Assembly (NCBI GenBank): GCA_040219515.1
Contig: JAVJSI010000004.1
Location: forward strand, 62,001-126,000
Length of the DNA: 64,000 bases
Direction of reading: 5' to 3'
Origin: Acidimicrobiales bacterium
Lineage (GTDB): Bacteria > Actinomycetota > Acidimicrobiia > Acidimicrobiales > Aldehydirespiratoraceae
The notes under the pieces: model-generated
What the model was told of the DNA's origin: nothing
Seen by the model: the letters and a program-made list of their open reading frames with translations, nothing else
Databases searched by the model: none
Shown here: positions 1-64,000 of the stretch, one piece after another
Layout: each line of letters opens with the position of its first letter
Position numbering within the stretch: the first letter of the stretch is position 1
Translations under genes and position numbers: made by a program

Positions 1-237
1 CAACGCCTGCATGGTCGAGGAGAGCGACTCCACCGTGCCCCGGACGAGCAGGTGGAAGTGGTTGGGCATCAGTGCGTAGGCGTGGACCTCGAGTTCGTGG
101 TGTCGCGCCGCCTCGCCGAGGCGGCGCAGGAATGCATCCCGGTCGCCGTCGTCGCCGAAGATCGGCAGCCGCCGTGCGCCCCGATTCATCACGTGGAACC
201 ATCCGTCGTCCATCAACCGTCTCGGAATTCGTGCCAT
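1..237 (-). CDS. REP-associated tyrosine transposase (RAYT, Y1/IS200-like), partial
   Basis: The first 79 residues of a leftward gene are visible; the rest lies beyond the window edge. They contain WFHVMNRG near residues 13-20 and the HUH-type metal motif MPNHFHLLV near 57-65, the hallmark of Transposase_17/RAYT proteins. In known systems these single-strand DNA transposases mobilise or maintain REP palindromes. The ATG at 237 gives the expected short N terminus before the first motif. The catalytic tyrosine is outside the window. A REP-like palindrome lies just upstream (282-294) and more copies occur elsewhere in the window, which supports the RAYT assignment over an ordinary IS200 transposase. 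Confidence 0.9.
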   Translation of the reverse strand, partial: MARIPRRLMDDGWFHVMNRGARRLPIFGDDGDRDAFLRRLGEAARHHELEVHAYALMPNHFHLLVRGTVESLSSTMQAL

Positions 238-281
238 GCGGTCGACGCTAGAAATCCACTGTGACACTCCGAGTTGGGACG

Positions 282-294
282 GGGGTCTGACCCC
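282..294. repeat. REP-like palindrome, copy 1 (GGGGTCTGACCCC)
   Basis: A perfect palindrome with 6-base arms and a one-base centre lies in the upstream region of the RAYT gene and before the peroxidase gene. The flanks (TGCAAC at 300-305) match the larger unit seen at 59602-59634. RAYT genes are typically flanked by such elements. Confidence 0.8.
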
Positions 295-353
295 AGCGCT
301 GCAACTGGGGGAAGAAGCATGGGGGAACTGTGCGATGGGGGGTGTGGGTCGTC

Positions 354-359
354 TAGGGT
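354..359 (+). promoter_or_regulatory. Probable -10 element TAGGGT and leader of the Dyp peroxidase gene
   Basis: TAGGGT fits the TANNNT hexamer seen at many starts here, but lies 41 bases before the ATG at 401. The predicted leader of about 35 bases carries AAGAGG at 385-390, a ribosome-binding site 10 bases before the ATG. This gene therefore appears leadered. Confidence 0.55.
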
Positions 360-400
360 CACCGCAAAACCCCGAGAACTCGACAAGAGGAAATTTTTCA

Positions 401-1315
401 ATGGCAACTTCGCAGCCCGCGATCCTGTCCGATCTCCAGAAGTACCAGTGGTACGTCCACATGAGCCGTGTCGACGGTGCCGACCTCGGCCACATCAAGA
501 GCGTGCTGAAGGCCACCCAGGCCGACGCCGATGCCCAGGGCGTCAACCTGTGCATCCTGCTCGGCCCGTCGCTTGCCGCCGACCTCGGCGTCGAGACCGA
601 TGGCGATTTCCAGGCCTACCCCGGCTACGAGTCGCCCGACGGCGCCAAGGTCGCCAAGGGCACCCAGGAAGAACTGCTCCTGTGGCTGCACCACGCCGAC
701 AAGGACCTGATCTGGGAAGTCCAGCACACCGCCCGCAAGGCCCTCGCCGGCCACATGTCGGTCGCCCGTGAGACCCCCTGCTTCATCTACAAGAACAGCC
801 TCGACCTCACCGGTCACATCGACGGCACCGGCAACCCCGAGCCCGAGGACCAGAAGGACCGCGGCATCATCGACGACGGCCAGGCCGGCGAGGGCGGTTC
901 GTACTGCATCGCCCAGCGGTGGGTGCACGACCTCGACTACTGGGCCTCCCTGAGCCTCGATCAGGAGGAGAACACCTTCGGTCGCACCAAGGCCGACTCC
1001 ACGAAGCTCGAGACCCAGGTCCCGCGCTCGCACCTCTCCCACGTGGAGCTGCGTGAAGGCACCACGGCCGACGAGTCCACGCCCAAGCGGGGCGAGATGG
1101 TTCGTCGTTCCACTCCCTACGCCTTCCACGACGGCACCGTCGGCCTCTACTTCATGGGGTTCTGCAAGACCCAGGCGCCCCTGCGTGAGCGCATGGAAGC
1201 CATGTACGGCCACAACGGCCACGAGACCGACTTCATCACCGACTACTCGACGCCTGCGTCGGGCGCGTTCTACTTCGCCCCGTCGGTCGAAGCGCTGGCG
1301 GCCGCGCTCGGCTGA
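401..1315 (+). CDS. Dyp-type haem peroxidase (YfeX-like)
   Basis: The 304-residue product is a dye-decolorising-type peroxidase, which uses haem and H2O2 to oxidise organic or iron-porphyrin substrates. The family signature GXXDG is at 138-142 (GHIDG, catalytic Asp141), followed by TGNPEPED. SHLSHVEL at 210-217 supplies the probable proximal haem ligand His211, and RRSTPY near 235-240 carries the distal arginine. No signal peptide is visible, so it is cytoplasmic or encapsulin cargo; no encapsulin gene is in the window. The ATG at 401 is preferred because AAGAGG precedes it and family similarity begins there. A strong terminator follows. Confidence 0.93.
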   Translation: MATSQPAILSDLQKYQWYVHMSRVDGADLGHIKSVLKATQADADAQGVNLCILLGPSLAADLGVETDGDFQAYPGYESPDGAKVAKGTQEELLLWLHHADKDLIWEVQHTARKALAGHMSVARETPCFIYKNSLDLTGHIDGTGNPEPEDQKDRGIIDDGQAGEGGSYCIAQRWVHDLDYWASLSLDQEENTFGRTKADSTKLETQVPRSHLSHVELREGTTADESTPKRGEMVRRSTPYAFHDGTVGLYFMGFCKTQAPLRERMEAMYGHNGHETDFITDYSTPASGAFYFAPSVEALAAALG

Positions 1316-1330
1316 GCCCCACCACTCGTG

Positions 1331-1367
1331 AGAAGGGCGGTCCTCCGGGGCCGCCCTTCTGCATTTT
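1331..1367 (+). terminator. Rho-independent-type terminator after the Dyp peroxidase
   Basis: AGAAGGGCGG (1331-1340) and CCGCCCTTCT (1351-1360) form a perfect 10-bp stem with a 10-base loop, followed by GCATTTT. It separates the peroxidase gene from ribH. Confidence 0.85.
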
Positions 1368-1382
1368 GGCGTGTCGCCCGGT

Positions 1383-1388
1383 TACCGT
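1383..1388 (+). promoter_or_regulatory. Leaderless -10 TACCGT for ribH
   Basis: TACCGT ends 7 bases before the ATG at 1396, placing the transcription start at or next to the start codon. No Shine-Dalgarno sequence is present. Confidence 0.6.
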
Positions 1389-1395
1389 CGGGGCC

Positions 1396-1896
1396 ATGGC
1401 GACCAAGGACGTGGCTCCCGCAGGAGCGGCCGACGGATCCGGATTGCGGGTCGTCGTGATCCGCACTCGGTGGAACCCCGAGATCATCCGACGACTGGCC
1501 GACGGCGTCGACCGGGCACTGGCCGAGGCCGCCGTCACCGACGTGACCGTCGTCGAGGTGCCCGGCGCCTTCGAGATCCCCTTCGCGGCCCGCACTGTCG
1601 CCGCCTCGGGCCGAGTCGACGCGATCGTCGCGATCGGCGCGGTCATCCGCGGCGAGACGACCCACTACGACCTGGTGTCGGAGGAATGCGCCCGAGGACT
1701 CCAGCACGTGCAGATCTCCACGGGTGTGCCGATCGGGTTCGGCGTGTTGGCCACCGAGAACCTCGAGCAGGCCCTGGCTCGCAGCGAGGGCCCCGACAGC
1801 AACGAGCCCGACAATGTCCCTCAGCCCCACAATGTGGGATACGACGCGGCACAGGTCGCGGTCGAGATGGCGTTGCTCGCCCGGGTCTGGCGCTGA
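1396..1896 (+). CDS. ribH: 6,7-dimethyl-8-ribityllumazine synthase
   Basis: This 166-residue protein catalyses the penultimate step of riboflavin synthesis, condensing 5-amino-6-ribitylaminouracil with 3,4-dihydroxy-2-butanone 4-phosphate. Family motifs are in order: VPGAFEIP, GAVIRGETTHYD with the catalytic histidine, and FGVLATEN. Length is normal for the family. The ATG at 1396 is chosen over an upstream in-frame TTG because TACCGT lies 7 bases before it. No other rib gene is nearby, so ribH is separated from the rest of its pathway. A patatin gene begins 4 bases after the stop and is probably co-transcribed. Confidence 0.95.
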   Translation: MATKDVAPAGAADGSGLRVVVIRTRWNPEIIRRLADGVDRALAEAAVTDVTVVEVPGAFEIPFAARTVAASGRVDAIVAIGAVIRGETTHYDLVSEECARGLQHVQISTGVPIGFGVLATENLEQALARSEGPDSNEPDNVPQPHNVGYDAAQVAVEMALLARVWR

Positions 1897-1900
1897 CCTC

Positions 1901-3013
1901 GTGACCGAGGCGCGTCGGCCGCCGACGACGCACGTGATCCACGAGCGACTCGCCGCGGGCTCGCGACCGGGCGAACGCACCGACGGCTACACGGTCGCCC
2001 TGGCAATCGAGGGCGGGGGCATGCGCGGTGTGGTGAGCACCGGGATGCTGGTGGCGCTCGAGCAGCTCGGTATGACCGACTGCATCGACTTCGTGGTGGG
2101 CACATCGGCCGGCGCGCTCGCCGGCGCCTTCTTCGTCGAAGGACTGGTCGCCGAGGGAAGTGTGCTCTTCTACACCGAACTCCACACCGAGCCCTTCCTC
2201 GATCGCAGCCGCCTGTTTCGACGTGAGGCCGCACTGGACCTCGACTATCTCGTCGACTCGGCTGCGGTGGATCGCGGTCTCGACTTCACTGCGGTCGCGG
2301 CCAGCCGCATCCCGCTGTTCGCGACGGTGTCGCCGACCGACCCGACCTCCGAGGTCCGCCATCTCCATGTCGGCGGCAGCGCGGTTCGGGTCTCGTCGAT
2401 CCTCAAGGCCACGGCGTCGCTCCCGGTGCTCGCCGGCGGCGCGAGAACCGTCGACGATGCGTCCTACGTGGACGGGGGTCTTCATGAACAGATCCCGTGG
2501 CGCACGGCGGCGCGCCTGGGCGCCACCCACGTCCTGGTCCTGCCGTCGAAGCCGGTCACATCCCGAGAGGCGCTCGACTCGTTGAGCTTCGTCGAACGGG
2601 TGTCGGTCATCCCGGTGATCCGCCGTGTGCACGGTGACCACGTCGCCGATCTCGTGGCCCGACTGCCCCAGCGATCCTCACGCGAAGCGTGGAACCTCCG
2701 TGCCGTCGCGGAAGGCCGGGCGACGCCGATCGACGGGGTGGAGGGCCGGGGACAGCCGCGATTCGACATCGTTCACGTGCCCACGACGGTACGTCTGCCC
2801 GGCGCCCTCGAACGGGAACGCACCGTGCTCGTCGATGCCCTGATGGGTGGGGCGAGAGCGGTCATCGACCTTTTCGGTCTCAGCGACGACGACGGCGTGG
2901 TGGTCGAACCGCGGGTCGTCCTCACCCACCCGGGCGCGCCGGTGAAGCACTTCCGCGCCGCGCAGCTCACCGGGTTCGTGATCGACCGCGGGCCGGCGCC
3001 CGATCAGCCCTGA
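1901..3013 (+). CDS. Patatin-like phospholipase family protein
   Basis: The 370-residue product carries the complete patatin catalytic set: oxyanion loop GGGMRG at 38-43, nucleophile elbow GTSAG at 67-71 (Ser69) and catalytic Asp in DGG at 191-193. Such proteins are serine acyl hydrolases acting on phospholipids or lysophospholipids; the substrate here is unknown. No signal peptide is evident. The GTG at 1901 is used because the preceding frame is antisense-like sequence overlapping ribH. The gene is 4 bases downstream of ribH, and its 3' end overlaps the convergent PhoX-like gene by 10 bases. Confidence 0.9.
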   Translation: MTEARRPPTTHVIHERLAAGSRPGERTDGYTVALAIEGGGMRGVVSTGMLVALEQLGMTDCIDFVVGTSAGALAGAFFVEGLVAEGSVLFYTELHTEPFLDRSRLFRREAALDLDYLVDSAAVDRGLDFTAVAASRIPLFATVSPTDPTSEVRHLHVGGSAVRVSSILKATASLPVLAGGARTVDDASYVDGGLHEQIPWRTAARLGATHVLVLPSKPVTSREALDSLSFVERVSVIPVIRRVHGDHVADLVARLPQRSSREAWNLRAVAEGRATPIDGVEGRGQPRFDIVHVPTTVRLPGALERERTVLVDALMGGARAVIDLFGLSDDDGVVVEPRVVLTHPGAPVKHFRAAQLTGFVIDRGPAPDQP

Positions 3014-4464
3014 CCTCTCCGCCGAATGCCGATCACGCCGGCACCAACCGCAATCGCCGCGGCCGCACCGGCACCGAGCACGAGGCCGGTGTTCGTACCG
3101 TCGTCGGAACCCGACCGGTCCGTGACCCGAGCGAGCGTGTCGGTGGGCGACGGGGTGGTGGTGGGCGCAACAGTGGTCGAGGTCGGTTCGTCCTCGGGCG
3201 CCACCGTGGTGGTGGTCGTGGTGGTGGTCTCCGGCGGTGCCTCGACGATGCCCCGGAAGGGACCGGTGACCTCGTAGGTGATGCCGCCGAACGACTCGGC
3301 CGAGTCCATCAGCGGGTTGATGTCGACGATCGGACGAGGCGACGGTCCCCGCTGGCTGGAGAAGTAGAGGCGGTCTCGCGCCGGGTTGAAGACCGGACCG
3401 GTGATCTCGGAGTGGTCCTGGTCGACCAGCCGGGCGAAGGGGGCGACCTCGCCGTCGGGGGTGATGACGACGACCTCCATGTTGCCGCCGTCCTCGGCCA
3501 CGAAGATGTCACCGGAGCCCTCGTCGACGGTCAGGTTGTCGACGCCCGACAACACCGCGGTACCGGCCGCCACGTCGTCGGGGTTCGCCTCGTAGAGCAG
3601 CGTGTGGGTCTGGTTCGCCAGGTCGATGCCGTGGATCTTGTTGTCGAACTTCGTGGAGAAGAAGATCCAGTCCTCGAAGTACCAGATCCCCTCACCGCCG
3701 AGGAACGCGGTGGACTCGGGAACCTGGAGGCGGGTGGCGGTCTCGGCTGCGGAGGGATCGGGCACTTCGAGCCACGTCACCGATCCGTCGTCGGCCACCG
3801 CGCACACCTCGAGCAGGCCTGCCGTCAGGTCGGGGTAGTTGTCGGGGGTGAAGCGGTAGAGGCGCCCGTCGGGCATGTCCTCGGTCTCGAAGACGTGCTC
3901 GCGCACCGGATCGACGGCGGCCGCTTCGTGGATGAAACGGCCCATTGCCTCGAGAGCGACGGCGTCGGTCTCGCCCGACGGGTCGCATTCCCACAACACG
4001 CCGAGGCCGCCTGCGTAGTCCTCTTCGCCGGAGAGGAACGTGCCCCACGGGGTCGGCCCGCCGCCGCAGTTCGCGTTGCTGCCCCGCAGCACCTCGTAGG
4101 CGTCGGTGATGTTGCCGTCGGCGTCGTAGCGAATGGCACTGACGCCGGCGGCGCCGGGGATGAAAACCTCGCTGTTGACGGTGTGGATCCAGCCGCCGTC
4201 GTCTTGCGCGAAGACCGCGGCGCCGTCGGGAAAGATGTGCCACTCGAAGTCGGTGTCGCCGACCGGTTCTCCGGCCACCGCCACCACCCGCGACGTGAAG
4301 CCGGGCGGCAGTATCAGGCCGTTCTCGTCGGGTTCGATGCCATCGAGAGCCCCATAGGGGCTGGCGCCGGCGCTCTGTGCCCCGGCCGCGTTCGTGAGCA
4401 GCGGCAATGCGGCAGTGCCGCCTGCAGTGAACACGCCGGCCTGCAGAAATCGTCGTCGATCCAT
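3004..4464 (-). CDS. PhoX-family (DUF839) phosphatase-like protein with C-terminal membrane anchor
   Basis: The 486-residue product starts with a twin-arginine signal (RRRFLQ at 3-8, then a hydrophobic stretch), so it is exported folded by Tat. The body resembles PhoX/DUF839 beta-propellers, with the typical GGGPTPWGTFLSGEE segment near 135-150 and Asp/Glu-rich calcium-site-like loops. PhoX enzymes are Ca/Fe phosphomonoesterases, but many DUF839 members are untested. A Thr/Pro-rich stalk, a membrane segment near 459-480 and RRRGQG at the end suggest surface anchoring. A perfect palindrome lies just upstream. The 3' end overlaps the convergent patatin gene. Confidence 0.85.
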   Translation of the reverse strand: MDRRRFLQAGVFTAGGTAALPLLTNAAGAQSAGASPYGALDGIEPDENGLILPPGFTSRVVAVAGEPVGDTDFEWHIFPDGAAVFAQDDGGWIHTVNSEVFIPGAAGVSAIRYDADGNITDAYEVLRGSNANCGGGPTPWGTFLSGEEDYAGGLGVLWECDPSGETDAVALEAMGRFIHEAAAVDPVREHVFETEDMPDGRLYRFTPDNYPDLTAGLLEVCAVADDGSVTWLEVPDPSAAETATRLQVPESTAFLGGEGIWYFEDWIFFSTKFDNKIHGIDLANQTHTLLYEANPDDVAAGTAVLSGVDNLTVDEGSGDIFVAEDGGNMEVVVITPDGEVAPFARLVDQDHSEITGPVFNPARDRLYFSSQRGPSPRPIVDINPLMDSAESFGGITYEVTGPFRGIVEAPPETTTTTTTTVAPEDEPTSTTVAPTTTPSPTDTLARVTDRSGSDDGTNTGLVLGAGAAAAIAVGAGVIGIRRRGQG

Positions 4465-4468
4465 GGGC

Positions 4469-4481
4469 GTGAGAATCTCAC
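4469..4481. promoter_or_regulatory. Perfect palindrome GTGAGAATCTCAC at the HNH/PhoX junction
   Basis: Six-base arms flank a single A. It begins 5 bases before the PhoX-like start codon and overlaps the HNH stop codon. It could be an operator for the PhoX-like gene or a weak terminator of the HNH gene; the sequence alone does not decide. Confidence 0.4.
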
Positions 4482-5677
4482 ATTCCAGTTCGGGCTGCGA
4501 GAACTGGGGGAGTGCAGGCAGGACGGGGCCCGGCGCGAGCCACGATCTGCCATCGGCCGTCGGATCTTCGCAGAACCGAACCCCGATCGTGGATGTCGTG
4601 GTGGCACCGGCGGCAGACCAGGACGAGGTTGGTGATGTCGGTCGAGCCGAAGTCCTCCCACGGGATCAGGTGGTGGGCCTCGCAACGATCGGGAGCGGCG
4701 CCGCAACCGACGCAGCCACGGTCGCGAGCGATCAGTGCTCGCCACTGTGCGATCGTGGCCGTGCGATGGTCGCGGCCGACCCAGATCGGCCGGCCGGGGC
4801 CGTCGAAGATCACGGGTGTGAGATTCGAGTTGCACGCCAACCGCTCGAGCACCGACTGCGGAAGTGGGGCGCCATCGATCACGGTCTGCGCCAGTCCGGA
4901 GGCGTCGGGGCTCAGGCGCTGGAGATCGGCGCTCACGAGGAGGTGGGCGCCGACCGGTGGAGTGGCTCGCCGCCCTGCGGCAAAGGAACCGGTCTCGGCA
5001 CTGCACAGCGTCGAGAACGCGTCGGCGCCTCGCTGCGTGGACGTGCGGGCGTCCGCTGGGGCGTCGCGTCCGCCGTCGTCGTGCCACAGTTCCTTGAGCA
5101 GTGAATCGAGGCGACTCTTGGCCTCCTTGCCCGAGATCTCGTCGAGCTCGAAGAGGAACTTCCACATCCCGTCGTCGACCCAGTGGGCGTAGGACCGACG
5201 TCGCCGTTGCCGGGCGACCTGGTCGGCGCCGTCTTCGGGGGCGGCATGGGAAGCCGCCCATTCGCGGCTGCGCTTGGCGAACAGATCGGCGGGCGGCGCT
5301 GTCGTCTCCGGCACCAGCGCGGCGTCGGCCTGCTCGGGCGAGGTCGTCTCGCTCGCCGTCGCGATGGCCTTTGCGTGTTCGATGGTGAGGCGACCGTCGG
5401 CGAGTGCTTCGGCCGTGCGGGGCAGCGACTCGAGCTTCTCCGCCGTGTCGGCCAGCACACTGGCGGCTCTCGCCGACATTCCTCCCGTGCTGCGCAGCAT
5501 CCCTGCGCCGTCGAGACCACGATCGCCGAGTCCGTCGGTGGCGTTGACGAGGCGGACTTTGTAGGCGGAGACCGCTCCCTCGAGTCGGCGGATCGCTGTG
5601 AAGCGGTCGTGGAGGCAAGCACGCGTCAGGTGGTCGACCGGGTCCTGTTCGAGAAGGTCGATCACGGCGGAGAACAT
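4478..5677 (-). CDS. 13E12/DUF222-type HNH endonuclease
   Basis: The 399-residue product has the architecture of the actinobacterial 13E12 repeat family: a long helical DUF222-like region (about 1-280) and a C-terminal HNH domain at about 322-366. The HNH part reads CVGC, then EAHHLIPW, an Asn near 350, and CRRCHHDIHD, giving the zinc-binding CxxC pairs and the His-Asn-His core. These genes are often multicopy; their function is unsettled, with links to DNA repair and mobile DNA. The ATG at 5677 has TAGTAT 6 bases upstream and an apparent LexA box beyond it, suggesting DNA-damage control. Confidence 0.88.
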   Translation of the reverse strand: MFSAVIDLLEQDPVDHLTRACLHDRFTAIRRLEGAVSAYKVRLVNATDGLGDRGLDGAGMLRSTGGMSARAASVLADTAEKLESLPRTAEALADGRLTIEHAKAIATASETTSPEQADAALVPETTAPPADLFAKRSREWAASHAAPEDGADQVARQRRRRSYAHWVDDGMWKFLFELDEISGKEAKSRLDSLLKELWHDDGGRDAPADARTSTQRGADAFSTLCSAETGSFAAGRRATPPVGAHLLVSADLQRLSPDASGLAQTVIDGAPLPQSVLERLACNSNLTPVIFDGPGRPIWVGRDHRTATIAQWRALIARDRGCVGCGAAPDRCEAHHLIPWEDFGSTDITNLVLVCRRCHHDIHDRGSVLRRSDGRWQIVARAGPRPACTPPVLAARTGM

Positions 5678-5683
5678 GGGTCC

Positions 5684-5689
5684 ATACTA
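5684..5689 (-). promoter_or_regulatory. Leaderless -10 TAGTAT for the HNH gene
   Basis: On the minus strand TAGTAT is followed by GGACCC and then the ATG at 5677. The SOS-box-like operator abuts its upstream edge. Confidence 0.65.
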
Positions 5690-5705
5690 TCGAACACATG
5701 TTCGC
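5690..5705. promoter_or_regulatory. Candidate LexA (SOS) box upstream of the HNH gene
   Basis: TCGAACacatGTTCGC matches the mycobacterial SOS consensus TCGAAC-N4-GTTCGA at 11 of 12 fixed positions. It directly adjoins the -10 hexamer of the HNH gene, so bound LexA would block transcription. Confidence 0.7.
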
Positions 5706-5731
5706 CTTGCAAGGGATCTATGCAGAACCTC

Positions 5732-6433
5732 TCAGACGTAGACGAGCTCGAAGGCCACCGCGAGATCGAAGGGCGAATCGTCGCCCATTCCCTTGGCCGC
5801 TCCCCGTAGGAACGCATCGGGATCGGGCGGCTCGTCGAGGGCATCGAGGTAGACGCGATGACACTCGAGCGACGCGATGCCTCGATCGATCGTGTCGGTG
5901 ACGTCGACGCAGTGCCGTGACTCAGGTGACGACCCGAACGCCACGAACTTCACGCCGGACCAGGCCGGACCGGCGTCGGGGAACAGCCACTCGTTGCCGG
6001 CGTCGCGGGCTGCGTCGAGCAGCGCCCGTCCGACGTTGCGGTGGTCGACGTGGTTCCACGAGGGACCGCCCCACGAGTCACGATGGTTGATGCTGATCAG
6101 CACGTCGGGCTTCGTCGCCCGGATCACCTCGGCCAGGTCACGCCGCAGCACGAGGTCGTTCTCCACCTGCCCGTCGGGGTGGTCGAGGTAGCGCAGGTCG
6201 TCGACGCCGACCGCAGCGCACGAGGCCTCCTGCTCGACGCGACGCAGACGCGTCGCCTCGGCCGGCTCCATTCCGGCGATGCCCGCCTCACCGGCCGTCA
6301 CCAAGCAGTAGCCGACCCACTTTCCCTGGTCGGTCCAGCGCGCAACGGCGCTGGCGGCGCCGTACTCCATGTCGTCGGGATGGGCGACCACGGCGAGCGC
6401 ACGGGTCCAGTCTTCGGGCAACGGTTCGAGCAT
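5732..6433 (-). CDS. PIG-L/LmbE family N-acetylglucosaminyl deacetylase-like protein
   Basis: The 233-residue product has the PIG-L zinc site: AHPDD at 17-21 (His18, Asp20, Asp21) and HVDH at 128-131. The family removes acetyl from N-acetylglucosaminyl conjugates; actinobacterial members include MshB and Mca of mycothiol metabolism. This one is shorter than a typical MshB, so the substrate is open. A mycothiol gene (mshC) occurs at 32713. TAGGCT lies 6 bases before the ATG, suggesting a leaderless transcript divergent from the sigma-factor gene. Confidence 0.88.
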   Translation of the reverse strand: MLEPLPEDWTRALAVVAHPDDMEYGAASAVARWTDQGKWVGYCLVTAGEAGIAGMEPAEATRLRRVEQEASCAAVGVDDLRYLDHPDGQVENDLVLRRDLAEVIRATKPDVLISINHRDSWGGPSWNHVDHRNVGRALLDAARDAGNEWLFPDAGPAWSGVKFVAFGSSPESRHCVDVTDTIDRGIASLECHRVYLDALDEPPDPDAFLRGAAKGMGDDSPFDLAVAFELVYV

Positions 6434-6439
6434 GTTTCG

Positions 6440-6445
6440 AGCCTA
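6440..6445 (-). promoter_or_regulatory. Leaderless -10 TAGGCT for the PIG-L gene
   Basis: On the minus strand TAGGCT is followed by six bases and the ATG at 6433. Confidence 0.6.
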
Positions 6446-6486
6446 GGGGTGCAAGAAACGTCGGTGCTCGTGCGTCGTTGTGTCTG

Positions 6487-6972
6487 ATGGACGAGGTGGC
6501 GATGGAAGAATCGGCGCAGGTGATGAACGAACCGGAGGTGGCGGCGCTGTTCGAGCGGGAACGCCTCGGTCTCGTGCGTCTGGCGTTCCTCATGACCGGC
6601 TCGATCGAGACGGCCGAGGACGTCGTGCAGTCGGCGTGGATGAACGTGTTGCCCCGATTGGCCGACACCGACAAGCCCGGTGCGTACCTGCGCACCGCCG
6701 TGGTCAACGAGGCCCGCTCGCGGCTGCGTCGCCGGCGGCGAGCGCCGCGGCTCCCGTTGCCCGTCTCGGCCCATGTCGACGAATCGGCGGTGGAGCTCTG
6801 GGACGCGCTGCGACGGCTCCCCGAACGGCGCCGGGTGGCGGTGGTCCTGCGCTACTGGGGCGACCTGTCGACCGACGAGATCGCCGAGGCCATGGGCTGC
6901 CGGCCGGGCACGGTGTCGTCGCTTCTCCATCGAGGAATCGACTCTCTTCGCAAGGAGCTTGGTGATGACTGA
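6487..6972 (+). CDS. ECF (SigE-type) RNA polymerase sigma factor
   Basis: The 161-residue protein has sigma region 2 at about 20-65 (FERERLGLVRLAFLMTGS then AEDVVQSAW) and region 4 at about 100-155 (LPERRRVAVVLRYWGDLSTDE then GTVSSLLHRG), with no region 3. This is the ECF sigma layout; the SYWGDLS-like segment resembles the actinobacterial SigE-type group. ATG codons at 6487 and 6502 are both possible. Its last 8 bases overlap the next gene, a membrane-anchored protein that is probably its regulator. No promoter of the local TANNNT kind is obvious. Confidence 0.92.
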   Translation: MDEVAMEESAQVMNEPEVAALFERERLGLVRLAFLMTGSIETAEDVVQSAWMNVLPRLADTDKPGAYLRTAVVNEARSRLRRRRRAPRLPLPVSAHVDESAVELWDALRRLPERRRVAVVLRYWGDLSTDEIAEAMGCRPGTVSSLLHRGIDSLRKELGDD

Positions 6973-8860
6973 GGAATCCGACTTCGAAGCGCGCATCCGC
7001 CGCGACCTCGACGCAATCGCCGGCGCGGTAGCGGACGTCCCCGCGGAGACGCCCGCGCCTCAGCCCGATGATGCCCACCCTCGGCACGCGCCGCTACTGG
7101 CCGCCGTGGCGGCTGGTCTCGTACTGCTCGCCGGCCTGCTCTGGGTGGCGAACGACGGTGATACCGACTCGAGTCCTGCCGACGTGGCCGGTAGCACCAG
7201 TACGAGCGTGGCCCCGACCTCGACCACGACACCGAGCAGCTCGACGACGGTCCCCGCTGCCGAGGCCGCGCCGCCGTCGGAAACCGGCTCCTATCGGCTC
7301 TGGCTTTCGACCGAGGCGGTTTCGACCGATGGCTCCGATGTCATCTTCGTGGTGCTCGGACCATCCGATGTCTCTGAGGTTCTGGAGTGGGACTCTGCCG
7401 TGTTGGTCGATCGCTGGAACGGTGAGGATTGGCAGCCGGTCGCCGAGGGCGGGAGCTGTCAGGACTTCTGGCATTGCTGGGGTGATCTCGGCGAGCGGGG
7501 CGCGAGTCTGGTCGAGTATCGCGAGCGACGGCAGTTCCTGCCCTCGGGCGTCGGCTACGCGGAGTACATCCATCTCGACGGACTCGACGAGGGATGGCAC
7601 CGCCTCCGCCAGACCATCGACGGGGAGCTGGCCACGGGCGTGTTTCGAGTCCTGGAACCAGCCGTGATGCCGGCGGTCGCCTCGCTCGCGCCGGTCGGGG
7701 AGGATGCTCTATTCGTCGAACCGGTACTCGCCAGTACCGCCGGCGCGGTGCTCACCGTGAAACCGGCGATTGCCGCACCCGAGAACGACCTCGGTGAGGT
7801 GGCGTCGACCACCCGCCTCGATCAATGGGACGGCGAAGAATGGGTCGAGTTGCTGACGTTCGACACACCCCGTTTGACGCTCGAGATACAACTGCCACCC
7901 CTGCCACCGGGTCCCTACCGCGTAGTCCGGGGCCGAACCCCCGGTTCCGATCTGATCGGGAACCTCTGGGTGATCGACGGCGGCCCGAATCCGGTCGCGT
8001 GTCATGTCCTGCCGAGCCTCGATGCGCTGCTGACGAACGCGGACGACTTCGACGGCCCGACGCCCCCGACGACGGAGCTCCGCCCGTCGTTCGACGTCGG
8101 TGGCTTCCGGGTGCAGTGGGACTCACCGGACACGACGATCGCCTACTCCTATCCGATGGGGTCGGTGATCGATCTCGTGGGTGAGCGGTACTTCCAGGAC
8201 GGACTGTTGCTGCTCCGGCCACTAGGGGACGCTGTGGAGGTGTGGGTCGAACTGCCCGGATGTGGCGATCCGGGTACCGTCACCGCCGGGTTCCTCGTGT
8301 CGGGGGGCTCCGAACAGCAGAATGTCGCGCTCGCGGCTCGACTGGGTCGCTCGCTGGCCCAGCGCTGGAACGTCGACGGGGGTACTCGAATCTGGGAGCA
8401 ATGCCCGGACGGGGAATCGGTGATCTCGACGCCTCGCAACGGCGTGATCCTCGATGTCTGGATGTACTGCCGTGAGGTGGGCGACACCGATTCGCGGTTG
8501 GTTCCGGTGGCGACGAACATCATCTCCGAGTCGGTGATCGAGTCGGCGATCCAGCGCGGCCTTGGCGGCGGATGGAACGGACTGGAGTCGGCGATCCCTC
8601 TCGAACTTCAGTGGGCCTTGTCGGAGATCGCCATCATCGACGGCGTCCTGACGATCGATTGGGACTGGGACTTCGCAGCCGACCCGATCGACGACCTCAC
8701 CACGTCGAACGTGTCGGGCCGGATCATCGATCAGATCGCGGCCAATGCGTTCCAATTCGAGGAGATCGATGCCGTCGACCTGGGCGACCTGCCGCTCGAC
8801 CTCGGCGGCGACTCCGTCTACACCCGCGAACAATGGGAGCAGGCGCAGGCCGAGAACTAG
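6965..8860 (+). CDS. Membrane-anchored protein, probable anti-sigma or sensor partner of the ECF factor
   Basis: The 631-residue product starts inside the sigma gene (ATG at 6965), implying translational coupling. A cytoplasmic stretch of about 42 residues precedes one membrane helix (about 43-62), a Thr/Ser-rich linker (about 70-95) and a large extracytoplasmic part with no recognised domain but a repeated beta-rich character and several Cys. Anti-sigma factors often sit directly after their ECF gene with a short N-terminal inhibitory domain and a single helix. I see no HxxxCxxC zinc motif, so the role is inferred from position. The outer region is unusually large. Confidence 0.72.
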   Translation: MTEESDFEARIRRDLDAIAGAVADVPAETPAPQPDDAHPRHAPLLAAVAAGLVLLAGLLWVANDGDTDSSPADVAGSTSTSVAPTSTTTPSSSTTVPAAEAAPPSETGSYRLWLSTEAVSTDGSDVIFVVLGPSDVSEVLEWDSAVLVDRWNGEDWQPVAEGGSCQDFWHCWGDLGERGASLVEYRERRQFLPSGVGYAEYIHLDGLDEGWHRLRQTIDGELATGVFRVLEPAVMPAVASLAPVGEDALFVEPVLASTAGAVLTVKPAIAAPENDLGEVASTTRLDQWDGEEWVELLTFDTPRLTLEIQLPPLPPGPYRVVRGRTPGSDLIGNLWVIDGGPNPVACHVLPSLDALLTNADDFDGPTPPTTELRPSFDVGGFRVQWDSPDTTIAYSYPMGSVIDLVGERYFQDGLLLLRPLGDAVEVWVELPGCGDPGTVTAGFLVSGGSEQQNVALAARLGRSLAQRWNVDGGTRIWEQCPDGESVISTPRNGVILDVWMYCREVGDTDSRLVPVATNIISESVIESAIQRGLGGGWNGLESAIPLELQWALSEIAIIDGVLTIDWDWDFAADPIDDLTTSNVSGRIIDQIAANAFQFEEIDAVDLGDLPLDLGGDSVYTREQWEQAQAEN

Positions 8861-8885
8861 GGTCGCGTCTGACCCAGGAGTTCCC

Positions 8886-9914
8886 ATGGCCGACAAGAAG
8901 ATCGTCACCGTTCTGCACCCCGAGGACGAGTACACGCACGAGCCCGACCCGGTTCCCAACTACAACGAGTCGATGTACCTCAACGGCTTCGACCTGGAGC
9001 GCGAGGTCGGCGCGTGGTTCCGCATCGGCAACCGGGTCAACGAGGGCTATGCCGAGATGACGGTGTGCATCTATCTGCCCGGCGGACGCGTGGCGTTTCT
9101 CTACGGCCGCCCCGAGATCGACAACAACGACGAGATGCACGCCGGTGGGCTCGAGATCAAGGTGGTCACACCGTTCGAGCACCTGAAGATCAACTACGAC
9201 GGCAAGGTCTGCCTGCTCGATGAGCCCGAGCAGATGGCCAACCCTCGCGAGGCGTTCAAGACGAACCCGTTCGTGGAGTGCGAGGTGCGCCTCGACGTGC
9301 ACGGCGTGTCGCCCATGTACGGCGGGCTGCCGCAGTACGAGGACGGCACCCCGATCGAGACCGACGCCGAGAAGAGCTTCGCCAAGGCCCACTACGAGCA
9401 GCACACCAAGGTGACCGGGACGATCCAGGTGGGCGACGAGATCATCGAGCTCGACGGCCTCGGCCTGCGGGACAAGTCGTGGGGTCCCCGCTACTGGCAG
9501 GCCGTCACCTGGTACCGCTGGCTGCCCATGATCTTCGGTCCCGACTTCGCGATGATGCTGTCGATCATCGACAACGAGGGCAGCACCCGTTATTCCGGCA
9601 TGGTCCTGGAGGATGGCGAGTATCACCACATCCGCGACTGCCGTATCGAGTCCGACTGGGACGACAACGACTACCAGACCGGCATGCGGTGTTGGGCCAA
9701 GACCGACCACAAGGAGTACGAGATCACCGGCGAGGTGATCTCGATGATCCCGCTGCGCAATCGGCGCAAGACGCCCGACGGCGAGCAGCTCCACACCCGC
9801 ATCACCGAGGCCATGACCCGCTACGAGTGCAACGGCCGCAAGGGCATGGGCATGAGCGAGTACCTCGACCAGATCGTCGACGGGAAGCCGGTCGGCACCG
9901 ACGTCGGCACGTGA
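8886..9914 (+). CDS. Uncharacterised protein resembling DUF7064/DUF7065 (lipocalin/AttH-like)
   Basis: This 342-residue soluble protein is preceded by AGGAG at 8876-8880, six bases before the ATG. It is rich in beta-strand and aromatic residues, with conserved-looking segments GLRDKSWGPRYW (about 195-206) and NRRKTPDGEQLH (about 296-307). I recognise it only as the type of protein annotated DUF7064/7065 beside aminoglycoside-phosphotransferase-like genes in actinobacteria. The next gene, such a phosphotransferase, starts 10 bases later. A role in processing lipid-like or steroid-like substrates is inference from context. Confidence 0.7.
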   Translation: MADKKIVTVLHPEDEYTHEPDPVPNYNESMYLNGFDLEREVGAWFRIGNRVNEGYAEMTVCIYLPGGRVAFLYGRPEIDNNDEMHAGGLEIKVVTPFEHLKINYDGKVCLLDEPEQMANPREAFKTNPFVECEVRLDVHGVSPMYGGLPQYEDGTPIETDAEKSFAKAHYEQHTKVTGTIQVGDEIIELDGLGLRDKSWGPRYWQAVTWYRWLPMIFGPDFAMMLSIIDNEGSTRYSGMVLEDGEYHHIRDCRIESDWDDNDYQTGMRCWAKTDHKEYEITGEVISMIPLRNRRKTPDGEQLHTRITEAMTRYECNGRKGMGMSEYLDQIVDGKPVGTDVGT

Positions 9915-9924
9915 ACCCGTTCTC

Positions 9925-10881
9925 GTGAACGAGCTCGCCGACCAGCTCGGCACCGAACTCGACGCCGAGATCACCGACCTCGTCCGACTGTCGGCGGGGG
10001 CGAGTCGCGAGACCTGGTCGTTCGCGGCCGACGGCGAGCCACTCGTTCTCCAGCGCTCGCGGTTCGCCGCCGGTCTCGGGGCCGGTGTCGACGAGCCCGC
10101 GCTGCTGCGCCACGCGCATGCGGGCGGCGTGACTGTGCCCGAGATCGTCGCGTCGTCGACCGGTGGTGAACATCCGTTGGGGAGGCAGTTCACGATCTCT
10201 CGCCATCTCGACGGCGAGTCGATCGCCCGCAAGATCCTGCGCGACGACGAGTACGCCACGGCGCGGGAGCGCTTCGTGGCCGACTGCGCCCGCGAGCTCG
10301 CGATGATCCACGCCCTCGACCCCGGGCCGATGACCGACCGGCTGCCGACGATCACCGATCCGGTCGCCGCCCAACGGGGCACCTACGAGATGCTGGGCGA
10401 CCCGCACCCCGTCTTCGACCTCGCCTTCCGCTGGCTCGACGACCACCGTCCGCGGGCCCGTGAGCCCCGGGTGGTCCACGGCGACTTCCGCATGGGCAAC
10501 TTCCTCATCGGCCCCGACGGCGTCGTCGCGGTGCTCGATTGGGAGCTCGCCCATCTCGGTGACCCGGTCGAGGACCTCGGCTGGCTCGTGGCCCGGGCCT
10601 GGCGATTCCGGGGCACGGGAGAGGTCGGCGGCCTCGGGTCCCGTGACGAACTCCTCGATGCCTATGCCCGGGAGAGCGGCGTCGAGGTCTCGCCCGCCGA
10701 GCTGAAGTGGTGGGAGGTGCTCGCCTCGCTGCGCTGGGGGGTGATCACCATGTTCATGGGCGACGAGTTCCGCAAGGGGAGCACCCGCTCGGTCGAACAG
10801 GCGACGATCGGTCGTCGTGTGGTCGAGACCGAGTACGACGTGATGCTGCTCCTGCTGCCCGAACTCCGGGAGGCGGCGTGA
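9925..10881 (+). CDS. Phosphotransferase family protein (APH/ACAD10-like)
   Basis: The 318-residue protein has the aminoglycoside-phosphotransferase/choline-kinase fold: the Brenner motif VHGDFRMGNFLI (about 187-198) with catalytic Asp, and the metal-binding LDWELAHLGDP (about 208-218). In actinobacteria such kinases cluster with acyl-CoA dehydrogenase and hydroxy-acid genes and act on small hydroxylated molecules rather than antibiotics. The start is a GTG 10 bases after the preceding gene. The final bases overlap the next start (GTGA), so the three genes form an operon. Confidence 0.88.
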   Translation: MNELADQLGTELDAEITDLVRLSAGASRETWSFAADGEPLVLQRSRFAAGLGAGVDEPALLRHAHAGGVTVPEIVASSTGGEHPLGRQFTISRHLDGESIARKILRDDEYATARERFVADCARELAMIHALDPGPMTDRLPTITDPVAAQRGTYEMLGDPHPVFDLAFRWLDDHRPRAREPRVVHGDFRMGNFLIGPDGVVAVLDWELAHLGDPVEDLGWLVARAWRFRGTGEVGGLGSRDELLDAYARESGVEVSPAELKWWEVLASLRWGVITMFMGDEFRKGSTRSVEQATIGRRVVETEYDVMLLLLPELREAA

Positions 10882-11261
10882 CCGAGGAGCGCAGCCCGCG
10901 GCAGAACTGGCCCCACGACGTGCCCGCCGCTGCGGAGCTCGTGACGGCCGTCCACGACTATCTGGCCGACGACCTCGGCCCGCGGGCCGAAGGTCGGGAC
11001 CGGTTCATGTTGCGGGTCGCCGCCAACGCGCTCGCCATCGCGGCGCGCGAGATCGAGGCGTTGCCCATCGACGGACCCGCCCACGCCGCCCGCCTGGCCG
11101 CTTTCGGAGTCGAGTCCGAACGAGAGCTCTGCGAGGCGCTACGGGCAGGAACGCTCGACGACCGCCGGGCCGAACTCGCCGAGTCGCTCTGGGCGACCAC
11201 GCTCGACAAGCTCGCGGTCGCCAACCCCGACTACCGCGACGAGTCGATCGAGCCCGGGTGA
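10878..11261 (+). CDS. DUF6285-like small protein
   Basis: This 127-residue, mostly helical protein starts at a GTG overlapping the stop of the phosphotransferase gene (GTGA), a sign of tight coupling. PHDVPAAAELVTAVHDYL near the N terminus and RFMLRVAANALAIAARE after it match the kind of protein annotated DUF6285, repeatedly found next to such kinases. No catalytic motif is visible. It is probably an accessory subunit or partner of the kinase. Confidence 0.75.
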   Translation: MTEERSPRQNWPHDVPAAAELVTAVHDYLADDLGPRAEGRDRFMLRVAANALAIAAREIEALPIDGPAHAARLAAFGVESERELCEALRAGTLDDRRAELAESLWATTLDKLAVANPDYRDESIEPG

Positions 11262-11278
11262 TCCGGCTGGTGTGACGG

Positions 11279-12334
11279 TCAGCGCTCGACGAGAGGTCGG
11301 AGCGTGGCGTCGATCGGGTCGAGGTAGAGCGTCTGCTCGGGGGGCAGCAGACCACGCTGCACCATCCGGTTCATGACCCGGACGACGATCGCGGCGTAGC
11401 GGGTGGCGGCGAAGAGCACCCACGGATCGATCGGTTCGAGCGTGCGGCCGCTCACCGCCTCGTAGTGCGCCAGCTGCTCGGCGACGGGGAGCGTGCCCGG
11501 GTGACGGTCGACGCCGGCGCCCACGTGGGCCCACTGCTCGAACATGATCCACCACCCGACGTCCATCTCGGCCGGACCGATGGACGCCGCCTCGAAATCG
11601 GTGACGCACGCGGGCGCGAAGTCGTCCCAGATGACGTTGCCCAGGCGGGCATCACCCCAGTTCAGCACGGGTGCGCCGCCGGCCGGGAGTTCGTCCTCGA
11701 GCCGATCGAACGCGGCGAGCATCAGCGGGTGGGGACGCCCGTCGAGCTCGCGTTCGGCGTAGTCGCGCCAGATCCGCAGTTGACGACGCCCGTCGTTCAC
11801 CGACCCCTCGGGGGCCAGCCAGTCCAGACCGGCGGCGGCGACGTCGACGGCGTGGATCCCCGCCATCACCTCGATGCCACCGCGGATCATGGCCGAACGC
11901 TGGGCCGGCTCGGCATCGACGTAGAAGCCCTCGGCCACGTACAACGGGTCCTCGCGGGGGATCTCGCCACCGATGAAACCCATGACGAAGAACGGCGACC
12001 CGAGCACGGAGGGGTCGGTCTCGTAGCCGAGGAGCGGCGCGATCGGCACCGCAGCGGTGTCCTGCTGGGCAACGAGGGCCGACATCACCTTCCACTGGAT
12101 CTCGATCTCGTTCTCCACCGGAACCTGGACGGGATAGACCGGCGGCTCGGGCATCTCCCGCCGGACGACCACCTGCTCGTCGGTGGTCACGCCGTGCCGG
12201 GTGACGGTGATCGGGACGATGAGTGTCTCCGCCGAGTAGCCACCGGTGGGGGTCTCCACGGTCCCGACCGTCACGTCGTCGGCGTCGTCGAGGTGGGCGG
12301 TGAGCCAGGCGGCGAGGTGCTCGGGGTGTTCCAT
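11279..12334 (-). CDS. Second phosphotransferase family protein (APH-like)
   Basis: The 351-residue protein has the same kinase fold as the gene at 9925, convergent to it: LNWGDARLGNVIW (the usual HGD reads WGD here) and TDFEAASIGPAEMD in place of the metal-binding IDWE motif. The substitution of His by Trp in the Brenner motif and of Trp by Phe in the second motif occurs in some divergent family members and may alter activity. The ATG at 12334 is chosen because the upstream frame looks non-coding. It faces away from the DUF72 gene across 58 bases. Confidence 0.85.
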   Translation of the reverse strand: MEHPEHLAAWLTAHLDDADDVTVGTVETPTGGYSAETLIVPITVTRHGVTTDEQVVVRREMPEPPVYPVQVPVENEIEIQWKVMSALVAQQDTAAVPIAPLLGYETDPSVLGSPFFVMGFIGGEIPREDPLYVAEGFYVDAEPAQRSAMIRGGIEVMAGIHAVDVAAAGLDWLAPEGSVNDGRRQLRIWRDYAERELDGRPHPLMLAAFDRLEDELPAGGAPVLNWGDARLGNVIWDDFAPACVTDFEAASIGPAEMDVGWWIMFEQWAHVGAGVDRHPGTLPVAEQLAHYEAVSGRTLEPIDPWVLFAATRYAAIVVRVMNRMVQRGLLPPEQTLYLDPIDATLRPLVER

Positions 12335-12379
12335 GGGCAGACAGGATCGCCGCCGGGCGCCCCCGTGTCGAACCAGAGC

Positions 12380-12385
12380 TACCGT
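12380..12385 (+). promoter_or_regulatory. Leaderless -10 TACCGT for the DUF72 gene
   Basis: TACCGT is followed by seven bases and the ATG at 12393. Confidence 0.6.
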
Positions 12386-12392
12386 GCCGGCG

Positions 12393-13265
12393 ATGGCATG
12401 GGAGTCGCCGCTGGGAGTGGGTTGCCCGATGTGGGCCAACCGCGACTGGGTGGGCACGGTGCTGCCGACGGACACGCCGGTGGGCGGCGAGCTGGCGGCC
12501 TACTCGCGGGTCTGCAACGCGGTCGAGGGCAACACCACCTTCTATGCCCTCCCATCGCCGACCACGGTCGCGCGATGGCGTGACGTCACCCCGGAGGGAT
12601 TCCGGTTCCTGTTGAAGCTGCCGCGGACGATCACCCACGACCGCCGGCTGCGCGACGCCGACGCCGAGCTGAAGGAGTTCGCCGATCGTTTCGCACCCCT
12701 GGCCGACCGCCTCGGGCCGTGCTCGATCCAGTTGCCGGCATCGTTCGCGCCGAGCGACCTCGACGTGCTGACGGCCTTTCTCGACTCGGTCCCCGGTGAC
12801 TTCGCCTGGGCCGTCGAGGTCCGCCACCCGGGGTTCCACGCGGGCGGCGACCACGAGCGTGCCCTCAACGATGCGTTGTATGCGGCGGGCGTCGACCGGG
12901 TGATCTTCGACAGTCGCCCGGTGTTCGCCGGGCCCCGTCGGACCCCCGAGGAGATGGAGGCGTGGGAGAACAAGCCCCGCCTGCCGGTGCGGGCCGTGGC
13001 CACCGGGCAGCAGCCGATCGTCCGTTTCATCGGCCAGACCGAGGCGGCGGCCAATCCACCTTTCTGGCGGCCCTGGGTGACGCGGGTGGTTCGCTGGATA
13101 GAGGACGGTCGGCGACCCCTCGTCTTCCTCCACACCCCGGACAACGTCGTCGCTCCGCAGCTGTGCCGGCAGTTCCACGACGAGGTCGCCGGCCGGGTCG
13201 CACTTCCGCCTCTCCCCGAGCCGCCTCCGGTGTTGCGAACCCAGGAGTTGTTCGACCACGATTAG
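12393..13265 (+). CDS. DUF72 (YecE-like) protein
   Basis: The 290-residue protein matches the DUF72 TIM-barrel-like family: GCPMWANRDWVG near the N terminus, a middle VEGNTTFYALPSPTTVARW segment, LKLPRTITHD, the WAVEVRHPGF strand and a C-terminal LVFLHTPDN block. Function is unknown; a nuclease or phosphoesterase-like role has been suggested for the fold. The first MAWES codons follow a leaderless -10. The zincin gene starts 11 bases downstream with its own -10. Confidence 0.88.
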   Translation: MAWESPLGVGCPMWANRDWVGTVLPTDTPVGGELAAYSRVCNAVEGNTTFYALPSPTTVARWRDVTPEGFRFLLKLPRTITHDRRLRDADAELKEFADRFAPLADRLGPCSIQLPASFAPSDLDVLTAFLDSVPGDFAWAVEVRHPGFHAGGDHERALNDALYAAGVDRVIFDSRPVFAGPRRTPEEMEAWENKPRLPVRAVATGQQPIVRFIGQTEAAANPPFWRPWVTRVVRWIEDGRRPLVFLHTPDNVVAPQLCRQFHDEVAGRVALPPLPEPPPVLRTQELFDHD

Positions 13266-13268
13266 GGT
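13263..13268 (+). promoter_or_regulatory. Leaderless -10 TAGGGT for the zincin/SLH gene
   Basis: TAGGGT overlaps the DUF72 stop codon and is followed by seven bases and the GTG at 13276. Confidence 0.6.
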
Positions 13269-13275
13269 CAACCGC

Positions 13276-14934
13276 GTGCTCCGGACCAAGGCCATCCTGT
13301 TCGTCGCGGTCGGAGCGGCCTACGCAGTACTGGCCGCCGGGGTGGCGACGGCCGCCGACCCGCTCGGCCTGACCCTCGATCAGGGTGCAAGCGAAGTCCT
13401 CGGTGACGGCACCGACACGGTCGCGGTGTGGGTCTGTGACGTCGGCGGTGAGAAGGACTTCACGCCGGACGACGTCGCCGCGTGGGCGAACGCAGAGGTG
13501 GCTCCCTTCTTCTCGACGGTGTCACGGGGCCGATACGCCCTCGTGTTCGAAGCGGTCGGCGAGTTCGATCGGGTGACCGATTGTCTCACCGACGGCGTCA
13601 GGCTCACGAAGGACCTGCCGTTCACCAATGCCCTGGTCATCGACAACGGCAACACCCCCAGTGGTTTCGGAGGGCCCGGTGCGTGGTACTTCGCCAACGA
13701 CACGGTGCTGCCGATCGGCCGTTCCGAGCCGCCGGCGGAGTCGGGACGCGGGTTCACGATCGGCGGCGAGACCTTCCCGCTGCCGGCGACGGCGGCCCAC
13801 GAGATCGGTCACACGCTCGGATGGCCCCACTCGGGATCGGGCCTGACCGGCTTCGAGCAGTACGACAACCCCGCCGACCTGATGAGCGGGCACGGCGTGG
13901 ACAACTTCTGTCCCATCGATGCCGATCTGTTCTACGGGCCGTGCTTCATCACCCACACGATCGCCTTCAATCGCTACGCCTCGGGATGGATCGACGCCGA
14001 CGACGTGGCGCTGATCACGAAGCCGAGGGCGAGCGTCGACCTGGCCGGACCGGAAGCCGACGGCACCCAATTCGCCCTGATCCCATCGGCCGACCCGCTG
14101 CGCTTCACCACCGTCGAGGCCCGGCCCGCCGCGGGCTACGACGCCGATGCCGGCATCGAGGGGGTGATGCTCCACACCATCGACGGGACGGCGCCGTGCG
14201 GGAACCAGATCTGCTGGGGTATCGAACGACGCCAGTACCCGTCCCTGGGAGCGCCGGGGTCGACCGACCACGTACTCGGCGTCGGCGACAGCGCCGAGAT
14301 CCACGGCGTCACCGTGACGGTCGACGCGGCCACCGACGACGGCTACACCGTCTCCTTCTCCGGGGCCGCCCAGGGATGCGCGATGGGCCCGAACCGCTTC
14401 GACGATGTGGGCGCGGGTTCGTTCGCCTTCAACGACGTCGGCTGCATCCGCATCCTCGGCATCACGACCGGTACCAGCGCGTCGACGTACTCGCCGAACG
14501 ACACGGTCACCCGGGAGCAGATGGCGGCGTTCCTGGCCCGCCTCTATCGCAGGCTCGGCCAGACCTGCAGCGGCGCGCCGACACCGTTCGTCGACATCGC
14601 CGGGTCGTTCGCGGCGGCCGACATCGCCTGCATCTACGAGTTGGGCGTGACCACCGGTGTGTCCTCCACCCGCTACGACCCGGCCGGCACCGTGACCCGG
14701 GAACAGATGGCGGCCTTCCTCGGTCGCCTGTGGCGCGACGCATTGGGCAGCGGCTGCACCACCGACCCTGCGCCGTTCAGCGACAGCGGTGGCTCGTTCG
14801 CGAAGAACGAGATCGCCTGCATCTACGCCCTCGGACTCACGACCGGAACGACACCGACCACCTATTCACCTGGCGATGCCGTCACCCGTGAGCAGATGGC
14901 CTCGTTCCTGGCCCGCTTCTGGAAGACGGCCTGA
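13276..14934 (+). CDS. Secreted zinc metallopeptidase with three C-terminal SLH-like repeats
   Basis: The 552-residue product has a signal peptide (about 1-27, ending ATAADP), then a metallopeptidase region with the metzincin-type motif HEIGHTLGWPH at 175-185 and a possible Met-turn DLMSG at 201-205. Three tandem repeats fill about 375-552, each with an F-x-D start, a Cys near the middle, and a TVTREQMAAFLxRLW ending. These resemble S-layer homology repeats, which attach proteins to cell-wall polymers. The paired Cys in each repeat are unusual for SLH. Substrate is unknown; it is likely a surface-bound protease. Confidence 0.85.
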   Translation: MLRTKAILFVAVGAAYAVLAAGVATAADPLGLTLDQGASEVLGDGTDTVAVWVCDVGGEKDFTPDDVAAWANAEVAPFFSTVSRGRYALVFEAVGEFDRVTDCLTDGVRLTKDLPFTNALVIDNGNTPSGFGGPGAWYFANDTVLPIGRSEPPAESGRGFTIGGETFPLPATAAHEIGHTLGWPHSGSGLTGFEQYDNPADLMSGHGVDNFCPIDADLFYGPCFITHTIAFNRYASGWIDADDVALITKPRASVDLAGPEADGTQFALIPSADPLRFTTVEARPAAGYDADAGIEGVMLHTIDGTAPCGNQICWGIERRQYPSLGAPGSTDHVLGVGDSAEIHGVTVTVDAATDDGYTVSFSGAAQGCAMGPNRFDDVGAGSFAFNDVGCIRILGITTGTSASTYSPNDTVTREQMAAFLARLYRRLGQTCSGAPTPFVDIAGSFAAADIACIYELGVTTGVSSTRYDPAGTVTREQMAAFLGRLWRDALGSGCTTDPAPFSDSGGSFAKNEIACIYALGLTTGTTPTTYSPGDAVTREQMASFLARFWKTA

Positions 14935-14940
14935 GGTTGC

Positions 14941-14946
14941 TACCGT
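14941..14946 (+). promoter_or_regulatory. Leaderless -10 TACCGT deciding the start at 14954
   Basis: TACCGT is followed by seven bases and GTG at 14954. It covers the alternative GTG at 14945, which is therefore unlikely. Confidence 0.55.
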
Positions 14947-14953
14947 GGGCGTC

Positions 14954-15331
14954 GTGAGTTCCACTCCCGCATCTGACGCCCGCCGCGCCGGCTGGATGAT
15001 TCTCGGCCTGCTGGCCGTGCCGGTGCTCAGCGTCTCGTCGGCCGCGATGCTCGCGGACGTGGCCGCCACGACCGACCCCGCGTCGGCCGCCGTCGGCATT
15101 CCGGCCACGCTCGTCGGTGTACTGATGGGCTGCGTGGTGTTCCGACTCGGCCGAGCCGTCGGGTCCGGAGTGGTCGCGCTGCGCACGATGCTCAGGGCGC
15201 TCGCGCCGGGTTCCGGCTCGAGCGCGGTGGCCGTCGCTGACGCGCGCAGGCCGAGTCCGTTCGTGCGACCGGCCTATCTCCTCGTTCCCGCACAGGTGGG
15301 CCGTCGCGGCCCCCCGGTGGCATTGCGCTAG
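14954..15331 (+). CDS. Small hypothetical membrane protein with two helices
   Basis: This 125-residue protein has two predicted membrane helices (about 14-35 and 45-68) followed by a basic, Pro/Ala-rich tail that is likely cytoplasmic. I do not recognise a family. The start at 14954 rests on the leaderless promoter. It stands alone between the zincin gene and the lipoprotein operon. Confidence 0.65.
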   Translation: MSSTPASDARRAGWMILGLLAVPVLSVSSAAMLADVAATTDPASAAVGIPATLVGVLMGCVVFRLGRAVGSGVVALRTMLRALAPGSGSSAVAVADARRPSPFVRPAYLLVPAQVGRRGPPVALR

Positions 15332-15403
15332 ACGACCACGCCCCGCCGACCTCCGGCCCGGGCGTCCCTACGCACATCCACCGGAACACCGGAACACAGA
15401 AAC

Positions 15404-15410
15404 AAGGAGA
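15404..15410 (+). promoter_or_regulatory. Strong ribosome-binding site AAGGAGA of the lipoprotein operon
   Basis: AAGGAGA lies six bases before the ATG at 15417. It is one of the best Shine-Dalgarno matches in a window where most first genes lack one. Confidence 0.75.
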
Positions 15411-15416
15411 ACGCTC

Positions 15417-16379
15417 ATGCGCGCTCGCGCGACACTGCGGCTGCTCGCCGCCCTTTTCGCTCTGACCCTCATCGCCTCGGCCTGCGGGGACGATGACGAG
15501 TCCACCACGGCCACCGACGACACGGCCGACGACGATGTGGCCAACGATGAGACGGCCACCGACGACATGGCCGACGGTGACATGGACCATGACGACATGG
15601 CCGATCACGAACACGATGACGACATGGACCATGACGACATGGCCGACGGCGACATTGACCATGACGACATGGCCGATCACGAACACGGCGTCGTCGAGGT
15701 GGCTGCCGACGGCGCGCCGACCGTCGATCTCGACGTCGTCGCCGACCCCGCCGGCGGGGTCAACATCCACGTGATGACCGAGAACTTCACGCCCAACCCC
15801 CAGGCGGCTTCGACCGACCATGTCGAGGGCGAGGGGCACTTCCACCTCTATGTCGACGGTGAGAAGGTCCTGCGGTTCTACGACGAGTGGATCTACTACG
15901 CCGGCGTGACCGAGGGTGACGTCGAGATCGGCGTGTCGGTCAACGCCAACGACCACCGCACCTATGCCGTGGACGGCGAGGAGATCCGGGCCGACATGGC
16001 GTTCACCGTGCCCGAACACTCCCATGACGACCACTCCCACGAGGAGGCCGAGGGCGTGGAGTACGTCGGCGATGCGCCGGCACTCGGCCTCGAGGTCGTG
16101 GAGGATCCGATGTCGGGCTGGAATGCGTTCCTCACCGTCGGCGGCATGACTCTCAGTCCCGAGCACGCGTCCGGCGAGCACGTGGATGGTGAAGGTCATC
16201 TCCACATCTACGCCAACGGCCAGAAGCTCGGTCGTCTCTACGGCACCGCCACCCACCTGGCGGCGTTGCCCGAGGGTGAGGTCGAGATCTCGATCGTGGC
16301 CTACACCAACGATCACCAGCCCTACCTGGTCGACGGTCAGCCGGTCTCGGCCGCCACGACGGTCGCCGTGGCGCCGTGA
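15417..16379 (+). CDS. His/Asp/Met-rich lipoprotein with a duplicated beta domain
   Basis: The 320-residue product has a lipoprotein signal with lipobox ASAC (Cys23). Residues about 40-90 are a low-complexity run of DMDHDDMADHEH-like units, a plausible metal-binding array of His, Asp and Met. Two related domains follow (about 95-200 and 215-320), each with a [ED]GEGH[FL]H[LI]Y core and an NDH motif, joined by another His-rich linker (EHSHDDHSHEE). I know no function for it. The last bases overlap the next gene, and three coupled genes follow one strong ribosome-binding site. Metal capture at the outer face of the membrane is inferred from composition. Confidence 0.8.
   Translation: MRARATLRLLAALFALTLIASACGDDDESTTATDDTADDDVANDETATDDMADGDMDHDDMADHEHDDDMDHDDMADGDIDHDDMADHEHGVVEVAADGAPTVDLDVVADPAGGVNIHVMTENFTPNPQAASTDHVEGEGHFHLYVDGEKVLRFYDEWIYYAGVTEGDVEIGVSVNANDHRTYAVDGEEIRADMAFTVPEHSHDDHSHEEAEGVEYVGDAPALGLEVVEDPMSGWNAFLTVGGMTLSPEHASGEHVDGEGHLHIYANGQKLGRLYGTATHLAALPEGEVEISIVAYTNDHQPYLVDGQPVSAATTVAVAP
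15561..15686 (+). repeat. Coding tandem repeat (54-bp unit at 72-bp spacing)
   Basis: Bases 15561-15614 and 15633-15686 agree at 52 of 54 positions and encode the DDMADGDxDHDDMADHEH unit of the lipoprotein. The 18 bases between them repeat part of the unit. Such repeats can change copy number by slippage. Confidence 0.85.
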
Positions 16380-16744
16380 GGTTCCGGAGCCTCCTCATAC
16401 CTGTCGTCGTCGTTGCGCTGCTGGCTGCCGCGTGCGGCGACGACGGGGAGGCGAGCGCGCCAGCGGACGCGGGTGACGATGCCGCCGATGTGGTCATCGA
16501 ACTCGAGGTGGTCGACGGTGACCTCGTCGGTGGGTCCCGCCAGGTGGACGTCGGCCTCGGGCAATCGGTCGAGGTGGTCGTGTCGGGTGACAGCACCGAC
16601 CAGGTGCACATCCACGGGTACGACCTCTACGTCGATCTCGTCGACGGGGAGGGCAGCACCAGTTTCGATGCGCTGATCCCCGGCACCTTCGAGATCGAAC
16701 TCGAGGCGGCCGGACGGCTGCTCGTGCGAATGACCGTGTCGTGA
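16376..16744 (+). CDS. Small lipoprotein with a cupredoxin-like domain
   Basis: The 122-residue product has a lipoprotein signal with lipobox AAAC (Cys20). The mature part is an all-beta domain with the HIHGYD segment at 78-83, which resembles the first copper-ligand strand of cupredoxin-like proteins. The usual C-terminal Cys-His-Met ligand loop is absent, so copper binding is uncertain. Its GTG start overlaps the stop of the His-rich lipoprotein gene and its stop overlaps the start of the membrane-protein gene, so all three are translationally coupled. Confidence 0.75.
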   Translation: MRFRSLLIPVVVVALLAAACGDDGEASAPADAGDDAADVVIELEVVDGDLVGGSRQVDVGLGQSVEVVVSGDSTDQVHIHGYDLYVDLVDGEGSTSFDALIPGTFEIELEAAGRLLVRMTVS

Positions 16745-18093
16745 TCGGCACCCTGCTCGCCCACGGCATCGGCGGTCGCACCGACCTGCCGTTGCCCGCA
16801 TGGCAGCTGGCCTGGGCCGCCGGGTTCTCCGTGGCGATCTCGTTCGTCGCGCTCGGCGCATTCTGGGAGCGGCCCCACCTGGCCGCAGCAGCCCGGGGCC
16901 GGGCGCTGTGGACTGCGGTGGGGCCGCCCGCCCGAGTTCTCGAAGTCGTTCTCAAGGTGTGCGGCCTGGGGCTGTTCGGCGTGGTGCTCTATGCCGCATG
17001 GCGGGGCAACACGAACTTCGCGGTGAACATCGCGGGCGATGCCTTCCTGATCTGGTTCTGGGTCGGACTCCAGTTCGTGTCGGCCGTCTTCGGTGATGTG
17101 TGGCGGGCGTTCAACCCCTACTTCACGATCGCCGATTCGGCGGCGTGGGTGCGAGCGAAGGTGACCGGCACACCGATCTCCGACATCGAACACGGTGCGG
17201 CCACGCTCTGGCCGGCCACGATCGCGATCTTCGCCTATCTGTGGTTCGAGTTGGCCTACAACTCGCTGTGGTTCGAATCCGAGATCCGATCCGCCGCCCA
17301 CCCGCGATCGATCGCCGCGTTCCTCACCGTCTACAGCCTGGTCATGGTGGTCGGCTCGAGCGTGCGCGGGCGAGGCTGGGTCCGCACCGCCGACGGCTTC
17401 TCGGTCCTGTTCGCAAAGCTCGGCGCGATGGCGGTGTTCCACCTCGACGACGAACGTCGAATCCGCGTGCGACCGCCGCTGGCCGGTCTGGCCACGGTTG
17501 CGCCGGTCGTCGGCCTCGTGCCGTTCGTGCTCGTGGTGCTCGGCAGTACGTCGTTCGACGGGTTCACCCGGAGTTCGGTCTGGTTCGACATCGCCGGGGA
17601 CCGCGCCGGTTGGAGCCTGACGGTGGTCTCGACCATCGGCCTGCTGGCGATCATCTTGTTGGTCAGCATGATCTACATCTTCGCGATGAACCTGATGGCG
17701 AGTGTGACCGGCGACGACGCCAACGAGTTGGCGGCGGTCTTCGGCCCGACCCTCGTGCCGATCGCCGCGGCCTATGCGGTGGCGCACTACTTCAGCCTGC
17801 TCGTGCTCGACGGTCAGCGGATGTTCATCCAGATCTCCGACCCGCTCGGCCGGGGATGGGATCTGTTCGGGACCAAGGACTACGAGATCAACTGGTTGCT
17901 GGTGTCACCGAGCACGATCGCCTGGGTGCAGACGTTGGCGATCGCCATCGGGCACGTGTTGGCGGTGGCGGCCGCCCACGATCGGGCGATCTCGCGTTAC
18001 CCCCACGACGTGGCGGTGCGTTCCCAGTATCCGATGCTGGGGGTCATGGTCGTCTACACGGTGGTCGGTCTGTTCCTGCTCCTCGGGGTCTGA
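16741..18093 (+). CDS. Polytopic membrane protein of unknown function
   Basis: The 450-residue protein has about ten to eleven hydrophobic helices and no signal sequence. Polar residues recur in or beside helices (HYFSLLVLDGQRMF near 355, IGHVLAVAAAHD near 402), and His residues could coordinate metal. Similar actinobacterial proteins are sometimes labelled fenitrothion hydrolase-like from weak similarity; I do not rely on that. The GTG start overlaps the upstream lipoprotein stop. Partnered with two lipoproteins of metal-binding character, it may be the transporter or redox module of the set. Confidence 0.72.
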   Translation: MIGTLLAHGIGGRTDLPLPAWQLAWAAGFSVAISFVALGAFWERPHLAAAARGRALWTAVGPPARVLEVVLKVCGLGLFGVVLYAAWRGNTNFAVNIAGDAFLIWFWVGLQFVSAVFGDVWRAFNPYFTIADSAAWVRAKVTGTPISDIEHGAATLWPATIAIFAYLWFELAYNSLWFESEIRSAAHPRSIAAFLTVYSLVMVVGSSVRGRGWVRTADGFSVLFAKLGAMAVFHLDDERRIRVRPPLAGLATVAPVVGLVPFVLVVLGSTSFDGFTRSSVWFDIAGDRAGWSLTVVSTIGLLAIILLVSMIYIFAMNLMASVTGDDANELAAVFGPTLVPIAAAYAVAHYFSLLVLDGQRMFIQISDPLGRGWDLFGTKDYEINWLLVSPSTIAWVQTLAIAIGHVLAVAAAHDRAISRYPHDVAVRSQYPMLGVMVVYTVVGLFLLLGV

Positions 18094-18105
18094 GCCCCCG
18101 GGTTC

Positions 18106-18888
18106 TCACTGGCCCTGCAGCCGCCCGGTGAGGAACCCGAGCACCTGGTCGAAGGCCTCCTTGGTCGGGTGCCCGGGGGTGTCGCGCCGTTCTTCGGTGA
18201 GCACGCTGTGGGCCGCCTTGCCGATGTCGTGGGCCGGATCGGGGCTGGGGATCTCGACGCCGATGAAGTCGTTGCCGAGGGCGGCCCGCAGGGTGGCGAA
18301 ACGATCGGCCGGCACCAGCGGGTCGCCGGTGAACCTCAGGCCGAGCACCGGGCATCCGTCGGCCGCCCGGGCTGCCACCGTGGCGAGTTGGGCATCGTCG
18401 AGGCCGACGCTGGCCCGCCGTTTCCGGCCGACCCCGAAGGGCAGCGACGGCTGGGAGAGCACCGGCGCGACCACCGCGTCGTCGAGCAGCATCGCCAGCC
18501 CGAATCCGCCGGTGAAGCACATCCCCACGAAGCCGACGCCGGGGCCGCCGTGGTCGGCGTGGAGTTTTCTGGCCAGGGCGCGAAGCCACTCGGTCGCCGG
18601 CTGGTCGTCGCGGGTGGCCATGGCGTGGAACTCGCTGCTGACACAGGCCCGGGCGATCGTCGTCAGTGCGTTGACGGTCGTGGGCGGCCGACCGGGCACA
18701 CCGAACATGCTGGGCATGGCAACCGACAGCCCGGCCGACAGGAGATCCTCGGCGAATCGGGTGACCTCCGGCGTGATCCCGGGGATCTCGGCGGCCACGA
18801 GGACGCACGGTCCCGACCCCTGGCGGTAGACGTCGTGGGTGATCGACTCGTGGGTGAATGGGTCGACGCGGAAGTCCTCGAGTGTCAT
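18106..18888 (-). CDS. Dienelactone hydrolase family protein
   Basis: The 260-residue alpha/beta hydrolase has the nucleophile motif GMCFTGG at 122-128 with Cys124, characteristic of dienelactone hydrolases, which use Cys-His-Asp. [10 protein letters not shown] carries the probable acidic residue and AHDI or AAHS the histidine. The substrate is unknown; no aromatic-degradation genes are nearby. It is convergent with the membrane-protein gene (12 bases between stops) and divergent from the M23 gene. Confidence 0.88.
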
Positions 18889-18950
18889 GGCTGCATGCTC
18901 GCGGGCATGGTCACGCTATTCATGTCATTCCTGTTACGATCCGTGCCGCG

Positions 18951-20249
18951 ATGAGTGTCCACCGATTCACCCTCCGCCGTTCTCTGGCCGCGGTCGCCGC
19001 GGCCTGCGTGCTGGCCGGGCCCCTCACCGTCGGCTTGGCCGGTGCACAGGACGAGGGCGACGTCGACGACCTCCGCCAGGAGCGGGAGAGCAACCGGCGC
19101 GACGCGGCCGAAGTCGCCGCGGAACTCGATGCCCTGGCGGCCGAGGACGACGAACTGGCCGCCGCGATAGCGGCGCTCGATTCGTTCATCTCGCTCCAGG
19201 AAGCCAAGGTCGCGGCGGCCGAGGAAGCGATCGCCGATGCCGAGGAGCGGGCCCTGCTGGCCCGTGAGCAGGCCGATGCGTTGGCGGCGAGCATGGTCGG
19301 CATCCGTGACGAGCTCGAATTCGCGGCCATCGACGCGTTCGTCGCCCCGCGACCCGACGTGCTCGGACAACTCGATTCCGACAATCTGCTCGACGTCGAG
19401 CTCAAGCAGTCCTACGTCGAAGGTGTGGTCGGCGACGAATACGAGCTGATCGACGAACTGCGGGTGGCCCAGGCCCAGCAGGACGACGCGATCCAGCGGG
19501 CCGAGGAAGCGACCCAGGACGCCGAGGCCGAGCGGGTCAATCTGGCCGAGGGGCTGGCCGAGCTCGACGAGAGCCGGGCCGAGGTCGAGGCGCTCCGGGT
19601 CCAGGTCAGGGCCCGGACCGCTGAATGGCAGGCTGTGGGCGCGGAGATCGAGGCGGCCGACGCCGCCATCGCCGCCCAGATCCGCGATCTCGAAGCCGAG
19701 CTGGCCCGGCAGGCGGCCGCTGCGGAGGAGGCCCGTCTCGCAGCCGAGGAAGAAGCTCGTCTCGCGGCGGAGGAAGCGGCCGCCGACGACGAGGCCGATC
19801 CGGACACCGATGACGATGCCGCCGACGATGACGAACCGGCCTCGCCGCCCGCCGATCTGGGTCCGTTCGCGGTCACCCATCGTCCCGTACCCGGTGCCAT
19901 CACGAGCCCGTTCGGGTCGCGTGTACATCCGATCTTCGGCACGACCCGCAACCACTACGGCATCGACTTCAACGCCAGCACCGGCGACCCGATCGTCGCC
20001 GCCGCCTCGGGAACCGTCATCAGTGCAGGCTGGATGAACGGCTACGGCAACGTGGTCGTGATCTCCCACGGCGACGGCTTCACCACGCTCTATGCCCACC
20101 AGTCCGAAATCCTGGTGAGCGCGGGCGCCACGGTCTCCGGCGGCGACACCATCGGCCGGGTGGGCAGCACCGGCTTCTCGACCGGACCACACCTCCACTG
20201 GGAGATCCGGGTCGACGGCGTCGCGGTGAACCCCGCCAACTACCTCTGA
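18951..20249 (+). CDS. Coiled-coil M23 (LytM) peptidase, EnvC/NlpD-like
   Basis: The 432-residue product has a signal peptide (about 1-33), a long Ala/Glu/Arg-rich coiled coil (about 35-275), an acidic linker, and a C-terminal LytM domain. Zinc-site residues are in HYGID (His335, Asp339) and GPHLHW (His414, His416), with a further catalytic histidine in YAHQ (His383), so the domain looks active. This architecture resembles cell-wall hydrolases or their activators acting in division. The ATG at 18951 begins the signal peptide. A GC-rich hairpin follows. Confidence 0.9.
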
Positions 20250-20262
20250 GTCGGGAGCTGCT

Positions 20263-20281
20263 GCCCGGGTGTCGCCCGGGC
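20263..20281 (+). terminator. GC-rich hairpin after the M23 gene
   Basis: GCCCGGG (20263-20269) and CCCGGGC (20275-20281) form a 7-bp stem with a 5-base loop and no T-run, so its strength is uncertain. Confidence 0.5.
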
Positions 20282-20304
20282 TGACGTTCGGCCGAGCCTG
20301 TGCC

Positions 20305-20310
20305 TATGAT
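20305..20310 (+). promoter_or_regulatory. Probable -10 TATGAT of the trypsin-like protease gene
   Basis: TATGAT is followed by a short leader with AGGGAG at 20317-20322, ten bases before the ATG at 20333. This leadered arrangement decides that start over an in-frame GTG at 20300 that overlaps the hexamer region. Confidence 0.5.
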
Positions 20311-20332
20311 CCCCACAGGGAGTGGGCGAATC

Positions 20333-21226
20333 ATGCACCGAGAGTGGTCGAGTCAACGAGAGACGCAGTTGCCGCCCGAGCGTGGGCTTGCGTCCACCAG
20401 CTGGAACGAACGGCGCCTCGTCGCCTCGGCCGTGGTCGTCGCCGTCGCCCTGCTGCTCATCGGGGTCGGCGTGAGTCGCCTCCTCCATCCCGGACTCGTC
20501 GCCGCCGGTGATGTCTCGGCCCTCGACATCTCGGCCGGCGACAGTGCCGCGGACGATCTCGCGCCGGCCACCGAGGTGGGCGCGGCGGTCGAGGAAGCGC
20601 CGGCCACCGAACTCGGCGACGCCGTCGCCTCGCGTCGTGGCGGGCCGTTCGTGCCGGCGCCGGCCGAGCACCTGACCGTCGTCCATGTCTCCGTGAGCGT
20701 GTGCGACGCTCGCTCGTCGGGATCCGGCGTGGTGGTCGCCGACGGGCTGCTGCTGACCGCGGCCCACGTGGTCGGCGACGCCGCCCTCGTGCGGATCGAT
20801 CAGGGTGGCATCACCGTCACCGGCGAGGTGCTCGGTGTGCTCGGCGACGAGCGCGACCTCGCGCTCGTCGCCGTGGATGCACCCATGCGCGCGCCGCTCG
20901 CGGCCGCGCCGGCGCCGGCCCTCGGCGCACCGGTCACGCTGGTCGGTTTTCCCGACGGCGGTCCGCGCACGGTCTCGGTCGGGCCGCGTGTCGACGTGAC
21001 CGAGAATGTGGCCCGGTTGGCCGGGGGCGGCGAGATCGTGGGCGTCGACGTCGGTATCGAGGCCGGCATCTCCGGCGGACCGGCGATCGACGAGACCGGC
21101 ACGATGGTCGGCATCGTGGTGGCCAAGGAGGCCGCCTCCGACACGGCCCTCGTCGTTGCGACCCCCGACCTCGTCGACATCGGCGATGCAGCCCTCGTGC
21201 CCGGGACGTGTGTCGGGAGCGCGTGA
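20333..21226 (+). CDS. Membrane-anchored trypsin-like serine protease
   Basis: The 297-residue product has one N-terminal membrane helix (about 30-50), a variable Ala/Asp-rich linker and a chymotrypsin-fold protease domain from about 112. The catalytic triad is complete: His145 in TAAHVV, Asp175 in ERDLALV and Ser248 in GISGGPA. There is no PDZ domain, unlike HtrA/DegP. The protease probably acts outside the membrane on unknown substrates. Two Cys (about 124 and near the C terminus) could form a disulfide. Confidence 0.9.
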   Translation: MHREWSSQRETQLPPERGLASTSWNERRLVASAVVVAVALLLIGVGVSRLLHPGLVAAGDVSALDISAGDSAADDLAPATEVGAAVEEAPATELGDAVASRRGGPFVPAPAEHLTVVHVSVSVCDARSSGSGVVVADGLLLTAAHVVGDAALVRIDQGGITVTGEVLGVLGDERDLALVAVDAPMRAPLAAAPAPALGAPVTLVGFPDGGPRTVSVGPRVDVTENVARLAGGGEIVGVDVGIEAGISGGPAIDETGTMVGIVVAKEAASDTALVVATPDLVDIGDAALVPGTCVGSA

Positions 21227-21248
21227 CCGCGGGGTCGGTGTCGGGGGT

Positions 21249-21254
21249 TAGTGT
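21249..21254 (+). promoter_or_regulatory. Leaderless -10 TAGTGT for thiamine pyrophosphokinase
   Basis: TAGTGT is followed by six bases and the ATG at 21261. Confidence 0.6.
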
Positions 21255-21260
21255 CGATCG

Positions 21261-21908
21261 ATGGCTGTTCGACACGCGCGGGTGATCGCGTCCGGCGCTC
21301 ACCTCGCACCGCTGGTCGGGGCGGCGGCGGACATCGTCATCTGTGCCGACGGTGGCCTGGCGGCGGCGATCGAGGCGCAGCTCCGCGTCGACGTGGTCGT
21401 CGGTGACCTCGATTCGGCGTCGGCTGCGGACCTGGACGCCGCGGCGGCGGCGGGGGCCGAGATCCTCCGCCATCCGGCCACCAAGGACGAGACCGACCTC
21501 GAACTCGCGCTTCTCGAGGCCATGGACCGGGGCGCCGCGTCGATCGCCGTGCATCTCGCCGACGGCGGCCGCCTCGATCACCAGCTGGCCAACCTGGTCG
21601 TGTTGGCCTCACCACGTTGGCGGTCGGCGCGGGTCAGCGCGTGGGTGGGGGAGAACCGGGTGTGGGTGGTGCATGGCGAGCTCGAGTTGCCGCTGGCGGC
21701 CGGCGCGGCCGTTGCGTTGCAGGCCGTTGCCGGACCGGCGACGGTCACCACGACCGGCCTGGCGTATCCACTCCACGGCGAGGTACTGCGCTCCACCGAG
21801 GCACGCGGCATCGCCAATGAGGTGATCTCGGCGCCGGCGACGGTGCGGGTCGACGATGGCGTCGTGCTGGTGCTGAGCCCGCCGGGTCAATCGGCCCAGG
21901 CGACGTAG
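21261..21908 (+). CDS. Thiamine pyrophosphokinase
   Basis: The 215-residue protein makes thiamine diphosphate from thiamine and ATP. Motifs of the bacterial family are present: ADGG (about 29-32), GDLDSA (about 48-53), KDETDLELAL (about 75-84) and GGRLDHQLANL (about 102-112). Length is normal. The gene is leaderless. Its 3' end overlaps the convergent ABC ATPase gene by 22 bases. Confidence 0.92.
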   Translation: MAVRHARVIASGAHLAPLVGAAADIVICADGGLAAAIEAQLRVDVVVGDLDSASAADLDAAAAAGAEILRHPATKDETDLELALLEAMDRGAASIAVHLADGGRLDHQLANLVVLASPRWRSARVSAWVGENRVWVVHGELELPLAAGAAVALQAVAGPATVTTTGLAYPLHGEVLRSTEARGIANEVISAPATVRVDDGVVLVLSPPGQSAQAT

Positions 21909-22672
21909 CGGCCCCGACGACGCTCGAGCGTGAGCGCCAGGTCGAAGCACGACGACAGGTTGGGGGCGGTGAGTACCTCGTCGAGCGGCCCGGCGACGAG
22001 CACCCGCCCCTGTTTCACGAGCAGCGCATGGGTGAAGCCGTCGGGGATCTCCTCGACATGGTGGGTGACGAGGGCCATCGGCGGCATCGACGGATCGGCG
22101 GCGAGTCCGCTCAGCATTCGTACGAAGTGCTCCCGTCCGGCGAGGTCGAGGGCCGCCGTCGGTTCGTCGAGCAGCAGCAGGCCCGGGTCGGTCGACAGCG
22201 CACGGGCCACGAGCACTCGCTGCCGCTCGCCCGACGAGCAGGCGCCGAATCGGCGGGTCGACAGGTGGGCAATGCCGACGCGCTCGAGCGCTCGGGCCGC
22301 GGCCTCCCGGTCGGCGTCGTCGTAGTCGTGCCACCAGGGTTCGAGCGCGCCGTTGCGGGCCGTCATCACCACGTCGGCAACGGGGAGATCCCCACGGAGC
22401 AGGTCGGCCATCGAGGCGCTGGCGAAGCCGACCCGCTCGCGGAGACGGCGCACGTCGGTGCGGCCAAGCCGTTCGCCGAGCACCTCGACGTCGCCCCCCG
22501 ACGGGTGGAGCCACATCGACGCGATCCGAACGAGGGTGGTCTTGCCGCAGCCGTTGGGCCCGAGGACGACCCAGTGCTGGCCCGGCGCGATGGTCCAGTC
22601 GATGCCGCGGAGGATCTCCACGCCGTCGGTGGTGCGGTGCACCCCCTGCAGCCGCAGGACCGGCTCGGTCAC
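21887..22672 (-). CDS. ABC transporter ATP-binding protein (stand-alone)
   Basis: The 261-residue protein has Walker A GPNGCGKTT at 38-46, a signature-like CSSGERQRVL, Walker B LLLLDEPTAALD and a switch histidine in VTHH. The usual Q-loop glutamine is not obvious (GFASASMADLL at that place). No transmembrane permease of the same type is adjacent; the upstream gene is a TSUP permease. It resembles small cytosolic ATPases such as YlmA or the two halves of ModF. The GTG at 22672 is 14 bases after the TSUP stop. Confidence 0.87.
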   Translation of the reverse strand: MTEPVLRLQGVHRTTDGVEILRGIDWTIAPGQHWVVLGPNGCGKTTLVRIASMWLHPSGGDVEVLGERLGRTDVRRLRERVGFASASMADLLRGDLPVADVVMTARNGALEPWWHDYDDADREAAARALERVGIAHLSTRRFGACSSGERQRVLVARALSTDPGLLLLDEPTAALDLAGREHFVRMLSGLAADPSMPPMALVTHHVEEIPDGFTHALLVKQGRVLVAGPLDEVLTAPNLSSCFDLALTLERRRGRYVAWAD

Positions 22673-22686
22673 GTCGTCGACACCGG

Positions 22687-23406
22687 TCAGATCGTCCGCA
22701 CGATCAGCACCACTGCGGCGAACGAGGCCACCCCGAGAACGAGGGGTCGGACCCGTCCGGCATCCACCCGGGGTCGCAGCGGCCCGGCGGCGACGAAGCC
22801 CACCATGGCGCCGGGAACGAGCGCGGCCCCGACCAGCAGCTCGTCGGTGCCGAGTCGGCCGGCGGCGGCAATGGCGGGGAGGCTGATGAGGGTGCCGAAC
22901 GCGAAGAAGGCGCTCATCGTCGCCCGGAGCGACGGACCGCTGCGATGTTGCAGAGCGAGCGCGAGCGGCGGTCCGCCGATGGACGCAGTTGTGGCGCCGA
23001 AGCCGGAGACGGTGCCGGCGCCGAAGAAGGTGGCGCGTCGTTCCGGGATGCGAACGAGGCCGCTCGACAAGGCGACGGCGACGAGGATGGTGATGCCCAC
23101 CATGAGCTGGATGGAGCGATCGGTGGCCGCCGCCAGCACGAAGGCGCCGACGACGGATCCCGGGATCCTCCCGGCGGTGGCCCAGCCGACGACCGTTCGA
23201 TCGACCTCGTCTCGTTCCCGCATGGCCATGGCGAAGGTGAGGGTGCCGGCAGCGATGAAGATCGGCCCGGGCACGAGATCGGGGTCGAGCATCGCGAACA
23301 CGGGAGCGGCCAGCAGATTGGCGCCGAACCCCACCGACGCCTGCACGGTCGCGGCTGCGGCCATCACGACGGCGGCCAGGATGAGCACGTCGGTGTCGAC
23401 GCTCAT
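22687..23406 (-). CDS. TSUP (TauE/SafE) family permease
   Basis: The 239-residue membrane protein has about seven to eight helices and the two-fold repeat of the TSUP family, with VQASVGFGANLLAAPVF in the first half and GTVSGFGATTASIGGPPLA in the second. The family moves sulfite, sulfonates or other organic anions; the substrate is unknown. Its ATG overlaps the stop of the upstream ABC exporter gene (ATGA), so it belongs to that operon. Confidence 0.88.
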   Translation of the reverse strand: MSVDTDVLILAAVVMAAAATVQASVGFGANLLAAPVFAMLDPDLVPGPIFIAAGTLTFAMAMRERDEVDRTVVGWATAGRIPGSVVGAFVLAAATDRSIQLMVGITILVAVALSSGLVRIPERRATFFGAGTVSGFGATTASIGGPPLALALQHRSGPSLRATMSAFFAFGTLISLPAIAAAGRLGTDELLVGAALVPGAMVGFVAAGPLRPRVDAGRVRPLVLGVASFAAVVLIVRTI

Positions 23407-25316
23407 TCCGCGCCGCCATGGGCCACCCAAGTGGCGTACATCGAGGCGTAGCGCCCCTCATGGGCGACCAGTTCGTCGTGGCTGCCGAGTTCGACGATCT
23501 CGCCGTCGTGCACGACCGCGATGCGGTCGGCCCGCCGAGCGGTGGCGAGACGGTGGGCGATGATCACCGCGGTACGGCCCTCGAGCACGACGTCGAGGGC
23601 CTTCTCGACGCGTGACTCGGAGTTGAGATCGAGGTTCGAGGTCGCCTCGTCGAGTATCAGCACGCGGGGCCGGGCCACGAAGGCACGGGCGAGGGCCAGC
23701 AGTTGCCGCTCGCCGGCTGACAGCGAGGCCCCGCGCTCGTGCACGACCGCGTCGAGGCCGCCGAGTCGGTCGACGAGATCGTCGATGCCGACGGCGACCA
23801 GTGCGTCGGTGAGCTCGTCGTCGGTGGCCGTCGGCCGGGCGAACGCCACGTTGTCGCGCACGAGACCGGCGAAGAGGAAGGGCTCCTGGGGCACCACGCC
23901 GAGCTGGGAACGCAGGCTCTCGATGGTCACGTCGCGCAGGTCGTGGCCATCGATCGTGACGGCCCCCCGGTCCGGGTCGTGGAACCGGGTGAGCAGGCGG
24001 GCCACCGTCGACTTCCCCGCGCCGGTCTCGCCGACGAAGGCGACGGTCTCGCCGGGGGCGATGCGCAGGTTCACGTCACGTAGCACCGGTCGGCCGTCGA
24101 CGTAGCTGAAGGTGACGTCGTGCAGTTCGATCTCACCGTCGATCGGCGGCAGCACCGTGGCGTCGGGCTTTTGCACCACCGACGGCTCGGTGCCGAGCAG
24201 CTCGCGCAGCTTCACGATGGCCGCGCCGCCCTGCTGGTAGGAGTTGTAGAGCTGCACCAGCGTCTGGATCGGGGCGAAGAAGCTGGTCAGGAAGAGCAGG
24301 AACGCGGCCATCTCGCCGACCGAGATACGGCCCCGCGTGACCATCGCGCCGCCCACGCCGAGCAGGGTCGCCTGGGTGCAGATGCCGATGAGCTCGGTCA
24401 GCGGGGCGTAGGTCGAGTTGGCCCTGGCCGCAGCGATGCCCGCGTCACGGTGCTCGCCGACGACGTCGCGATGCGCGGCCACGTTGACGGCGCGGCGATT
24501 GTGGGCGGCGATCACCCGGATACCGGCGAGCGACTCCTGCAGGTTCGACAACAGCGCGGCGATGCGATCGCGCACCAGCAGGTAGGAGCGCGACGAGACG
24601 TTGCGGAACCAGAGCGAGGTGACCAGCGTCGGGGGTACGGCCACGGCGAGCGTGATCAGGGCGAGGAGCGGGTCGTAGTAGAACAGCGCCCCCGTGATCA
24701 CGAGCAGGGTGAAGACCTGCACCAGCAGGTTGACGATGCCCTCCTGGAAGAGCACGGCGAGCGCCTCGATGTCGGAGGTCATCCGGGTGAGGAGCACACC
24801 GGCCTTCTCGTCGGTGTGGAAGTCGACGCCCTGGCGTTGCATGTGGCTGAACACGCGGATCCGCAACGCCTCGTTCAGCCGTTCGCCGAGTCGGCCCGTG
24901 TAGGACACGCGGGCCCAGCCGAGCACGGCCGACAGCGCCACGGCGACGACATAGATCCCTGCGACCACGACGAGGACCGACTTGTCGCCCACTCGCACCC
25001 CGTCGTCGATCCCGATCTGGGTGAGTACCGGCCCGATCATCAGTGCGAGCGTCTCGATCAGGACCAGAAAGATCGCTCCGCCCAGTCGCCAACGATGCGG
25101 CCACAGGAAGAGCCGCAAGCCGAACGGACGCCGGTCCCATTCGTCGTGGGTCCAGTCGACCGGTTCGACGATGTGCTCCGGCTCTTCCTCGAGCACCGCC
25201 TCGACCTTGTCGCGCAGGTTGCCGGGCACATCGGCATGGGGAAGCCCGGCCGCGGCATTGGCCTGCATCGAGGTCGGTCCTCCGCCTCCCGAGAAGCCGC
25301 CGCCTGCGGCGAACAT
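23403..25316 (-). CDS. ABC exporter, fused permease-ATPase (canonical-ATPase subunit)
   Basis: The 637-residue protein has a Gly-rich N terminus, six membrane helices (about 75-350) and an ATPase domain (about 400-625). Walker A is GETGAGKST, the Q-loop reads VVPQEPFLF, Walker B LILDEATSNLD retains the catalytic Glu, and IAHR supplies the switch histidine. Its own signature is LSAGERQ rather than LSGGQ. Together with the gene upstream, this is the pattern of a heterodimeric exporter. The ATG overlaps the stop of the partner by one base (TGATG). Confidence 0.92.
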   Translation of the reverse strand: MFAAGGGFSGGGGPTSMQANAAAGLPHADVPGNLRDKVEAVLEEEPEHIVEPVDWTHDEWDRRPFGLRLFLWPHRWRLGGAIFLVLIETLALMIGPVLTQIGIDDGVRVGDKSVLVVVAGIYVVAVALSAVLGWARVSYTGRLGERLNEALRIRVFSHMQRQGVDFHTDEKAGVLLTRMTSDIEALAVLFQEGIVNLLVQVFTLLVITGALFYYDPLLALITLAVAVPPTLVTSLWFRNVSSRSYLLVRDRIAALLSNLQESLAGIRVIAAHNRRAVNVAAHRDVVGEHRDAGIAAARANSTYAPLTELIGICTQATLLGVGGAMVTRGRISVGEMAAFLLFLTSFFAPIQTLVQLYNSYQQGGAAIVKLRELLGTEPSVVQKPDATVLPPIDGEIELHDVTFSYVDGRPVLRDVNLRIAPGETVAFVGETGAGKSTVARLLTRFHDPDRGAVTIDGHDLRDVTIESLRSQLGVVPQEPFLFAGLVRDNVAFARPTATDDELTDALVAVGIDDLVDRLGGLDAVVHERGASLSAGERQLLALARAFVARPRVLILDEATSNLDLNSESRVEKALDVVLEGRTAVIIAHRLATARRADRIAVVHDGEIVELGSHDELVAHEGRYASMYATWVAHGGAE

Positions 25317-27136
25317 CAGCTGTCACCTTCCTGGATGTCGGCGAGGATCGCCGCGTAGCGGGGGTCCGTGGCGAGGAGGTGATGGTGCGCGCCCGACGCG
25401 ACGATTCGTCCGCCCTCCATCAGCAGCACCCGGTCGGCGAGAGCGATCGTGGACAGGCGATGGGCGATCAGGATCGTGGTGCGGTCGGCCTGTCGGCGCC
25501 GGATGGCGTCGTGAATGCGTTCCTCGACCGCCACGTCGATCGCGCTGGTGGCGTCGTCGAGCACGAGGATCTTCGGGTCGGCCAGCAGTGCCCGAGCAAG
25601 GGCGATGCGCTGCCGTTGCCCGCCCGACAGGGTGAGACCGCGTTCGCCGATCTCGGAGTCGACACCGCCGGGCAGATCCGCGACGAAGTCGGCTGCCGCC
25701 GCATCGGCGATGGCCTCGTCGACCAGATGGGGCGGCGCGTCCGGCCGGGCGAACGCGACATTGTCGAACACGCTCGTGGCGAAGAGGAACGGGTCGTCGG
25801 TGACGACATTGACGGTGTCACGCAGGTCGTGCAGCGAGAGGTTGCGGACGTCGTGGTCGTCGACGAACACCCAGCCGTCGTCGACGTCGTAGAAGCGGGG
25901 AAGCAGGCGCGCGATCGTGGACTTGCCCGATCCGGTGGCGCCGACGATCGCCACGGTCTCGCCGGGGTCGACGGTGAACGAGAGGTCGGTGAGCACTTCG
26001 GTGCCGTCGGACACCGGATACGCGAAGCGGACGTGATCGAACTCGATGCGGCCCTCGGGGTCGGGCAGACGGACTGGGTCGGGCGGGTCGGTGATGGCCG
26101 GGGGCTCGTCGAGAATCTCGAACACCCGCACCGACGCCGCCGATGCGCGCTGCCACTGGAGCAGCATGAACCCGACCATGCGGAACGGTGTGGCCAGCAG
26201 CACCACATAGGCGCTGAAGGCGACGAGCGAGCCGATCCTGAGGTCGCCGTCGATCGCCTGGAGGCCACCGTAGAGCAGCACCAGCGCGAGCCCGAGCCGG
26301 GGAAAGGCCTCCATGGCCGGCGCGTGGCTGGCGCGGGTGTCGGCCACCTCGGTGCCGGCCCACCGGAGCCGCCGGGCCGCCTCGGCCAGCAGCTGGACCT
26401 GGCGCGGTTCCTGGGCGAAGGCTTTGACCACCCGCGTGCCCTGGATGTTCTCGTCGACGATCGTGGCCACGTCGGCCTGGCGGGCCTGGACGACCCACGA
26501 CAGCGGGAAGATGCGATTGCGGAGCCGGACGCCGATGAGGAAGACGAAGGGCAGCGGCGCGAGCGCGACGGCCGTCAAACCGAGGTCGATCGCGACCATG
26601 ACGATGACGGCGATCACCAGCAGCACGAGCTGCATCGCGATGAGCGGTCCGAACGAGAAGAGGATCTGTATCGAGCGGATGTCGGAGTTGGCCCGACTGA
26701 TCACCTGACCGCTCTGCATGCGATCCCAGTAGCCGAACGACAACTCGGTGAGCCGTTCGTAGATCAGGTTGCGCAGGTCGGCCTCGATGCGGTGGGCGGC
26801 CCGGAACAGGTTGTAGCGGTACCCGAAACCGAAGACGAATCGGCAGAACGCGAGCACGAAGAGGGCGACGACATACGGCGTGACGGTGGCGCCCTCGTCG
26901 ATCGCGTCGAGGCCTCGACCGACGGCGAGCGGGACGAGCACGGTGGCCAACGTCGCGATCAGACCCGAGGTGATGCCGATGACGAAGATGTTGCGCTGCG
27001 ACCACACCACCGGCGACAGACGGCGCAGCCAGCCCTTCGTGGTGTCCGGATCGATCGCGTGCCGCGGACGCGAATAGCGGCTCGTGGTGCCGGGAGCCGC
27101 GCGGGGGGCCGAGTCGGGAAGGCTCGTCGTGGACAT
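25316..27136 (-). CDS. ABC exporter, fused permease-ATPase (degenerate-ATPase subunit)
   Basis: The 606-residue protein has six membrane helices (about 40-330) and an ATPase domain. Walker A GATGSGKST and signature LSGGQRQR are canonical, but the Walker B end reads LVLDDATSAID (Asp for the catalytic Glu) and the Q-loop reads VVTDDPFLF (Asp for Gln). These changes mark the degenerate site of heterodimeric exporters of the BmrCD/TM287-288 type. ATG codons occur at 27142 and 27136; the GGGGAG just upstream fits only the one at 27136. It faces the CNNM gene at 27200. Confidence 0.92.
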   Translation of the reverse strand: MSTTSLPDSAPRAAPGTTSRYSRPRHAIDPDTTKGWLRRLSPVVWSQRNIFVIGITSGLIATLATVLVPLAVGRGLDAIDEGATVTPYVVALFVLAFCRFVFGFGYRYNLFRAAHRIEADLRNLIYERLTELSFGYWDRMQSGQVISRANSDIRSIQILFSFGPLIAMQLVLLVIAVIVMVAIDLGLTAVALAPLPFVFLIGVRLRNRIFPLSWVVQARQADVATIVDENIQGTRVVKAFAQEPRQVQLLAEAARRLRWAGTEVADTRASHAPAMEAFPRLGLALVLLYGGLQAIDGDLRIGSLVAFSAYVVLLATPFRMVGFMLLQWQRASAASVRVFEILDEPPAITDPPDPVRLPDPEGRIEFDHVRFAYPVSDGTEVLTDLSFTVDPGETVAIVGATGSGKSTIARLLPRFYDVDDGWVFVDDHDVRNLSLHDLRDTVNVVTDDPFLFATSVFDNVAFARPDAPPHLVDEAIADAAAADFVADLPGGVDSEIGERGLTLSGGQRQRIALARALLADPKILVLDDATSAIDVAVEERIHDAIRRRQADRTTILIAHRLSTIALADRVLLMEGGRIVASGAHHHLLATDPRYAAILADIQEGDS

Positions 27137-27187
27137 CGGCATTCTCCCCAACCTACGGGTACATTCAGCCAGCACGCAGATCGAGTT

Positions 27188-27193
27188 CGAGGA
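27188..27193 (+). promoter_or_regulatory. Ribosome-binding site GAGGAG before an apparent ATC start
   Basis: GAGGAG lies six bases before ATC at 27200. No ATG, GTG or TTG occurs near this spacing in the CNNM frame, so the site supports the unusual start. Confidence 0.5.
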
Positions 27194-27199
27194 GTCCCG

Positions 27200-28510
27200 A
27201 TCGACATCGCCCTCCGGTTGCTGGCCGCCCTTGCCCTGGTCGCCGCCAACGCAGCCTTTGTTGCCGCCGAGTTCGCCTTGGTCGCCGTCGATCGCACCCG
27301 GGTGGACGAGCAGGCTCGTCAGGGGAGCGCGCCCGCGGCGCGGGTGCAGGCGCTGCTCGACCGCATCTCGTATCACCTGTCGGGCGCCCAACTCGGCATC
27401 ACCGTCACTTCGCTCATGCTCGGTTTCCTGGCCGAACCCGCAGTCGCGGCAGCGATCGAGCCGGGCCTCGAGTCCGTGTTCGGCGCGATTCCCGACGGGG
27501 TGTCGATCGGCCTCGCGCTGGTCATCGCCACCGTCGTCCAGATGGTGCTCGGCGAGTTGGTGCCGAAGTCGCTCGCCACGAGCCGGCCGCTCGAGTCGTC
27601 GTTCGCACTGGCTCGCCCCACTGCGCTCTACGGCGCCTTCGCCCGGCCGGTCGTCGCGGTGCTCGACGGCCTCGCGGCCTCGATCACCCGCCGCCTGGGG
27701 GTGGAGCCGGCCGAGGAGCTCGAAGGCACGCCTGATCGCGAGGAGCTCGAGCACCTGATCCGCAGCTCGGGTGAGGTCGGCATGCTGGACGAGGGCGAGG
27801 TCGAGTTGCTGACCCGTTCCATCCGCCTGGCCGACAAGTCCGCCGACGATGCCATGATTCCGCGCGTCGCCGTCGTCGCGATCGACGATCAGGCCACCAT
27901 CGACGACCTCGTCGCGCTGGCCGTGGCCACCGGTCACTCCCGGTTCCCGGTGATGGCCGACGGACTCGACGACCTCGTCGGCGTCGTCCATGTCAAGTCG
28001 GTTCACAGCGTGGCGATCGATGCTCGCGCCGACACGCAGGTGATCGAGCTGATGGCACCTGTGCTCGCCGTGCCCGAGGCCCGCGACCTCGACGACCTGC
28101 TCGTGGACCTACGCGAGGGCGGTCAACAGCTCGCGGTGGTGATCGACGAACACGGCGGCACGGCCGGAATCATCACCCTGGAGGACATTCTCGAGGAGCT
28201 GGTCGGCGAGATCGACGACGAGCACGACGAGATAGCCACGTCGCTCACCCGCGTCGAGGCACGAGGCTCCACGGTGGTTCCCGCGTCGCTGCATCCCGAC
28301 GAGGTCCGCGATCTCACCGGTTTCGACATGCCCGAGGGGGAGTACGAAACGCTCGCCGGTCTCGTACTCGATCGGCTCGGTGAGATCCCTGCACCCGGTG
28401 ACCGCTGCACGGTCGACGGCTGGCGGCTCGAGGTCGTCGCGATGGACCGGCTACGCGTTGCGTCGGTGCGGGTCGTCGCGCCGCCCGAGGACGAGGAGGA
28501 AGAAGCGTGA
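27200..28510 (+). CDS. CNNM/CorC (hemolysin family) transporter-like protein, full length
   Basis: The 436-residue protein has a CNNM/DUF21 membrane domain (about 1-190, with NAAFVAAEFALVAVDR and QLGITVTSLMLGFLAEP), two CBS domains (about 205-330) and a C-terminal CorC_HlyC domain (about 345-430). Relatives export magnesium or cobalt, or support Mg homeostasis. No ATG, GTG or TTG precedes the first helix; ATC at 27200 has a ribosome-binding site and gives an N terminus of the same length as the downstream paralogue. A TTG at 27218 would cut six residues from the first helix. The start is thus uncertain while the gene is sure. Confidence 0.88.
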   Translation: MDIALRLLAALALVAANAAFVAAEFALVAVDRTRVDEQARQGSAPAARVQALLDRISYHLSGAQLGITVTSLMLGFLAEPAVAAAIEPGLESVFGAIPDGVSIGLALVIATVVQMVLGELVPKSLATSRPLESSFALARPTALYGAFARPVVAVLDGLAASITRRLGVEPAEELEGTPDREELEHLIRSSGEVGMLDEGEVELLTRSIRLADKSADDAMIPRVAVVAIDDQATIDDLVALAVATGHSRFPVMADGLDDLVGVVHVKSVHSVAIDARADTQVIELMAPVLAVPEARDLDDLLVDLREGGQQLAVVIDEHGGTAGIITLEDILEELVGEIDDEHDEIATSLTRVEARGSTVVPASLHPDEVRDLTGFDMPEGEYETLAGLVLDRLGEIPAPGDRCTVDGWRLEVVAMDRLRVASVRVVAPPEDEEEEA

Positions 28511-29562
28511 CGGCCGGATTCCTCGTCGCCGCGGTGGTCCTGCTCATCGCCAACGGTTTCTTCGTGGCCATCGAGTTCGCGTTGCTCGCGAGTCGGGCGT
28601 CGCGACTCCAGCCCATGGCCAAGGACGGCACCGATCTGGGGGCGGCGGCCGCGCTCGATGCCGTGCGCGATCTCCAACCCCAGCTCGCCGGTGCCCAACT
28701 CGGCATCACCATGGCCTCACTCGGTCTCGGCTTCGTGGCCGAGCCGGCCATCGCCACGCTGCTGGAGTCGGCCATCGAGGCGGTGGTCCACCTGCCGAGC
28801 GGCGTGCTTCACGCCGTGTCGTTCCTCATCGCCTTGAGCATCGTGGTCACGTTCCACATGGTGCTGGGCGAGATGGTGCCGAAGAACCTGGCCATCGCGA
28901 ATCCCGAGCGGGTTGCCCGTCTGCTGGCGCCGTTGCACACGGCCTACGTGGCGTTGTTCCGTCCCGTCATCTGGTTTCTCAACGCGATCTCCAACGGCAT
29001 CGTGCGGATGTTCGGCTACGAGCCGGTCGACGAGCTCAACACCGCGCTCACGGTCAACGAGTTCCACACGCTGCTCGCCGGTGCCGTCGAGGACGGCAAG
29101 ATCGAGGACCTCGAACACGAGCTGCTCTCGGGCGCCCTCGATTTCCGGGCCCGGACCGCCGGGTCGATCATGACTCCGCGCCACCGGATGGCAACGGTTT
29201 CGCGAAACGCGTCGGTGGCCGAGGTCGAGGCGCTCGTGACGGAGACCGGACACAGCCGGGTGCCCGTACGCGGCGCCGGGCCGGACGACATCATCGGCTT
29301 CGTCCACTCGAAGGACCTACTGCGGCTGCCCCTCGAGGCCCGGGACGATCAGGTGCCGCTCGAGATGATGCGGCGGATGCTGATCGTCTCGCCCGACCAG
29401 CTCGTACGTGACCTCATGCGAGCCATGCGTCGGGCTCGTCGCCATGTGGCGCTGGTGCGGTCGGCCGACGGTCGGCTGTTGGGCCTGGTCACCTTGGAAG
29501 ACGCCCTCGAAGCCCTCGTGGGCGACATTCGCGACGAGACCGACACCGAAGCCCGGGGATGA
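28507..29562 (+). CDS. CNNM/CBS paralogue lacking the CorC_HlyC domain
   Basis: This 351-residue protein repeats the layout of its upstream neighbour: DUF21 membrane domain (NGFFVAIEFALLASRASR, QLGITMASLGLGFVAEP) and two CBS domains (about 205-335), but it ends without the C-terminal CorC_HlyC domain. Its GTG overlaps the upstream stop (GTGA). Tandem long and short CNNM genes are common in actinobacteria and may form a heteromer. Confidence 0.9.
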   Translation: MTAGFLVAAVVLLIANGFFVAIEFALLASRASRLQPMAKDGTDLGAAAALDAVRDLQPQLAGAQLGITMASLGLGFVAEPAIATLLESAIEAVVHLPSGVLHAVSFLIALSIVVTFHMVLGEMVPKNLAIANPERVARLLAPLHTAYVALFRPVIWFLNAISNGIVRMFGYEPVDELNTALTVNEFHTLLAGAVEDGKIEDLEHELLSGALDFRARTAGSIMTPRHRMATVSRNASVAEVEALVTETGHSRVPVRGAGPDDIIGFVHSKDLLRLPLEARDDQVPLEMMRRMLIVSPDQLVRDLMRAMRRARRHVALVRSADGRLLGLVTLEDALEALVGDIRDETDTEARG

Positions 29563-29577
29563 CCCGGGCTACGTAGG

Positions 29578-30417
29578 TCAGACCGGTGCTGGCTCGCTCG
29601 CACCCACCGTGAATCGACGAAGCTCCCGACGGGCGGGGGCGAAGTCGTTGGGTCCACGGTGCAGCGTGGCGTGCTCGTCCCAGATCGCGACATCGCCGTC
29701 GCGCCAACGGAACCGGCAGACGAGATCGGGGTGGGCGACGAGATCGAAGAGCAGACGGAGCAGAGCTGCGCTCTCGCTGGCGTGGAGGCCGTTGATGCGA
29801 CGGGTGTAACCCGGGTTCACGAACAGGCCCCGGCGTCCGGTGACCGGATGACGAACGATGACCGGGTGATCGAAACCGGGAAATGCCGCGAGGAGTTCGT
29901 CCGCTGTCTCGGCAGGCATGCGGGCCCGCATCTCGTGCGCGAAACGTTCGCCCGGATCATGACGGGCCGTCGCATCGGCGAGGAACTCCTGCAGCGCGGG
30001 CGAGAGCGCGTCGTGGGCGGCGCCGATGTTGCTCCACATGGTGTCGCCGCCGCGCGGCGGGGTGGTGACGGCGCGGAGGATGGCGACGTCGGGGATGTAG
30101 CTCGCCCAGGAGTGGTCGGTGTGCCATCCCTCGCCGTCCTGATCGGGGAGGTGCTCGGCGTCGTTGAACACCACACCGATGGCGACGGGGGCATCGAGGT
30201 GGGCCAGGATCGGGTTCGGAATCGGGTCGCCCCAGCGCCTCGCGAACTGCTCGTGCGCCTCATCGTCGAGCCGCTGGTCGCGCAGGAACACCACGTGGTG
30301 TTCGAGAAGCGCCCACCGCACGATCTCGAGCTGTTCGTCGGTCGCCATGGACAGGTCGATGCCCTCGATCTCGGCGCCCAGAGAGCTGGTGGTGGGAATG
30401 ATGCGGATGTCGTTCAC
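29578..30417 (-). CDS. TauD/TfdA-family Fe(II)/2-oxoglutarate dioxygenase
   Basis: The 279-residue protein has the Fe(II) facial triad: His99 and Asp101 in WHTDHSW and the distal His253 in TLHRGPND. Arginines in RRELRRF near the end would bind 2-oxoglutarate. The family includes taurine, 2,4-D and alkylsulfate dioxygenases; no sulfonate-uptake genes are adjacent, so the substrate is unknown. The GTG start overlaps the stop of the upstream RmlD-like gene by four bases. The gene is convergent with the CNNM pair. Confidence 0.9.
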   Translation of the reverse strand: MNDIRIIPTTSSLGAEIEGIDLSMATDEQLEIVRWALLEHHVVFLRDQRLDDEAHEQFARRWGDPIPNPILAHLDAPVAIGVVFNDAEHLPDQDGEGWHTDHSWASYIPDVAILRAVTTPPRGGDTMWSNIGAAHDALSPALQEFLADATARHDPGERFAHEMRARMPAETADELLAAFPGFDHPVIVRHPVTGRRGLFVNPGYTRRINGLHASESAALLRLLFDLVAHPDLVCRFRWRDGDVAIWDEHATLHRGPNDFAPARRELRRFTVGASEPAPV

Positions 30418-31235
30418 GAGACGAACTCCCTGATGCCGGTGAGTGGCGTGTCGAGCAGCTCCCGGGCCCGGCTGCTGTCGAGCGGACAGTTCCCGGGCCG
30501 GGTGGGGTCGTCCGGCCGGTCGGAGCCTTTCAGCGCGCCGGCGTCGACGCCAACCAGCCCGCACACCCGCTGCGCGAACTCGAGCCGACTCACCGTGTCG
30601 GCCCCGGCAACGTGGAGGAGACCGGTGACGTCGTCGCGGCCGGCCAGTTCCCGGCACGCGGCGGCGAGAGCGACGACCGAGATCGGGTTCCGGTACTCGT
30701 CCTCGTAGAAGCTCATGTCGGACCGCGTGGTGAGCATCACCTGCGGACCGGGATCGTCGCGGTCGCCCCAGAGCAGGCTGGTACGGGCCACGACGGCGCT
30801 CGGATCGGCTGTGAGCACTGCCGCCTCCGACGCCGCTTTGGCCCGGCCGTACTCGTGTACCGGCGACACCGGATCGGTCTCTCGATAGGGCCGGTCGGTG
30901 GTGCCGTCGAACACCACATCGGTCGACACGTGGACGAAGCGGGCCCCGACGCGTCGACACGCGGTGGCCATACGGGCCGGGGCGAGCGTGGTCACCGCAT
31001 CGAGGTCGGGCCCGTGCTGGAGGTAGGCGGCGTTGATCACCGCGTGCGGGCGCAAGCGGAGGATCAGGTGCTCGACGCCGGGCCCGCCGTCGGCGAGATC
31101 GCACCGGTGCCAGTCGATCGACCCGTCGCCGGCCGGCGACGAGAAGTGGGTCGCCGAGGCCCCCGCGGCGCCCGCGAGCAGGTGGCGGCCGAGGAAGCCC
31201 GTGCCGCCGACGACGAGAAGGTCAGGCGCCGACAG
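30414..31235 (-). CDS. RmlD-like NAD(P)-dependent sugar-nucleotide reductase family protein, apparent CTG start
   Basis: The 273-residue reading has the Rossmann motif GGTGFLG at about 10-16, the STDVVFDG strand typical of dTDP-4-dehydrorhamnose reductase-like proteins, and the active-site Tyr and Lys in YGRAK. The first canonical start in frame (TTG at 31055) would delete the nucleotide-binding motif. Upstream, the frame is open back to a TGA at the fabI 3' end and contains only CTG at 31233-31235 as a near-cognate start, which gives the natural N terminus MSAPDLLVVGG. It overlaps fabI by 14 bases. The substrate is unknown; no other rhamnose gene is present. Confidence 0.82.
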   Translation of the reverse strand: MSAPDLLVVGGTGFLGRHLLAGAAGASATHFSSPAGDGSIDWHRCDLADGGPGVEHLILRLRPHAVINAAYLQHGPDLDAVTTLAPARMATACRRVGARFVHVSTDVVFDGTTDRPYRETDPVSPVHEYGRAKAASEAAVLTADPSAVVARTSLLWGDRDDPGPQVMLTTRSDMSFYEDEYRNPISVVALAAACRELAGRDDVTGLLHVAGADTVSRLEFAQRVCGLVGVDAGALKGSDRPDDPTRPGNCPLDSSRARELLDTPLTGIREFVS

Positions 31236-31989
31236 AGTGATACCCGCCGTCCACGTGGATCATCGAGCCGGTGGTGCCACGGAACCAGTCCGACAGCAGC
31301 GCACAGGTGGTTTCCGCGACCGTGGTCGAATCGTCGACGTCCCAACCGAGCGGCGCCTTGTCGTCCCAGACGTCCTCGAACTGGGCGAAGCCGGGGATGG
31401 ACTTCGCCGCCATCGTCCGGATCGGCCCGGCGGCGATGAGGTTGCAGCGGATGCCCCGGGGGCCGAGTTCGCGGGCCAGATAGCGATTGGTGGATTCGAG
31501 CGCGGCCTTGGCCACCCCCATCCAGTTGTAGGCGGGCCACGCAACGGTCGCGTCGAAGGTCAGGCCGACGAGTGATCCGCCATCGGTCATCAGTGGGGCT
31601 GTGGCCTCGGCCAGCACCTTCAACGAGTAGGCCGAGATCTCGACCGCGACCTTCACGTCATCCCAACCGGCGCCCATGAAGTCCTCGCCCAGACACGCCT
31701 CGGGGGCGAACCCGATCGAGTGCAGCGCGCCGTCGAGGCGGCCCCACTTGGCGTCGAGCGTCTCGCGCAGGGCGACCACCTGGTCGGGCTGGGTGACGTC
31801 GAACTCGTGGACCTCGGGCTCGGTGGGCAGCTTGCGAGCGGTGCGCTGGGTGAGCCGCAGCCCCCGGCCGGCGCCGGTCAGCACGATCTCCGCGCCCTGC
31901 TCTTGGGCCAGCTTGGCGACACCGAACGCGAGCGACGCGTCGGTGAGGACCCCGGTGATCAGGAGCTTCTTTCCCTCGAGTAGACCCAC
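31222..31989 (-). CDS. fabI: Enoyl-[acyl-carrier-protein] reductase (NADH)
   Basis: The 255-residue protein catalyses the last reductive step of fatty-acid elongation. It matches FabI/InhA: LLITGVLTDASLAFGVAK at the N terminus, HSIGFAPE at about 90-97 and the Y-x6-K catalytic pair at Tyr154 and Lys161. The GTG at 31989 is preferred since family similarity starts there, with AAAGG upstream. A TACGGT hexamer at 32027-32032 on this strand overlaps the divergent promoter of the F420 reductase gene. It heads a three-gene leftward operon. Confidence 0.94.
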   Translation of the reverse strand: MGLLEGKKLLITGVLTDASLAFGVAKLAQEQGAEIVLTGAGRGLRLTQRTARKLPTEPEVHEFDVTQPDQVVALRETLDAKWGRLDGALHSIGFAPEACLGEDFMGAGWDDVKVAVEISAYSLKVLAEATAPLMTDGGSLVGLTFDATVAWPAYNWMGVAKAALESTNRYLARELGPRGIRCNLIAAGPIRTMAAKSIPGFAQFEDVWDDKAPLGWDVDDSTTVAETTCALLSDWFRGTTGSMIHVDGGYHSVGA

Positions 31990-32026
31990 TGATCGACACC
32001 TTTCGACTGTCGGAAGCAACATCCGC

Positions 32027-32036
32027 ACCGTACCCT
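32027..32036. promoter_or_regulatory. Overlapping divergent -10 elements (fabI and npdG)
   Basis: TACCCT (32031-32036, plus strand) is followed by seven bases and the ATG at 32044. TACGGT (32027-32032, minus strand) serves fabI with a leader of about 30 bases. The two hexamers share two bases, so the promoters may exclude each other. Confidence 0.5.
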
Positions 32037-32043
32037 TCGGCGC

Positions 32044-32709
32044 ATGCACATCGGACTTCTCGGGGCCACCGGACCCGCAGGCATGGCCCTGGCCGCTCGC
32101 CTCGCCTCCGTCGGTCATGACATCACCATCGGTTCACGGTCGAAGTACCGCTCCCTCGAGGTGCGCGACTCGATCATCGAGAGCTGGCCCGACCGCGAGC
32201 TCTCGATCGACAGCAGCGACAACAACGGCGCGGCGGACGCCGAGCTGATCGTCATCGCCACGCCGTGGAACGCGGCGACCGAGACCGCCCACACCGTGCG
32301 CACCCAGCTGCGCGGCAAGGTCGTCGTCTGCATGAGCAACGCGCTGTCGAAGGTGGGTCGAGAGTTCCAGCCGCTGGTGCCACCCCGCGGTTCGGTGAGT
32401 GGCAGCGTGCAGGCCGAGCTTCGTGACAGCTACGTCGCCGCCGCGTTCCACCACGTGCCGGCCAAGGAGCTGGCCGAGCTCAGCGAGCCCGTGGTGTCCG
32501 ACATCCTGATCTGCTCCGATCACGCGAAGGCCACCGTCACCGTCAGCGATCTCGTCAAGGAGATCCCCGGCATGCGTCCACTCGACGCCGGCGAGCTGTC
32601 CAACGCGACGGCGATCGAGGCGTTCACCGCGGTGCTGCTGCAACTCAACGTCCGCTACAAGACGCGGGTGGCGTTGAAGCTGATCGGAATCGACGAAGAC
32701 GCCGTCTGA
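32044..32709 (+). CDS. npdG: NADPH-dependent F420 reductase
   Basis: This 221-residue Rossmann protein transfers hydride between NADPH and coenzyme F420. It shows GLLGATGPAGMALA near the N terminus, IGSRSKYRS for the NADP 2'-phosphate, VVCMSNAL, and AAFHHVPAKEL, all typical of F420-dependent NADP reductases. It implies an F420-using actinobacterium. The transcript looks leaderless, and mshC follows after 3 bases, so two redox-cofactor genes are coupled. Confidence 0.9.
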   Translation: MHIGLLGATGPAGMALAARLASVGHDITIGSRSKYRSLEVRDSIIESWPDRELSIDSSDNNGAADAELIVIATPWNAATETAHTVRTQLRGKVVVCMSNALSKVGREFQPLVPPRGSVSGSVQAELRDSYVAAAFHHVPAKELAELSEPVVSDILICSDHAKATVTVSDLVKEIPGMRPLDAGELSNATAIEAFTAVLLQLNVRYKTRVALKLIGIDEDAV

Positions 32710-32712
32710 GCC

Positions 32713-33828
32713 GTGCAGCTCTACGACACTCATCTGGGTGCCGTGGTGCCGTTCGAGCCGGACCCGATCGTCACGATGTACGTCTGCGGGATCACTCCCT
32801 ACGACGCCACCCACATGGGCCACGCGGCCACCTACGTCACCTACGACGTGCTCCAGCGTCGCCTCCGTGATCTCGGCCACGAGACACGGTGCGTGCGCAA
32901 CATCACCGACGTCGACGACGACATCCTGGCGGCGGCCGCACGGCGGGGCGTGCACTATCTGGACCTGGCCTTCGGCGAGACCGCCCGCTTCGACGACGAC
33001 ATGGCGGCGCTCAACACCATCGCGCCATGGTCCGAGCCGCGAGCGACCGGGGCCATCCCCGACATCCGCGGTGTGATCGAGGCGGTGCTCGACCGGGGGA
33101 TGGGCTACGTCGTCGACGGCACCGTCTACTTCGACACGGTCGCAGCCCCCGACTTCGGCGCGCTCGGTGGTCTCGGGCGCGAGCGGATGCACCAGCTCGC
33201 CATCGAGTGGCGTGAGAACCCGAGCGACCCGAACAAACGCGACCCGCTCGACTTCGTGATGTGGCGTCCGTCCGACGACGGGGAACCGGCCTGGGAGTCC
33301 CGTTGGGGCCCGGGCCGTCCCGGCTGGCACGTGGAGTGCAGCGCCCTCGCGTTGCGAGAACTCGGTCCCACCATCGACCTGCACGGCGGGGGAGTCGACC
33401 TGCTCTATCCGCACCACGAATGCGTCCGGGCCCAGAGCGAGGCCGCGACCGGCAAACCCTTCGTTCGCCACTGGCTGCACCAGTCGATGGTCCACCTCGG
33501 CGGAAGGAAGATGTCGAAGTCGACCGGCAACCTCGTGTTCATCCACGAGCTGCGCGAGCGCTACGACCCCATGGCGATCCGGCTCGCCCTGGGCGCGCAT
33601 CACTATCGCCGACCCTGGCAGTGGAGCGACCATCTCATCGACGACGCCGTCGAACGGCTCGAACGATGGCGGACCGCCGGTGAGGGCGACGCCGCCCTCG
33701 ACGACGTGCGCCGACACCTCGACGACGACCTCGACGTGCCCGCCGCGCTCGACTCCATCGACCTCGCGGCTGCCTCCGGCGAGGGCGTCGGCGACGCGGC
33801 CGGTTTGCTCGGCGTCGAGCTGACATGA
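32713..33828 (+). CDS. mshC: Cysteine:1-D-myo-inosityl 2-amino-2-deoxy-glucopyranoside ligase
   Basis: The 371-residue protein is a cysteinyl-tRNA-synthetase-like ligase of mycothiol biosynthesis, joining cysteine to GlcN-inositol. MYVCGITPYDATHMGHAATYV near the N terminus is the MshC form of the HIGH region (CysS has GPTVYD instead). Zinc ligands are in YVCG, HVECSAL and YPHHEC, and KMSKSTG is intact. It lacks the C-terminal anticodon domain of CysS and is somewhat shorter than mycobacterial MshC. The GTG start follows npdG by 3 bases; its stop overlaps the acyltransferase start (ATGA). Confidence 0.88.
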   Translation: MQLYDTHLGAVVPFEPDPIVTMYVCGITPYDATHMGHAATYVTYDVLQRRLRDLGHETRCVRNITDVDDDILAAAARRGVHYLDLAFGETARFDDDMAALNTIAPWSEPRATGAIPDIRGVIEAVLDRGMGYVVDGTVYFDTVAAPDFGALGGLGRERMHQLAIEWRENPSDPNKRDPLDFVMWRPSDDGEPAWESRWGPGRPGWHVECSALALRELGPTIDLHGGGVDLLYPHHECVRAQSEAATGKPFVRHWLHQSMVHLGGRKMSKSTGNLVFIHELRERYDPMAIRLALGAHHYRRPWQWSDHLIDDAVERLERWRTAGEGDAALDDVRRHLDDDLDVPAALDSIDLAAASGEGVGDAAGLLGVELT

Positions 33829-34625
33829 TTGTGAATGACATGGCCCGACTCACCTCCACCCACTCGACCTCCTCCCGCGACCACGGCTCGTTGCAGAAAG
33901 TGGCATTGCGCGCCCTCCGCCCCGTCTTCGCGTCGTGCTGGCGCATCCGCACGGTGGGCCTCGAGAACGTGCCCACGTCCGGGCCGGCGATCCTCGCCCC
34001 CAACCACACGTCGGTCATCGACTCCTTTTTCCTGCCGGCCGTCCTGCCCCGACGCATCACGTTCGTCGGCAAGGCCGAGTACCTCGACGACTGGAAGACC
34101 CGGCGGCTGTTCCCGGCGCTCGGCATGATCCCGATCGACCGCAGCGGCGGCGACGCCTCCACCCGCGCCCTCGACACGGCCGCCCGCCTCCTCGACGACG
34201 GCGAACTCTTCGGCATCTACCCCGAGGGCACGCGGGCCCGCGACGGCTACCTCCACAAGGGCCACACCGGGGCGGCCCGCCTCTCGATGCAGACCGGGGC
34301 GCCCATCATCCCCGTCGGCATTCTGGGTACCCGCACGATCCAGCCGCCCGACACGCGAGTGCCGCGGCCCTTCCGTCCGGTCGAGGTGCGCTTCGGCAAG
34401 CCGATCCGCCCGGCGTCGGCGCCCGACGTCGGCGACACCCGCATGCAGCTCCGTCAGATCACCGACGAGTTGATGTTCGAGATCCGGGCCCTCACCGGCC
34501 AGGACTACGTCAACACCTATGCCACCAAGGGCACCGCCGGGGCCGACGAGACGCCCGGGCGTCCGGCCGATCCCGAGATGCCCCCCCGGCGCTCGTCGGC
34601 CGAGGTGCTCCGCGCCGCCGTCTGA
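33825..34625 (+). CDS. 1-acyl-sn-glycerol-3-phosphate acyltransferase (PlsC family)
   Basis: The 266-residue protein has the acyltransferase HX4D motif in NHTSVID (His61, Asp66) and the substrate-binding EGTRARDG near 144-151, followed by IIPVGILG. It would acylate lysophosphatidate to phosphatidate. Translation is coupled to mshC through ATGA. The C-terminal 40 residues are Pro/Arg-rich and probably disordered. Lipid genes for the same pathway follow downstream (pgsA, PatA-like, pimA). Confidence 0.9.
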   Translation: MIVNDMARLTSTHSTSSRDHGSLQKVALRALRPVFASCWRIRTVGLENVPTSGPAILAPNHTSVIDSFFLPAVLPRRITFVGKAEYLDDWKTRRLFPALGMIPIDRSGGDASTRALDTAARLLDDGELFGIYPEGTRARDGYLHKGHTGAARLSMQTGAPIIPVGILGTRTIQPPDTRVPRPFRPVEVRFGKPIRPASAPDVGDTRMQLRQITDELMFEIRALTGQDYVNTYATKGTAGADETPGRPADPEMPPRRSSAEVLRAAV

Positions 34626-34670
34626 ATATCGGGCCGAGCCGACAGGGGCCGGAGGTAGCCTCGGACGCGT

Positions 34671-36653
34671 ATGTCCGATGTCATCTCCGTCAGCCTGCCC
34701 GATGGGTCGAGCCGTGAACTTCCCGCCGGCGCGACCGGCGCGGACCTCGCGGCCGACATCGGACCCCGTCTCGCCTCCGATGCCCTGATCGTCGTCGCCG
34801 ACGGCACGGAGCAGGACCTCGACGTCCCCCTCACCGACGGTGCGGAGGTGGAGATCGTCACCCCGTCCTCGCCGCGGGGGCTGCACACCATTCGCCACTC
34901 GAGCGCGCACCTGCTGGCCCAGGCGATCCTCGATCTCCACCCCGGCACCCAGCTCGCGATCGGCCCGCCGATCGAGTTCGGCTTCTACTACGACGTCGAG
35001 CTGCCCGATGGCGCCACCCTGTCCGACGACGACCTCGAGAAGATCGAGGCTCGCATGAACGAGTTGGTCGAGGCCGACCAGCCCTTCGTGCGTCACGAAC
35101 TCAGCCTCGACGCGGCGGTCGAGTTCTTCGCCGACGAGCCATTCAAGGCCGAGATCATCGAGCGGGTGCGCGACGGTGCGGCGTCGGGCGAGGACGTCGG
35201 CGAGGTGGCCGGCGACGTGATCAGCTACTACGCCAACGGCGACGCCGACGCGCCCGGCACCTTCCGCGACATGTGCACCGGTCCCCACGTGCCGAGCACC
35301 GGACGACTCCGTCACTTCAAGCTGCAGTCGGTGGCCGGCGCCTACTGGCGCGGCGACGTGTCACGCCCGATGCTCCAGCGCATCTACGGCACCGCGTGGG
35401 ACTCCAAGAAGGCGCTGAAGACCCATCTCCAGATGCTGGCCGAGGCCGAGAAGCGCGACCATCGCCGCCTCGCCCAGGAACTCGATCTCGTGAGCTGGCC
35501 CGACGAGCTCGGGCCGGGTCTGGCGGTCTGGCATCCGAAGGGCGCCAAGATCCGCAAGCTCATGGAGGACTACTCACGCGAGCGCCACGAGAACGGCGGC
35601 TACGAGTTCGTCGTCTCGCCCCACATCGCGAAGTCGGTGCTGTGGGAGACCTCCGGTCATCTCGACTTCTACGCCGACGGCATGTACCCGCCCATGGAGA
35701 TGGACGGCGCCACCTACTACCCGAAGCCGATGAACTGTCCGTTCCACGTGATGATCTACCGGTCGAGCCAGCGCAGCTACCGCGATCTCCCGCTGCGGAT
35801 GTTCGAGCTGGGGGCCGTCTATCGCTACGAACTCTCCGGCGCGATCCACGGTCTGATGCGTACCCGCGGCTTCACCCAGGACGACAGCCACATCTTCTGC
35901 GCCCGCGACGACATCGAGCGCGAGCTCGCGTCGCTGCTCGACTTCGTGCTGAGTGTGCTGCGGGCGTTCGGATTCGACGACTTCCAGGCGAAGTTGTCGA
36001 CCCGTCCACTCGAGAAGTCCGTGGGCGACGACGCGCTGTGGGACCAGGCCACCGAGGGTCTGCGCGGGGCCCTCGACGCCCACGGTCTCGACTATGTGGT
36101 CGACGAGGGCGGTGGCGCGTTCTACGGTCCGAAGATCGACGTCGACGTGAAGGACGCGATCGGACGGTCGTGGCAACTCTCCACCATCCAACTCGACTTC
36201 ACGCTGCCCGAACGTTTCGGTCTCGAATACGTCGCGAGCGACGGCTCCCGCCAGCAGCCGGTGATGATCCACCGGGCCCTGATGGGTTCGATCGAGCGCT
36301 TCTTCGGTGTGCTGATCGAGCACTACGCAGGGGCCTTCCCGGCCTGGCTCGCCCCCACCCAGGTCCGGATTCTCCCTGTCGCCGATGTGCACGACGACCA
36401 CGCACACGCGTTGGCCGCCCGCCTACGAGCCGCCGGGTTCCGGGTCGATGTGGTGGGTGCCGACGACGGCCTCGGCAAGCGGGTCCGCAACGGCAAGGTG
36501 GAGAAGATCCCCTACGTCCTGGTGGTCGGCGACGACGACGTGGCCAACGACACCGTCGGCGTCAATCGCCGTGGTGACGACTCGCCGGATCGTGACGTGA
36601 CCGTCGACGACTTCATCGCCCGGCTCGCGGCCGAGGTCGAGACGAAGGCCTGA
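34671..36653 (+). CDS. thrS: Threonyl-tRNA synthetase
   Basis: The 660-residue enzyme has the expected order: TGS domain (about 1-62), editing domain with HSSAHLLAQAI and the DMCTGPHVP motif, class II catalytic core with KPMNCPFHVMIY (zinc Cys), motif 2 RTRGFTQDDSH, motif 3 MIHRALMGSIERF, and an anticodon domain at the end. TAGCCT lies 9 bases before the ATG, a bit farther than in other leaderless genes. No T-box or other leader structure fits in the 45-base gap. The next gene overlaps its stop. Confidence 0.97.
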   Translation: MSDVISVSLPDGSSRELPAGATGADLAADIGPRLASDALIVVADGTEQDLDVPLTDGAEVEIVTPSSPRGLHTIRHSSAHLLAQAILDLHPGTQLAIGPPIEFGFYYDVELPDGATLSDDDLEKIEARMNELVEADQPFVRHELSLDAAVEFFADEPFKAEIIERVRDGAASGEDVGEVAGDVISYYANGDADAPGTFRDMCTGPHVPSTGRLRHFKLQSVAGAYWRGDVSRPMLQRIYGTAWDSKKALKTHLQMLAEAEKRDHRRLAQELDLVSWPDELGPGLAVWHPKGAKIRKLMEDYSRERHENGGYEFVVSPHIAKSVLWETSGHLDFYADGMYPPMEMDGATYYPKPMNCPFHVMIYRSSQRSYRDLPLRMFELGAVYRYELSGAIHGLMRTRGFTQDDSHIFCARDDIERELASLLDFVLSVLRAFGFDDFQAKLSTRPLEKSVGDDALWDQATEGLRGALDAHGLDYVVDEGGGAFYGPKIDVDVKDAIGRSWQLSTIQLDFTLPERFGLEYVASDGSRQQPVMIHRALMGSIERFFGVLIEHYAGAFPAWLAPTQVRILPVADVHDDHAHALAARLRAAGFRVDVVGADDGLGKRVRNGKVEKIPYVLVVGDDDVANDTVGVNRRGDDSPDRDVTVDDFIARLAAEVETKA

Positions 36654-37165
36654 TGGTCGAGCACCTCTGGGCCGGGTGGCGCATGCCCTACATCCGGTCA
36701 TCACCGGAGGAGCACGAGGTTGACGTTCCCGACGGCATGACGCTGTTCGAGGCGATCCTCCACAGCGGCCTGCCCGACGACGAGACCTACATCCTGTGGC
36801 GCGGTGATCACTGCTTCGCGCTCCTCAACGCGTACCCCTACACGTCGGGCCACGTGATGGTGCTGCCGCAGCGGGGGGTGCCCCTGCTGGCCGATCTCAC
36901 GGCCGACGAACACGCCGAACTCTGGGAAGGGGTGCGCTTTGCGACCGAGGCGCTCACCGCGGCGTACGAGCCGCAGGGGATGAACATCGGCGCCAACCTC
37001 GGCCGGGGTGCGGGTGCCGGCTTCCCCGACCACCTCCATGTCCACGTCCTGCCGCGTTGGGAGGGCGACACGAACTTCATGACGTCGGTCGCCAACGTCC
37101 GGGTGCTGCCCGAGGCGTTGTCCGACTCCTGGCTACGTATCCGCGAGGCGTGGCCCGTAGCCTGA
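36653..37165 (+). CDS. HIT-family hydrolase/phosphorylase (Rv2613c-like)
   Basis: The 170-residue protein carries the histidine triad HLHVHVLPRW with His127, His129 and His131, plus ALLNAYPYTSGHVMVLP. The mycobacterial counterpart, in the same place after thrS, is an Ap4A phosphorylase, so dinucleoside polyphosphate turnover is likely. It begins at an ATG sharing the last base of the thrS stop. Confidence 0.92.
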   Translation: MVEHLWAGWRMPYIRSSPEEHEVDVPDGMTLFEAILHSGLPDDETYILWRGDHCFALLNAYPYTSGHVMVLPQRGVPLLADLTADEHAELWEGVRFATEALTAAYEPQGMNIGANLGRGAGAGFPDHLHVHVLPRWEGDTNFMTSVANVRVLPEALSDSWLRIREAWPVA

Positions 37166-37170
37166 GTCAC

Positions 37171-37725
37171 GTGAACATCGAGGACGACAGCTCCGCCGAC
37201 GACCGATTCGTCGCCCCCGAAGAGGTGAGCGACAGCGCGGAAGAGATACGCGATGCGCTGCCCGCCGATCTCGACACCACGGCCATCGAGATCCCGTACC
37301 TGTTCCCGAACAACAGCCGACGCCGCATCCCCGGGGTGCTCTACGTACTGATCGGCATCGCCTGCGTGCTGGTGCGAGCCAACGCGGGTGTCGACGCAGT
37401 GCTCGTCAACCGGGGCGTCACCGTTGCCGGTATCGCCCTCATCGCCATCGGCCTCTACCACCTCCAGGGTGGCTGGGACCTGGCCTTCGACGAGGAGCAC
37501 GCGCTCCAGGCCGCCACCCGACAGGTCGGGTTCCCCGTCGGTCACGCGTCGGCGCAGCTCGGATGGCGCGGGTTCCGCAGCCGGCCGACCTGGCGGATCC
37601 TGCTCTATTCCAACGAGCCGACCCCCGAGAAGCGGGGCCTGGTGCTCGTCGACGGGATCGATGGCGAGATCATCGATCACTTCGTCGAGACCAATCCGGA
37701 AGACTGGACCGCGCTTCCGGCCTAG
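37171..37725 (+). CDS. Hypothetical membrane protein with two helices
   Basis: The 184-residue protein has an acidic N-terminal region, two adjacent helices (about 55-75 and 82-104) and a soluble C-terminal part with LYSNEPTPEKRGLVLVDG. I do not recognise a family. The GTG at 37171 follows the HIT stop by 5 bases. In mycobacteria pgsA directly follows the HIT gene; here this and the next gene are inserted between them. Confidence 0.72.
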   Translation: MNIEDDSSADDRFVAPEEVSDSAEEIRDALPADLDTTAIEIPYLFPNNSRRRIPGVLYVLIGIACVLVRANAGVDAVLVNRGVTVAGIALIAIGLYHLQGGWDLAFDEEHALQAATRQVGFPVGHASAQLGWRGFRSRPTWRILLYSNEPTPEKRGLVLVDGIDGEIIDHFVETNPEDWTALPA

Positions 37726-37779
37726 GCTCGCCGCGGTGGGGTGCGAGGCGGCGCAACGCAAGGCAAGGCGGAGGATCAC

Positions 37780-38169
37780 ATGGCTGTGCGGATCGAACGT
37801 CACGGCGACGGGCACCTGGTCCGCGTTGCGGGTGACGTCACCCTCGAGGTCGTGTTGGACGTGATCGAGCGAATCGAGTCCGATGGACCCCCCAACGCCT
37901 TCATCGTGACCGACATCGAGCCCGACACCACGCTCGATCTGACCCTCGATGACCTCCACGCGATCGCCCGCCGGCTGCGAGGCTCGTCCCGACGGCCCCG
38001 ACGCAACGCCATCATCCACCCGGTGGGCGCGGGATTGGGACCGATCCTCGAGGACTTCCGGACGATGGTCTCCACGCTGTCCGACTCGTGGACTGCCGGT
38101 CCGTTGGAGGTCGAGACGTTCCGAGACCGCGACGATGCCATCCGGTGGGCTTCCGACGCGCTCGAGTGA
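37780..38169 (+). CDS. Small protein, possibly SpoIIAA/STAS-like
   Basis: The 129-residue protein starts at an ATG with GGAGG six bases upstream, preferred over an in-frame GTG at 37741. The alternating beta/alpha pattern and the ending VETFRDRDDAIRWASDALE resemble SpoIIAA/STAS-like proteins, whose last helix often carries such an A-x-W-L pattern. The assignment is by pattern only. It may be co-transcribed with pgsA. Confidence 0.68.
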   Translation: MAVRIERHGDGHLVRVAGDVTLEVVLDVIERIESDGPPNAFIVTDIEPDTTLDLTLDDLHAIARRLRGSSRRPRRNAIIHPVGAGLGPILEDFRTMVSTLSDSWTAGPLEVETFRDRDDAIRWASDALE

Positions 38170-38221
38170 CGAGCGCATCGGGACCGGGCTGGTAGCCTGT
38201 GGTCGTTCTCGAGGAGTTCAC

Positions 38222-38911
38222 ATGTTCGACGGAAACTGGCGCACGACGGTCGACAAGGGCCTGACGCCGATCGGCCACAGCCTTCGCCGCACCGGCATCA
38301 CCGCCGATGTCATCACCGTGATCGGCATCGCGATGGCGACGGTCGCCGCCGTCACCATCGGTGCCGGCCACATGCGGGTGGGCTTCCTGTTCCTCCTGCT
38401 CACCGGGATTCCCGACGCCCTCGACGGCGCGGTGGCCCGGGCCTCGGGCACCGGTTCGGACCGCGGCGCCTTCTTCGATTCGGTCTCCGATCGGCTCACC
38501 GACGGGCTGCTGTTCGGCGGCGTGGCCTGGTATCTCGCCAGCAACGAGCCCGGCCGCATCATGATGCTCCCGGTGGCCATCATGGGCCTCGCCATGTTCA
38601 TCTCCTACCAGCGGGCCAAGGCCGAGTCGCTGGGTTACGACGCCAAGGGCGGCATCATGGAACGGGCCGAGCGCATCATCGTGCTCGCCCTCGCCCTGCT
38701 GTTCTCCGAACTCCTCATCCCGATCCTGTGGGTGATGTTCGTGCTCACGGCGATCACCGCGATCCAGCGCTTCGTGAAGGTCTGGCGCCAGGCCTCGCAG
38801 GACCGGCCGCTGCCGGCTCGTCGCCAGCGACGCCAGCCCCGGCGGCGCCGGTCGGCGGAATCGGTGTGGCGTGAGCGCATGCGCGAACGCCGAGCCCTTC
38901 GCGACGGCTGA
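38222..38911 (+). CDS. pgsA: Phosphatidylinositol phosphate synthase-type CDP-alcohol phosphatidyltransferase
   Basis: The 229-residue membrane enzyme has the CDP-alcohol phosphotransferase signature across about 70-96 (PDALDGAVARASG then GAFFDSVSDR, giving DGxxAR-G-D-D). Its place between the HIT gene and PatA/PimA-like genes matches mycobacterial pgsA1, which makes phosphatidylinositol (phosphate). GAGGAG lies 5-6 bases upstream of the ATG. The C-terminal 35 residues are very basic. Inositol use agrees with mycothiol synthesis in the same window. Confidence 0.9.
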   Translation: MFDGNWRTTVDKGLTPIGHSLRRTGITADVITVIGIAMATVAAVTIGAGHMRVGFLFLLLTGIPDALDGAVARASGTGSDRGAFFDSVSDRLTDGLLFGGVAWYLASNEPGRIMMLPVAIMGLAMFISYQRAKAESLGYDAKGGIMERAERIIVLALALLFSELLIPILWVMFVLTAITAIQRFVKVWRQASQDRPLPARRQRRQPRRRRSAESVWRERMRERRALRDG

Positions 38912-38925
38912 GATCGGCCGACGGG

Positions 38926-39852
38926 GTGCCATCCGCCTCCGCCTATCGGGCGGGGTCGTTTCTCGCTCGCCACGTCCCGGCCGCGGCCGGGACCGGCGTG
39001 GCGCGCCTCATCGGCAACGGTGCGGCGACGTCGCGGGAACGGCGTGTCGTGGTCGCCCGGAATCTCGAGCGGGTCCTGGGTCGCCCGATGTCGAGGGTCG
39101 AGGAGCGGCGGCGGGTCGCCGAGACCTTCGAGTGGTACGCCCGCTACTACCACGAGAGCTTCCGGCTGCCCGACCTGTCGATCGAGGAGATCGACCGCGA
39201 GTTCGCCTACGAGGGATTCGGACAGATCGAGGCGGCCTGCGAGCGCGGCCAGGGTCCGATCCTGGCGCTGCCCCACCTCGGCACTTGGGAGTGGGCGGCC
39301 TTCTGGCTCTCGCTCGTGCCCGACTACAGGGTCACCGCCGTGGTCGAGGCGCTCGAACCGCCCGAGGTCTTCGAGTGGTTCGCGGGGTTTCGGGAGTCGC
39401 TGGGAATGAGCATCGTGCCCCTCGGTCCCGAGGCGGGCAAAGCGAGCGTCCAGGCGTTGAACAACGGCCAGGTGCTCTGCCTCCTCGCCGACCGTGACCT
39501 CCAGGGAAACGGCGTACCGGTGGAGTTCTTCGGCGAGCGGACCACACTCCCGGGCGGTCCGGCCACGCTGGCGCTGCGCACCGGGTCACCGCTGCTGCCG
39601 ACGGCCGTGTACTGGCGCGACGGGCTTCGCTATGCCGTCGTGTCGCCGGCGCTCGACACCGAACGCCGCGGTCGCCTGCGCGACGACGTCGCCCGGGTCA
39701 CGCAGGACCTGGCCCATCGATTCGAGTCGTTGATCGAGGCTGCTCCCGAGCAGTGGCACCTTCTCCAGCCGAACTGGCCGAGTGACTACGTCGCGCTGGC
39801 GCGGCCGATGCCCGAGCACCTCCGTGCGCTGGTCGACGAAGGTGACCGCTGA
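38926..39852 (+). CDS. PatA-like phosphatidylinositol mannoside acyltransferase
   Basis: The 308-residue protein belongs to the HtrB/LpxL-like lysophospholipid acyltransferase superfamily, with the HX4E motif in HLGTWE (His117, Glu122) and LLADRDLQGNGVPVEFFG. By position between pgsA and pimA it corresponds to PatA, which acylates a mannose of PIM. Catalysis is at the inner face of the membrane. A GTG start follows pgsA by 14 bases; its stop overlaps the next ATG. Confidence 0.9.
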   Translation: MPSASAYRAGSFLARHVPAAAGTGVARLIGNGAATSRERRVVVARNLERVLGRPMSRVEERRRVAETFEWYARYYHESFRLPDLSIEEIDREFAYEGFGQIEAACERGQGPILALPHLGTWEWAAFWLSLVPDYRVTAVVEALEPPEVFEWFAGFRESLGMSIVPLGPEAGKASVQALNNGQVLCLLADRDLQGNGVPVEFFGERTTLPGGPATLALRTGSPLLPTAVYWRDGLRYAVVSPALDTERRGRLRDDVARVTQDLAHRFESLIEAAPEQWHLLQPNWPSDYVALARPMPEHLRALVDEGDR

Positions 39853-40928
39853 TGCGGATCGGCATGATCTGCCCCTACAGCCTCACCGTGCCGGGAGGGG
39901 TGCAGACGCAGGTGTTGGGGCTCGCGCGGGCCCTACGGCGGAAGGGTCACGCAGTCCGGGTGCTCGCGCCGTGCGACGGCCCGCCGCCCGACGCCGGTGT
40001 CACGCCGCTCGGCCTCAGTCTCCCGACGGCGGCCAACGGTTCGGTCGCCCCTGTCGCCCCCGACCCCTCCGCGCAGTTGCGCACGATCCGGGCGATGCGC
40101 GACGAAGCGTTCGAGGTCGTCCATCTCCACGAGCCCCTTGCGCCCGGGCCGACCACCACGGCGTTGTTGACGAAGCCGGCGCCGTTGCTCGGCACGTTCC
40201 ACATGGCCGGACGGTCGCGGGCCTACGAGATGATGAACGGGGTCGTGCGCTACCTGGCTGGGCGACTCGACGACCGCGTTGCCGTGTCCGAGGACGCACG
40301 CCGGATGGCGAGCGACAGTCTCGGCGGCGACTACGCGCTCACGTTCAATGCGGTCGAGTTGCGTCGCTACGACGACAGCGAGGTGTTCGCCACCACCGGC
40401 GCGCCCACCATCTTGTTCGTGGGTCGACACGAGGAACGCAAGGGTCTACGTGTGCTGCTCGACGCCGTCGCCCTGCTGCCGGCCGACGTGCGGGTGTGGA
40501 TCGCGGGTGAGGGGCCCGAGACCGAGACGCTCAAGGCCGCATATGCGGGCGACCCGCGCCTCGAATGGCTGGGCGCCATCGGCGAGGACGAGAAGATCGC
40601 CCGCCTGAAGGGCGCCGACGTGTTCTGCGCGCCATCGCTGCACGGCGAGTCCTTCGGGGTCGTGCTGCTCGAAGGCATGGCCGCCGGCACCCCGGTCGTC
40701 GCGTCCGATATCCCCGGCTACGCCAATGCGGCACGGCAGGGGAGCGACGCCCGCCTCTTCGATGCGGGCAATCACGAGGCCCTCGCCGTCGCCATCCGCG
40801 AGGTGCTGGCCGATGACGGCATCCGACAGGCATTGGTGGCATCGGGACGAACGCGGGCCGAGGAGTTCTCGATGGCGGCGCTGGCCGACTTCTACATCCG
40901 GCGCTACGAGGCCCTGGTCGACCGGTAG
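39852..40928 (+). CDS. pimA: GDP-mannose-dependent phosphatidylinositol mannosyltransferase (PimA-like, GT4)
   Basis: The 358-residue GT-B enzyme begins MRIGMICPYSLTVPGGVQ, the diagnostic PimA start with the glycine loop. The donor site includes FVGRHEERKG (about 189-198) and the E-x7-E segment GESFGVVLLEGMAAGTP (about 265-281). It transfers the first mannose to phosphatidylinositol. The TGATG overlap joins it to the acyltransferase gene, closing the thrS-HIT-pgsA-PatA-pimA cluster known from actinobacteria. Confidence 0.92.
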   Translation: MRIGMICPYSLTVPGGVQTQVLGLARALRRKGHAVRVLAPCDGPPPDAGVTPLGLSLPTAANGSVAPVAPDPSAQLRTIRAMRDEAFEVVHLHEPLAPGPTTTALLTKPAPLLGTFHMAGRSRAYEMMNGVVRYLAGRLDDRVAVSEDARRMASDSLGGDYALTFNAVELRRYDDSEVFATTGAPTILFVGRHEERKGLRVLLDAVALLPADVRVWIAGEGPETETLKAAYAGDPRLEWLGAIGEDEKIARLKGADVFCAPSLHGESFGVVLLEGMAAGTPVVASDIPGYANAARQGSDARLFDAGNHEALAVAIREVLADDGIRQALVASGRTRAEEFSMAALADFYIRRYEALVDR

Positions 40929-40974
40929 GTGCATCGGAAACCCCGAGTGCAACGAGGATCGTGCGCGCAAGGGA

Positions 40975-40980
40975 TACGCT
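40975..40980 (+). promoter_or_regulatory. Leaderless -10 TACGCT for lemA
   Basis: TACGCT is followed by six bases and the ATG at 40987. Confidence 0.6.
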
Positions 40981-40986
40981 GCCCAC

Positions 40987-41538
40987 ATGGTTGCGCTCAT
41001 CATCGTCCTCGTCATCGTCGTGCTGCTGGTGATCTTCGTCATCAGCCTCTACAACAACCTGGTCAAGCTGCGGAACCGCATCGAGAACGCGTGGGCGCAG
41101 ATCGACGTGCAGCTCAAGCGTCGCTGGGACCTCATCCCCAACCTCGTCGAGACGGTGAAGGGCTACGCCTCGCACGAGAGGGAGACACTCGAAGCGGTGA
41201 TCCAGGCCCGCAACGCGGCCACGACCGCCGAGGGTCCGGCCGATCAGGCCGCCAGCGAGAACATGCTCACCGGTGCACTGCGTCAACTGTTCGCCGTGTC
41301 CGAGGCCTATCCCGACCTCAAGGCCAACCAGAACTTCCTCGAACTCCAGGAAGAGCTGACCTCCACCGAAGGTCGCATCGCCTTTGCCCGCCAGCACTAC
41401 AACGACACCGTGCTGAAGTACAACACTGCGATCCAGACGTTCCCGGCGGTCGTCCTGGCCGGCCCGCTCCGCTTCACCGAGCGCGAGTACTTCGAGGCCG
41501 ACGACGAGTCCCGTGGCAACGTCGCGGTCGAGTTCTGA
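40987..41538 (+). CDS. lemA: LemA family protein
   Basis: The 183-residue protein has one N-terminal membrane helix (about 2-24) and a long helical domain with YNNLVKLRNRIENAWAQIDVQLKRRWDLIPNLVETVKGY, the LemA hallmark, and a final VVLAGPLRFTEREYFEAD. LemA proteins are membrane-anchored helical bundles of unclear function, often paired with HtpX-like M48 proteases. An M48-like gene follows after 18 bases. Confidence 0.93.
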   Translation: MVALIIVLVIVVLLVIFVISLYNNLVKLRNRIENAWAQIDVQLKRRWDLIPNLVETVKGYASHERETLEAVIQARNAATTAEGPADQAASENMLTGALRQLFAVSEAYPDLKANQNFLELQEELTSTEGRIAFARQHYNDTVLKYNTAIQTFPAVVLAGPLRFTEREYFEADDESRGNVAVEF

Positions 41539-41556
41539 TCGCCTGCTGAGCCCACC

Positions 41557-42285
41557 GTGCCCACCATCACCGCTCGACTGCTGCTGGTCGCCCCTGCCGT
41601 CGTCGCCTTCCTCTTCACGACGCTGATCGTCGGCATCGTCGCGCCCGGTTCGCTGGCGTGGATCATCGCCCTCGTGATCGGGCTCGCCGCGGCGTTCGTG
41701 GTGATGTTGGTCCTGGAACGGCGGGCCCCCGACGCGGCCCTGCGCTCACTCGGGGCGGTGCCGATTCCGGCCGGGTCCGAGCCTCGGCTCGAGAGCCTCG
41801 TCGAGAGCGTCTGTGCGAGCCACGGCATCAGCGAACCCCGGCTCTACCTCGTCGAGTCGTTCGCCCCCGACGCGGCGGTGGCCGGCAATGCCGCCGACAC
41901 CCGGCTGGTGATCACCACCGGTGCGCTGCGTCAGCTCGATCGGCTCGAGCTCGAAGCCGTCGTGGCGCGCGAGCTGGTGCAGTTCGGCAGCGGGATACAT
42001 GCAGCCACCGTGCTGGCTGCCGTCGCCCCGCTCTACGGTCCTTTCGCGGCGCGTGTCCGCGATCGAGTTCTGGACGATCGTCGACTCGCTCGAGTCGACA
42101 TCGACGGAGTGCAGCTCACTCGCTACCCCCCGGCCCTGGCCGCGGTGTTCGAGAAGGCTGCCGCATCGGATGGTGTGCCGGATCGGCCCGCCTCCCGTCA
42201 CCTCTGGCTGGTTGGGCCGCGTGGTGTCGCCGATGCAGTTCAACCTGCGCTGGGCGAGCGTATCGACACCCTTCGGGAGCTCTAA
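41557..42285 (+). CDS. M48/HtpX-like membrane protein with a lost HExxH motif
   Basis: The 242-residue protein has two N-terminal helices (about 8-28 and 33-53) and a domain like HtpX: RLYLVESFAPDAAVAGNAADTRLVITTGAL followed by LDRLELEAVVARELVQF. In active M48 proteases the last segment reads AHELxH; here it is ARELVQ (Arg138, Gln142), so both zinc histidines are absent. It is also shorter than HtpX. It is therefore probably an inactive pseudoprotease acting with LemA. GTG start; it runs directly into the next gene. Confidence 0.8.
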   Translation: MPTITARLLLVAPAVVAFLFTTLIVGIVAPGSLAWIIALVIGLAAAFVVMLVLERRAPDAALRSLGAVPIPAGSEPRLESLVESVCASHGISEPRLYLVESFAPDAAVAGNAADTRLVITTGALRQLDRLELEAVVARELVQFGSGIHAATVLAAVAPLYGPFAARVRDRVLDDRRLARVDIDGVQLTRYPPALAAVFEKAAASDGVPDRPASRHLWLVGPRGVADAVQPALGERIDTLREL

Positions 42286-43398
42286 ATGCAATTCAACCGT
42301 CGCAGCCTGCTGGCTGCTGGTGGCGCCCTTGTCGCGCTGATCCTGATCATCATCGTGGTCGTCGTCTCCGGTGGAGGCGACGACGAACCAGAGGCGTCGC
42401 CGACCACCACGTCGTCGACCTCCTCGACGACGAGCACGACCACGACGACGACCCTGCCCGATGGGCCGGTGGCCCCGCTCACCGGCGAGCCGATCGACGA
42501 GGACTCGCCGCTGCTGGACCAGGCCGCCGTCGTCGTCAAGATCTCGAACAACTCGACGGTCCAGGACAACTGGAGTGGTATCGACCTCGCCGACGTCGTG
42601 ATCGAGGAGCGCATCGAGGACAACGCCACGCGCTTCGCGGTGATCTTCCACAGCAACCTGCCCGAGCGGGTCGGGCCGATCCGGTCCGGTCGGACGAGCG
42701 ACATCGATCTGCTCACGAACCTCGGCCATCCGATACTCGTGTACTCGGGTGCGAATCCGACCGTCACCGGTCAGTTGCGCGGTCTCCAGAGCGGCGGGCT
42801 CGTCGAGCTCGTCGTGGACCGTGGCACCAACGTCGATCTCGTGCGCGACACCGACTTCCGGGCACCGGACAACCTGTTCTCGAATCTGCCCGAGATCGTG
42901 GAGAAGTACGGCGAGGCCGCCGGCGCGGCCGCACCCCTCTTCACCTATCGCTCCGCCGATGACGATCGAGTCGCGGGTGATGACGGACCGGGGGCCACGG
43001 TGACCGGCCAGAACGACGTGAGCTGGGTGTTCGACGAGGCGCTCGGCTACGTCCGGGTGCAGGACGGCGAGATCCACGCCACGCAGGACGGCGCGCCGTT
43101 CGCGTTCGACAACGTCGTGCTGCTGGAGGTGGAGTACACCCCGAGCACCTTTGCACCGGGTTCGGTCGACGCCCGGACGGTCGGTACCGGTCCGGTCACC
43201 ATCATGTCCGGCGGCGAGCAGTGGACCGGCACGTGGATGCGGGACACGCCGGACGACCCGTACAGCTTCTTCGACGCCGATGGCGCGCCACTGGCGCTCG
43301 ATCCCGGCTCGACCTGGATGAGCCTGGTTCCCGAGGGATCCTACGGCTTCGACCTCGACCCGGAAATCGCGGCGCTCGTGCTGGAGGCCGAGGGATAG
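42286..43398 (+). CDS. DUF3048 (YerB-like) exported protein
   Basis: The 370-residue product has a signal-anchor helix (about 7-27), a Thr/Ser-rich linker (about 37-57) and a DUF3048 region: [17 protein letters not shown], and the family-typical [17 protein letters not shown] near 125-141. No lipobox Cys is present, unlike YerB of Bacillus. Function is unknown; it is an extracytoplasmic domain. Its ATG directly follows the stop of the M48-like gene, so lemA, the M48-like gene and this gene likely form one unit. Confidence 0.87.
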
Positions 43399-43401
43399 CA
43401 T
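43396..43401 (+). promoter_or_regulatory. Leaderless -10 TAGCAT deciding the pdxS start
   Basis: TAGCAT is followed by seven bases and the ATG at 43409. It covers the alternative ATG at 43400, which is therefore less likely. Confidence 0.6.
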
Positions 43402-43408
43402 GACGGGC

Positions 43409-44317
43409 ATGTCTGACAACGATGTGGCTGGCAACAATGCCCGTACGACCGGTACGCAGTTGGTCAAGCGGGGCTTGGCCGAGATGCTGAAGGGCGGCGT
43501 CATCATGGACGTCGTCAATCCCGAGCAGGCGAAGGTCGCCGAAGACGCCGGGGCCACCGCCGTGATGGCGCTCGAACGGGTGCCCTCCGACATCCGTCGC
43601 GACGGTGGTGTGTCGCGCATGTCCGACCCCGAGATGATCCAGGGCATCCAGGCCACGGTGTCGATTCCGGTGATGGCCAAGGCCCGTATCGGTCACTTCG
43701 TCGAGGCGCAGATCCTCCAGGCGCTCGATGTCGACTACATCGACGAGTCCGAGGTCCTCACCCCGGCCGACGAAGCCCACCACATCGACAAGTGGGCGTT
43801 CACCGTTCCGTTCGTGTGCGGCGCCACCAACCTGGGCGAGGCGCTGCGCCGCATCTCCGAGGGGGCGTGCATGATCCGGTCCAAGGGCGAGGCCGGCACC
43901 GGCAACGTCGTCGAGGCCGTCCGTCACCTGCGTTCGATCATGGGCGACATCCGCAAGATCGGTCAGGCCGACAACGCCGAACTCTTCGACTGGGCCAAGC
44001 AGCTCCAGGCGCCGTTGCCGCTCGTCCAGGAGATCGCCGAGACCGGCGAACTCCCGGTGCCGATGTTCTGCGCCGGTGGCATCGCCACCCCCGCCGACGC
44101 GTCCCTCGTCATGCAGCTGGGCGCGCAGGCCGTGTTCGTCGGTTCGGGCATCTTCAAGAGCGACGAGCCGGCAAAGATGGCCTCGGCCATCGTCGAGGCG
44201 GCCACCCACTTCCAGGATCCCGACATCCTCGTGAAGGTGTCCACCGGGCTCGGCGACGCGATGAAGGGTCTCGAGATCGCATCGCTCGAGACGAAGCTGG
44301 CCGAGCGGGGTTGGTAG
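43409..44317 (+). CDS. pdxS: Pyridoxal 5'-phosphate synthase lyase subunit
   Basis: The 302-residue TIM-barrel protein makes PLP from ribose 5-phosphate, glyceraldehyde 3-phosphate and ammonia supplied by PdxT. GVIMDVVN (Asp34), VMAKARIGH (Lys91, the imine-forming lysine) and [13 protein letters not shown] (Lys159) are all intact. The start at 43409 rests on the leaderless -10. The stop overlaps the pdxT start by 7 bases, matching the 1:1 complex of the two proteins. Confidence 0.96.
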
Positions 44318-44892
44318 CACCGACCGTCGGCGTGCTGGCCCTCCAGGGCGCCTTCGCGGCTCACGCCGCCATTCTCCGATCGCTCGGGGCGAACACCGTC
44401 GAGGTCCGCACGGGCGAGCAGTTGAGCGCCGTCGACGCGCTCGTCGTCCCCGGCGGCGAGTCGACCACCATGTCGATGCTGCTCGAACGGTCCGGCATGC
44501 TCGAACCCCTGGCGGCACGGGTCTCGGACGGGCTGCCGACGTTCGGCACGTGCGCGGGCATGATCCTCATGGCCGCCGAGATCAGCGACGGGCGCCCCGA
44601 CCAGCATGCGCTCGGCGCCGTCGACATCGCGGTCGCCCGCAACGGCTACGGCCGCCAGATCGACTCGTTCGAATCCGACCTCGACGTCACCGGCCTCGAT
44701 GCGCCGTTCCACGCCGTGTTCATCCGGGCCCCGCGGGTCCAGCGGGCGGGGACCGACGTCGAGGTGCTCGCCGCGGTCGACGGCGACCCCGTGCTCTGTC
44801 GCCAGGGCAACGTGCTCGTGTCGGCCTTTCATCCCGAACTGTCGGGCGACGATCGCATCCACCGCCAGTGGTTGGCCGACGCCTCGGCCTGA
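44311..44892 (+). CDS. pdxT: Pyridoxal 5'-phosphate synthase glutaminase subunit, TTG start
   Basis: The 193-residue glutamine amidotransferase supplies ammonia to PdxS. Motifs are [27 protein letters not shown] with nucleophile Cys81, and FHPE with His174 and Glu176. A TTG at 44311, inside the pdxS 3' end, gives the usual short N terminus before GVLALQG; a GTG at 44332 would remove part of that strand. Confidence 0.95.
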
Positions 44893-44897
44893 GCCGA

Positions 44898-44903
44898 TAC
44901 ATT
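44898..44903 (+). promoter_or_regulatory. Leaderless -10 TACATT for yebC
   Basis: TACATT is followed by seven bases and the ATG at 44911. Confidence 0.6.
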
Positions 44904-44910
44904 CGGTCGC

Positions 44911-45663
44911 ATGAGTGGTCATTCCAAGTGGGCAACGATCAAGCACAAGAAGGGCGCCGCCGACGCGAAGCGGGGCAAGCTCTTCGCCAAGCTGATCAAG
45001 CAGGTCGAGGTGGCCGCCCGCACCGGCGGTGGCGACCTCGAATCGAATCCGACGCTGCGCACGATGTTCCAGAAGGCCCGCGACAACAGCGTGCCGCTCG
45101 ACACGATCGAGCGCGCCGTCAAGCGGGGAACCGGCGAACTCGAAGGCGTCAACTACGAGACCATCACCTACGAGGGATATGCCCCTGGTGGCGTGGCGCT
45201 GCTGATCGAGTGCCTCACCGACAATCGCAACCGGACCTCGGGCGACATCCGCTCGACCCTGTCCAAGAACGGGGGCTCGCTGGCCGAGCCGGGTGCCGTC
45301 GCCTGGCAGTTCGAACGCAAGGGCGTCGTACTCGTGCCCAGCTCGGTCGCCGAAGACGACCTGATGCTCGTCGCCCTCGATGCCGGGGCCGACGACATCG
45401 TCGACGAAGGCGAGATGTGGCGGGTCACCTCGCCGCCGACCGACCTCAACACCGTGCGCGACGCGCTCGACGAGGCCGGCGTGCCCGTCGAGTCCGCCGA
45501 CCTGGTGATGCTGCCGACGTCGACGGTCGAGATGACCGAGGTGGGCGACGTCAAGAAGCTCATCAACCTGATGGACCTGCTCGACGACCTCGACGACGTC
45601 CAGGACGTCCACGGCAACATGGACGCCCCCGACGACGTCATGGAAGCCGCCCAGCTCGACTGA
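44911..45663 (+). CDS. yebC: YebC/PmpR-family translation or transcription factor
   Basis: The 250-residue protein starts MSGHSKWATIKHKKGAAD, the invariant YebC opening, and has YEGYAPGG in the middle. Family members act as transcription regulators or, as recent work shows, help ribosomes through polyproline stretches. In many bacteria yebC lies directly before ruvC; here it is about 7 kb upstream, with the ilvA-to-ydcF block inserted between. Confidence 0.95.
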   Translation: MSGHSKWATIKHKKGAADAKRGKLFAKLIKQVEVAARTGGGDLESNPTLRTMFQKARDNSVPLDTIERAVKRGTGELEGVNYETITYEGYAPGGVALLIECLTDNRNRTSGDIRSTLSKNGGSLAEPGAVAWQFERKGVVLVPSSVAEDDLMLVALDAGADDIVDEGEMWRVTSPPTDLNTVRDALDEAGVPVESADLVMLPTSTVEMTEVGDVKKLINLMDLLDDLDDVQDVHGNMDAPDDVMEAAQLD

Positions 45664-45670
45664 CGCGCCC

Positions 45671-45698
45671 GGGACAGGCGGTGTCAGACACCCGTCCC
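45671..45698. repeat. Palindromic repeat, GGTGTCAGACACC family (copy 1)
   Basis: The core GGTGTCAGACACC (45680-45692) is a perfect palindrome with 6-base arms, flanked by GGGAC (45671-45675) and GTCCC (45694-45698). The same core, in tandem, occurs at 50036-50096. It lies 7 bases after the yebC stop and could also terminate transcription. Confidence 0.75.
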
Positions 45699-45746
45699 GC
45701 GGGGCGTCAACCGGCGGGCTTGCCGGTCGACCCGAGGTCGGCTCGG

Positions 45747-45752
45747 TAGCAT
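45747..45752 (+). promoter_or_regulatory. Leaderless -10 TAGCAT for ilvA
   Basis: TAGCAT is followed by six bases and the ATG at 45759. Confidence 0.6.
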
Positions 45753-45758
45753 CGCCCG

Positions 45759-46973
45759 ATGTCATCACTCGGCCGTGTTGTGTCCTACGCCGACCTCGAG
45801 AGCGCCCGTGATCGCATCGCCGGCGCGGTCGAGTACACCCCGCTCACCCACTCGCTGACCCTGAGCGAGATCTGCGGCGTCGACGTGTGGCTGAAGTTCG
45901 AGAACCTCCAGTACACGGGCTCGTTCAAAGGCCGGGGGGCTCGCAACCGCCTGCTCGACGTCGAGCCCGGCCGTGGCGTGATCGCGATGTCGGCCGGAAA
46001 CCACGCGCAGGGTGTCGCCCATCACGGCGCGCTTCTCGGCCTCGAGACCACGATCGTCATGCCGGCGAACACGCCGTTCGTGAAGGTGGCCCGCACCCGG
46101 GATCTCGGCGCCACCGTGGAGCTCGCCGGCGCCGACGTGATGGAGTCGGCCGCTCGGGCCCGTGAGCTGGCGGTCGAACGAGACCTCGAGTTCATCCATC
46201 CGTTCGACGACCCGGCCGTGATCGCCGGGGCCGGCACGGTCGGACTCGAGATGCTCGAACAGAACCCGGGTCTCGACGTGTTGGTCGCCGCCGTCGGTGG
46301 CGGGGGCCTTGCCTCAGGCCTCGCCGTGGCGGCGAGCGCGCACGATCGACCGGTCGAGGTCGTCGGTGTGCAGAGCCATCGCTATCCGCACATGGCCGAT
46401 GCGCTCGCCGGTCGGCCGTCCACGGCGATGGCCGGGTCCACCGTGGCCGACGGCATCGCCGTCTCCGAGCCGGGTGCCCTCACGCAGGCGATCCTGGCCG
46501 CCCACGGTGTGGGGATGCTGGTGGTCTCCGAGGCGGCGATCGAGAAGGCGATCGCCATGTTGCTCGAGATCGAGAAGACGGTGGTCGAGGGCGCCGGCGC
46601 AGCGGCGCTCGCCGCAGTGATGGAGCACCCGAAGGCGTTCGCCGATCGCCAGGTGGGGCTCGTGCTGTGCGGCGGCAACATCGACCCTCGCACCCTGTCG
46701 CAGGTGACGCTCCGTGGCCTCGCGGTGCAGGGCCGGCTCAATCGGTTGCTGGTGGAGCTCGACGACACGCCGGGGCGTCTCGCACTGGTCTCGAAAGTGA
46801 TCGCCGACGCGGCCGCGAACGTCGTCCAGGTCGACCACGACGGACTCGGCTCCACCGGCGCCCGCAGCACGATCCTCGAGGTCCGCATCGACACACTCGA
46901 CCGCGACCACGCTCAGTCGGTTCTGCAAGCGCTGCTCGATGTGGGCATCAGCGCCACGCTGCTCGACTGGTAG
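45759..46973 (+). CDS. ilvA: Threonine ammonia-lyase with ACT domain
   Basis: The 404-residue PLP enzyme deaminates threonine to 2-oxobutanoate. PLP lysine Lys57 lies in GSFKGRGA, the phosphate loop is VGGGGLASG (about 178-186), and an ACT regulatory domain covers about 330-404 (RLLVELDDTPGRLALVSKVI). The single ACT domain and length match the shorter TdcB-like/actinobacterial form. A palindromic terminator follows. Confidence 0.93.
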   Translation: MSSLGRVVSYADLESARDRIAGAVEYTPLTHSLTLSEICGVDVWLKFENLQYTGSFKGRGARNRLLDVEPGRGVIAMSAGNHAQGVAHHGALLGLETTIVMPANTPFVKVARTRDLGATVELAGADVMESAARARELAVERDLEFIHPFDDPAVIAGAGTVGLEMLEQNPGLDVLVAAVGGGGLASGLAVAASAHDRPVEVVGVQSHRYPHMADALAGRPSTAMAGSTVADGIAVSEPGALTQAILAAHGVGMLVVSEAAIEKAIAMLLEIEKTVVEGAGAAALAAVMEHPKAFADRQVGLVLCGGNIDPRTLSQVTLRGLAVQGRLNRLLVELDDTPGRLALVSKVIADAAANVVQVDHDGLGSTGARSTILEVRIDTLDRDHAQSVLQALLDVGISATLLDW

Positions 46974-46993
46974 CAGGGTGATGCTCCCGAGAG

Positions 46994-47009
46994 CGTCCCC
47001 GCGGGGACG
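46994..47009. terminator. Bidirectional hairpin between ilvA and the cation efflux gene
   Basis: CGTCCCCGCGGGGACG is a perfect 16-base palindrome between convergent genes. It has no T-run, so it may work as a weak intrinsic or Rho-assisted terminator on either strand. Confidence 0.55.
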
Positions 47010-47038
47010 TGGCCGTGAGGCCGACCTGCGTTCGGCTG

Positions 47039-47671
47039 TCAGGCCGTGACCTGCGTCAGCTCCGCCAACTCGGCGCGAGCGTCGTGGATCACGTCGCGGG
47101 CGGTGCGAAGAAAGAGCACCGCGATCGCGACGCCGACGATCACGTCGGGCCAGACGCTGTCGAGTTGCCAGACCGCCGCCGCGGCGGCGAGCACTGCCGC
47201 GTTGGCGATCAGGTCGTTGCGCGAGCACAGCCACGTCGAGGTCATGTTGATGTCGTCGGTGCGGTGCCGCCACAGGAGCGCGAAGGCCCACGTGTTGCCC
47301 GCGAGCGCGACGAGCCCCATGAGCGCCATCGCATCGGCTGCCGGTGGTGTGCCGTCGAGGGCACGCCAACCGGCCTGGCCCAGGACGACGAGACCGAACC
47401 CGAGCTGCACGACACCTTTGGAAAGCGCCGCCCGCGCTCGCCACCGGGTCCCGCGATGCAGCACCCAGAGGCTGAACGCATAGACGAACGCGTCGCCGAG
47501 CATGTCGAGCGAATCGGCGAGCAGCGCCGACGAGCGTGCCCACAAGCCGACGCCGAACTCGACGACGAAGAGCACGGCGTTGATCCCGAGGACCAGCCAC
47601 AGCACGGTGCGCTGGCGGTCCCGCAGCGCGACGAGTGCGTCGTCGGCGGCATCGCAGCACCCAGCACTCAT
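47039..47671 (-). CDS. Cation diffusion facilitator-like transporter (short form)
   Basis: The 210-residue protein has about five to six helices and the CDF-type second helix LADSLDMLGDAF (Asp56, Asp60), with SRNDLIANAAV in the place of the second metal motif. Two cysteines (CC at 5-6) lie at the N terminus. It lacks the C-terminal cytoplasmic domain of larger CDF exporters. Substrate may be zinc or another divalent metal. It is convergent with ilvA and divergent from the sulfatase gene. Confidence 0.85.
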   Translation of the reverse strand: MSAGCCDAADDALVALRDRQRTVLWLVLGINAVLFVVEFGVGLWARSSALLADSLDMLGDAFVYAFSLWVLHRGTRWRARAALSKGVVQLGFGLVVLGQAGWRALDGTPPAADAMALMGLVALAGNTWAFALLWRHRTDDINMTSTWLCSRNDLIANAAVLAAAAAVWQLDSVWPDVIVGVAIAVLFLRTARDVIHDARAELAELTQVTA

Positions 47672-47794
47672 GGGTGTCAGTCTCTCACCGTCGGAGCCCT
47701 TCGACCACGTCGACCTTCGCTCAGGCCCGAGCGTCGGCGCGGGAATTTCCGGCCTGAACGGGCCGCCGCCGTTCGTGTCGGTCATGCTCCGGGG

Positions 47795-50029
47795 ATGAAG
47801 ACCGCCGCCATCGGACGCACGATCGCCGAGTCCACCCCGCACTGGCCGGAGCCTCCCCGCCCTCGAGACGGGGCACCGAACATCCTCATGGTGCTTTTCG
47901 ACGATGTCGGGTTCTCCGACTTCGGTTGCTACGGCGGCGATGCCGCCACGCCGACGATCGACCGGCTGGCCGAGCGGGGTCTGCGCTACACGGGCTTTCA
48001 CACGACGGCGATGTGCTCGACGACGCGAGCGGCGCTGCTCACCGGGCGAAACCACCACAGTGTGGGCATGGGTTGTCTCGCGAACTTCGACAGCGGCTTC
48101 CCGGGCTACCGGGGCAAGATCGCGAAGAGTGCGGGCACCATCGCCGAGATGCTGCGGGCCCATGGCTATCGCAACTACATGGCCGGAAAGTGGCACGTCA
48201 CGCCGCTCTACGAGACCGGTCCGACCGGCCCCACCGACGGCTGGCCGCTGGCCCGCGGCTTCGACCGGTTCTACGGCTTTCTCGACGCCGAGACCGATCA
48301 GTACGCCCCCGAGCTGGTGCGCGACAACACCCACGTCTCGCCGCCCGGCACCTATGACGACGGCTATCACCTGACGGTCGACCTGGTCGACGAGGCGATC
48401 CGGATGATCGCCGAGCACGAGGCCGGCGCCCCCGACACGCCCTGGTTCACCTATGTCGCCCCTGGCGCCTGCCATGCGCCCCATCAGGTGCCGAAGGAGT
48501 TGATCGACCACTACGACGAACAGTTCGCCGAGGGCTGGGACGTTGCCCGCGACCGCCGCCTCACCCGGATGATCGACATGGGGATCGTGCCTGCGGGCAC
48601 GGTCCTGCCGGATCGCAACCCGGGGGTGGCTGCGTGGGACGACCTGCCTGCGGACCAGCGTCGCGTGGCCCAGCGACTTCAGGCCGCCTACGCGGCGATG
48701 CTCGACCACACCGACCAGCAGTTGGCCCGCATCATCGACTTCCTCGATGCTTCGGGGAAGCTCGACGACACCCTCGTGCTGGTGCTCAGCGACAACGGCG
48801 CGTCGCAGGAGGGCGGTCCGCTCGGCTTCGTCAACGCGATGGGCCCCTACAACGGCATCCCCGAGCCGATCGCCACGAAGCTCGATCGGCTCGACGACAT
48901 CGGCGGTCCCGACACGCACTCGAACTTCCCGTGGGGCTGGGCGATGGTCGCCAACACACCGTTGAAGCGCTACAAGCAGAACACCCACGGTGGTGGCGTG
49001 CGTGACCCGTTGGTCGTCTCGTGGCCGGCGGGGATCACGGGTGCCGGTGGCCTGCGCCACCAGTTCGCCCACGCCAGCGACCTCGTGCCCACGCTGCTCG
49101 AGCTGCTCGAGATCGAGCCACCGGCGAGCATCAACGGCGTGACCCAGCAGCCGATCGAGGGCACCAGCTTTCTCGCCACGCTGGATGATCCCGCAGCGGC
49201 CACGGGAAAGCACTCGCAGTACTTCGAGATGTTCAGCCATCGCGGTATCTGGATCGACGGCTGGAAGGCGGTCGCCTTTCACCAGCCGGGCACCCCGCTC
49301 GACGACGACGTGTGGGAGCTCTACGACCTCCGCAACGATTTCAACGAGGTCCTCGACCTCGCCGCCGAAGAGCCCGAACGGTTGGCGGCCATGATCGAGG
49401 AGTGGTGGGCCGAAGCGGATGCCCACCACGTTCTGCCGCTCGACGACCGTTTCGCCGAACGCTTCGCGCAGAACGCGGCGCGGGTCCATGGCGAGCGCAC
49501 CCACTACGAGTTCTGGGCGGGGATGGGTCACCTGCCGTCTGACGTGGCCCCGGACCTGCGCAGTCGGAGCTACCGCATCGTCGCCGAGGTGGAGATCCCC
49601 GACGGCGGTGCCCAGGGGGTTCTCGTCGCCCACGGCGATGCCACGAGTGGGTACTCGCTCTACATCGAGGGCGGCCACCTCGTGCACGACCTCAACATCG
49701 GCGGATCGCACCAGGTCGTGCGCTCCGACGTGCCCGTCACCCCCGGTCGTCGCGATCTCGGCTTTCGGCTGAGCCGCGTCGACGAGGTGGCCACCGGCAC
49801 GCTCGAGATCGACGGCGTCGACGTCGGATCGATGACGACCACCGACTTCTTCTTCCTGATGATCTCGTTCTCGGGACTCGACATCGGCCTCGACCGGTCG
49901 AGTCCGGTCGGCGACTATGCGTCACCCAACGTCTTCACCGGCACGCTGCGGCGGGTCGTCGTCGACATGGACGACGACCAGGATCTCGACCACGACGCAG
50001 CCGGCAGGATCGAACTCGCCCGCGAGTGA
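47795..50029 (+). CDS. Arylsulfatase-type sulfatase
   Basis: The 744-residue enzyme has the alkaline-phosphatase-like sulfatase fold: metal ligands Asp36-Asp37 in LFDDVGF, the active-site motif CSTTRAALLTG with Cys74 (to become formylglycine) and Arg78, AGKWH, and SDNGAS. The third motif position is Thr where Pro or Ala is usual. No signal peptide or maturase gene is nearby, so modification must come from elsewhere in the genome. The C-terminal 170 residues form an extra beta-rich region after the hydrolase core. The ATG at 47795 starts shortly before the first motif. Confidence 0.9.
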   Translation: MKTAAIGRTIAESTPHWPEPPRPRDGAPNILMVLFDDVGFSDFGCYGGDAATPTIDRLAERGLRYTGFHTTAMCSTTRAALLTGRNHHSVGMGCLANFDSGFPGYRGKIAKSAGTIAEMLRAHGYRNYMAGKWHVTPLYETGPTGPTDGWPLARGFDRFYGFLDAETDQYAPELVRDNTHVSPPGTYDDGYHLTVDLVDEAIRMIAEHEAGAPDTPWFTYVAPGACHAPHQVPKELIDHYDEQFAEGWDVARDRRLTRMIDMGIVPAGTVLPDRNPGVAAWDDLPADQRRVAQRLQAAYAAMLDHTDQQLARIIDFLDASGKLDDTLVLVLSDNGASQEGGPLGFVNAMGPYNGIPEPIATKLDRLDDIGGPDTHSNFPWGWAMVANTPLKRYKQNTHGGGVRDPLVVSWPAGITGAGGLRHQFAHASDLVPTLLELLEIEPPASINGVTQQPIEGTSFLATLDDPAAATGKHSQYFEMFSHRGIWIDGWKAVAFHQPGTPLDDDVWELYDLRNDFNEVLDLAAEEPERLAAMIEEWWAEADAHHVLPLDDRFAERFAQNAARVHGERTHYEFWAGMGHLPSDVAPDLRSRSYRIVAEVEIPDGGAQGVLVAHGDATSGYSLYIEGGHLVHDLNIGGSHQVVRSDVPVTPGRRDLGFRLSRVDEVATGTLEIDGVDVGSMTTTDFFFLMISFSGLDIGLDRSSPVGDYASPNVFTGTLRRVVVDMDDDQDLDHDAAGRIELARE

Positions 50030-50035
50030 CCCCCA

Positions 50036-50096
50036 GGGACAGGTGTCTGACACCGCAGGGACGGGTGTCTGACACCGCAGGGACGGGTCAGACGCC
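50036..50096. repeat. Tandem 22-bp palindromic repeat, GGTGTCTGACACC family
   Basis: Two complete units (50036-50057, 50058-50079) read GGGACxGGTGTCTGACACCGCA and differ at one base; a third, shortened one ends at about 50096. Each core forms a perfect 6-bp hairpin. The array sits between the sulfatase stop and the convergent permease gene and its last copy supplies that gene's final codons and stop. Confidence 0.85.
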
Positions 50097-50923
50097 GTCG
50101 GCGACGCCGAGGAGGCGCTGGCGTTTGACGGCGCCCATGCCGCGCCAGGTCGACGTGATGCCGATCGTCCACGCGATGGCGCCGATGATGATCGTGGTCG
50201 TGGGCGTGCCGTAGATGGCGCCCGATGCCTGGGCGTAGGAGATGGCGATCAGCGGGAGCGTGATGAGGCCCGACGCCTGCTGCGCGGCCGCCGTCGACTT
50301 CACCCGACCGGACAGACGCAGCACGAGCGACAAGCCGATCAGGAGGAAGCCGGGGAGGACCCACAGCATCAGCAGCCACCACTGGGTGGTGGGGAAGAAC
50401 CAGCCGCCGACCTCGGGGCCGACGATCAGGTTCACGATCAGCGAATAGGCGGTGAAGCCGACCATGGTCGTGAAGTAGCCGGGGAGCAGGCTGGCGAGCA
50501 GCTTGCCGAGATAGATCTCCTTCGTGCCGGCGGGGGAGTGGGCCAAGAACTCGCCGGTGCCGCGCTCGCGCTCGCCGACCAGGGTGGCGGCGCCGACCGC
50601 GGTCGAGATGGTGAGCGGCACGACGACGGCCATCGGGGCGAACAGGAACACGGCCAGCGCGTAGCTGGTGCGTCCCTGGGGTGTGTCGCCCTTGATCTGG
50701 TCCTGGGCCTTCTGGGGCAGGACCTCGAGCGTGTTGGCGATGTTCTGCACCGCCTCGACATCGCCGAGCGACGTGATGCTGAAGAGCAACACGAGCGGCA
50801 CGATCACGAAGAAGATGCTGCCGAGGATGCCCATCGGCATCCAGAAGTCCTTGGCCAGGACCAGCTGCTTCACATCGGTCCGGGCGACGGTGAGGGTGCG
50901 GGACCAGTTCATGGTGGATCGGC

Positions 50924-50927
<4 letters not shown>
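50088..50927 (-). CDS. ABC-2-type transporter permease
   Basis: The 279-residue protein has about six helices and the ABC-2 segment LVGERERGTGEFLAHSPAG between helices two and three, typical of NatB/YhaP-like permeases. GAGGAGG lies 8 bases before the ATG, and the ATG overlaps the ATPase stop (ATGA). The 3' end runs into the palindromic repeat array. It forms a two-gene exporter with the ATPase; the substrate (drug, Na+ or peptide) is unknown. Confidence 0.87.
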
Positions 50928-51907
<980 letters not shown>

Positions 51908-51985
51908 CCTGGCCCTATCGGCACCTGTGGCGCGCGCTGTAGTCCAGGATCGGTGGTCCCGAATCGGCAGCGTGGGGGCGCTGGG

Positions 51986-52534
51986 TCAGCAGTCGCGCAA
52001 CAAGGTGGCCTTGATGCCCGCACCCCACTCGTAGAGGGCCCGAACGGGCCACGGGTCGAAGTGGTCGGGTCCGGTGAGACGGATCTCGCCGTCCCAGCAG
52101 CGTTCGATCAGCCGGCGGGCCCGGGTGATCTGGTCGGTGCTGGCCACGACGACGACCGTCTCCCAGCCGCGTTCCGTTGCGAGGTCGCGCAGCATCCGGG
52201 CCTCACCGCGGGTGGTTCCGGGTTCGGGCTCCCGACATTCGAACGTCACCCCGTCGGCGAGGTTACGCGGCGCTCGACCGTTGCAGGGGCGGGCGGCCCA
52301 CACCCCTTCGTCCTCCACGTAGACCGACGCGAAGACGACCTCGGAGGCGACGCCCTCCCGCACCAGGTCGACCGCGAACCCGACCCGGTCGCCGCCGCCC
52401 CCGAGCACGAAAATGGCGTCGGCGGTGCCGGGGTCGTCGGTCTGGGGATGGACGAACCACCGTTCGGTGAGCAGACCCCCGGTGACCAGCACCAATGCCG
52501 CGACGGACAGCACGATGCGGCGGCGGGTCGACAC
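51986..52534 (-). CDS. YdcF/DUF218-like protein
   Basis: The 182-residue protein has an N-terminal membrane helix (about 7-25) and a DUF218-type domain: AIFVLGGGGDRV, then TRGEARMLRDLATERGWETVVVVASTDQITRARRL. DUF218 proteins such as SanA and ElyC affect the envelope, but their reaction is unknown. Cys pairs in ARPCNG and FECREPE are unusual for the family. It is divergent from ruvC. Confidence 0.82.
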   Translation of the reverse strand: MSTRRRIVLSVAALVLVTGGLLTERWFVHPQTDDPGTADAIFVLGGGGDRVGFAVDLVREGVASEVVFASVYVEDEGVWAARPCNGRAPRNLADGVTFECREPEPGTTRGEARMLRDLATERGWETVVVVASTDQITRARRLIERCWDGEIRLTGPDHFDPWPVRALYEWGAGIKATLLRDC

Positions 52535-52571
52535 GTTCCCCAGGATGCCAGGAGATCCCGGGATAACTGAC

Positions 52572-52577
52572 TAGGGT
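52572..52577 (+). promoter_or_regulatory. Leaderless -10 TAGGGT for ruvCAB
   Basis: TAGGGT is followed by seven bases and the GTG at 52585. I see no LexA box near it, so SOS control of ruvCAB is not evident here. Confidence 0.6.
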
Positions 52578-52584
52578 CGTACAG

Positions 52585-53091
52585 GTGTTCGTACTGGGAA
52601 TCGATCCGGGGCTGTCCCGGTGTGGCTATGGCTGTGTGGAGAAGACCGGCCGCAAGCCGCGCGCTGTCGCAGCCGGGGTGATCCGCACCGACCCGCAGAC
52701 CGAGCGGCCACTGCGGCTCGCCGAGATGCAGGCCGAGGTGCGGGCGCTCATACGCGAGTTCGAGCCCGACGCTCTCGCCATCGAGCGGGTGCTGTTCCAG
52801 CACAACGTGTCCACCGCGATGTCGGTCGGCATGGTCAGCGGCATCATCATGGCCGAGGCGGCCACCGCCGGGTGCGTGGTGATCGAGTACTCGCCCAACG
52901 AGATCAAGGAATCGGTGGCCGGTTGGGGCGGCGCCGACAAGCACGAGGTCGGGCGGATGGTGCAGACCCTGCTCGACCTGCCGGCCATGTTGGCCCCGGC
53001 CGACGCCGCCGATGCGGTTGCGGTGGCGCTCTGCCATCTCGCCCGCATTCCGGCGCGATCAACTGGAACCGCAGCAGGAGGACGTCGATGA
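52585..53091 (+). CDS. ruvC: Holliday junction resolvase
   Basis: The 168-residue nuclease has all four acidic active-site residues: Asp7 (LGIDPGLSRCGYG), Glu67 (AIERVLFQ), Asp140 and Asp143 (APADAADAVAVALCH). It cuts Holliday junctions with RuvAB. The stop overlaps the ruvA start (ATGA). Confidence 0.96.
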   Translation: MFVLGIDPGLSRCGYGCVEKTGRKPRAVAAGVIRTDPQTERPLRLAEMQAEVRALIREFEPDALAIERVLFQHNVSTAMSVGMVSGIIMAEAATAGCVVIEYSPNEIKESVAGWGGADKHEVGRMVQTLLDLPAMLAPADAADAVAVALCHLARIPARSTGTAAGGRR

Positions 53092-53693
53092 TCGGATCGC
53101 TCAGAGGCACACTGCTCGATCGAGGCCCCGATGCCGAACTCTTGATCGAGGTCGCCGGTGTGGGCCATCGGGTGCAGGTCACCCCGTCCACGGCGGTGAT
53201 GATCGGCGAGATCGACCGTGAGGTGTTCGTCCACACGCACCATGCCGTTCGTGAGGACAGCGAGACCCTCTACGGCTTCGCCACCGTCGACGAGCGCCGC
53301 ATCTTCGAGTCGCTCATCAGCGCTCACGGGGTCGGGCCCGCCCTCGGGTTGGCGATCCTGTCGGTTCACGGTCCCGACGCGCTGCGGGTCGCGGTGGCGA
53401 GCGACGATGTCGCCGCGCTGTGTCTCGTGCCGGGCGTGGGGAAGAAGACGGCGGCCCGACTCGTGATGGAGCTGAAGTCGAAGCTCGATGTGCCCGATGG
53501 TCCGGTCATCACGATCGATGCCGACGGGTCCTCGACCACCACCGGCGGGGTCCGGGCCGACCTGCGATCGGCGCTCGAGGGTCTGGGCTACGCGCCCGAC
53601 GAGATCCACGGTGTCCTCTCCGACCTTCCGTCCGACGGCGACACCGGCGAGTTGCTGAAGGAAGCCCTCCGCCGACTCGCCTCGGGGGTCTGA
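53088..53693 (+). CDS. ruvA: Holliday junction branch migration subunit
   Basis: The 201-residue protein has the OB-fold start [10 protein letters not shown], the helix-hairpin-helix pair ([20 protein letters not shown] and [20 protein letters not shown]) and a C-terminal domain III that contacts RuvB. It is translationally coupled to ruvC. Confidence 0.95.
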
Positions 53694-53694
53694 C

Positions 53695-54741
53695 GTGCGC
53701 GAAGAACTGCTCTCACCCACCGAGACCGCAGCCGACGACGAGATCATCGACGAGCCCGGTCTGCGCCCCCGCTCGCTCGCGGAGTTCGTGGGTCAGTCCG
53801 AGCTCAAGGGTCATCTCGGCGTCATGCTCGGGGCCGCGGCCAAGCGTCGGGATCCGGTCGACCATCTGTTGTTCGCCGGTCCGCCCGGGCTGGGCAAGAC
53901 CACTCTGGCCAACATCATCGCGGCCGAGATGGGCACCCACCTCCAGGTCACCAGTGGGCCGGCCCTCGAGCGGGCCGGCGACCTGGCGTCGATCCTGTCC
54001 AAGCTCGAAGAGGGCGATGTGCTCTTCATCGACGAGATCCACCGGCTGCCCCGTCCGGTCGAGGAGGTCCTCTATCCGGCGATGGAGGACTTCCGGATCG
54101 ACATCGTGCTGGGCAAGGGCCCGGCCGCTCGTTCGATCCCGCTCGACCTCGCCAAGTTCACGCTGGTCGGGGCCACCACCCGCACAGGGCTCATCACTGG
54201 CCCCCTGCGAGACCGGTTCGGCCTCGTCGCCCGGCTCGAGTACTACGACGTCGACGACCTCCAGTCGATCGTCGCCCGGGCCGCCACGATTCTCGATGTC
54301 GACATCGACGCCGATGGCGCGTGGGAGATCGCCCGCCGTTCGCGGGGCACACCACGCATCGCCAACCGGCTGCTCCGCCAGGTCCGCGACTACGCCGAGG
54401 TGGAACGCAACGGCCACATCGACGCCGAAGTGGCGGCCGACGGCCTCAAGTTCTTCGGCGTCGACGTGCTCGGTCTCGACAAGGCCAGCCGGGCCGTGCT
54501 CGATTCCGTCTGTCGCCGTTTCGGTGGCGGTCCGGTGGGTCTGTCGACGCTGGCCATCAGCGTGAGCGAACCCACCGAGACGGTGGAGGACGTCTATGAG
54601 CCCTACCTGATCCAGCAGGGCCTGCTGATGCGCACACCGCGGGGTCGAGTCGCCACCCCGGCCGCCTACGAACACCTGGGCATGACCCCACCCCCGGCCG
54701 GTGCCCCCACCGCCCCCGGCCTCTTCGACAACGACGACTGA
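53695..54741 (+). CDS. ruvB: Holliday junction branch migration helicase
   Basis: The 348-residue AAA+ motor has Walker [10 protein letters not shown] at 62-70, Walker B FIDEIHRL, sensor 1 VGATTRTGL and the C-terminal winged helix with [16 protein letters not shown]. It begins at a GTG one base after the ruvA stop. Two REP-like palindromes follow it before queA. Confidence 0.97.
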
Positions 54742-54805
54742 CCGTTGCATTCGGGGTCAGACCCCCGTTGCGGTTTATGACGGGGGTCAAGACCCCCGTT
54801 GCGGG
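54742..54805. repeat. REP-like palindromes between ruvB and queA (two units)
   Basis: The first unit starts at the ruvB stop (CCGTTGCATTCGGGGTCAGA onward, core GGGGTCAGACCCC 54753-54765, then CGTTGCGG). The second has an 8-bp stem CGGGGGTC-AA-GACCCCCG (54781-54798) followed by TTGCGGG. Both share the GTTGC flanks of the other copies and may also end the ruvCAB message. Confidence 0.8.
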
Positions 54806-54836
54806 TTCGGATCGTCGCCATCGGTCGCGGTCTCTC

Positions 54837-54842
54837 TACGCT
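54837..54842 (+). promoter_or_regulatory. Leaderless -10 TACGCT for queA
   Basis: TACGCT is followed by seven bases and the GTG at 54850, which fixes this start over an upstream in-frame TTG at 54799. Confidence 0.6.
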
Positions 54843-54849
54843 CGGTCCC

Positions 54850-55854
54850 GTGGACCGACCGCCGCAGACACTTGACGACGTCGACTACGAGCTGCCGCCG
54901 ACGTCGATCGCGCAGACACCACTGATCGAGCGTGCCCACGCCCGTCTGCTGGTCGATCGCGGTGTCTCGATCGAGCATCGACGAGTCGTCGACCTGCCCG
55001 ACCTGCTCGAGCCCGGCGACCTGCTCGTGGTCAACGACACGCGGGTGCTCCCGGCCCGGATCCCGCTGACCCGACCGACCGGCGGCGCAGCCGAGGTGCT
55101 CCTCCTCGAGGCTGGCGACGACGGCTGGTGGGAGGCGCTCGTCCGGCCGTCGAAGAAAGTCCCCGCGGGGACGCTGTTGACCACCGACGCGCTGGTGGTC
55201 GAGGTCGGTGACGACCTCGGCGATGGTCGCCGCTTGGTGCGTCCCGATCCGGGCGAACGCGCCCTGCTCGAGGTTTTGGCCGAGGTCGGCCTGCCGCCGT
55301 TGCCGCCCTACATCGACGAACAGATCGACGACCCGGAGCGCTACCAGACCGTGTTCGCCGACCGTCCCCTCTCTGCGGCCGCGCCCACGGCGGGGTTGCA
55401 TCTGACCGACGCCGTCATCGGTCGTCTGCGGGAGCGCGGGGTCGACATGGCCACCGTCGAGCTGGCGGTCGGGCTCGACACGTTTCGTCCGGTGCAGGTC
55501 GACCGACTCGACGATCACGTCATGCACAGCGAGTGGTACTCGGTTCCCGCCGCCACGATCGAGAAGATCGCAACGGCGAAGCGGGTCGTGGCCGTGGGTA
55601 CCACGAGCGTGCGAGCGCTCGAGACGTGGGGCACCACCGGTGAGACCGAGGGCCGCAGCCGCATCTTCATCCGTCGTCCCTACGAGTGGTCGGTCGTGGA
55701 CGTGCTGATGACCAACTTCCACCTGCCCCGAACGACGCTGCTCTGCCTCGTCGACGCCTTCGTCGGCCCCCGCTGGCGAGACCTCTACACCGAAGCCCTA
55801 CGAGAGGACTATCGCTTCCTCAGCTTCGGCGACGCCATGCTGCTCACCCGTTGA
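54850..55854 (+). CDS. queA: S-adenosylmethionine:tRNA ribosyltransferase-isomerase
   Basis: The 334-residue enzyme adds the epoxycyclopentanediol group to preQ1-tRNA in queuosine synthesis. DVDYELPPTSIAQTP opens the protein; LLVVNDTRVLPARI, FADRPLSAAAPTAGLHLT and TNFHLPRTTLL are family motifs. Length is normal. With tgt downstream (62189) it indicates queuosine modification, although the two genes are split by a REP-bounded accessory segment. Confidence 0.95.
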   Translation: MDRPPQTLDDVDYELPPTSIAQTPLIERAHARLLVDRGVSIEHRRVVDLPDLLEPGDLLVVNDTRVLPARIPLTRPTGGAAEVLLLEAGDDGWWEALVRPSKKVPAGTLLTTDALVVEVGDDLGDGRRLVRPDPGERALLEVLAEVGLPPLPPYIDEQIDDPERYQTVFADRPLSAAAPTAGLHLTDAVIGRLRERGVDMATVELAVGLDTFRPVQVDRLDDHVMHSEWYSVPAATIEKIATAKRVVAVGTTSVRALETWGTTGETEGRSRIFIRRPYEWSVVDVLMTNFHLPRTTLLCLVDAFVGPRWRDLYTEALREDYRFLSFGDAMLLTR

Positions 55855-55887
55855 CGTTGCACTTGGGGTCAGACCCCCGTTGCAGTT
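55855..55887. repeat. REP-like element after queA (33-bp copy A)
   Basis: The 33 bases from CGTTGCACTT to GTTGCAGTT have the core GGGGTCAGACCCC at 55865-55877. They are identical, in reverse complement, to 59602-59634. The element directly follows the queA stop and precedes the convergent DUF2461 gene. Confidence 0.9.
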
Positions 55888-55902
55888 CGAACGCGAATCC
55901 GT

Positions 55903-56562
55903 TCAGCCCCTGCGTTCCTCCGGCAGCTCGGAAGGCCCGACGTTGGTGTCGAGCCATTTGACGAGTGGTTTCGCCGTGTCGAGGAGATCGAGGACCCGGG
56001 CCTTCGCTTCGGGCGTGTCGAGCCAGGCGCCGACCTCCCACTCCCGCCACGCGATGCAGCCCTTCATCCGCAGCAGCTCGATCCGCGGGTGGTCCACCGA
56101 ATAGCCGCGCGGTGCGGTCTTCACCGAGTCGTGTGACGTCACGTCGACGCCCGCGTCGTTGACTTCAGCGACGATCTTCTCGAGCCACCGACCGGTCGTG
56201 TCATCGTCGATCGCCGAGCGGAACCTCGCGAGTTGGTCCTTGGCCATCATGTAGTAGCCGGTGCCGGTCGCGAAGCCGTCGGCGGAGAGACTGACGTAGC
56301 CGCCGTTCTCCAGGGTCGCCGCGATGCTGGTCTTGTAGGGCGACTTGTCCTTGCTGAAGCGGACGTCACGGTTGGGGCGGAAGATCCTTCCCGCTCCACA
56401 CCGCGGCTCGAGGGCGGCCAGGAGGGCGGTCATCGGCGCCTTCACGCGTTCCTCGTAGACGTGCTTCTGCTCGGACCAGAACGCCGTTGTGTTGTCGTCC
56501 TCGAGCCGCTCGAAGAACTCGATGGCCTCGACCGGCCAGCCCTCGAATTGCGTGGCGTTCAC
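55903..56562 (-). CDS. DUF2461 family protein
   Basis: The 219-residue protein has the DUF2461 signature RIFRPNRDVRFSKDKSPYKT near 60-79 and YYMMAKDQLARFR. Function is unknown. The GTG at 56562 has TACGGT 6 bases upstream on its strand, so it is probably leaderless. It lies in the accessory segment bounded by the 33-bp inverted copies. Confidence 0.87.
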   Translation of the reverse strand: MNATQFEGWPVEAIEFFERLEDDNTTAFWSEQKHVYEERVKAPMTALLAALEPRCGAGRIFRPNRDVRFSKDKSPYKTSIAATLENGGYVSLSADGFATGTGYYMMAKDQLARFRSAIDDDTTGRWLEKIVAEVNDAGVDVTSHDSVKTAPRGYSVDHPRIELLRMKGCIAWREWEVGAWLDTPEAKARVLDLLDTAKPLVKWLDTNVGPSELPEERRG

Positions 56563-56568
56563 CCCGAG

Positions 56569-56574
56569 ACCGTA
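56569..56574 (-). promoter_or_regulatory. Leaderless -10 TACGGT for the DUF2461 gene
   Basis: On the minus strand TACGGT is followed by six bases and the GTG at 56562. Confidence 0.55.
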
Positions 56575-56655
56575 ACACCGGCCGTTGGCCGGTTCCGGCT
56601 TGGACCAGTAGCGTCATCGAAGGGCCGGTGCGCGTGCCCGACGAGGGGGCAGACG

Positions 56656-57897
56656 GTGCGGAGACTCATCACACCACTGGTCGTTGCGGCGTGTCTGGCG
56701 ACGGCGTGCGGGCCGGGCAGCGCGGTGCTGCGAAACGCAGTCGACGCTGCTCGGGTGGGGGCGGGGGTCGGCGCTACGGCGGACTCGCCCTACCTGGATC
56801 TGCAAGCACTCGCCGAATCGGTGAACGCCTGTGAGCGGGCCGACGGCGCAGCGATTCCCGCGCCGAGCTTCGCGGCGGAGACAGCGGCGGCGACCACCTA
56901 CGTGACCCGCACGTCGGCCGACCCCGATGACGACGATGCCGCGCAGGAGATCATCGACGAGCTACCGGCCGCGGTCGGCGCGTCGGTCGTGGCGGCGAAA
57001 TGGGACCGCAAGGGCATCGCGACCTACCGGTGTCCCCACGACGGGCTCCTCTATGGCACCGCGATTCTCAGCGACTTCGTCGCCATTCCGTCCAGCGGTC
57101 GCTACGTGAGCAACGTCTTCACCAGGGCGGAGATCGTTCGGCATGCGGGGCTTCGTTACGGTTCGGCGCCGCTCTGCGAACCGGGCGGCAACGACCTGAT
57201 CCTCGACGTCTACGAGCCCGTCGGTGACACGCTCGAGGCTCGGCCGACGGTGGTGCTCATCCACGGTGGCGGGTTCGTGAACGGAAGCCGGACTGGCTAC
57301 GTGGGCGCCGCCGAGGCCTACGCCCAGCGCGGCTTCGTGGCGGTGGCCATCGACTACCGAACCTGTCCGAGCGGGATCTCGGCGGAGGATTTCCTCGCCG
57401 TGGCGACCAACGCGATCGACGACGGCATGGAGGCGATTCGGTACCTCCACGCCAACGCGGAGACGTACGGAATCGACACGACCAGGATCGCCACGCTCGG
57501 TTCGTCGGCGGGCGGGGCGATCTCCCTCGGCACCGCGTTGCTCGCTGACCCGACGCCCGGTGGTCCGCTGGCGGCCGAGCCGACGCAACCGGCCGCCGCG
57601 ATGGAGACCGGCGCTCACCTCACGCCGGCGATCGAAGTCCCAGGGTTCGTCGCCGATCCGGCGCCGATTCTCATGTTCCGGTACGAGGTCGACACCAACG
57701 CCGGCCCGTCGGACCCGTCCTACGAATGGCCCTACTCCTACCGGACCTGCAACACCGTCCACGCGCAGGGCGGTGTCTGCGACTTCTTCGTCCTCGACGG
57801 CCCTGGCCACGTCAGCGGCATCTCGGTCAACGGCCCGCAGTCCCATCGCTACCTTCCCTGGCTCTACGAACATCTCGACCTCGCCACCGCCGACTGA
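56656..57897 (+). CDS. Lipoprotein alpha/beta hydrolase (carboxylesterase/HSL-like)
   Basis: The 413-residue product has a lipoprotein signal with lipobox ATAC (Cys18), about 160 uncharacterised residues, and an alpha/beta hydrolase domain with oxyanion motif HGGGF at 203-207 and nucleophile elbow GSSAGG at 282-287 (Ser284). GPGHVSG near 385 likely gives the catalytic His. It is a surface esterase or lipase-like enzyme of unknown substrate. Several Cys pairs suggest disulfides. GAGGGGG precedes the GTG start. Confidence 0.85.
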   Translation: MRRLITPLVVAACLATACGPGSAVLRNAVDAARVGAGVGATADSPYLDLQALAESVNACERADGAAIPAPSFAAETAAATTYVTRTSADPDDDDAAQEIIDELPAAVGASVVAAKWDRKGIATYRCPHDGLLYGTAILSDFVAIPSSGRYVSNVFTRAEIVRHAGLRYGSAPLCEPGGNDLILDVYEPVGDTLEARPTVVLIHGGGFVNGSRTGYVGAAEAYAQRGFVAVAIDYRTCPSGISAEDFLAVATNAIDDGMEAIRYLHANAETYGIDTTRIATLGSSAGGAISLGTALLADPTPGGPLAAEPTQPAAAMETGAHLTPAIEVPGFVADPAPILMFRYEVDTNAGPSDPSYEWPYSYRTCNTVHAQGGVCDFFVLDGPGHVSGISVNGPQSHRYLPWLYEHLDLATAD

Positions 57898-57898
57898 C

Positions 57899-57920
57899 CG
57901 TTGCACCCGGGTCAGGACCA
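57899..57920. repeat. Degenerate REP-like remnant
   Basis: GTTGCACCCGGGTCAGGACC resembles the start of the 33-bp unit but the palindrome is broken. It follows the hydrolase stop, the same relative position as the other copies after genes. Confidence 0.5.
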
Positions 57921-57959
57921 GGTGCGGCGGGGCGGGGGAGAAGCGGCAAGACTGGGGGG

Positions 57960-58364
57960 ATGAGCACAGAACCGATGGACATAGGAAGCCATCCCATCCA
58001 CCTCGGTCTCGGAGCGACCTCGATCAGTGAACCGGAGTTCACCGGCGAAATGGAGTGGTACGCCGGCTACGGCGAACGGCACGCAAGCGACGGTGACGAA
58101 GGCCGCCTCGTCAGTATGTACACGTTCAGCGAGTCGTGGGACGTGTGGGAGATGCACCCCAAGGGCAGCGAGGTCGTGTTGTGCACGGCCGGCTCGATCA
58201 CGCTCCATCAGGAGCACGATGACGGCTCGACGGCCACCGTCACCCTCGGCGCAGGGGAGTATGCGATCAACCCGCCGGGGACGTGGCACACGGCCGACGT
58301 CGCCGACTCGGCGACGGCCCTGTTCATCACGGCGGGTGCCGGCACCGACCATCGACCCCGGTGA
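57960..58364 (+). CDS. Small cupin-domain protein
   Basis: The 134-residue protein has a single cupin barrel: WDVWEMHPKGSEVVLCTAGSITLHQ (first motif) and YAINPPGTWHTADV (second motif), with His, Glu and His positions for a metal. The first motif has one His fewer than classic cupins. It may be an enzyme or a sensor; function unknown. The next gene begins 11 bases after its stop. Confidence 0.8.
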   Translation: MSTEPMDIGSHPIHLGLGATSISEPEFTGEMEWYAGYGERHASDGDEGRLVSMYTFSESWDVWEMHPKGSEVVLCTAGSITLHQEHDDGSTATVTLGAGEYAINPPGTWHTADVADSATALFITAGAGTDHRPR

Positions 58365-58374
58365 GTGGCGAATC

Positions 58375-59568
58375 GTGACCGCCTCAGAGGATCTCCGCAC
58401 CGCCTGGATCGCGTTCTGCGACGACTTGAAGGGGGCCGTCGACCATGTCGTCGATCCTGAGCGAGACGTCGCCGACGAGGAGCGGGCCGAAGGGGTGCGG
58501 CACGTGCTGCGCATGCTGAGCATGCAGCTCGACCAGGTGTTCGAGAACGAGGACCCGCGTCACCCCGAACTCGGGTGGGTGTATCCCTCCAAGATGGGTC
58601 AGGACAATCCCGACGGGCTGTATCAGACCGCCCCGATGGACCTGCACCACGCCTACCGGCTCAGTGGCAACGTCGGCAGCGTGCGGTCACTCGGATTCTC
58701 GGTGATGACATGGACCTTCGGAGGCGCGCCGATCCGTCAGCTGCTCGAACTCGACGGCCGTGACCTCCCGGTCGACCGCGATGGCAACTTCGAGATCGTC
58801 TTCAGCCCGGCGCCGCCGCCCGCGGGAACCGTTGCGGGCACCTGGTTCCGACTCGAGCCGCTCGAGACCCGTCTCCTCGTGCGTCAGTTCTTCGCCGACT
58901 GGACGAACGAGCGGCCCGCCGATCTCCACATCGAGTGTCTCGACGTCGACGGTCCGCCGGCCCGGCTGACGCCCGAGGAGGTCATCGACAAGCTCGGGCG
59001 AACTGCATCGATGACGGGACTGATGGCCTCCTACTGGACGGCGTTCGCCGAGGGCCATCTCCAGCGGGACGAGATCAACGCCTTCGGGCCGGCGATGAGC
59101 ACGGACGAAGGAGGCGAGCTCGGCGGCACCATCCGTCAGGCGTACGGTCAGTGCATGTGGCGAGTCGGCCCCGGCGAGGCGTTGGTGTTCGAGGTGACAC
59201 CGCCGACGTGCCACTACTGGGAGGTGCAGCTCGGCGACCGCTGGTACCAGTCGCTCGACTACGTCAATCGGCCGATCACCATCAACGACGCGCAGGCGGT
59301 GCTCGACGACGACGGGGTGTTCCGGCTCGTGATCGCTCCCGACGACCCCCGGGTGGCGAACTGGCTCGACACCGCCGGCGTGGCCGACGGCTACCTGACC
59401 TATCGCTACAACCTGCCGGAGTCCGAGCCCGTCCCGACGCTGACGCTGATGGCTGCCGATGACCTCGCCACTCGACTCCCGGCGACAACCCCGCGGGTGA
59501 CGCCTACGGAGCGGGCCGCCGCCAGCGCTGCTCGTCGTCGCGGCGCCCTCCGGCGGTTCCGCCGCTGA
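58375..59568 (+). CDS. DUF1214-like protein
   Basis: The 397-residue protein has in its C-terminal half WRVGPGEALVFEVTPPTCHYWEVQLGDRWYQSLDYVNRP, which resembles DUF1214 regions of uncharacterised exported or soluble proteins. No signal peptide is visible with the GTG start at 58375. The C terminus is Arg/Ala-rich. It is probably co-transcribed with the cupin gene. Confidence 0.75.
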   Translation: MTASEDLRTAWIAFCDDLKGAVDHVVDPERDVADEERAEGVRHVLRMLSMQLDQVFENEDPRHPELGWVYPSKMGQDNPDGLYQTAPMDLHHAYRLSGNVGSVRSLGFSVMTWTFGGAPIRQLLELDGRDLPVDRDGNFEIVFSPAPPPAGTVAGTWFRLEPLETRLLVRQFFADWTNERPADLHIECLDVDGPPARLTPEEVIDKLGRTASMTGLMASYWTAFAEGHLQRDEINAFGPAMSTDEGGELGGTIRQAYGQCMWRVGPGEALVFEVTPPTCHYWEVQLGDRWYQSLDYVNRPITINDAQAVLDDDGVFRLVIAPDDPRVANWLDTAGVADGYLTYRYNLPESEPVPTLTLMAADDLATRLPATTPRVTPTERAAASAARRRGALRRFRR

Positions 59569-59601
59569 CGGCAAGGTCACCCGACGAGCGGATTGTGGCC
59601 A

Positions 59602-59634
59602 AACTGCAACGGGGGTCTGACCCCAAGTGCAACG
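59602..59634. repeat. REP-like element (33-bp copy B, inverted)
   Basis: This is the exact reverse complement of 55855-55887, with core GGGGTCTGACCCC. It ends two bases before the stop of the convergent MFS gene. The two copies face each other across about 3.7 kb. Confidence 0.9.
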
Positions 59635-59635
59635 G

Positions 59636-60796
59636 TCAGTGGGAGGGGAGGCGGGTGATGGCGAGGAGTAGCCAGGCGCCGACGAAGGCGGTCGTGGCGG
59701 CGACTGCGATCACGACGCCGGGACCGATGGCATCGACGAGTTGGCCCGTCAGGAACGGGACGGAGATGGCTCCCGCGTTGGTGGCCGCAAGTTGCCACAC
59801 TGCCAGCCGCTGCGCGTGGGACTCGCCCACGCGGCTCGCCGTCGACGCGAAGAGCGAGGGCGCGATCGGGGCGAGCGACAAACCGACCAGCGCCAGCGCT
59901 GCGGCGGTGGCGACCGACGGGACCACTGTGAGGGTGAGGGTGGCCGCGCCGGCGACGATGGCGAGACGCTGAAGGCGAACCCGGTCGATGGTGTCTCTCA
60001 CTCCGGTGCGAGCCATGGCCAGGCGACCGACCATGATGCCGCCCCAGTACAGGGCGACGGCGGTGGCGGCGAGGGTGTCGCCGATGCCGCGCTCCTCGGT
60101 GAGGTGGGTGAAAGCCCACTGGCCTGCCGTCACCTCGAATGCCACGAAGGCGAACAGGGCTCCGAGCGAGACCGCCGTTGCGCGACGGGGGAGATCCCCC
60201 GCATCGGCGCGCTGGTCCGAGGCGATCACGGGCCAGCTCCGGCTGTTTCGAACGCACACGACGGCAGCAGCGATGGCGAGGCCTGCCACGATACCCAGGG
60301 CGATCCGCCAACTCGGGACGGCGAGCACCAGCAGCGGTGCCGCAGTCGACCCGATGCCGTAGGCGCCGTGGACCAGGCCTGCGCTCCCCACATCGCGAAT
60401 CGACGCGATGAATCCCGCGCCGAGGGAGTCGAGCGACCCGGAGGCCGCACCGATGCAGGCGAAGGCGACCAGGAAGACGAGCCACGACGTCGCCACCGCG
60501 GCACAACCACAGGCGCCGGCGAGAAGGACGAGCATGAGAACGAAGGCGGGACCGGTGCGGAACCGGCGCACGAGCAGTGGACCGCTGAGCGCGGTCGACA
60601 TACGACCGACGCCGTAGACGAGCCCTGCGATCCCGAGGGTGCCGAGCGACTGGTCGAAGCGGTCGCGCACATCGGGCCAGATGACGCCGAGCATGGCGAT
60701 CGGCGCGGCGAACGACAGGTAGGTGGCGGCGGCCGCGAACACGGCGCCCCGATCGGCCGCAGGTGGCGTGGCACTCGAGGGTGGGACAGCGTTCAC
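59636..60796 (-). CDS. Major facilitator superfamily transporter
   Basis: The 386-residue protein has about twelve helices and the loop 2-3 signature GLVYGVGRMSTALSGPLLVRRF, with a second copy at WGGIMVGRLAMAR. It is a small MFS member of the sugar/drug-efflux type; the substrate is unknown. The GTG at 60796 has TACCGT 7 bases upstream, overlapping the promoter of the divergent gene at 60820. Confidence 0.88.
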   Translation of the reverse strand: MNAVPPSSATPPAADRGAVFAAAATYLSFAAPIAMLGVIWPDVRDRFDQSLGTLGIAGLVYGVGRMSTALSGPLLVRRFRTGPAFVLMLVLLAGACGCAAVATSWLVFLVAFACIGAASGSLDSLGAGFIASIRDVGSAGLVHGAYGIGSTAAPLLVLAVPSWRIALGIVAGLAIAAAVVCVRNSRSWPVIASDQRADAGDLPRRATAVSLGALFAFVAFEVTAGQWAFTHLTEERGIGDTLAATAVALYWGGIMVGRLAMARTGVRDTIDRVRLQRLAIVAGAATLTLTVVPSVATAAALALVGLSLAPIAPSLFASTASRVGESHAQRLAVWQLAATNAGAISVPFLTGQLVDAIGPGVVIAVAATTAFVGAWLLLAITRLPSH

Positions 60797-60803
60797 GGGC
60801 GGG

Positions 60804-60813
60804 ACGGTAACGT
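60804..60813. promoter_or_regulatory. Overlapping divergent leaderless -10 elements
   Basis: TACCGT (60804-60809, minus strand) is 7 bases from the MFS GTG at 60796. TAACGT (60808-60813, plus strand) is 6 bases before ATC at 60820. The two share two bases within a 23-base intergenic gap, so expression of the two genes may be mutually exclusive. Confidence 0.55.
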
Positions 60814-60819
60814 CGCCGG

Positions 60820-61491
60820 ATCGCGATCGAACCGCACATCGGCACTCTCAACGAGGGTTCGCTGCACGCCGCGCTCAAGGACGACTACGCGCGGCCCGGC
60901 GATCAGTTCGAGGTGCCGCTCGACGGCTTCGTCATCGACATCCGTCGCGACGACCTGTTGATCGAGATCCAGACCGGCTCGTTCGCGGCGATGGGCCGCA
61001 AGCTCGACCATCTCCTCGCCGACCATCGGTTCCTGCTCGTGCATCCCATCGCGGTCGAGACCTATCTCGACCGGCCCGACGCGAGGCCCCGCCGATCACC
61101 CAAGAAGGGTTCCGTCTACGACCTGTTCGTCGAACTGGTGAGTATGCCGACACTGCTCGATCACCCGAACCTGAGCCTCGAGATCGTGCTCGTGTCCGTG
61201 ACCAAGCGCCAGGTGGTCGACCCCCGGGCACGGCGGGGGAGAGGCGGCTTTCGCACCGTCGACCGGGTACTGCGCGAGATCACCGGTCGGCACCGCTTCG
61301 ATGCCAGCGTCGACCTGCTTCGCCTGGTGCCCGAGGGGCTTCCCGACCGGTTCACGACCGCGGACCTGGCCGATCTCGCCGGCGTCGACCGGGGCACCGC
61401 GCAGCGGATGGCCTACTGCCTGAAGCCGCTCGGCCTGTTCTGCGAACTCGGCCGGACCAGAGCCGGTGTGCACTACGCCCTCGCTCGATAG
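60820..61491 (+). CDS. Uncharacterised protein, possible PD-(D/E)XK-like domain plus winged helix, apparent ATC start
   Basis: Read from ATC at 60820 the product has 223 residues. The frame is closed by TAA at 60808-60810, and the first canonical start (GTG at 60913) would remove 31 residues that read naturally (HIGTLNEGSLHAALKDDYA). FVIDI and LLIEIQTGSF near 40-55 resemble the D...ExQ core of PD-(D/E)XK nuclease-like folds, and the last 70 residues (FTTADLADLAGVDRGTAQRM) look like a winged helix. Both domain calls are pattern-based. The nuclease idea is tentative. Confidence 0.7.
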   Translation: MAIEPHIGTLNEGSLHAALKDDYARPGDQFEVPLDGFVIDIRRDDLLIEIQTGSFAAMGRKLDHLLADHRFLLVHPIAVETYLDRPDARPRRSPKKGSVYDLFVELVSMPTLLDHPNLSLEIVLVSVTKRQVVDPRARRGRGGFRTVDRVLREITGRHRFDASVDLLRLVPEGLPDRFTTADLADLAGVDRGTAQRMAYCLKPLGLFCELGRTRAGVHYALAR

Positions 61492-61502
61492 TCACGGTCA
61501 CC

Positions 61503-61508
61503 TACGCT
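61503..61508 (+). promoter_or_regulatory. Leaderless -10 TACGCT for the gene at 61516
   Basis: TACGCT is followed by seven bases and the ATG at 61516, favouring it over the in-frame GTG at 61513. Confidence 0.5.
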
Positions 61509-61515
61509 CGATGTG

Positions 61516-62133
61516 ATGACGGAAACGGCCGGGACGCTGCGGATCGAGATCATCGATCCGGCTCGTGAGCCGCTCCTCCACGACCCGACGGCCGCGGCGC
61601 GAGTGTCCGCCCCGCCGGACGACACCGATGAGCTGTTCGCCTCGCTGCGCGATGCCTGGCACGCAGCCGCCGAGCGCCTCGATCCGCTGCGCCGGCGATC
61701 GGCCGTCCTGACCGCCCGGGGTCGGCGCATGTCACGCGCCATCCACGAGCGGTCGCTCCAACGGCGCCATGACGGCAACCCCCGACGCGGCTCCGCCGTG
61801 CGTCAGCACGTGTTCGCGTCGTTCGCGACGATCGAACGAGAGCTCGGTGCGATGGAGAAGACCTTCGTGGTCGGGGGTGGTCTCCGACTGGATCTCACCT
61901 CGGACTTCCGCCCGATGCCGGGCGGCGGCCACCAGGCCGACGCTCGGCTGGCGCTGCGGGGGTCGTGGCCCCGTCTCCCGCTCGTCGTCCGGGTCGAGCC
62001 GTGGTGGCGTGGTCAGTCGGTGGTCACCGCCGAGCTGCGGACGCGGCGCCGGCTCCGCTATCCGCGTCGCTACTTCGCCGGCGCCCACGCCGCAGCCCGG
62101 TCCGTCGGAGCGGCGCTCGCACCGTCGCCCTGA
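61516..62133 (+). CDS. Hypothetical basic protein
   Basis: The 205-residue protein is Arg-rich, with a helical first half (LFASLRDAWHAAAERLDPLRRR) and a beta-rich second half (GGGLRLDLTSDFRPMPGGGH). I do not recognise a family. It is soluble and has no signal peptide. It sits directly before tgt and is probably a separate leaderless message. Confidence 0.65.
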   Translation: MTETAGTLRIEIIDPAREPLLHDPTAAARVSAPPDDTDELFASLRDAWHAAAERLDPLRRRSAVLTARGRRMSRAIHERSLQRRHDGNPRRGSAVRQHVFASFATIERELGAMEKTFVVGGGLRLDLTSDFRPMPGGGHQADARLALRGSWPRLPLVVRVEPWWRGQSVVTAELRTRRRLRYPRRYFAGAHAAARSVGAALAPSP

Positions 62134-62175
62134 CCATCGTCGGGGGCGCGGGGACACAGCCTGGGCGCAGCGACA

Positions 62176-62181
62176 TAGCCT
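62176..62181 (+). promoter_or_regulatory. Leaderless -10 TAGCCT for tgt
   Basis: TAGCCT is followed by seven bases and the GTG at 62189. Confidence 0.6.
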
Positions 62182-62188
62182 GGTCTCG

Positions 62189-63301
62189 GTGAAAGCGACG
62201 TTCACCGAGACCGGCCGTGACGGCGGCGCCCGCACCGGGGTGGTCACCACCGCGCGCGGCGAGTTCACGACGCCGCGCTTCATGCCGGTCGGCACCCGCG
62301 GCGCGATCCGTCATCTGGCCTCCGATGACGTCGAGGCGCTCGGCGCGCAGGTGATCCTCGCCAACACGTATCACCTGATGTTGCGTCCCGGCGCCGACGT
62401 GGTGGCCGAGCTCGGTGGTATCCACGGTTTCGCCGCGTGGGACGGTCACTTCCTCACCGATTCCGGCGGCTACCAGATCTTCTCGCTCGGTCCGGAGCTG
62501 ACGGACGAAGGGGCCACGTTCAAGTCGACCTACGACGGCTCGACCCATCTCCTCACGCCGGAACGGGCCGTCGCCGTGCAAGCCCTGATCGGCGCCGACA
62601 TCCAGATGGTGCTCGACGTGTGCCCGAGTTCCGTGGCCGACCTCTCGGTGGTGAAGGCCGCCGTCGACCGAACCTCGCTGTGGGCCGAACGAGGCCGCCG
62701 AGCCTTTCTCGATCACGACGATGCCGCCGACCGGCAGAGCCAGTTCGGCATCGTCCAGGGTGGCACCGACGACGCACTACGGCGCGAGTCGGCGGATCGG
62801 ATCGTGGGTCTGGACTTCGACGGCTACGCCGTCGGCGGCCTGTCCGTGGGTGAGGACCGCAGCGAGATGCTCCACGGGCTCGCCAGCTGCATGGACGTCC
62901 TTCCCGTCGACCAACCCCGCTACTTCATGGGCCTGGGCGATCCGATCGGCATCACCGAGTCGGTCGCTCGCGGGGTCGACATGTTCGACTGCGTGCTGCC
63001 GACGCGCCACGCGCGCCACGGCACCGTCCTCACCGACAACGGGCGCTACAACCTGGGCCGGGCCGAGTTCGCCCGTAGCGACGAACCTCTCGACCCGTCC
63101 TGGCCCGAGAGCCCCGCAGCCCGCTGGAGCAGGGGCTACCTGCGCCACCTGCTGCAGACCAAGGAGCCCACGGCGGCGCGAATTCTCACCCTTCACAACG
63201 TGGCGTGGCTCCTGCGATTCATGGACCGGATGGGCGACGCGATCCGGGCCGGCGAATTCGAGTCGTTCCGGCTGGGAGTCCACGAGGTGTGGGGCAGCTA
63301 G
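62189..63301 (+). CDS. tgt: tRNA-guanine transglycosylase lacking the zinc cysteines
   Basis: The 370-residue enzyme exchanges guanine 34 for preQ1 in tRNA. Catalytic residues are present: Asp91 in LTDSGGYQIFSL and Asp264 in GVDMFDCVLPTRHARHGT, with GGLSVGE binding substrate. The zinc site is not: where bacterial Tgt reads LDPxCxCxxC, this protein has Trp305, Glu307 and Ala310, while His336 of LTLHN remains. The fold-stabilising zinc is therefore probably lost or replaced. The enzyme is otherwise full length, with queA 6 kb upstream. The start is set by the leaderless promoter. Confidence 0.9.
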   Translation: MKATFTETGRDGGARTGVVTTARGEFTTPRFMPVGTRGAIRHLASDDVEALGAQVILANTYHLMLRPGADVVAELGGIHGFAAWDGHFLTDSGGYQIFSLGPELTDEGATFKSTYDGSTHLLTPERAVAVQALIGADIQMVLDVCPSSVADLSVVKAAVDRTSLWAERGRRAFLDHDDAADRQSQFGIVQGGTDDALRRESADRIVGLDFDGYAVGGLSVGEDRSEMLHGLASCMDVLPVDQPRYFMGLGDPIGITESVARGVDMFDCVLPTRHARHGTVLTDNGRYNLGRAEFARSDEPLDPSWPESPAARWSRGYLRHLLQTKEPTAARILTLHNVAWLLRFMDRMGDAIRAGEFESFRLGVHEVWGS

Positions 63302-63304
63302 CCT
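63299..63304 (+). promoter_or_regulatory. Leaderless -10 TAGCCT for yajC
   Basis: TAGCCT overlaps the tgt stop and is followed by eight bases and the ATG at 63313. Confidence 0.55.
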
Positions 63305-63312
63305 CCGTTCCT

Positions 63313-63630
63313 ATGTCAGTCGTCGTTCTCGTCGTTCTCATGGGTGCCCTCTACGCGTTCATGATCCTCCCGCAGCAAAAGCGCATGAAGGCGCACCAGC
63401 AGCTCGTCAACTCGCTGGCCGAAGGCGACCTCGTGGTCACCAACTCCGGCATCTACGGCGCCATCGCCGAGGTCGAGGGCGACGTGATCTGGCTCGAGGT
63501 CGCGCCCGACGTCGAACTCAAGCTCAGCCGCGCCGCCGTCGCCGAGCGAGTCAGCGACGACGACGATGACGGCGACGATGCCGACGACGATTCGCTTGTC
63601 GAGGCCGATTCGGACGACGGCGACGCCTGA
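63313..63630 (+). CDS. yajC: Preprotein translocase subunit YajC
   Basis: The 105-residue protein has one membrane helix (about 1-18, ending LPQQKRMKAHQ) and the YajC core LAEGDLVVTNSGIYGAIAEVEGD. The tail is a highly acidic Asp run. YajC binds SecDF. The tgt-yajC-secD order is typical. Confidence 0.93.
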   Translation: MSVVVLVVLMGALYAFMILPQQKRMKAHQQLVNSLAEGDLVVTNSGIYGAIAEVEGDVIWLEVAPDVELKLSRAAVAERVSDDDDDGDDADDDSLVEADSDDGDA

Positions 63631-63632
63631 CG

Positions 63633-64000
63633 ATGCGCCGTCAGCTCACTCTTGCGATCGGCGTCGTCGCGCTGTCCGTGCTGGGGCTCGTCTACACCTT
63701 CGCCTCGGGGAACGAACCGTTGCTGGGGCTCGACCTCCAGGGCGGTGTCTCGGTCGTGCTCGAGCCCGAACCCAACCCCGACGGCAGCGACGTCGACAAC
63801 GAGGTGATCGACCAGGCGATCGAGGTCATCCGCAATCGCGTCGACGGTCTCGGCGTGCGCGAGCCGGAGATCACACGGCAGGGACAAACGGTGCTCGTGC
63901 AGATCCCCGGCGTCGACGACCAGGCCCGGGCGCTCGAACTGGTCGGCCAGACGGCCGAGCTGCGGTTCCGGCCGGTCCTCGTCGAGGCGCCGCTCGGAAC
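63633..64000 (+). CDS. secD: Protein translocase subunit SecD, partial
   Basis: The first 122 residues are visible; the gene runs past the window edge. MRRQLTLAIGVVALSVLGLVYTF forms the first helix, followed by LLGLDLQGGVSVVLEPEP and VIRNRVDGLGVREPEI, both SecD hallmarks, then IPGVDDQARALELVGQTAELRFRPV. SecD uses the proton gradient to draw exported proteins outward. It starts 2 bases after the yajC stop. Confidence 0.93.
   Translation, partial: MRRQLTLAIGVVALSVLGLVYTFASGNEPLLGLDLQGGVSVVLEPEPNPDGSDVDNEVIDQAIEVIRNRVDGLGVREPEITRQGQTVLVQIPGVDDQARALELVGQTAELRFRPVLVEAPLG

Follow-up and report, generated by a model that had tools for sequence, protein, structure and literature searches.

The window, a 64,000-nt stretch of an Acidimicrobiales genome (contig JAVJSI010000004.1), carries three genes on the same strand in the order g1-g2-g3, at positions 15417-16379, 16376-16744 and 16741-18093. 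The features of the locus are as follows.

15404..15409, + strand: AAGGAG ribosome-binding site, read from the sequence, 7 nt 5' of the g1 ATG (15417)
15417..16379, + strand: g1, lipoprotein with lipobox Cys23, an Asp/His/Met-rich stalk and two Ig/FnIII-like domains (alignments, AF2, fold search)
15506..15682, + strand: tandem-repeat stretch of g1 coding the Asp/His/Met array (TRF)
15690..16016, + strand: g1 domain 1, residues 92-200, with EGHFH and NDH motifs (alignment, AF2)
16068..16376, + strand: g1 domain 2, residues 218-320, with EGHLH, H280 and NDH (alignment, AF2)
16376..16744, + strand: g2, cupredoxin-like lipoprotein (Cys20) with HIHGYD (alignment, profile matches)
16607..16624, + strand: HIHGYD of g2, its HxH invariant among the relatives collected
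16741..18093, + strand: g3, ten-TM membrane protein of a family without a name (alignment, AF2)
17092..17118, + strand: GDVWRAFNP segment of g3, which aligns with GRIWCTICP (CxxxCP) of a Fer4_5 polyferredoxin
17785..17787, + strand: H349 of g3 (AHYF), conserved intramembrane His (alignments)
17953..17979, + strand: H405 and H413 of g3 (GHxxxVxxAHD), on one helix (alignments, AF2)

Both junctions are 4-bp GTGA overlaps (g1/g2 at 16376-16379 and g2/g3 at 16741-16744). These overlaps and the ribosome-binding site ahead of the trio are as the original prediction had them. No sigma-70 promoter was found upstream of the trio, and a comparison of five relatives revealed no obvious conserved operator ahead of g1. 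Chance open reading frames were ruled out by the 66-83% protein identity in the nearest relatives and by the gene order, which is kept. Searches of Pfam, NCBIfam and PDB sequences with g1, g2 and g3 gave chance-level matches only, apart from a weak cupredoxin signal in g2.

The tandem-repeat His/Asp/Met array and the duplicated domain with GEGH-x-H cores originally described in g1 are both real. The array is visible in the DNA as a repeat with a 15-bp period. Across relatives the stalk remains Asp/His-rich, while its sequence and length vary. Each of the two related domains carries an (E)GHxH and an NDH motif, and G140, H141, H143, H180, G260, H261, H280 and H300 are invariant in an alignment of 13-14 relatives. 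The AF2 model has two separate β-sandwich domains with block means of about 88-97 pLDDT, and the fold search matched it to FnIII/Ig folds at Z values of up to 9.1; these matches give the fold, not the function. Domain 2 is 53% identical over 58 aa to the domain at the C-terminus of a PCuAC protein from Sulfitobacter.

The small lipoprotein g2 contains the HIHGYD strand that had been read as cupredoxin-like. In the alignment of close relatives H78 and H80 never vary, and HxH is present in 84 of 84 unique domains, a collection that required an [HN]xH motif and could miss sequences without it. A Gly and a Glu near the last strands are also conserved. The Pfam scan gives a weak cupredoxin match (E 0.047), and a profile match to two-domain laccases around HVHG is similarly weak (E 0.028). 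A g1-g2 fusion homologue comes just under the cut-off for Cupredoxin_1 (E 2.8e-5, 24.5 of 27 bits). Unlike cupredoxins, g2 combines its conserved HxH and Glu with no C-terminal Cys-His-Met set of type-1 ligands: there is no Cys past the lipobox, and conservation over the 84 domains reveals no such Cys, C-terminal His and Met. By its scores, g2 is borderline cupredoxin-like.

For g3, the AF2 model (mean pLDDT 73.6, pTM 0.77) and hydropathy agree on about ten transmembrane helices, the number first proposed, and the model and the positive-inside pattern place the N-terminus outside. In its own genus g3 has no signal peptide, while most relatives have one (...AxA|HGxGGRxDLPxP). H8, E170, D273, H349, H405, H413, D414 and Q429 are invariant in a 28-sequence Acidimicrobiia alignment, and H349, H405 and H413 are kept in 9 of 10 sequences spanning mycobacteria, alphaproteobacteria and haloarchaea. 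These three are conserved intramembrane histidines, in agreement with the membrane histidines noted earlier. Neither g3 nor its relatives match a Pfam or NCBIfam family above cut-off. Foldseek with the AF2 model of g3 returned no significant match (best an MFS protein, E 0.056, prob 0.20), and VIA-align gave Z up to 6.5, a helical-bundle level only; the lack of a significant fold match does not prove a new fold. Nor does it prove that g3 differs in fold from the MFS copper importers CcoA/CalT, to whose MFS fold the search gave no significant resemblance.

The ancestry of g3 is indicated by one locus, L072, in a genome of the same class as the window organism, which encodes a NapH/NosR-type Fer4_5 (PF12801) protein. 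The g3 profile aligns with this polyferredoxin over the membrane domain, scoring 24 and 40 bits in the two halves, and the Fer4_5 protein as a query retrieves g3 genes. Its GRIWCTICP aligns with GDVWRAFNP of g3. Unlike NapH/NosR polyferredoxins, g3 has WRAFNP in place of CxxxCP, no CxxxCP motif being found in its alignments, and it has three conserved histidines, which are not present in the L072 protein in the alignment. The L072 locus is a link between NapH/NosR proteins and g3. Because of the alignment in both halves, the corresponding motifs and the missing histidines in L072, g3 looks like a polyferredoxin relative with intramembrane histidines and without iron-sulfur cysteines. At L072:2009-4883, in this Acidimicrobiia genome, the Fer4_5 gene lies between genes for a COX2-type cupredoxin and a cupredoxin-cytochrome c fusion.

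Of 61 close relatives sampled, 41 have g3; in the wider samples it was found in 68 of 197 genomes of the class and in 67 of 296 of the phylum, and relatives also occur on alphaproteobacterial and haloarchaeal plasmids. Among the 61 related genomes, 36 have both g2 and g3, 5 have g3 only, none has g2 only and 20 have neither (Fisher p 9e-12, without phylogenetic correction). Two members of the own family, G006 and G014, lack g1, g2 and g3 together. In 14 family members g2 lies away from g3, mostly sharing one open frame with a g1 match. At most loci of more distant genomes g2 immediately precedes g3, or else g2 and a g1 domain are parts of a single protein; g1 is often single-domain and fused to g2. 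From the co-occurrence, the shared absence and the position of g2 beside g3 or fused to a g1 domain, g2-g3 is read as the core module and g1 as accessory. The original prediction took the trio as the unit and looked to its conservation in other genomes, with independent occurrence of the genes as the counter-evidence. Here g2 and g3 do co-occur, and g2 is never seen without g3 in the 61 genomes, but g1 is not obligatory, and g1-like proteins follow cbtB-cbtA on alphaproteobacterial plasmids with no g3 nearby. The strict trio as a system was rejected, g1 being dispensable and g2 and g3 sometimes standing at separate loci.

Several neighborhoods connect the module with copper. Genes for copper membrane monooxygenases (CuMMO, pmoCAB-like) lie within about 10 kb of g2-g3 on three actinobacterial plasmids, in Mycolicibacterium chubuense NBB4, M. 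dioxanotrophicus PH-06 and Rhodococcus WAY2. On M. gallinarum pJCM6399, g2-g3 is surrounded by ctaD and by genes for CopC, a metal-sensing regulator, COX subunit III, CtaG and a heavy-metal P-type ATPase. Another g3 on this plasmid adjoins heavy-metal ATPase genes and one for a multicopper oxidase. CopC is also encoded on two more mycobacterial plasmids, at a distance of about 8-10 kb. Plasmids are enriched for metal islands. In Acidimicrobiia family f55 the gene order is ctaE-ctaF-ctaG-g2-g3 (names by sequence similarity). Three g3 loci have SCO1/SenC genes nearby, one has a plastocyanin gene, and in the haloarchaeon Natrononativus SCO-TlpA-CcdA adjoins g3. A Sulfitobacter protein combines a PCuAC domain (PF04314, above cut-off) with a C-terminal g1 domain, and its gene is divergent from g3. 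The genome that carries the trio encodes COX2 and CtaG in a single cluster and gave no CopC match. A copper- or COX-family gene is present within about 7 kb in 10 of 40 g3 loci and in none of 20 control stretches, drawn from the same genomes or from similar ones (p about 0.01), a count that leaves out three self-type matches, g1-g2 fusions matched via the PCuAC reference. This enrichment is suggestive only, because some of the seed proteins had been taken from g3 loci and the controls were few.

Other neighborhoods count against a copper-supply reading, as does the absence from g2 of the Cys and Met of a type-1 copper site. In the own genus no copper or COX gene adjoins the trio. Alphaproteobacterial g3 relatives sit in nicotinate-catabolism clusters (6-hydroxynicotinate reductase, molybdopterin hydroxylase). 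The g1-only relatives follow cobalt-transport genes (cbtBA), and in the Actinomarina-like, ~1-Mb genomes of family f40, genes for ZnuA and a Fur-family regulator are beside g3. A ZIP gene is near one g3 locus.

Known copper systems offer several comparisons. Like CopC/CopD (PcoC/PcoD, YcnJ), the module would pair an extracytoplasmic copper-binding protein with a polytopic membrane partner, here predicted from sequence. CopD has been implicated in Cu uptake (PMC7558416). Proteobacterial pmo/amo operons include genes for copC, copD and PCuAC (PMC6189053), a linkage that parallels g2-g3 near actinobacterial CuMMO genes. In the Pfam scan CopC (PF04234) matched none of g1, g2 and g3, and CopD (PF05425) matched neither g3 nor its relatives. 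PCuAC (PF04314) is an extracytoplasmic copper chaperone, and its Sulfitobacter representative, encoded beside g3, is joined to a g1 domain. Neither g1 nor g2 matched PF04314, nor was the PCuAC motif H(M)X10MX21HXM (PMC9145763) seen in either protein. Caa3_CtaG (PF09678) is polytopic with conserved His, and is adjacent to g2-g3 in f55; its conserved His residues and an Asp have been suggested as metal ligands (PMC9145763). It differs in that the own genome encodes a separate CtaG, and PF09678 gave no match to g3 and relatives in the Pfam scan. Judged by sequence, the module would work like extracytoplasmic copper handling of the CopC/CopD kind but fails membership of CopC, CopD, PCuAC and CtaG. 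We also found no description of the module in literature on the g3 family, on NBB4/PH-06 or on 'fenitrothion hydrolase', a name used for such proteins. The earlier statement that there is no characterized equivalent therefore holds as tested, g3 having no Pfam/NCBIfam family, fold match or literature.

Gene order, domain make-up, residue conservation, co-occurrence and linkage or fusion to copper genes are read from the sequences; metal binding, copper as the metal, the direction of transfer and the relay order from g1 to g2 to g3 are what we infer. As the module stands repeatedly beside copper enzymes and copper chaperones, g1-g3 probably encode an extracytoplasmic copper-supply module. The surface lipoproteins g1 and g2 would collect and hold copper on the outer side of the membrane, g1 contributing its Asp/His-rich stalk and two His-bearing Ig-like domains and g2 its cupredoxin-like domain with HxH. 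They would hand copper to g3, the His-lined ten-helix membrane protein, which would pass it to membrane copper enzymes or carry it across the membrane. Recipients could be cytochrome c oxidase here and the copper membrane monooxygenase in mycobacteria and rhodococci. As for the metal handling originally proposed for the trio, the role is well supported by the co-occurrence, the PCuAC fusion and the linkage to COX/CtaG, SCO, CopC and CuMMO genes, and the trio as its unit was not upheld.

The origin of g3 and the nicotinate clusters make a serious alternative of a membrane redox protein, a cysteine-less NapH/NosR relative with histidines for heme or quinone chemistry and with g2 and g1 as extracytoplasmic electron or copper partners (e.g. 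a cupric reductase or an electron-transfer arm). The alignment with Fer4_5 in both halves, the cupredoxin and cytochrome c genes flanking the L072 relative, the hydroxynicotinate reductase and molybdopterin hydroxylase clusters and a HiPIP gene near g3 in Haloferax all fit it. Nevertheless, g3 is without CxxxCP motifs and the Fer4_5 relative without the g3 histidines, and most of the informative actinobacterial neighbors are copper chaperones, assembly factors and copper enzymes rather than electron carriers; we regard this explanation as rather unlikely. Copper tolerance is a less probable account, in which the lipoproteins would sequester excess copper and g3 would help to export or oxidize it. 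It would explain the Asp/His/Met-rich stalk of g1 and the mycobacterial plasmid copper islands with CopC, a CopY-type regulator, P-type ATPases and a multicopper oxidase, but the proximity of COX assembly genes, of SCO and of CuMMO clusters fits supply, and g3 is kept in streamlined genomes of about 1 Mb, where tolerance systems would be expected to be dispensable. It is quite improbable that another metal (cobalt, zinc or iron) is handled, with copper linkage in some branches only. The cbtB-cbtA, ZnuA/Fur and ZIP neighbors point in that direction, as does the gene upstream of the Haloferax g3 with its weak Iron_transport match; copper-type neighbors recur in more, and more distant, lineages, and the fusion partner of the g1 domain is a copper chaperone (PCuAC).

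Returning to copper supply, a broader and more tentative proposal is that g2-g3, with or without g1, might be an unrecognized copper-delivery pathway that metallates cytochrome c oxidase and actinobacterial copper hydrocarbon monooxygenases through a NapH/NosR-related protein, histidines serving instead of the replaced cysteines. It would occur widely among Actinomycetota and have relatives in alphaproteobacteria and haloarchaea. To our knowledge, how actinobacterial cytochrome oxidase and copper hydrocarbon monooxygenases are fed with copper is poorly understood. Bacterial copper import has been analyzed in only a few cases (PMC7558416). A nameless conserved module linked to several copper enzymes provides direct gene targets for copper supply, and the g3 family could show the reuse of a redox membrane scaffold for metal handling.

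Some further genes were observed around these loci. Single-domain, His-rich g1-like proteins are encoded directly downstream of cbtB-cbtA at L218:5830-6327, L220:7782-8306 and L221:7812-8315, beside or near DUF1636 on alphaproteobacterial plasmids. In Actinomarina-like L080 and L081, g3 is next to znuA and a Fur-family gene, and no g2 was detected beside it. Haloferax plasmids (L225:6343-13265 and L226:6192-12331) have a DUF7350/Iron_transport-like gene (the Iron_transport match is weak), a gene for a zinc-finger-like small protein, the g3 relative, a P-type ATPase and HiPIP; the ATPase is of the heavy-metal type and lies between the g3 relative and HiPIP. In mycobacterium-like genomes, a polytopic protein of ~610-650 aa (L140:4213-6048 and L145:3361-5190, also L142, L156, L211 and L213) has no Pfam/NCBIfam match and shows the motifs WDVSLHxGxGRD..LANPAHY and FGQDVTLWGPTHL. 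Together with a small 1-TM protein, it precedes g2-g3 on the same strand. In M. chubuense NBB4 a small 1-TM protein (MNETILAHGGQLTSDEIAFIGG...; L161:3127-3342) directly follows pmoCAB and resembles, by eye, the small open reading frame after g3 in other actinobacteria (L068, L082-L084 and L089-L096).
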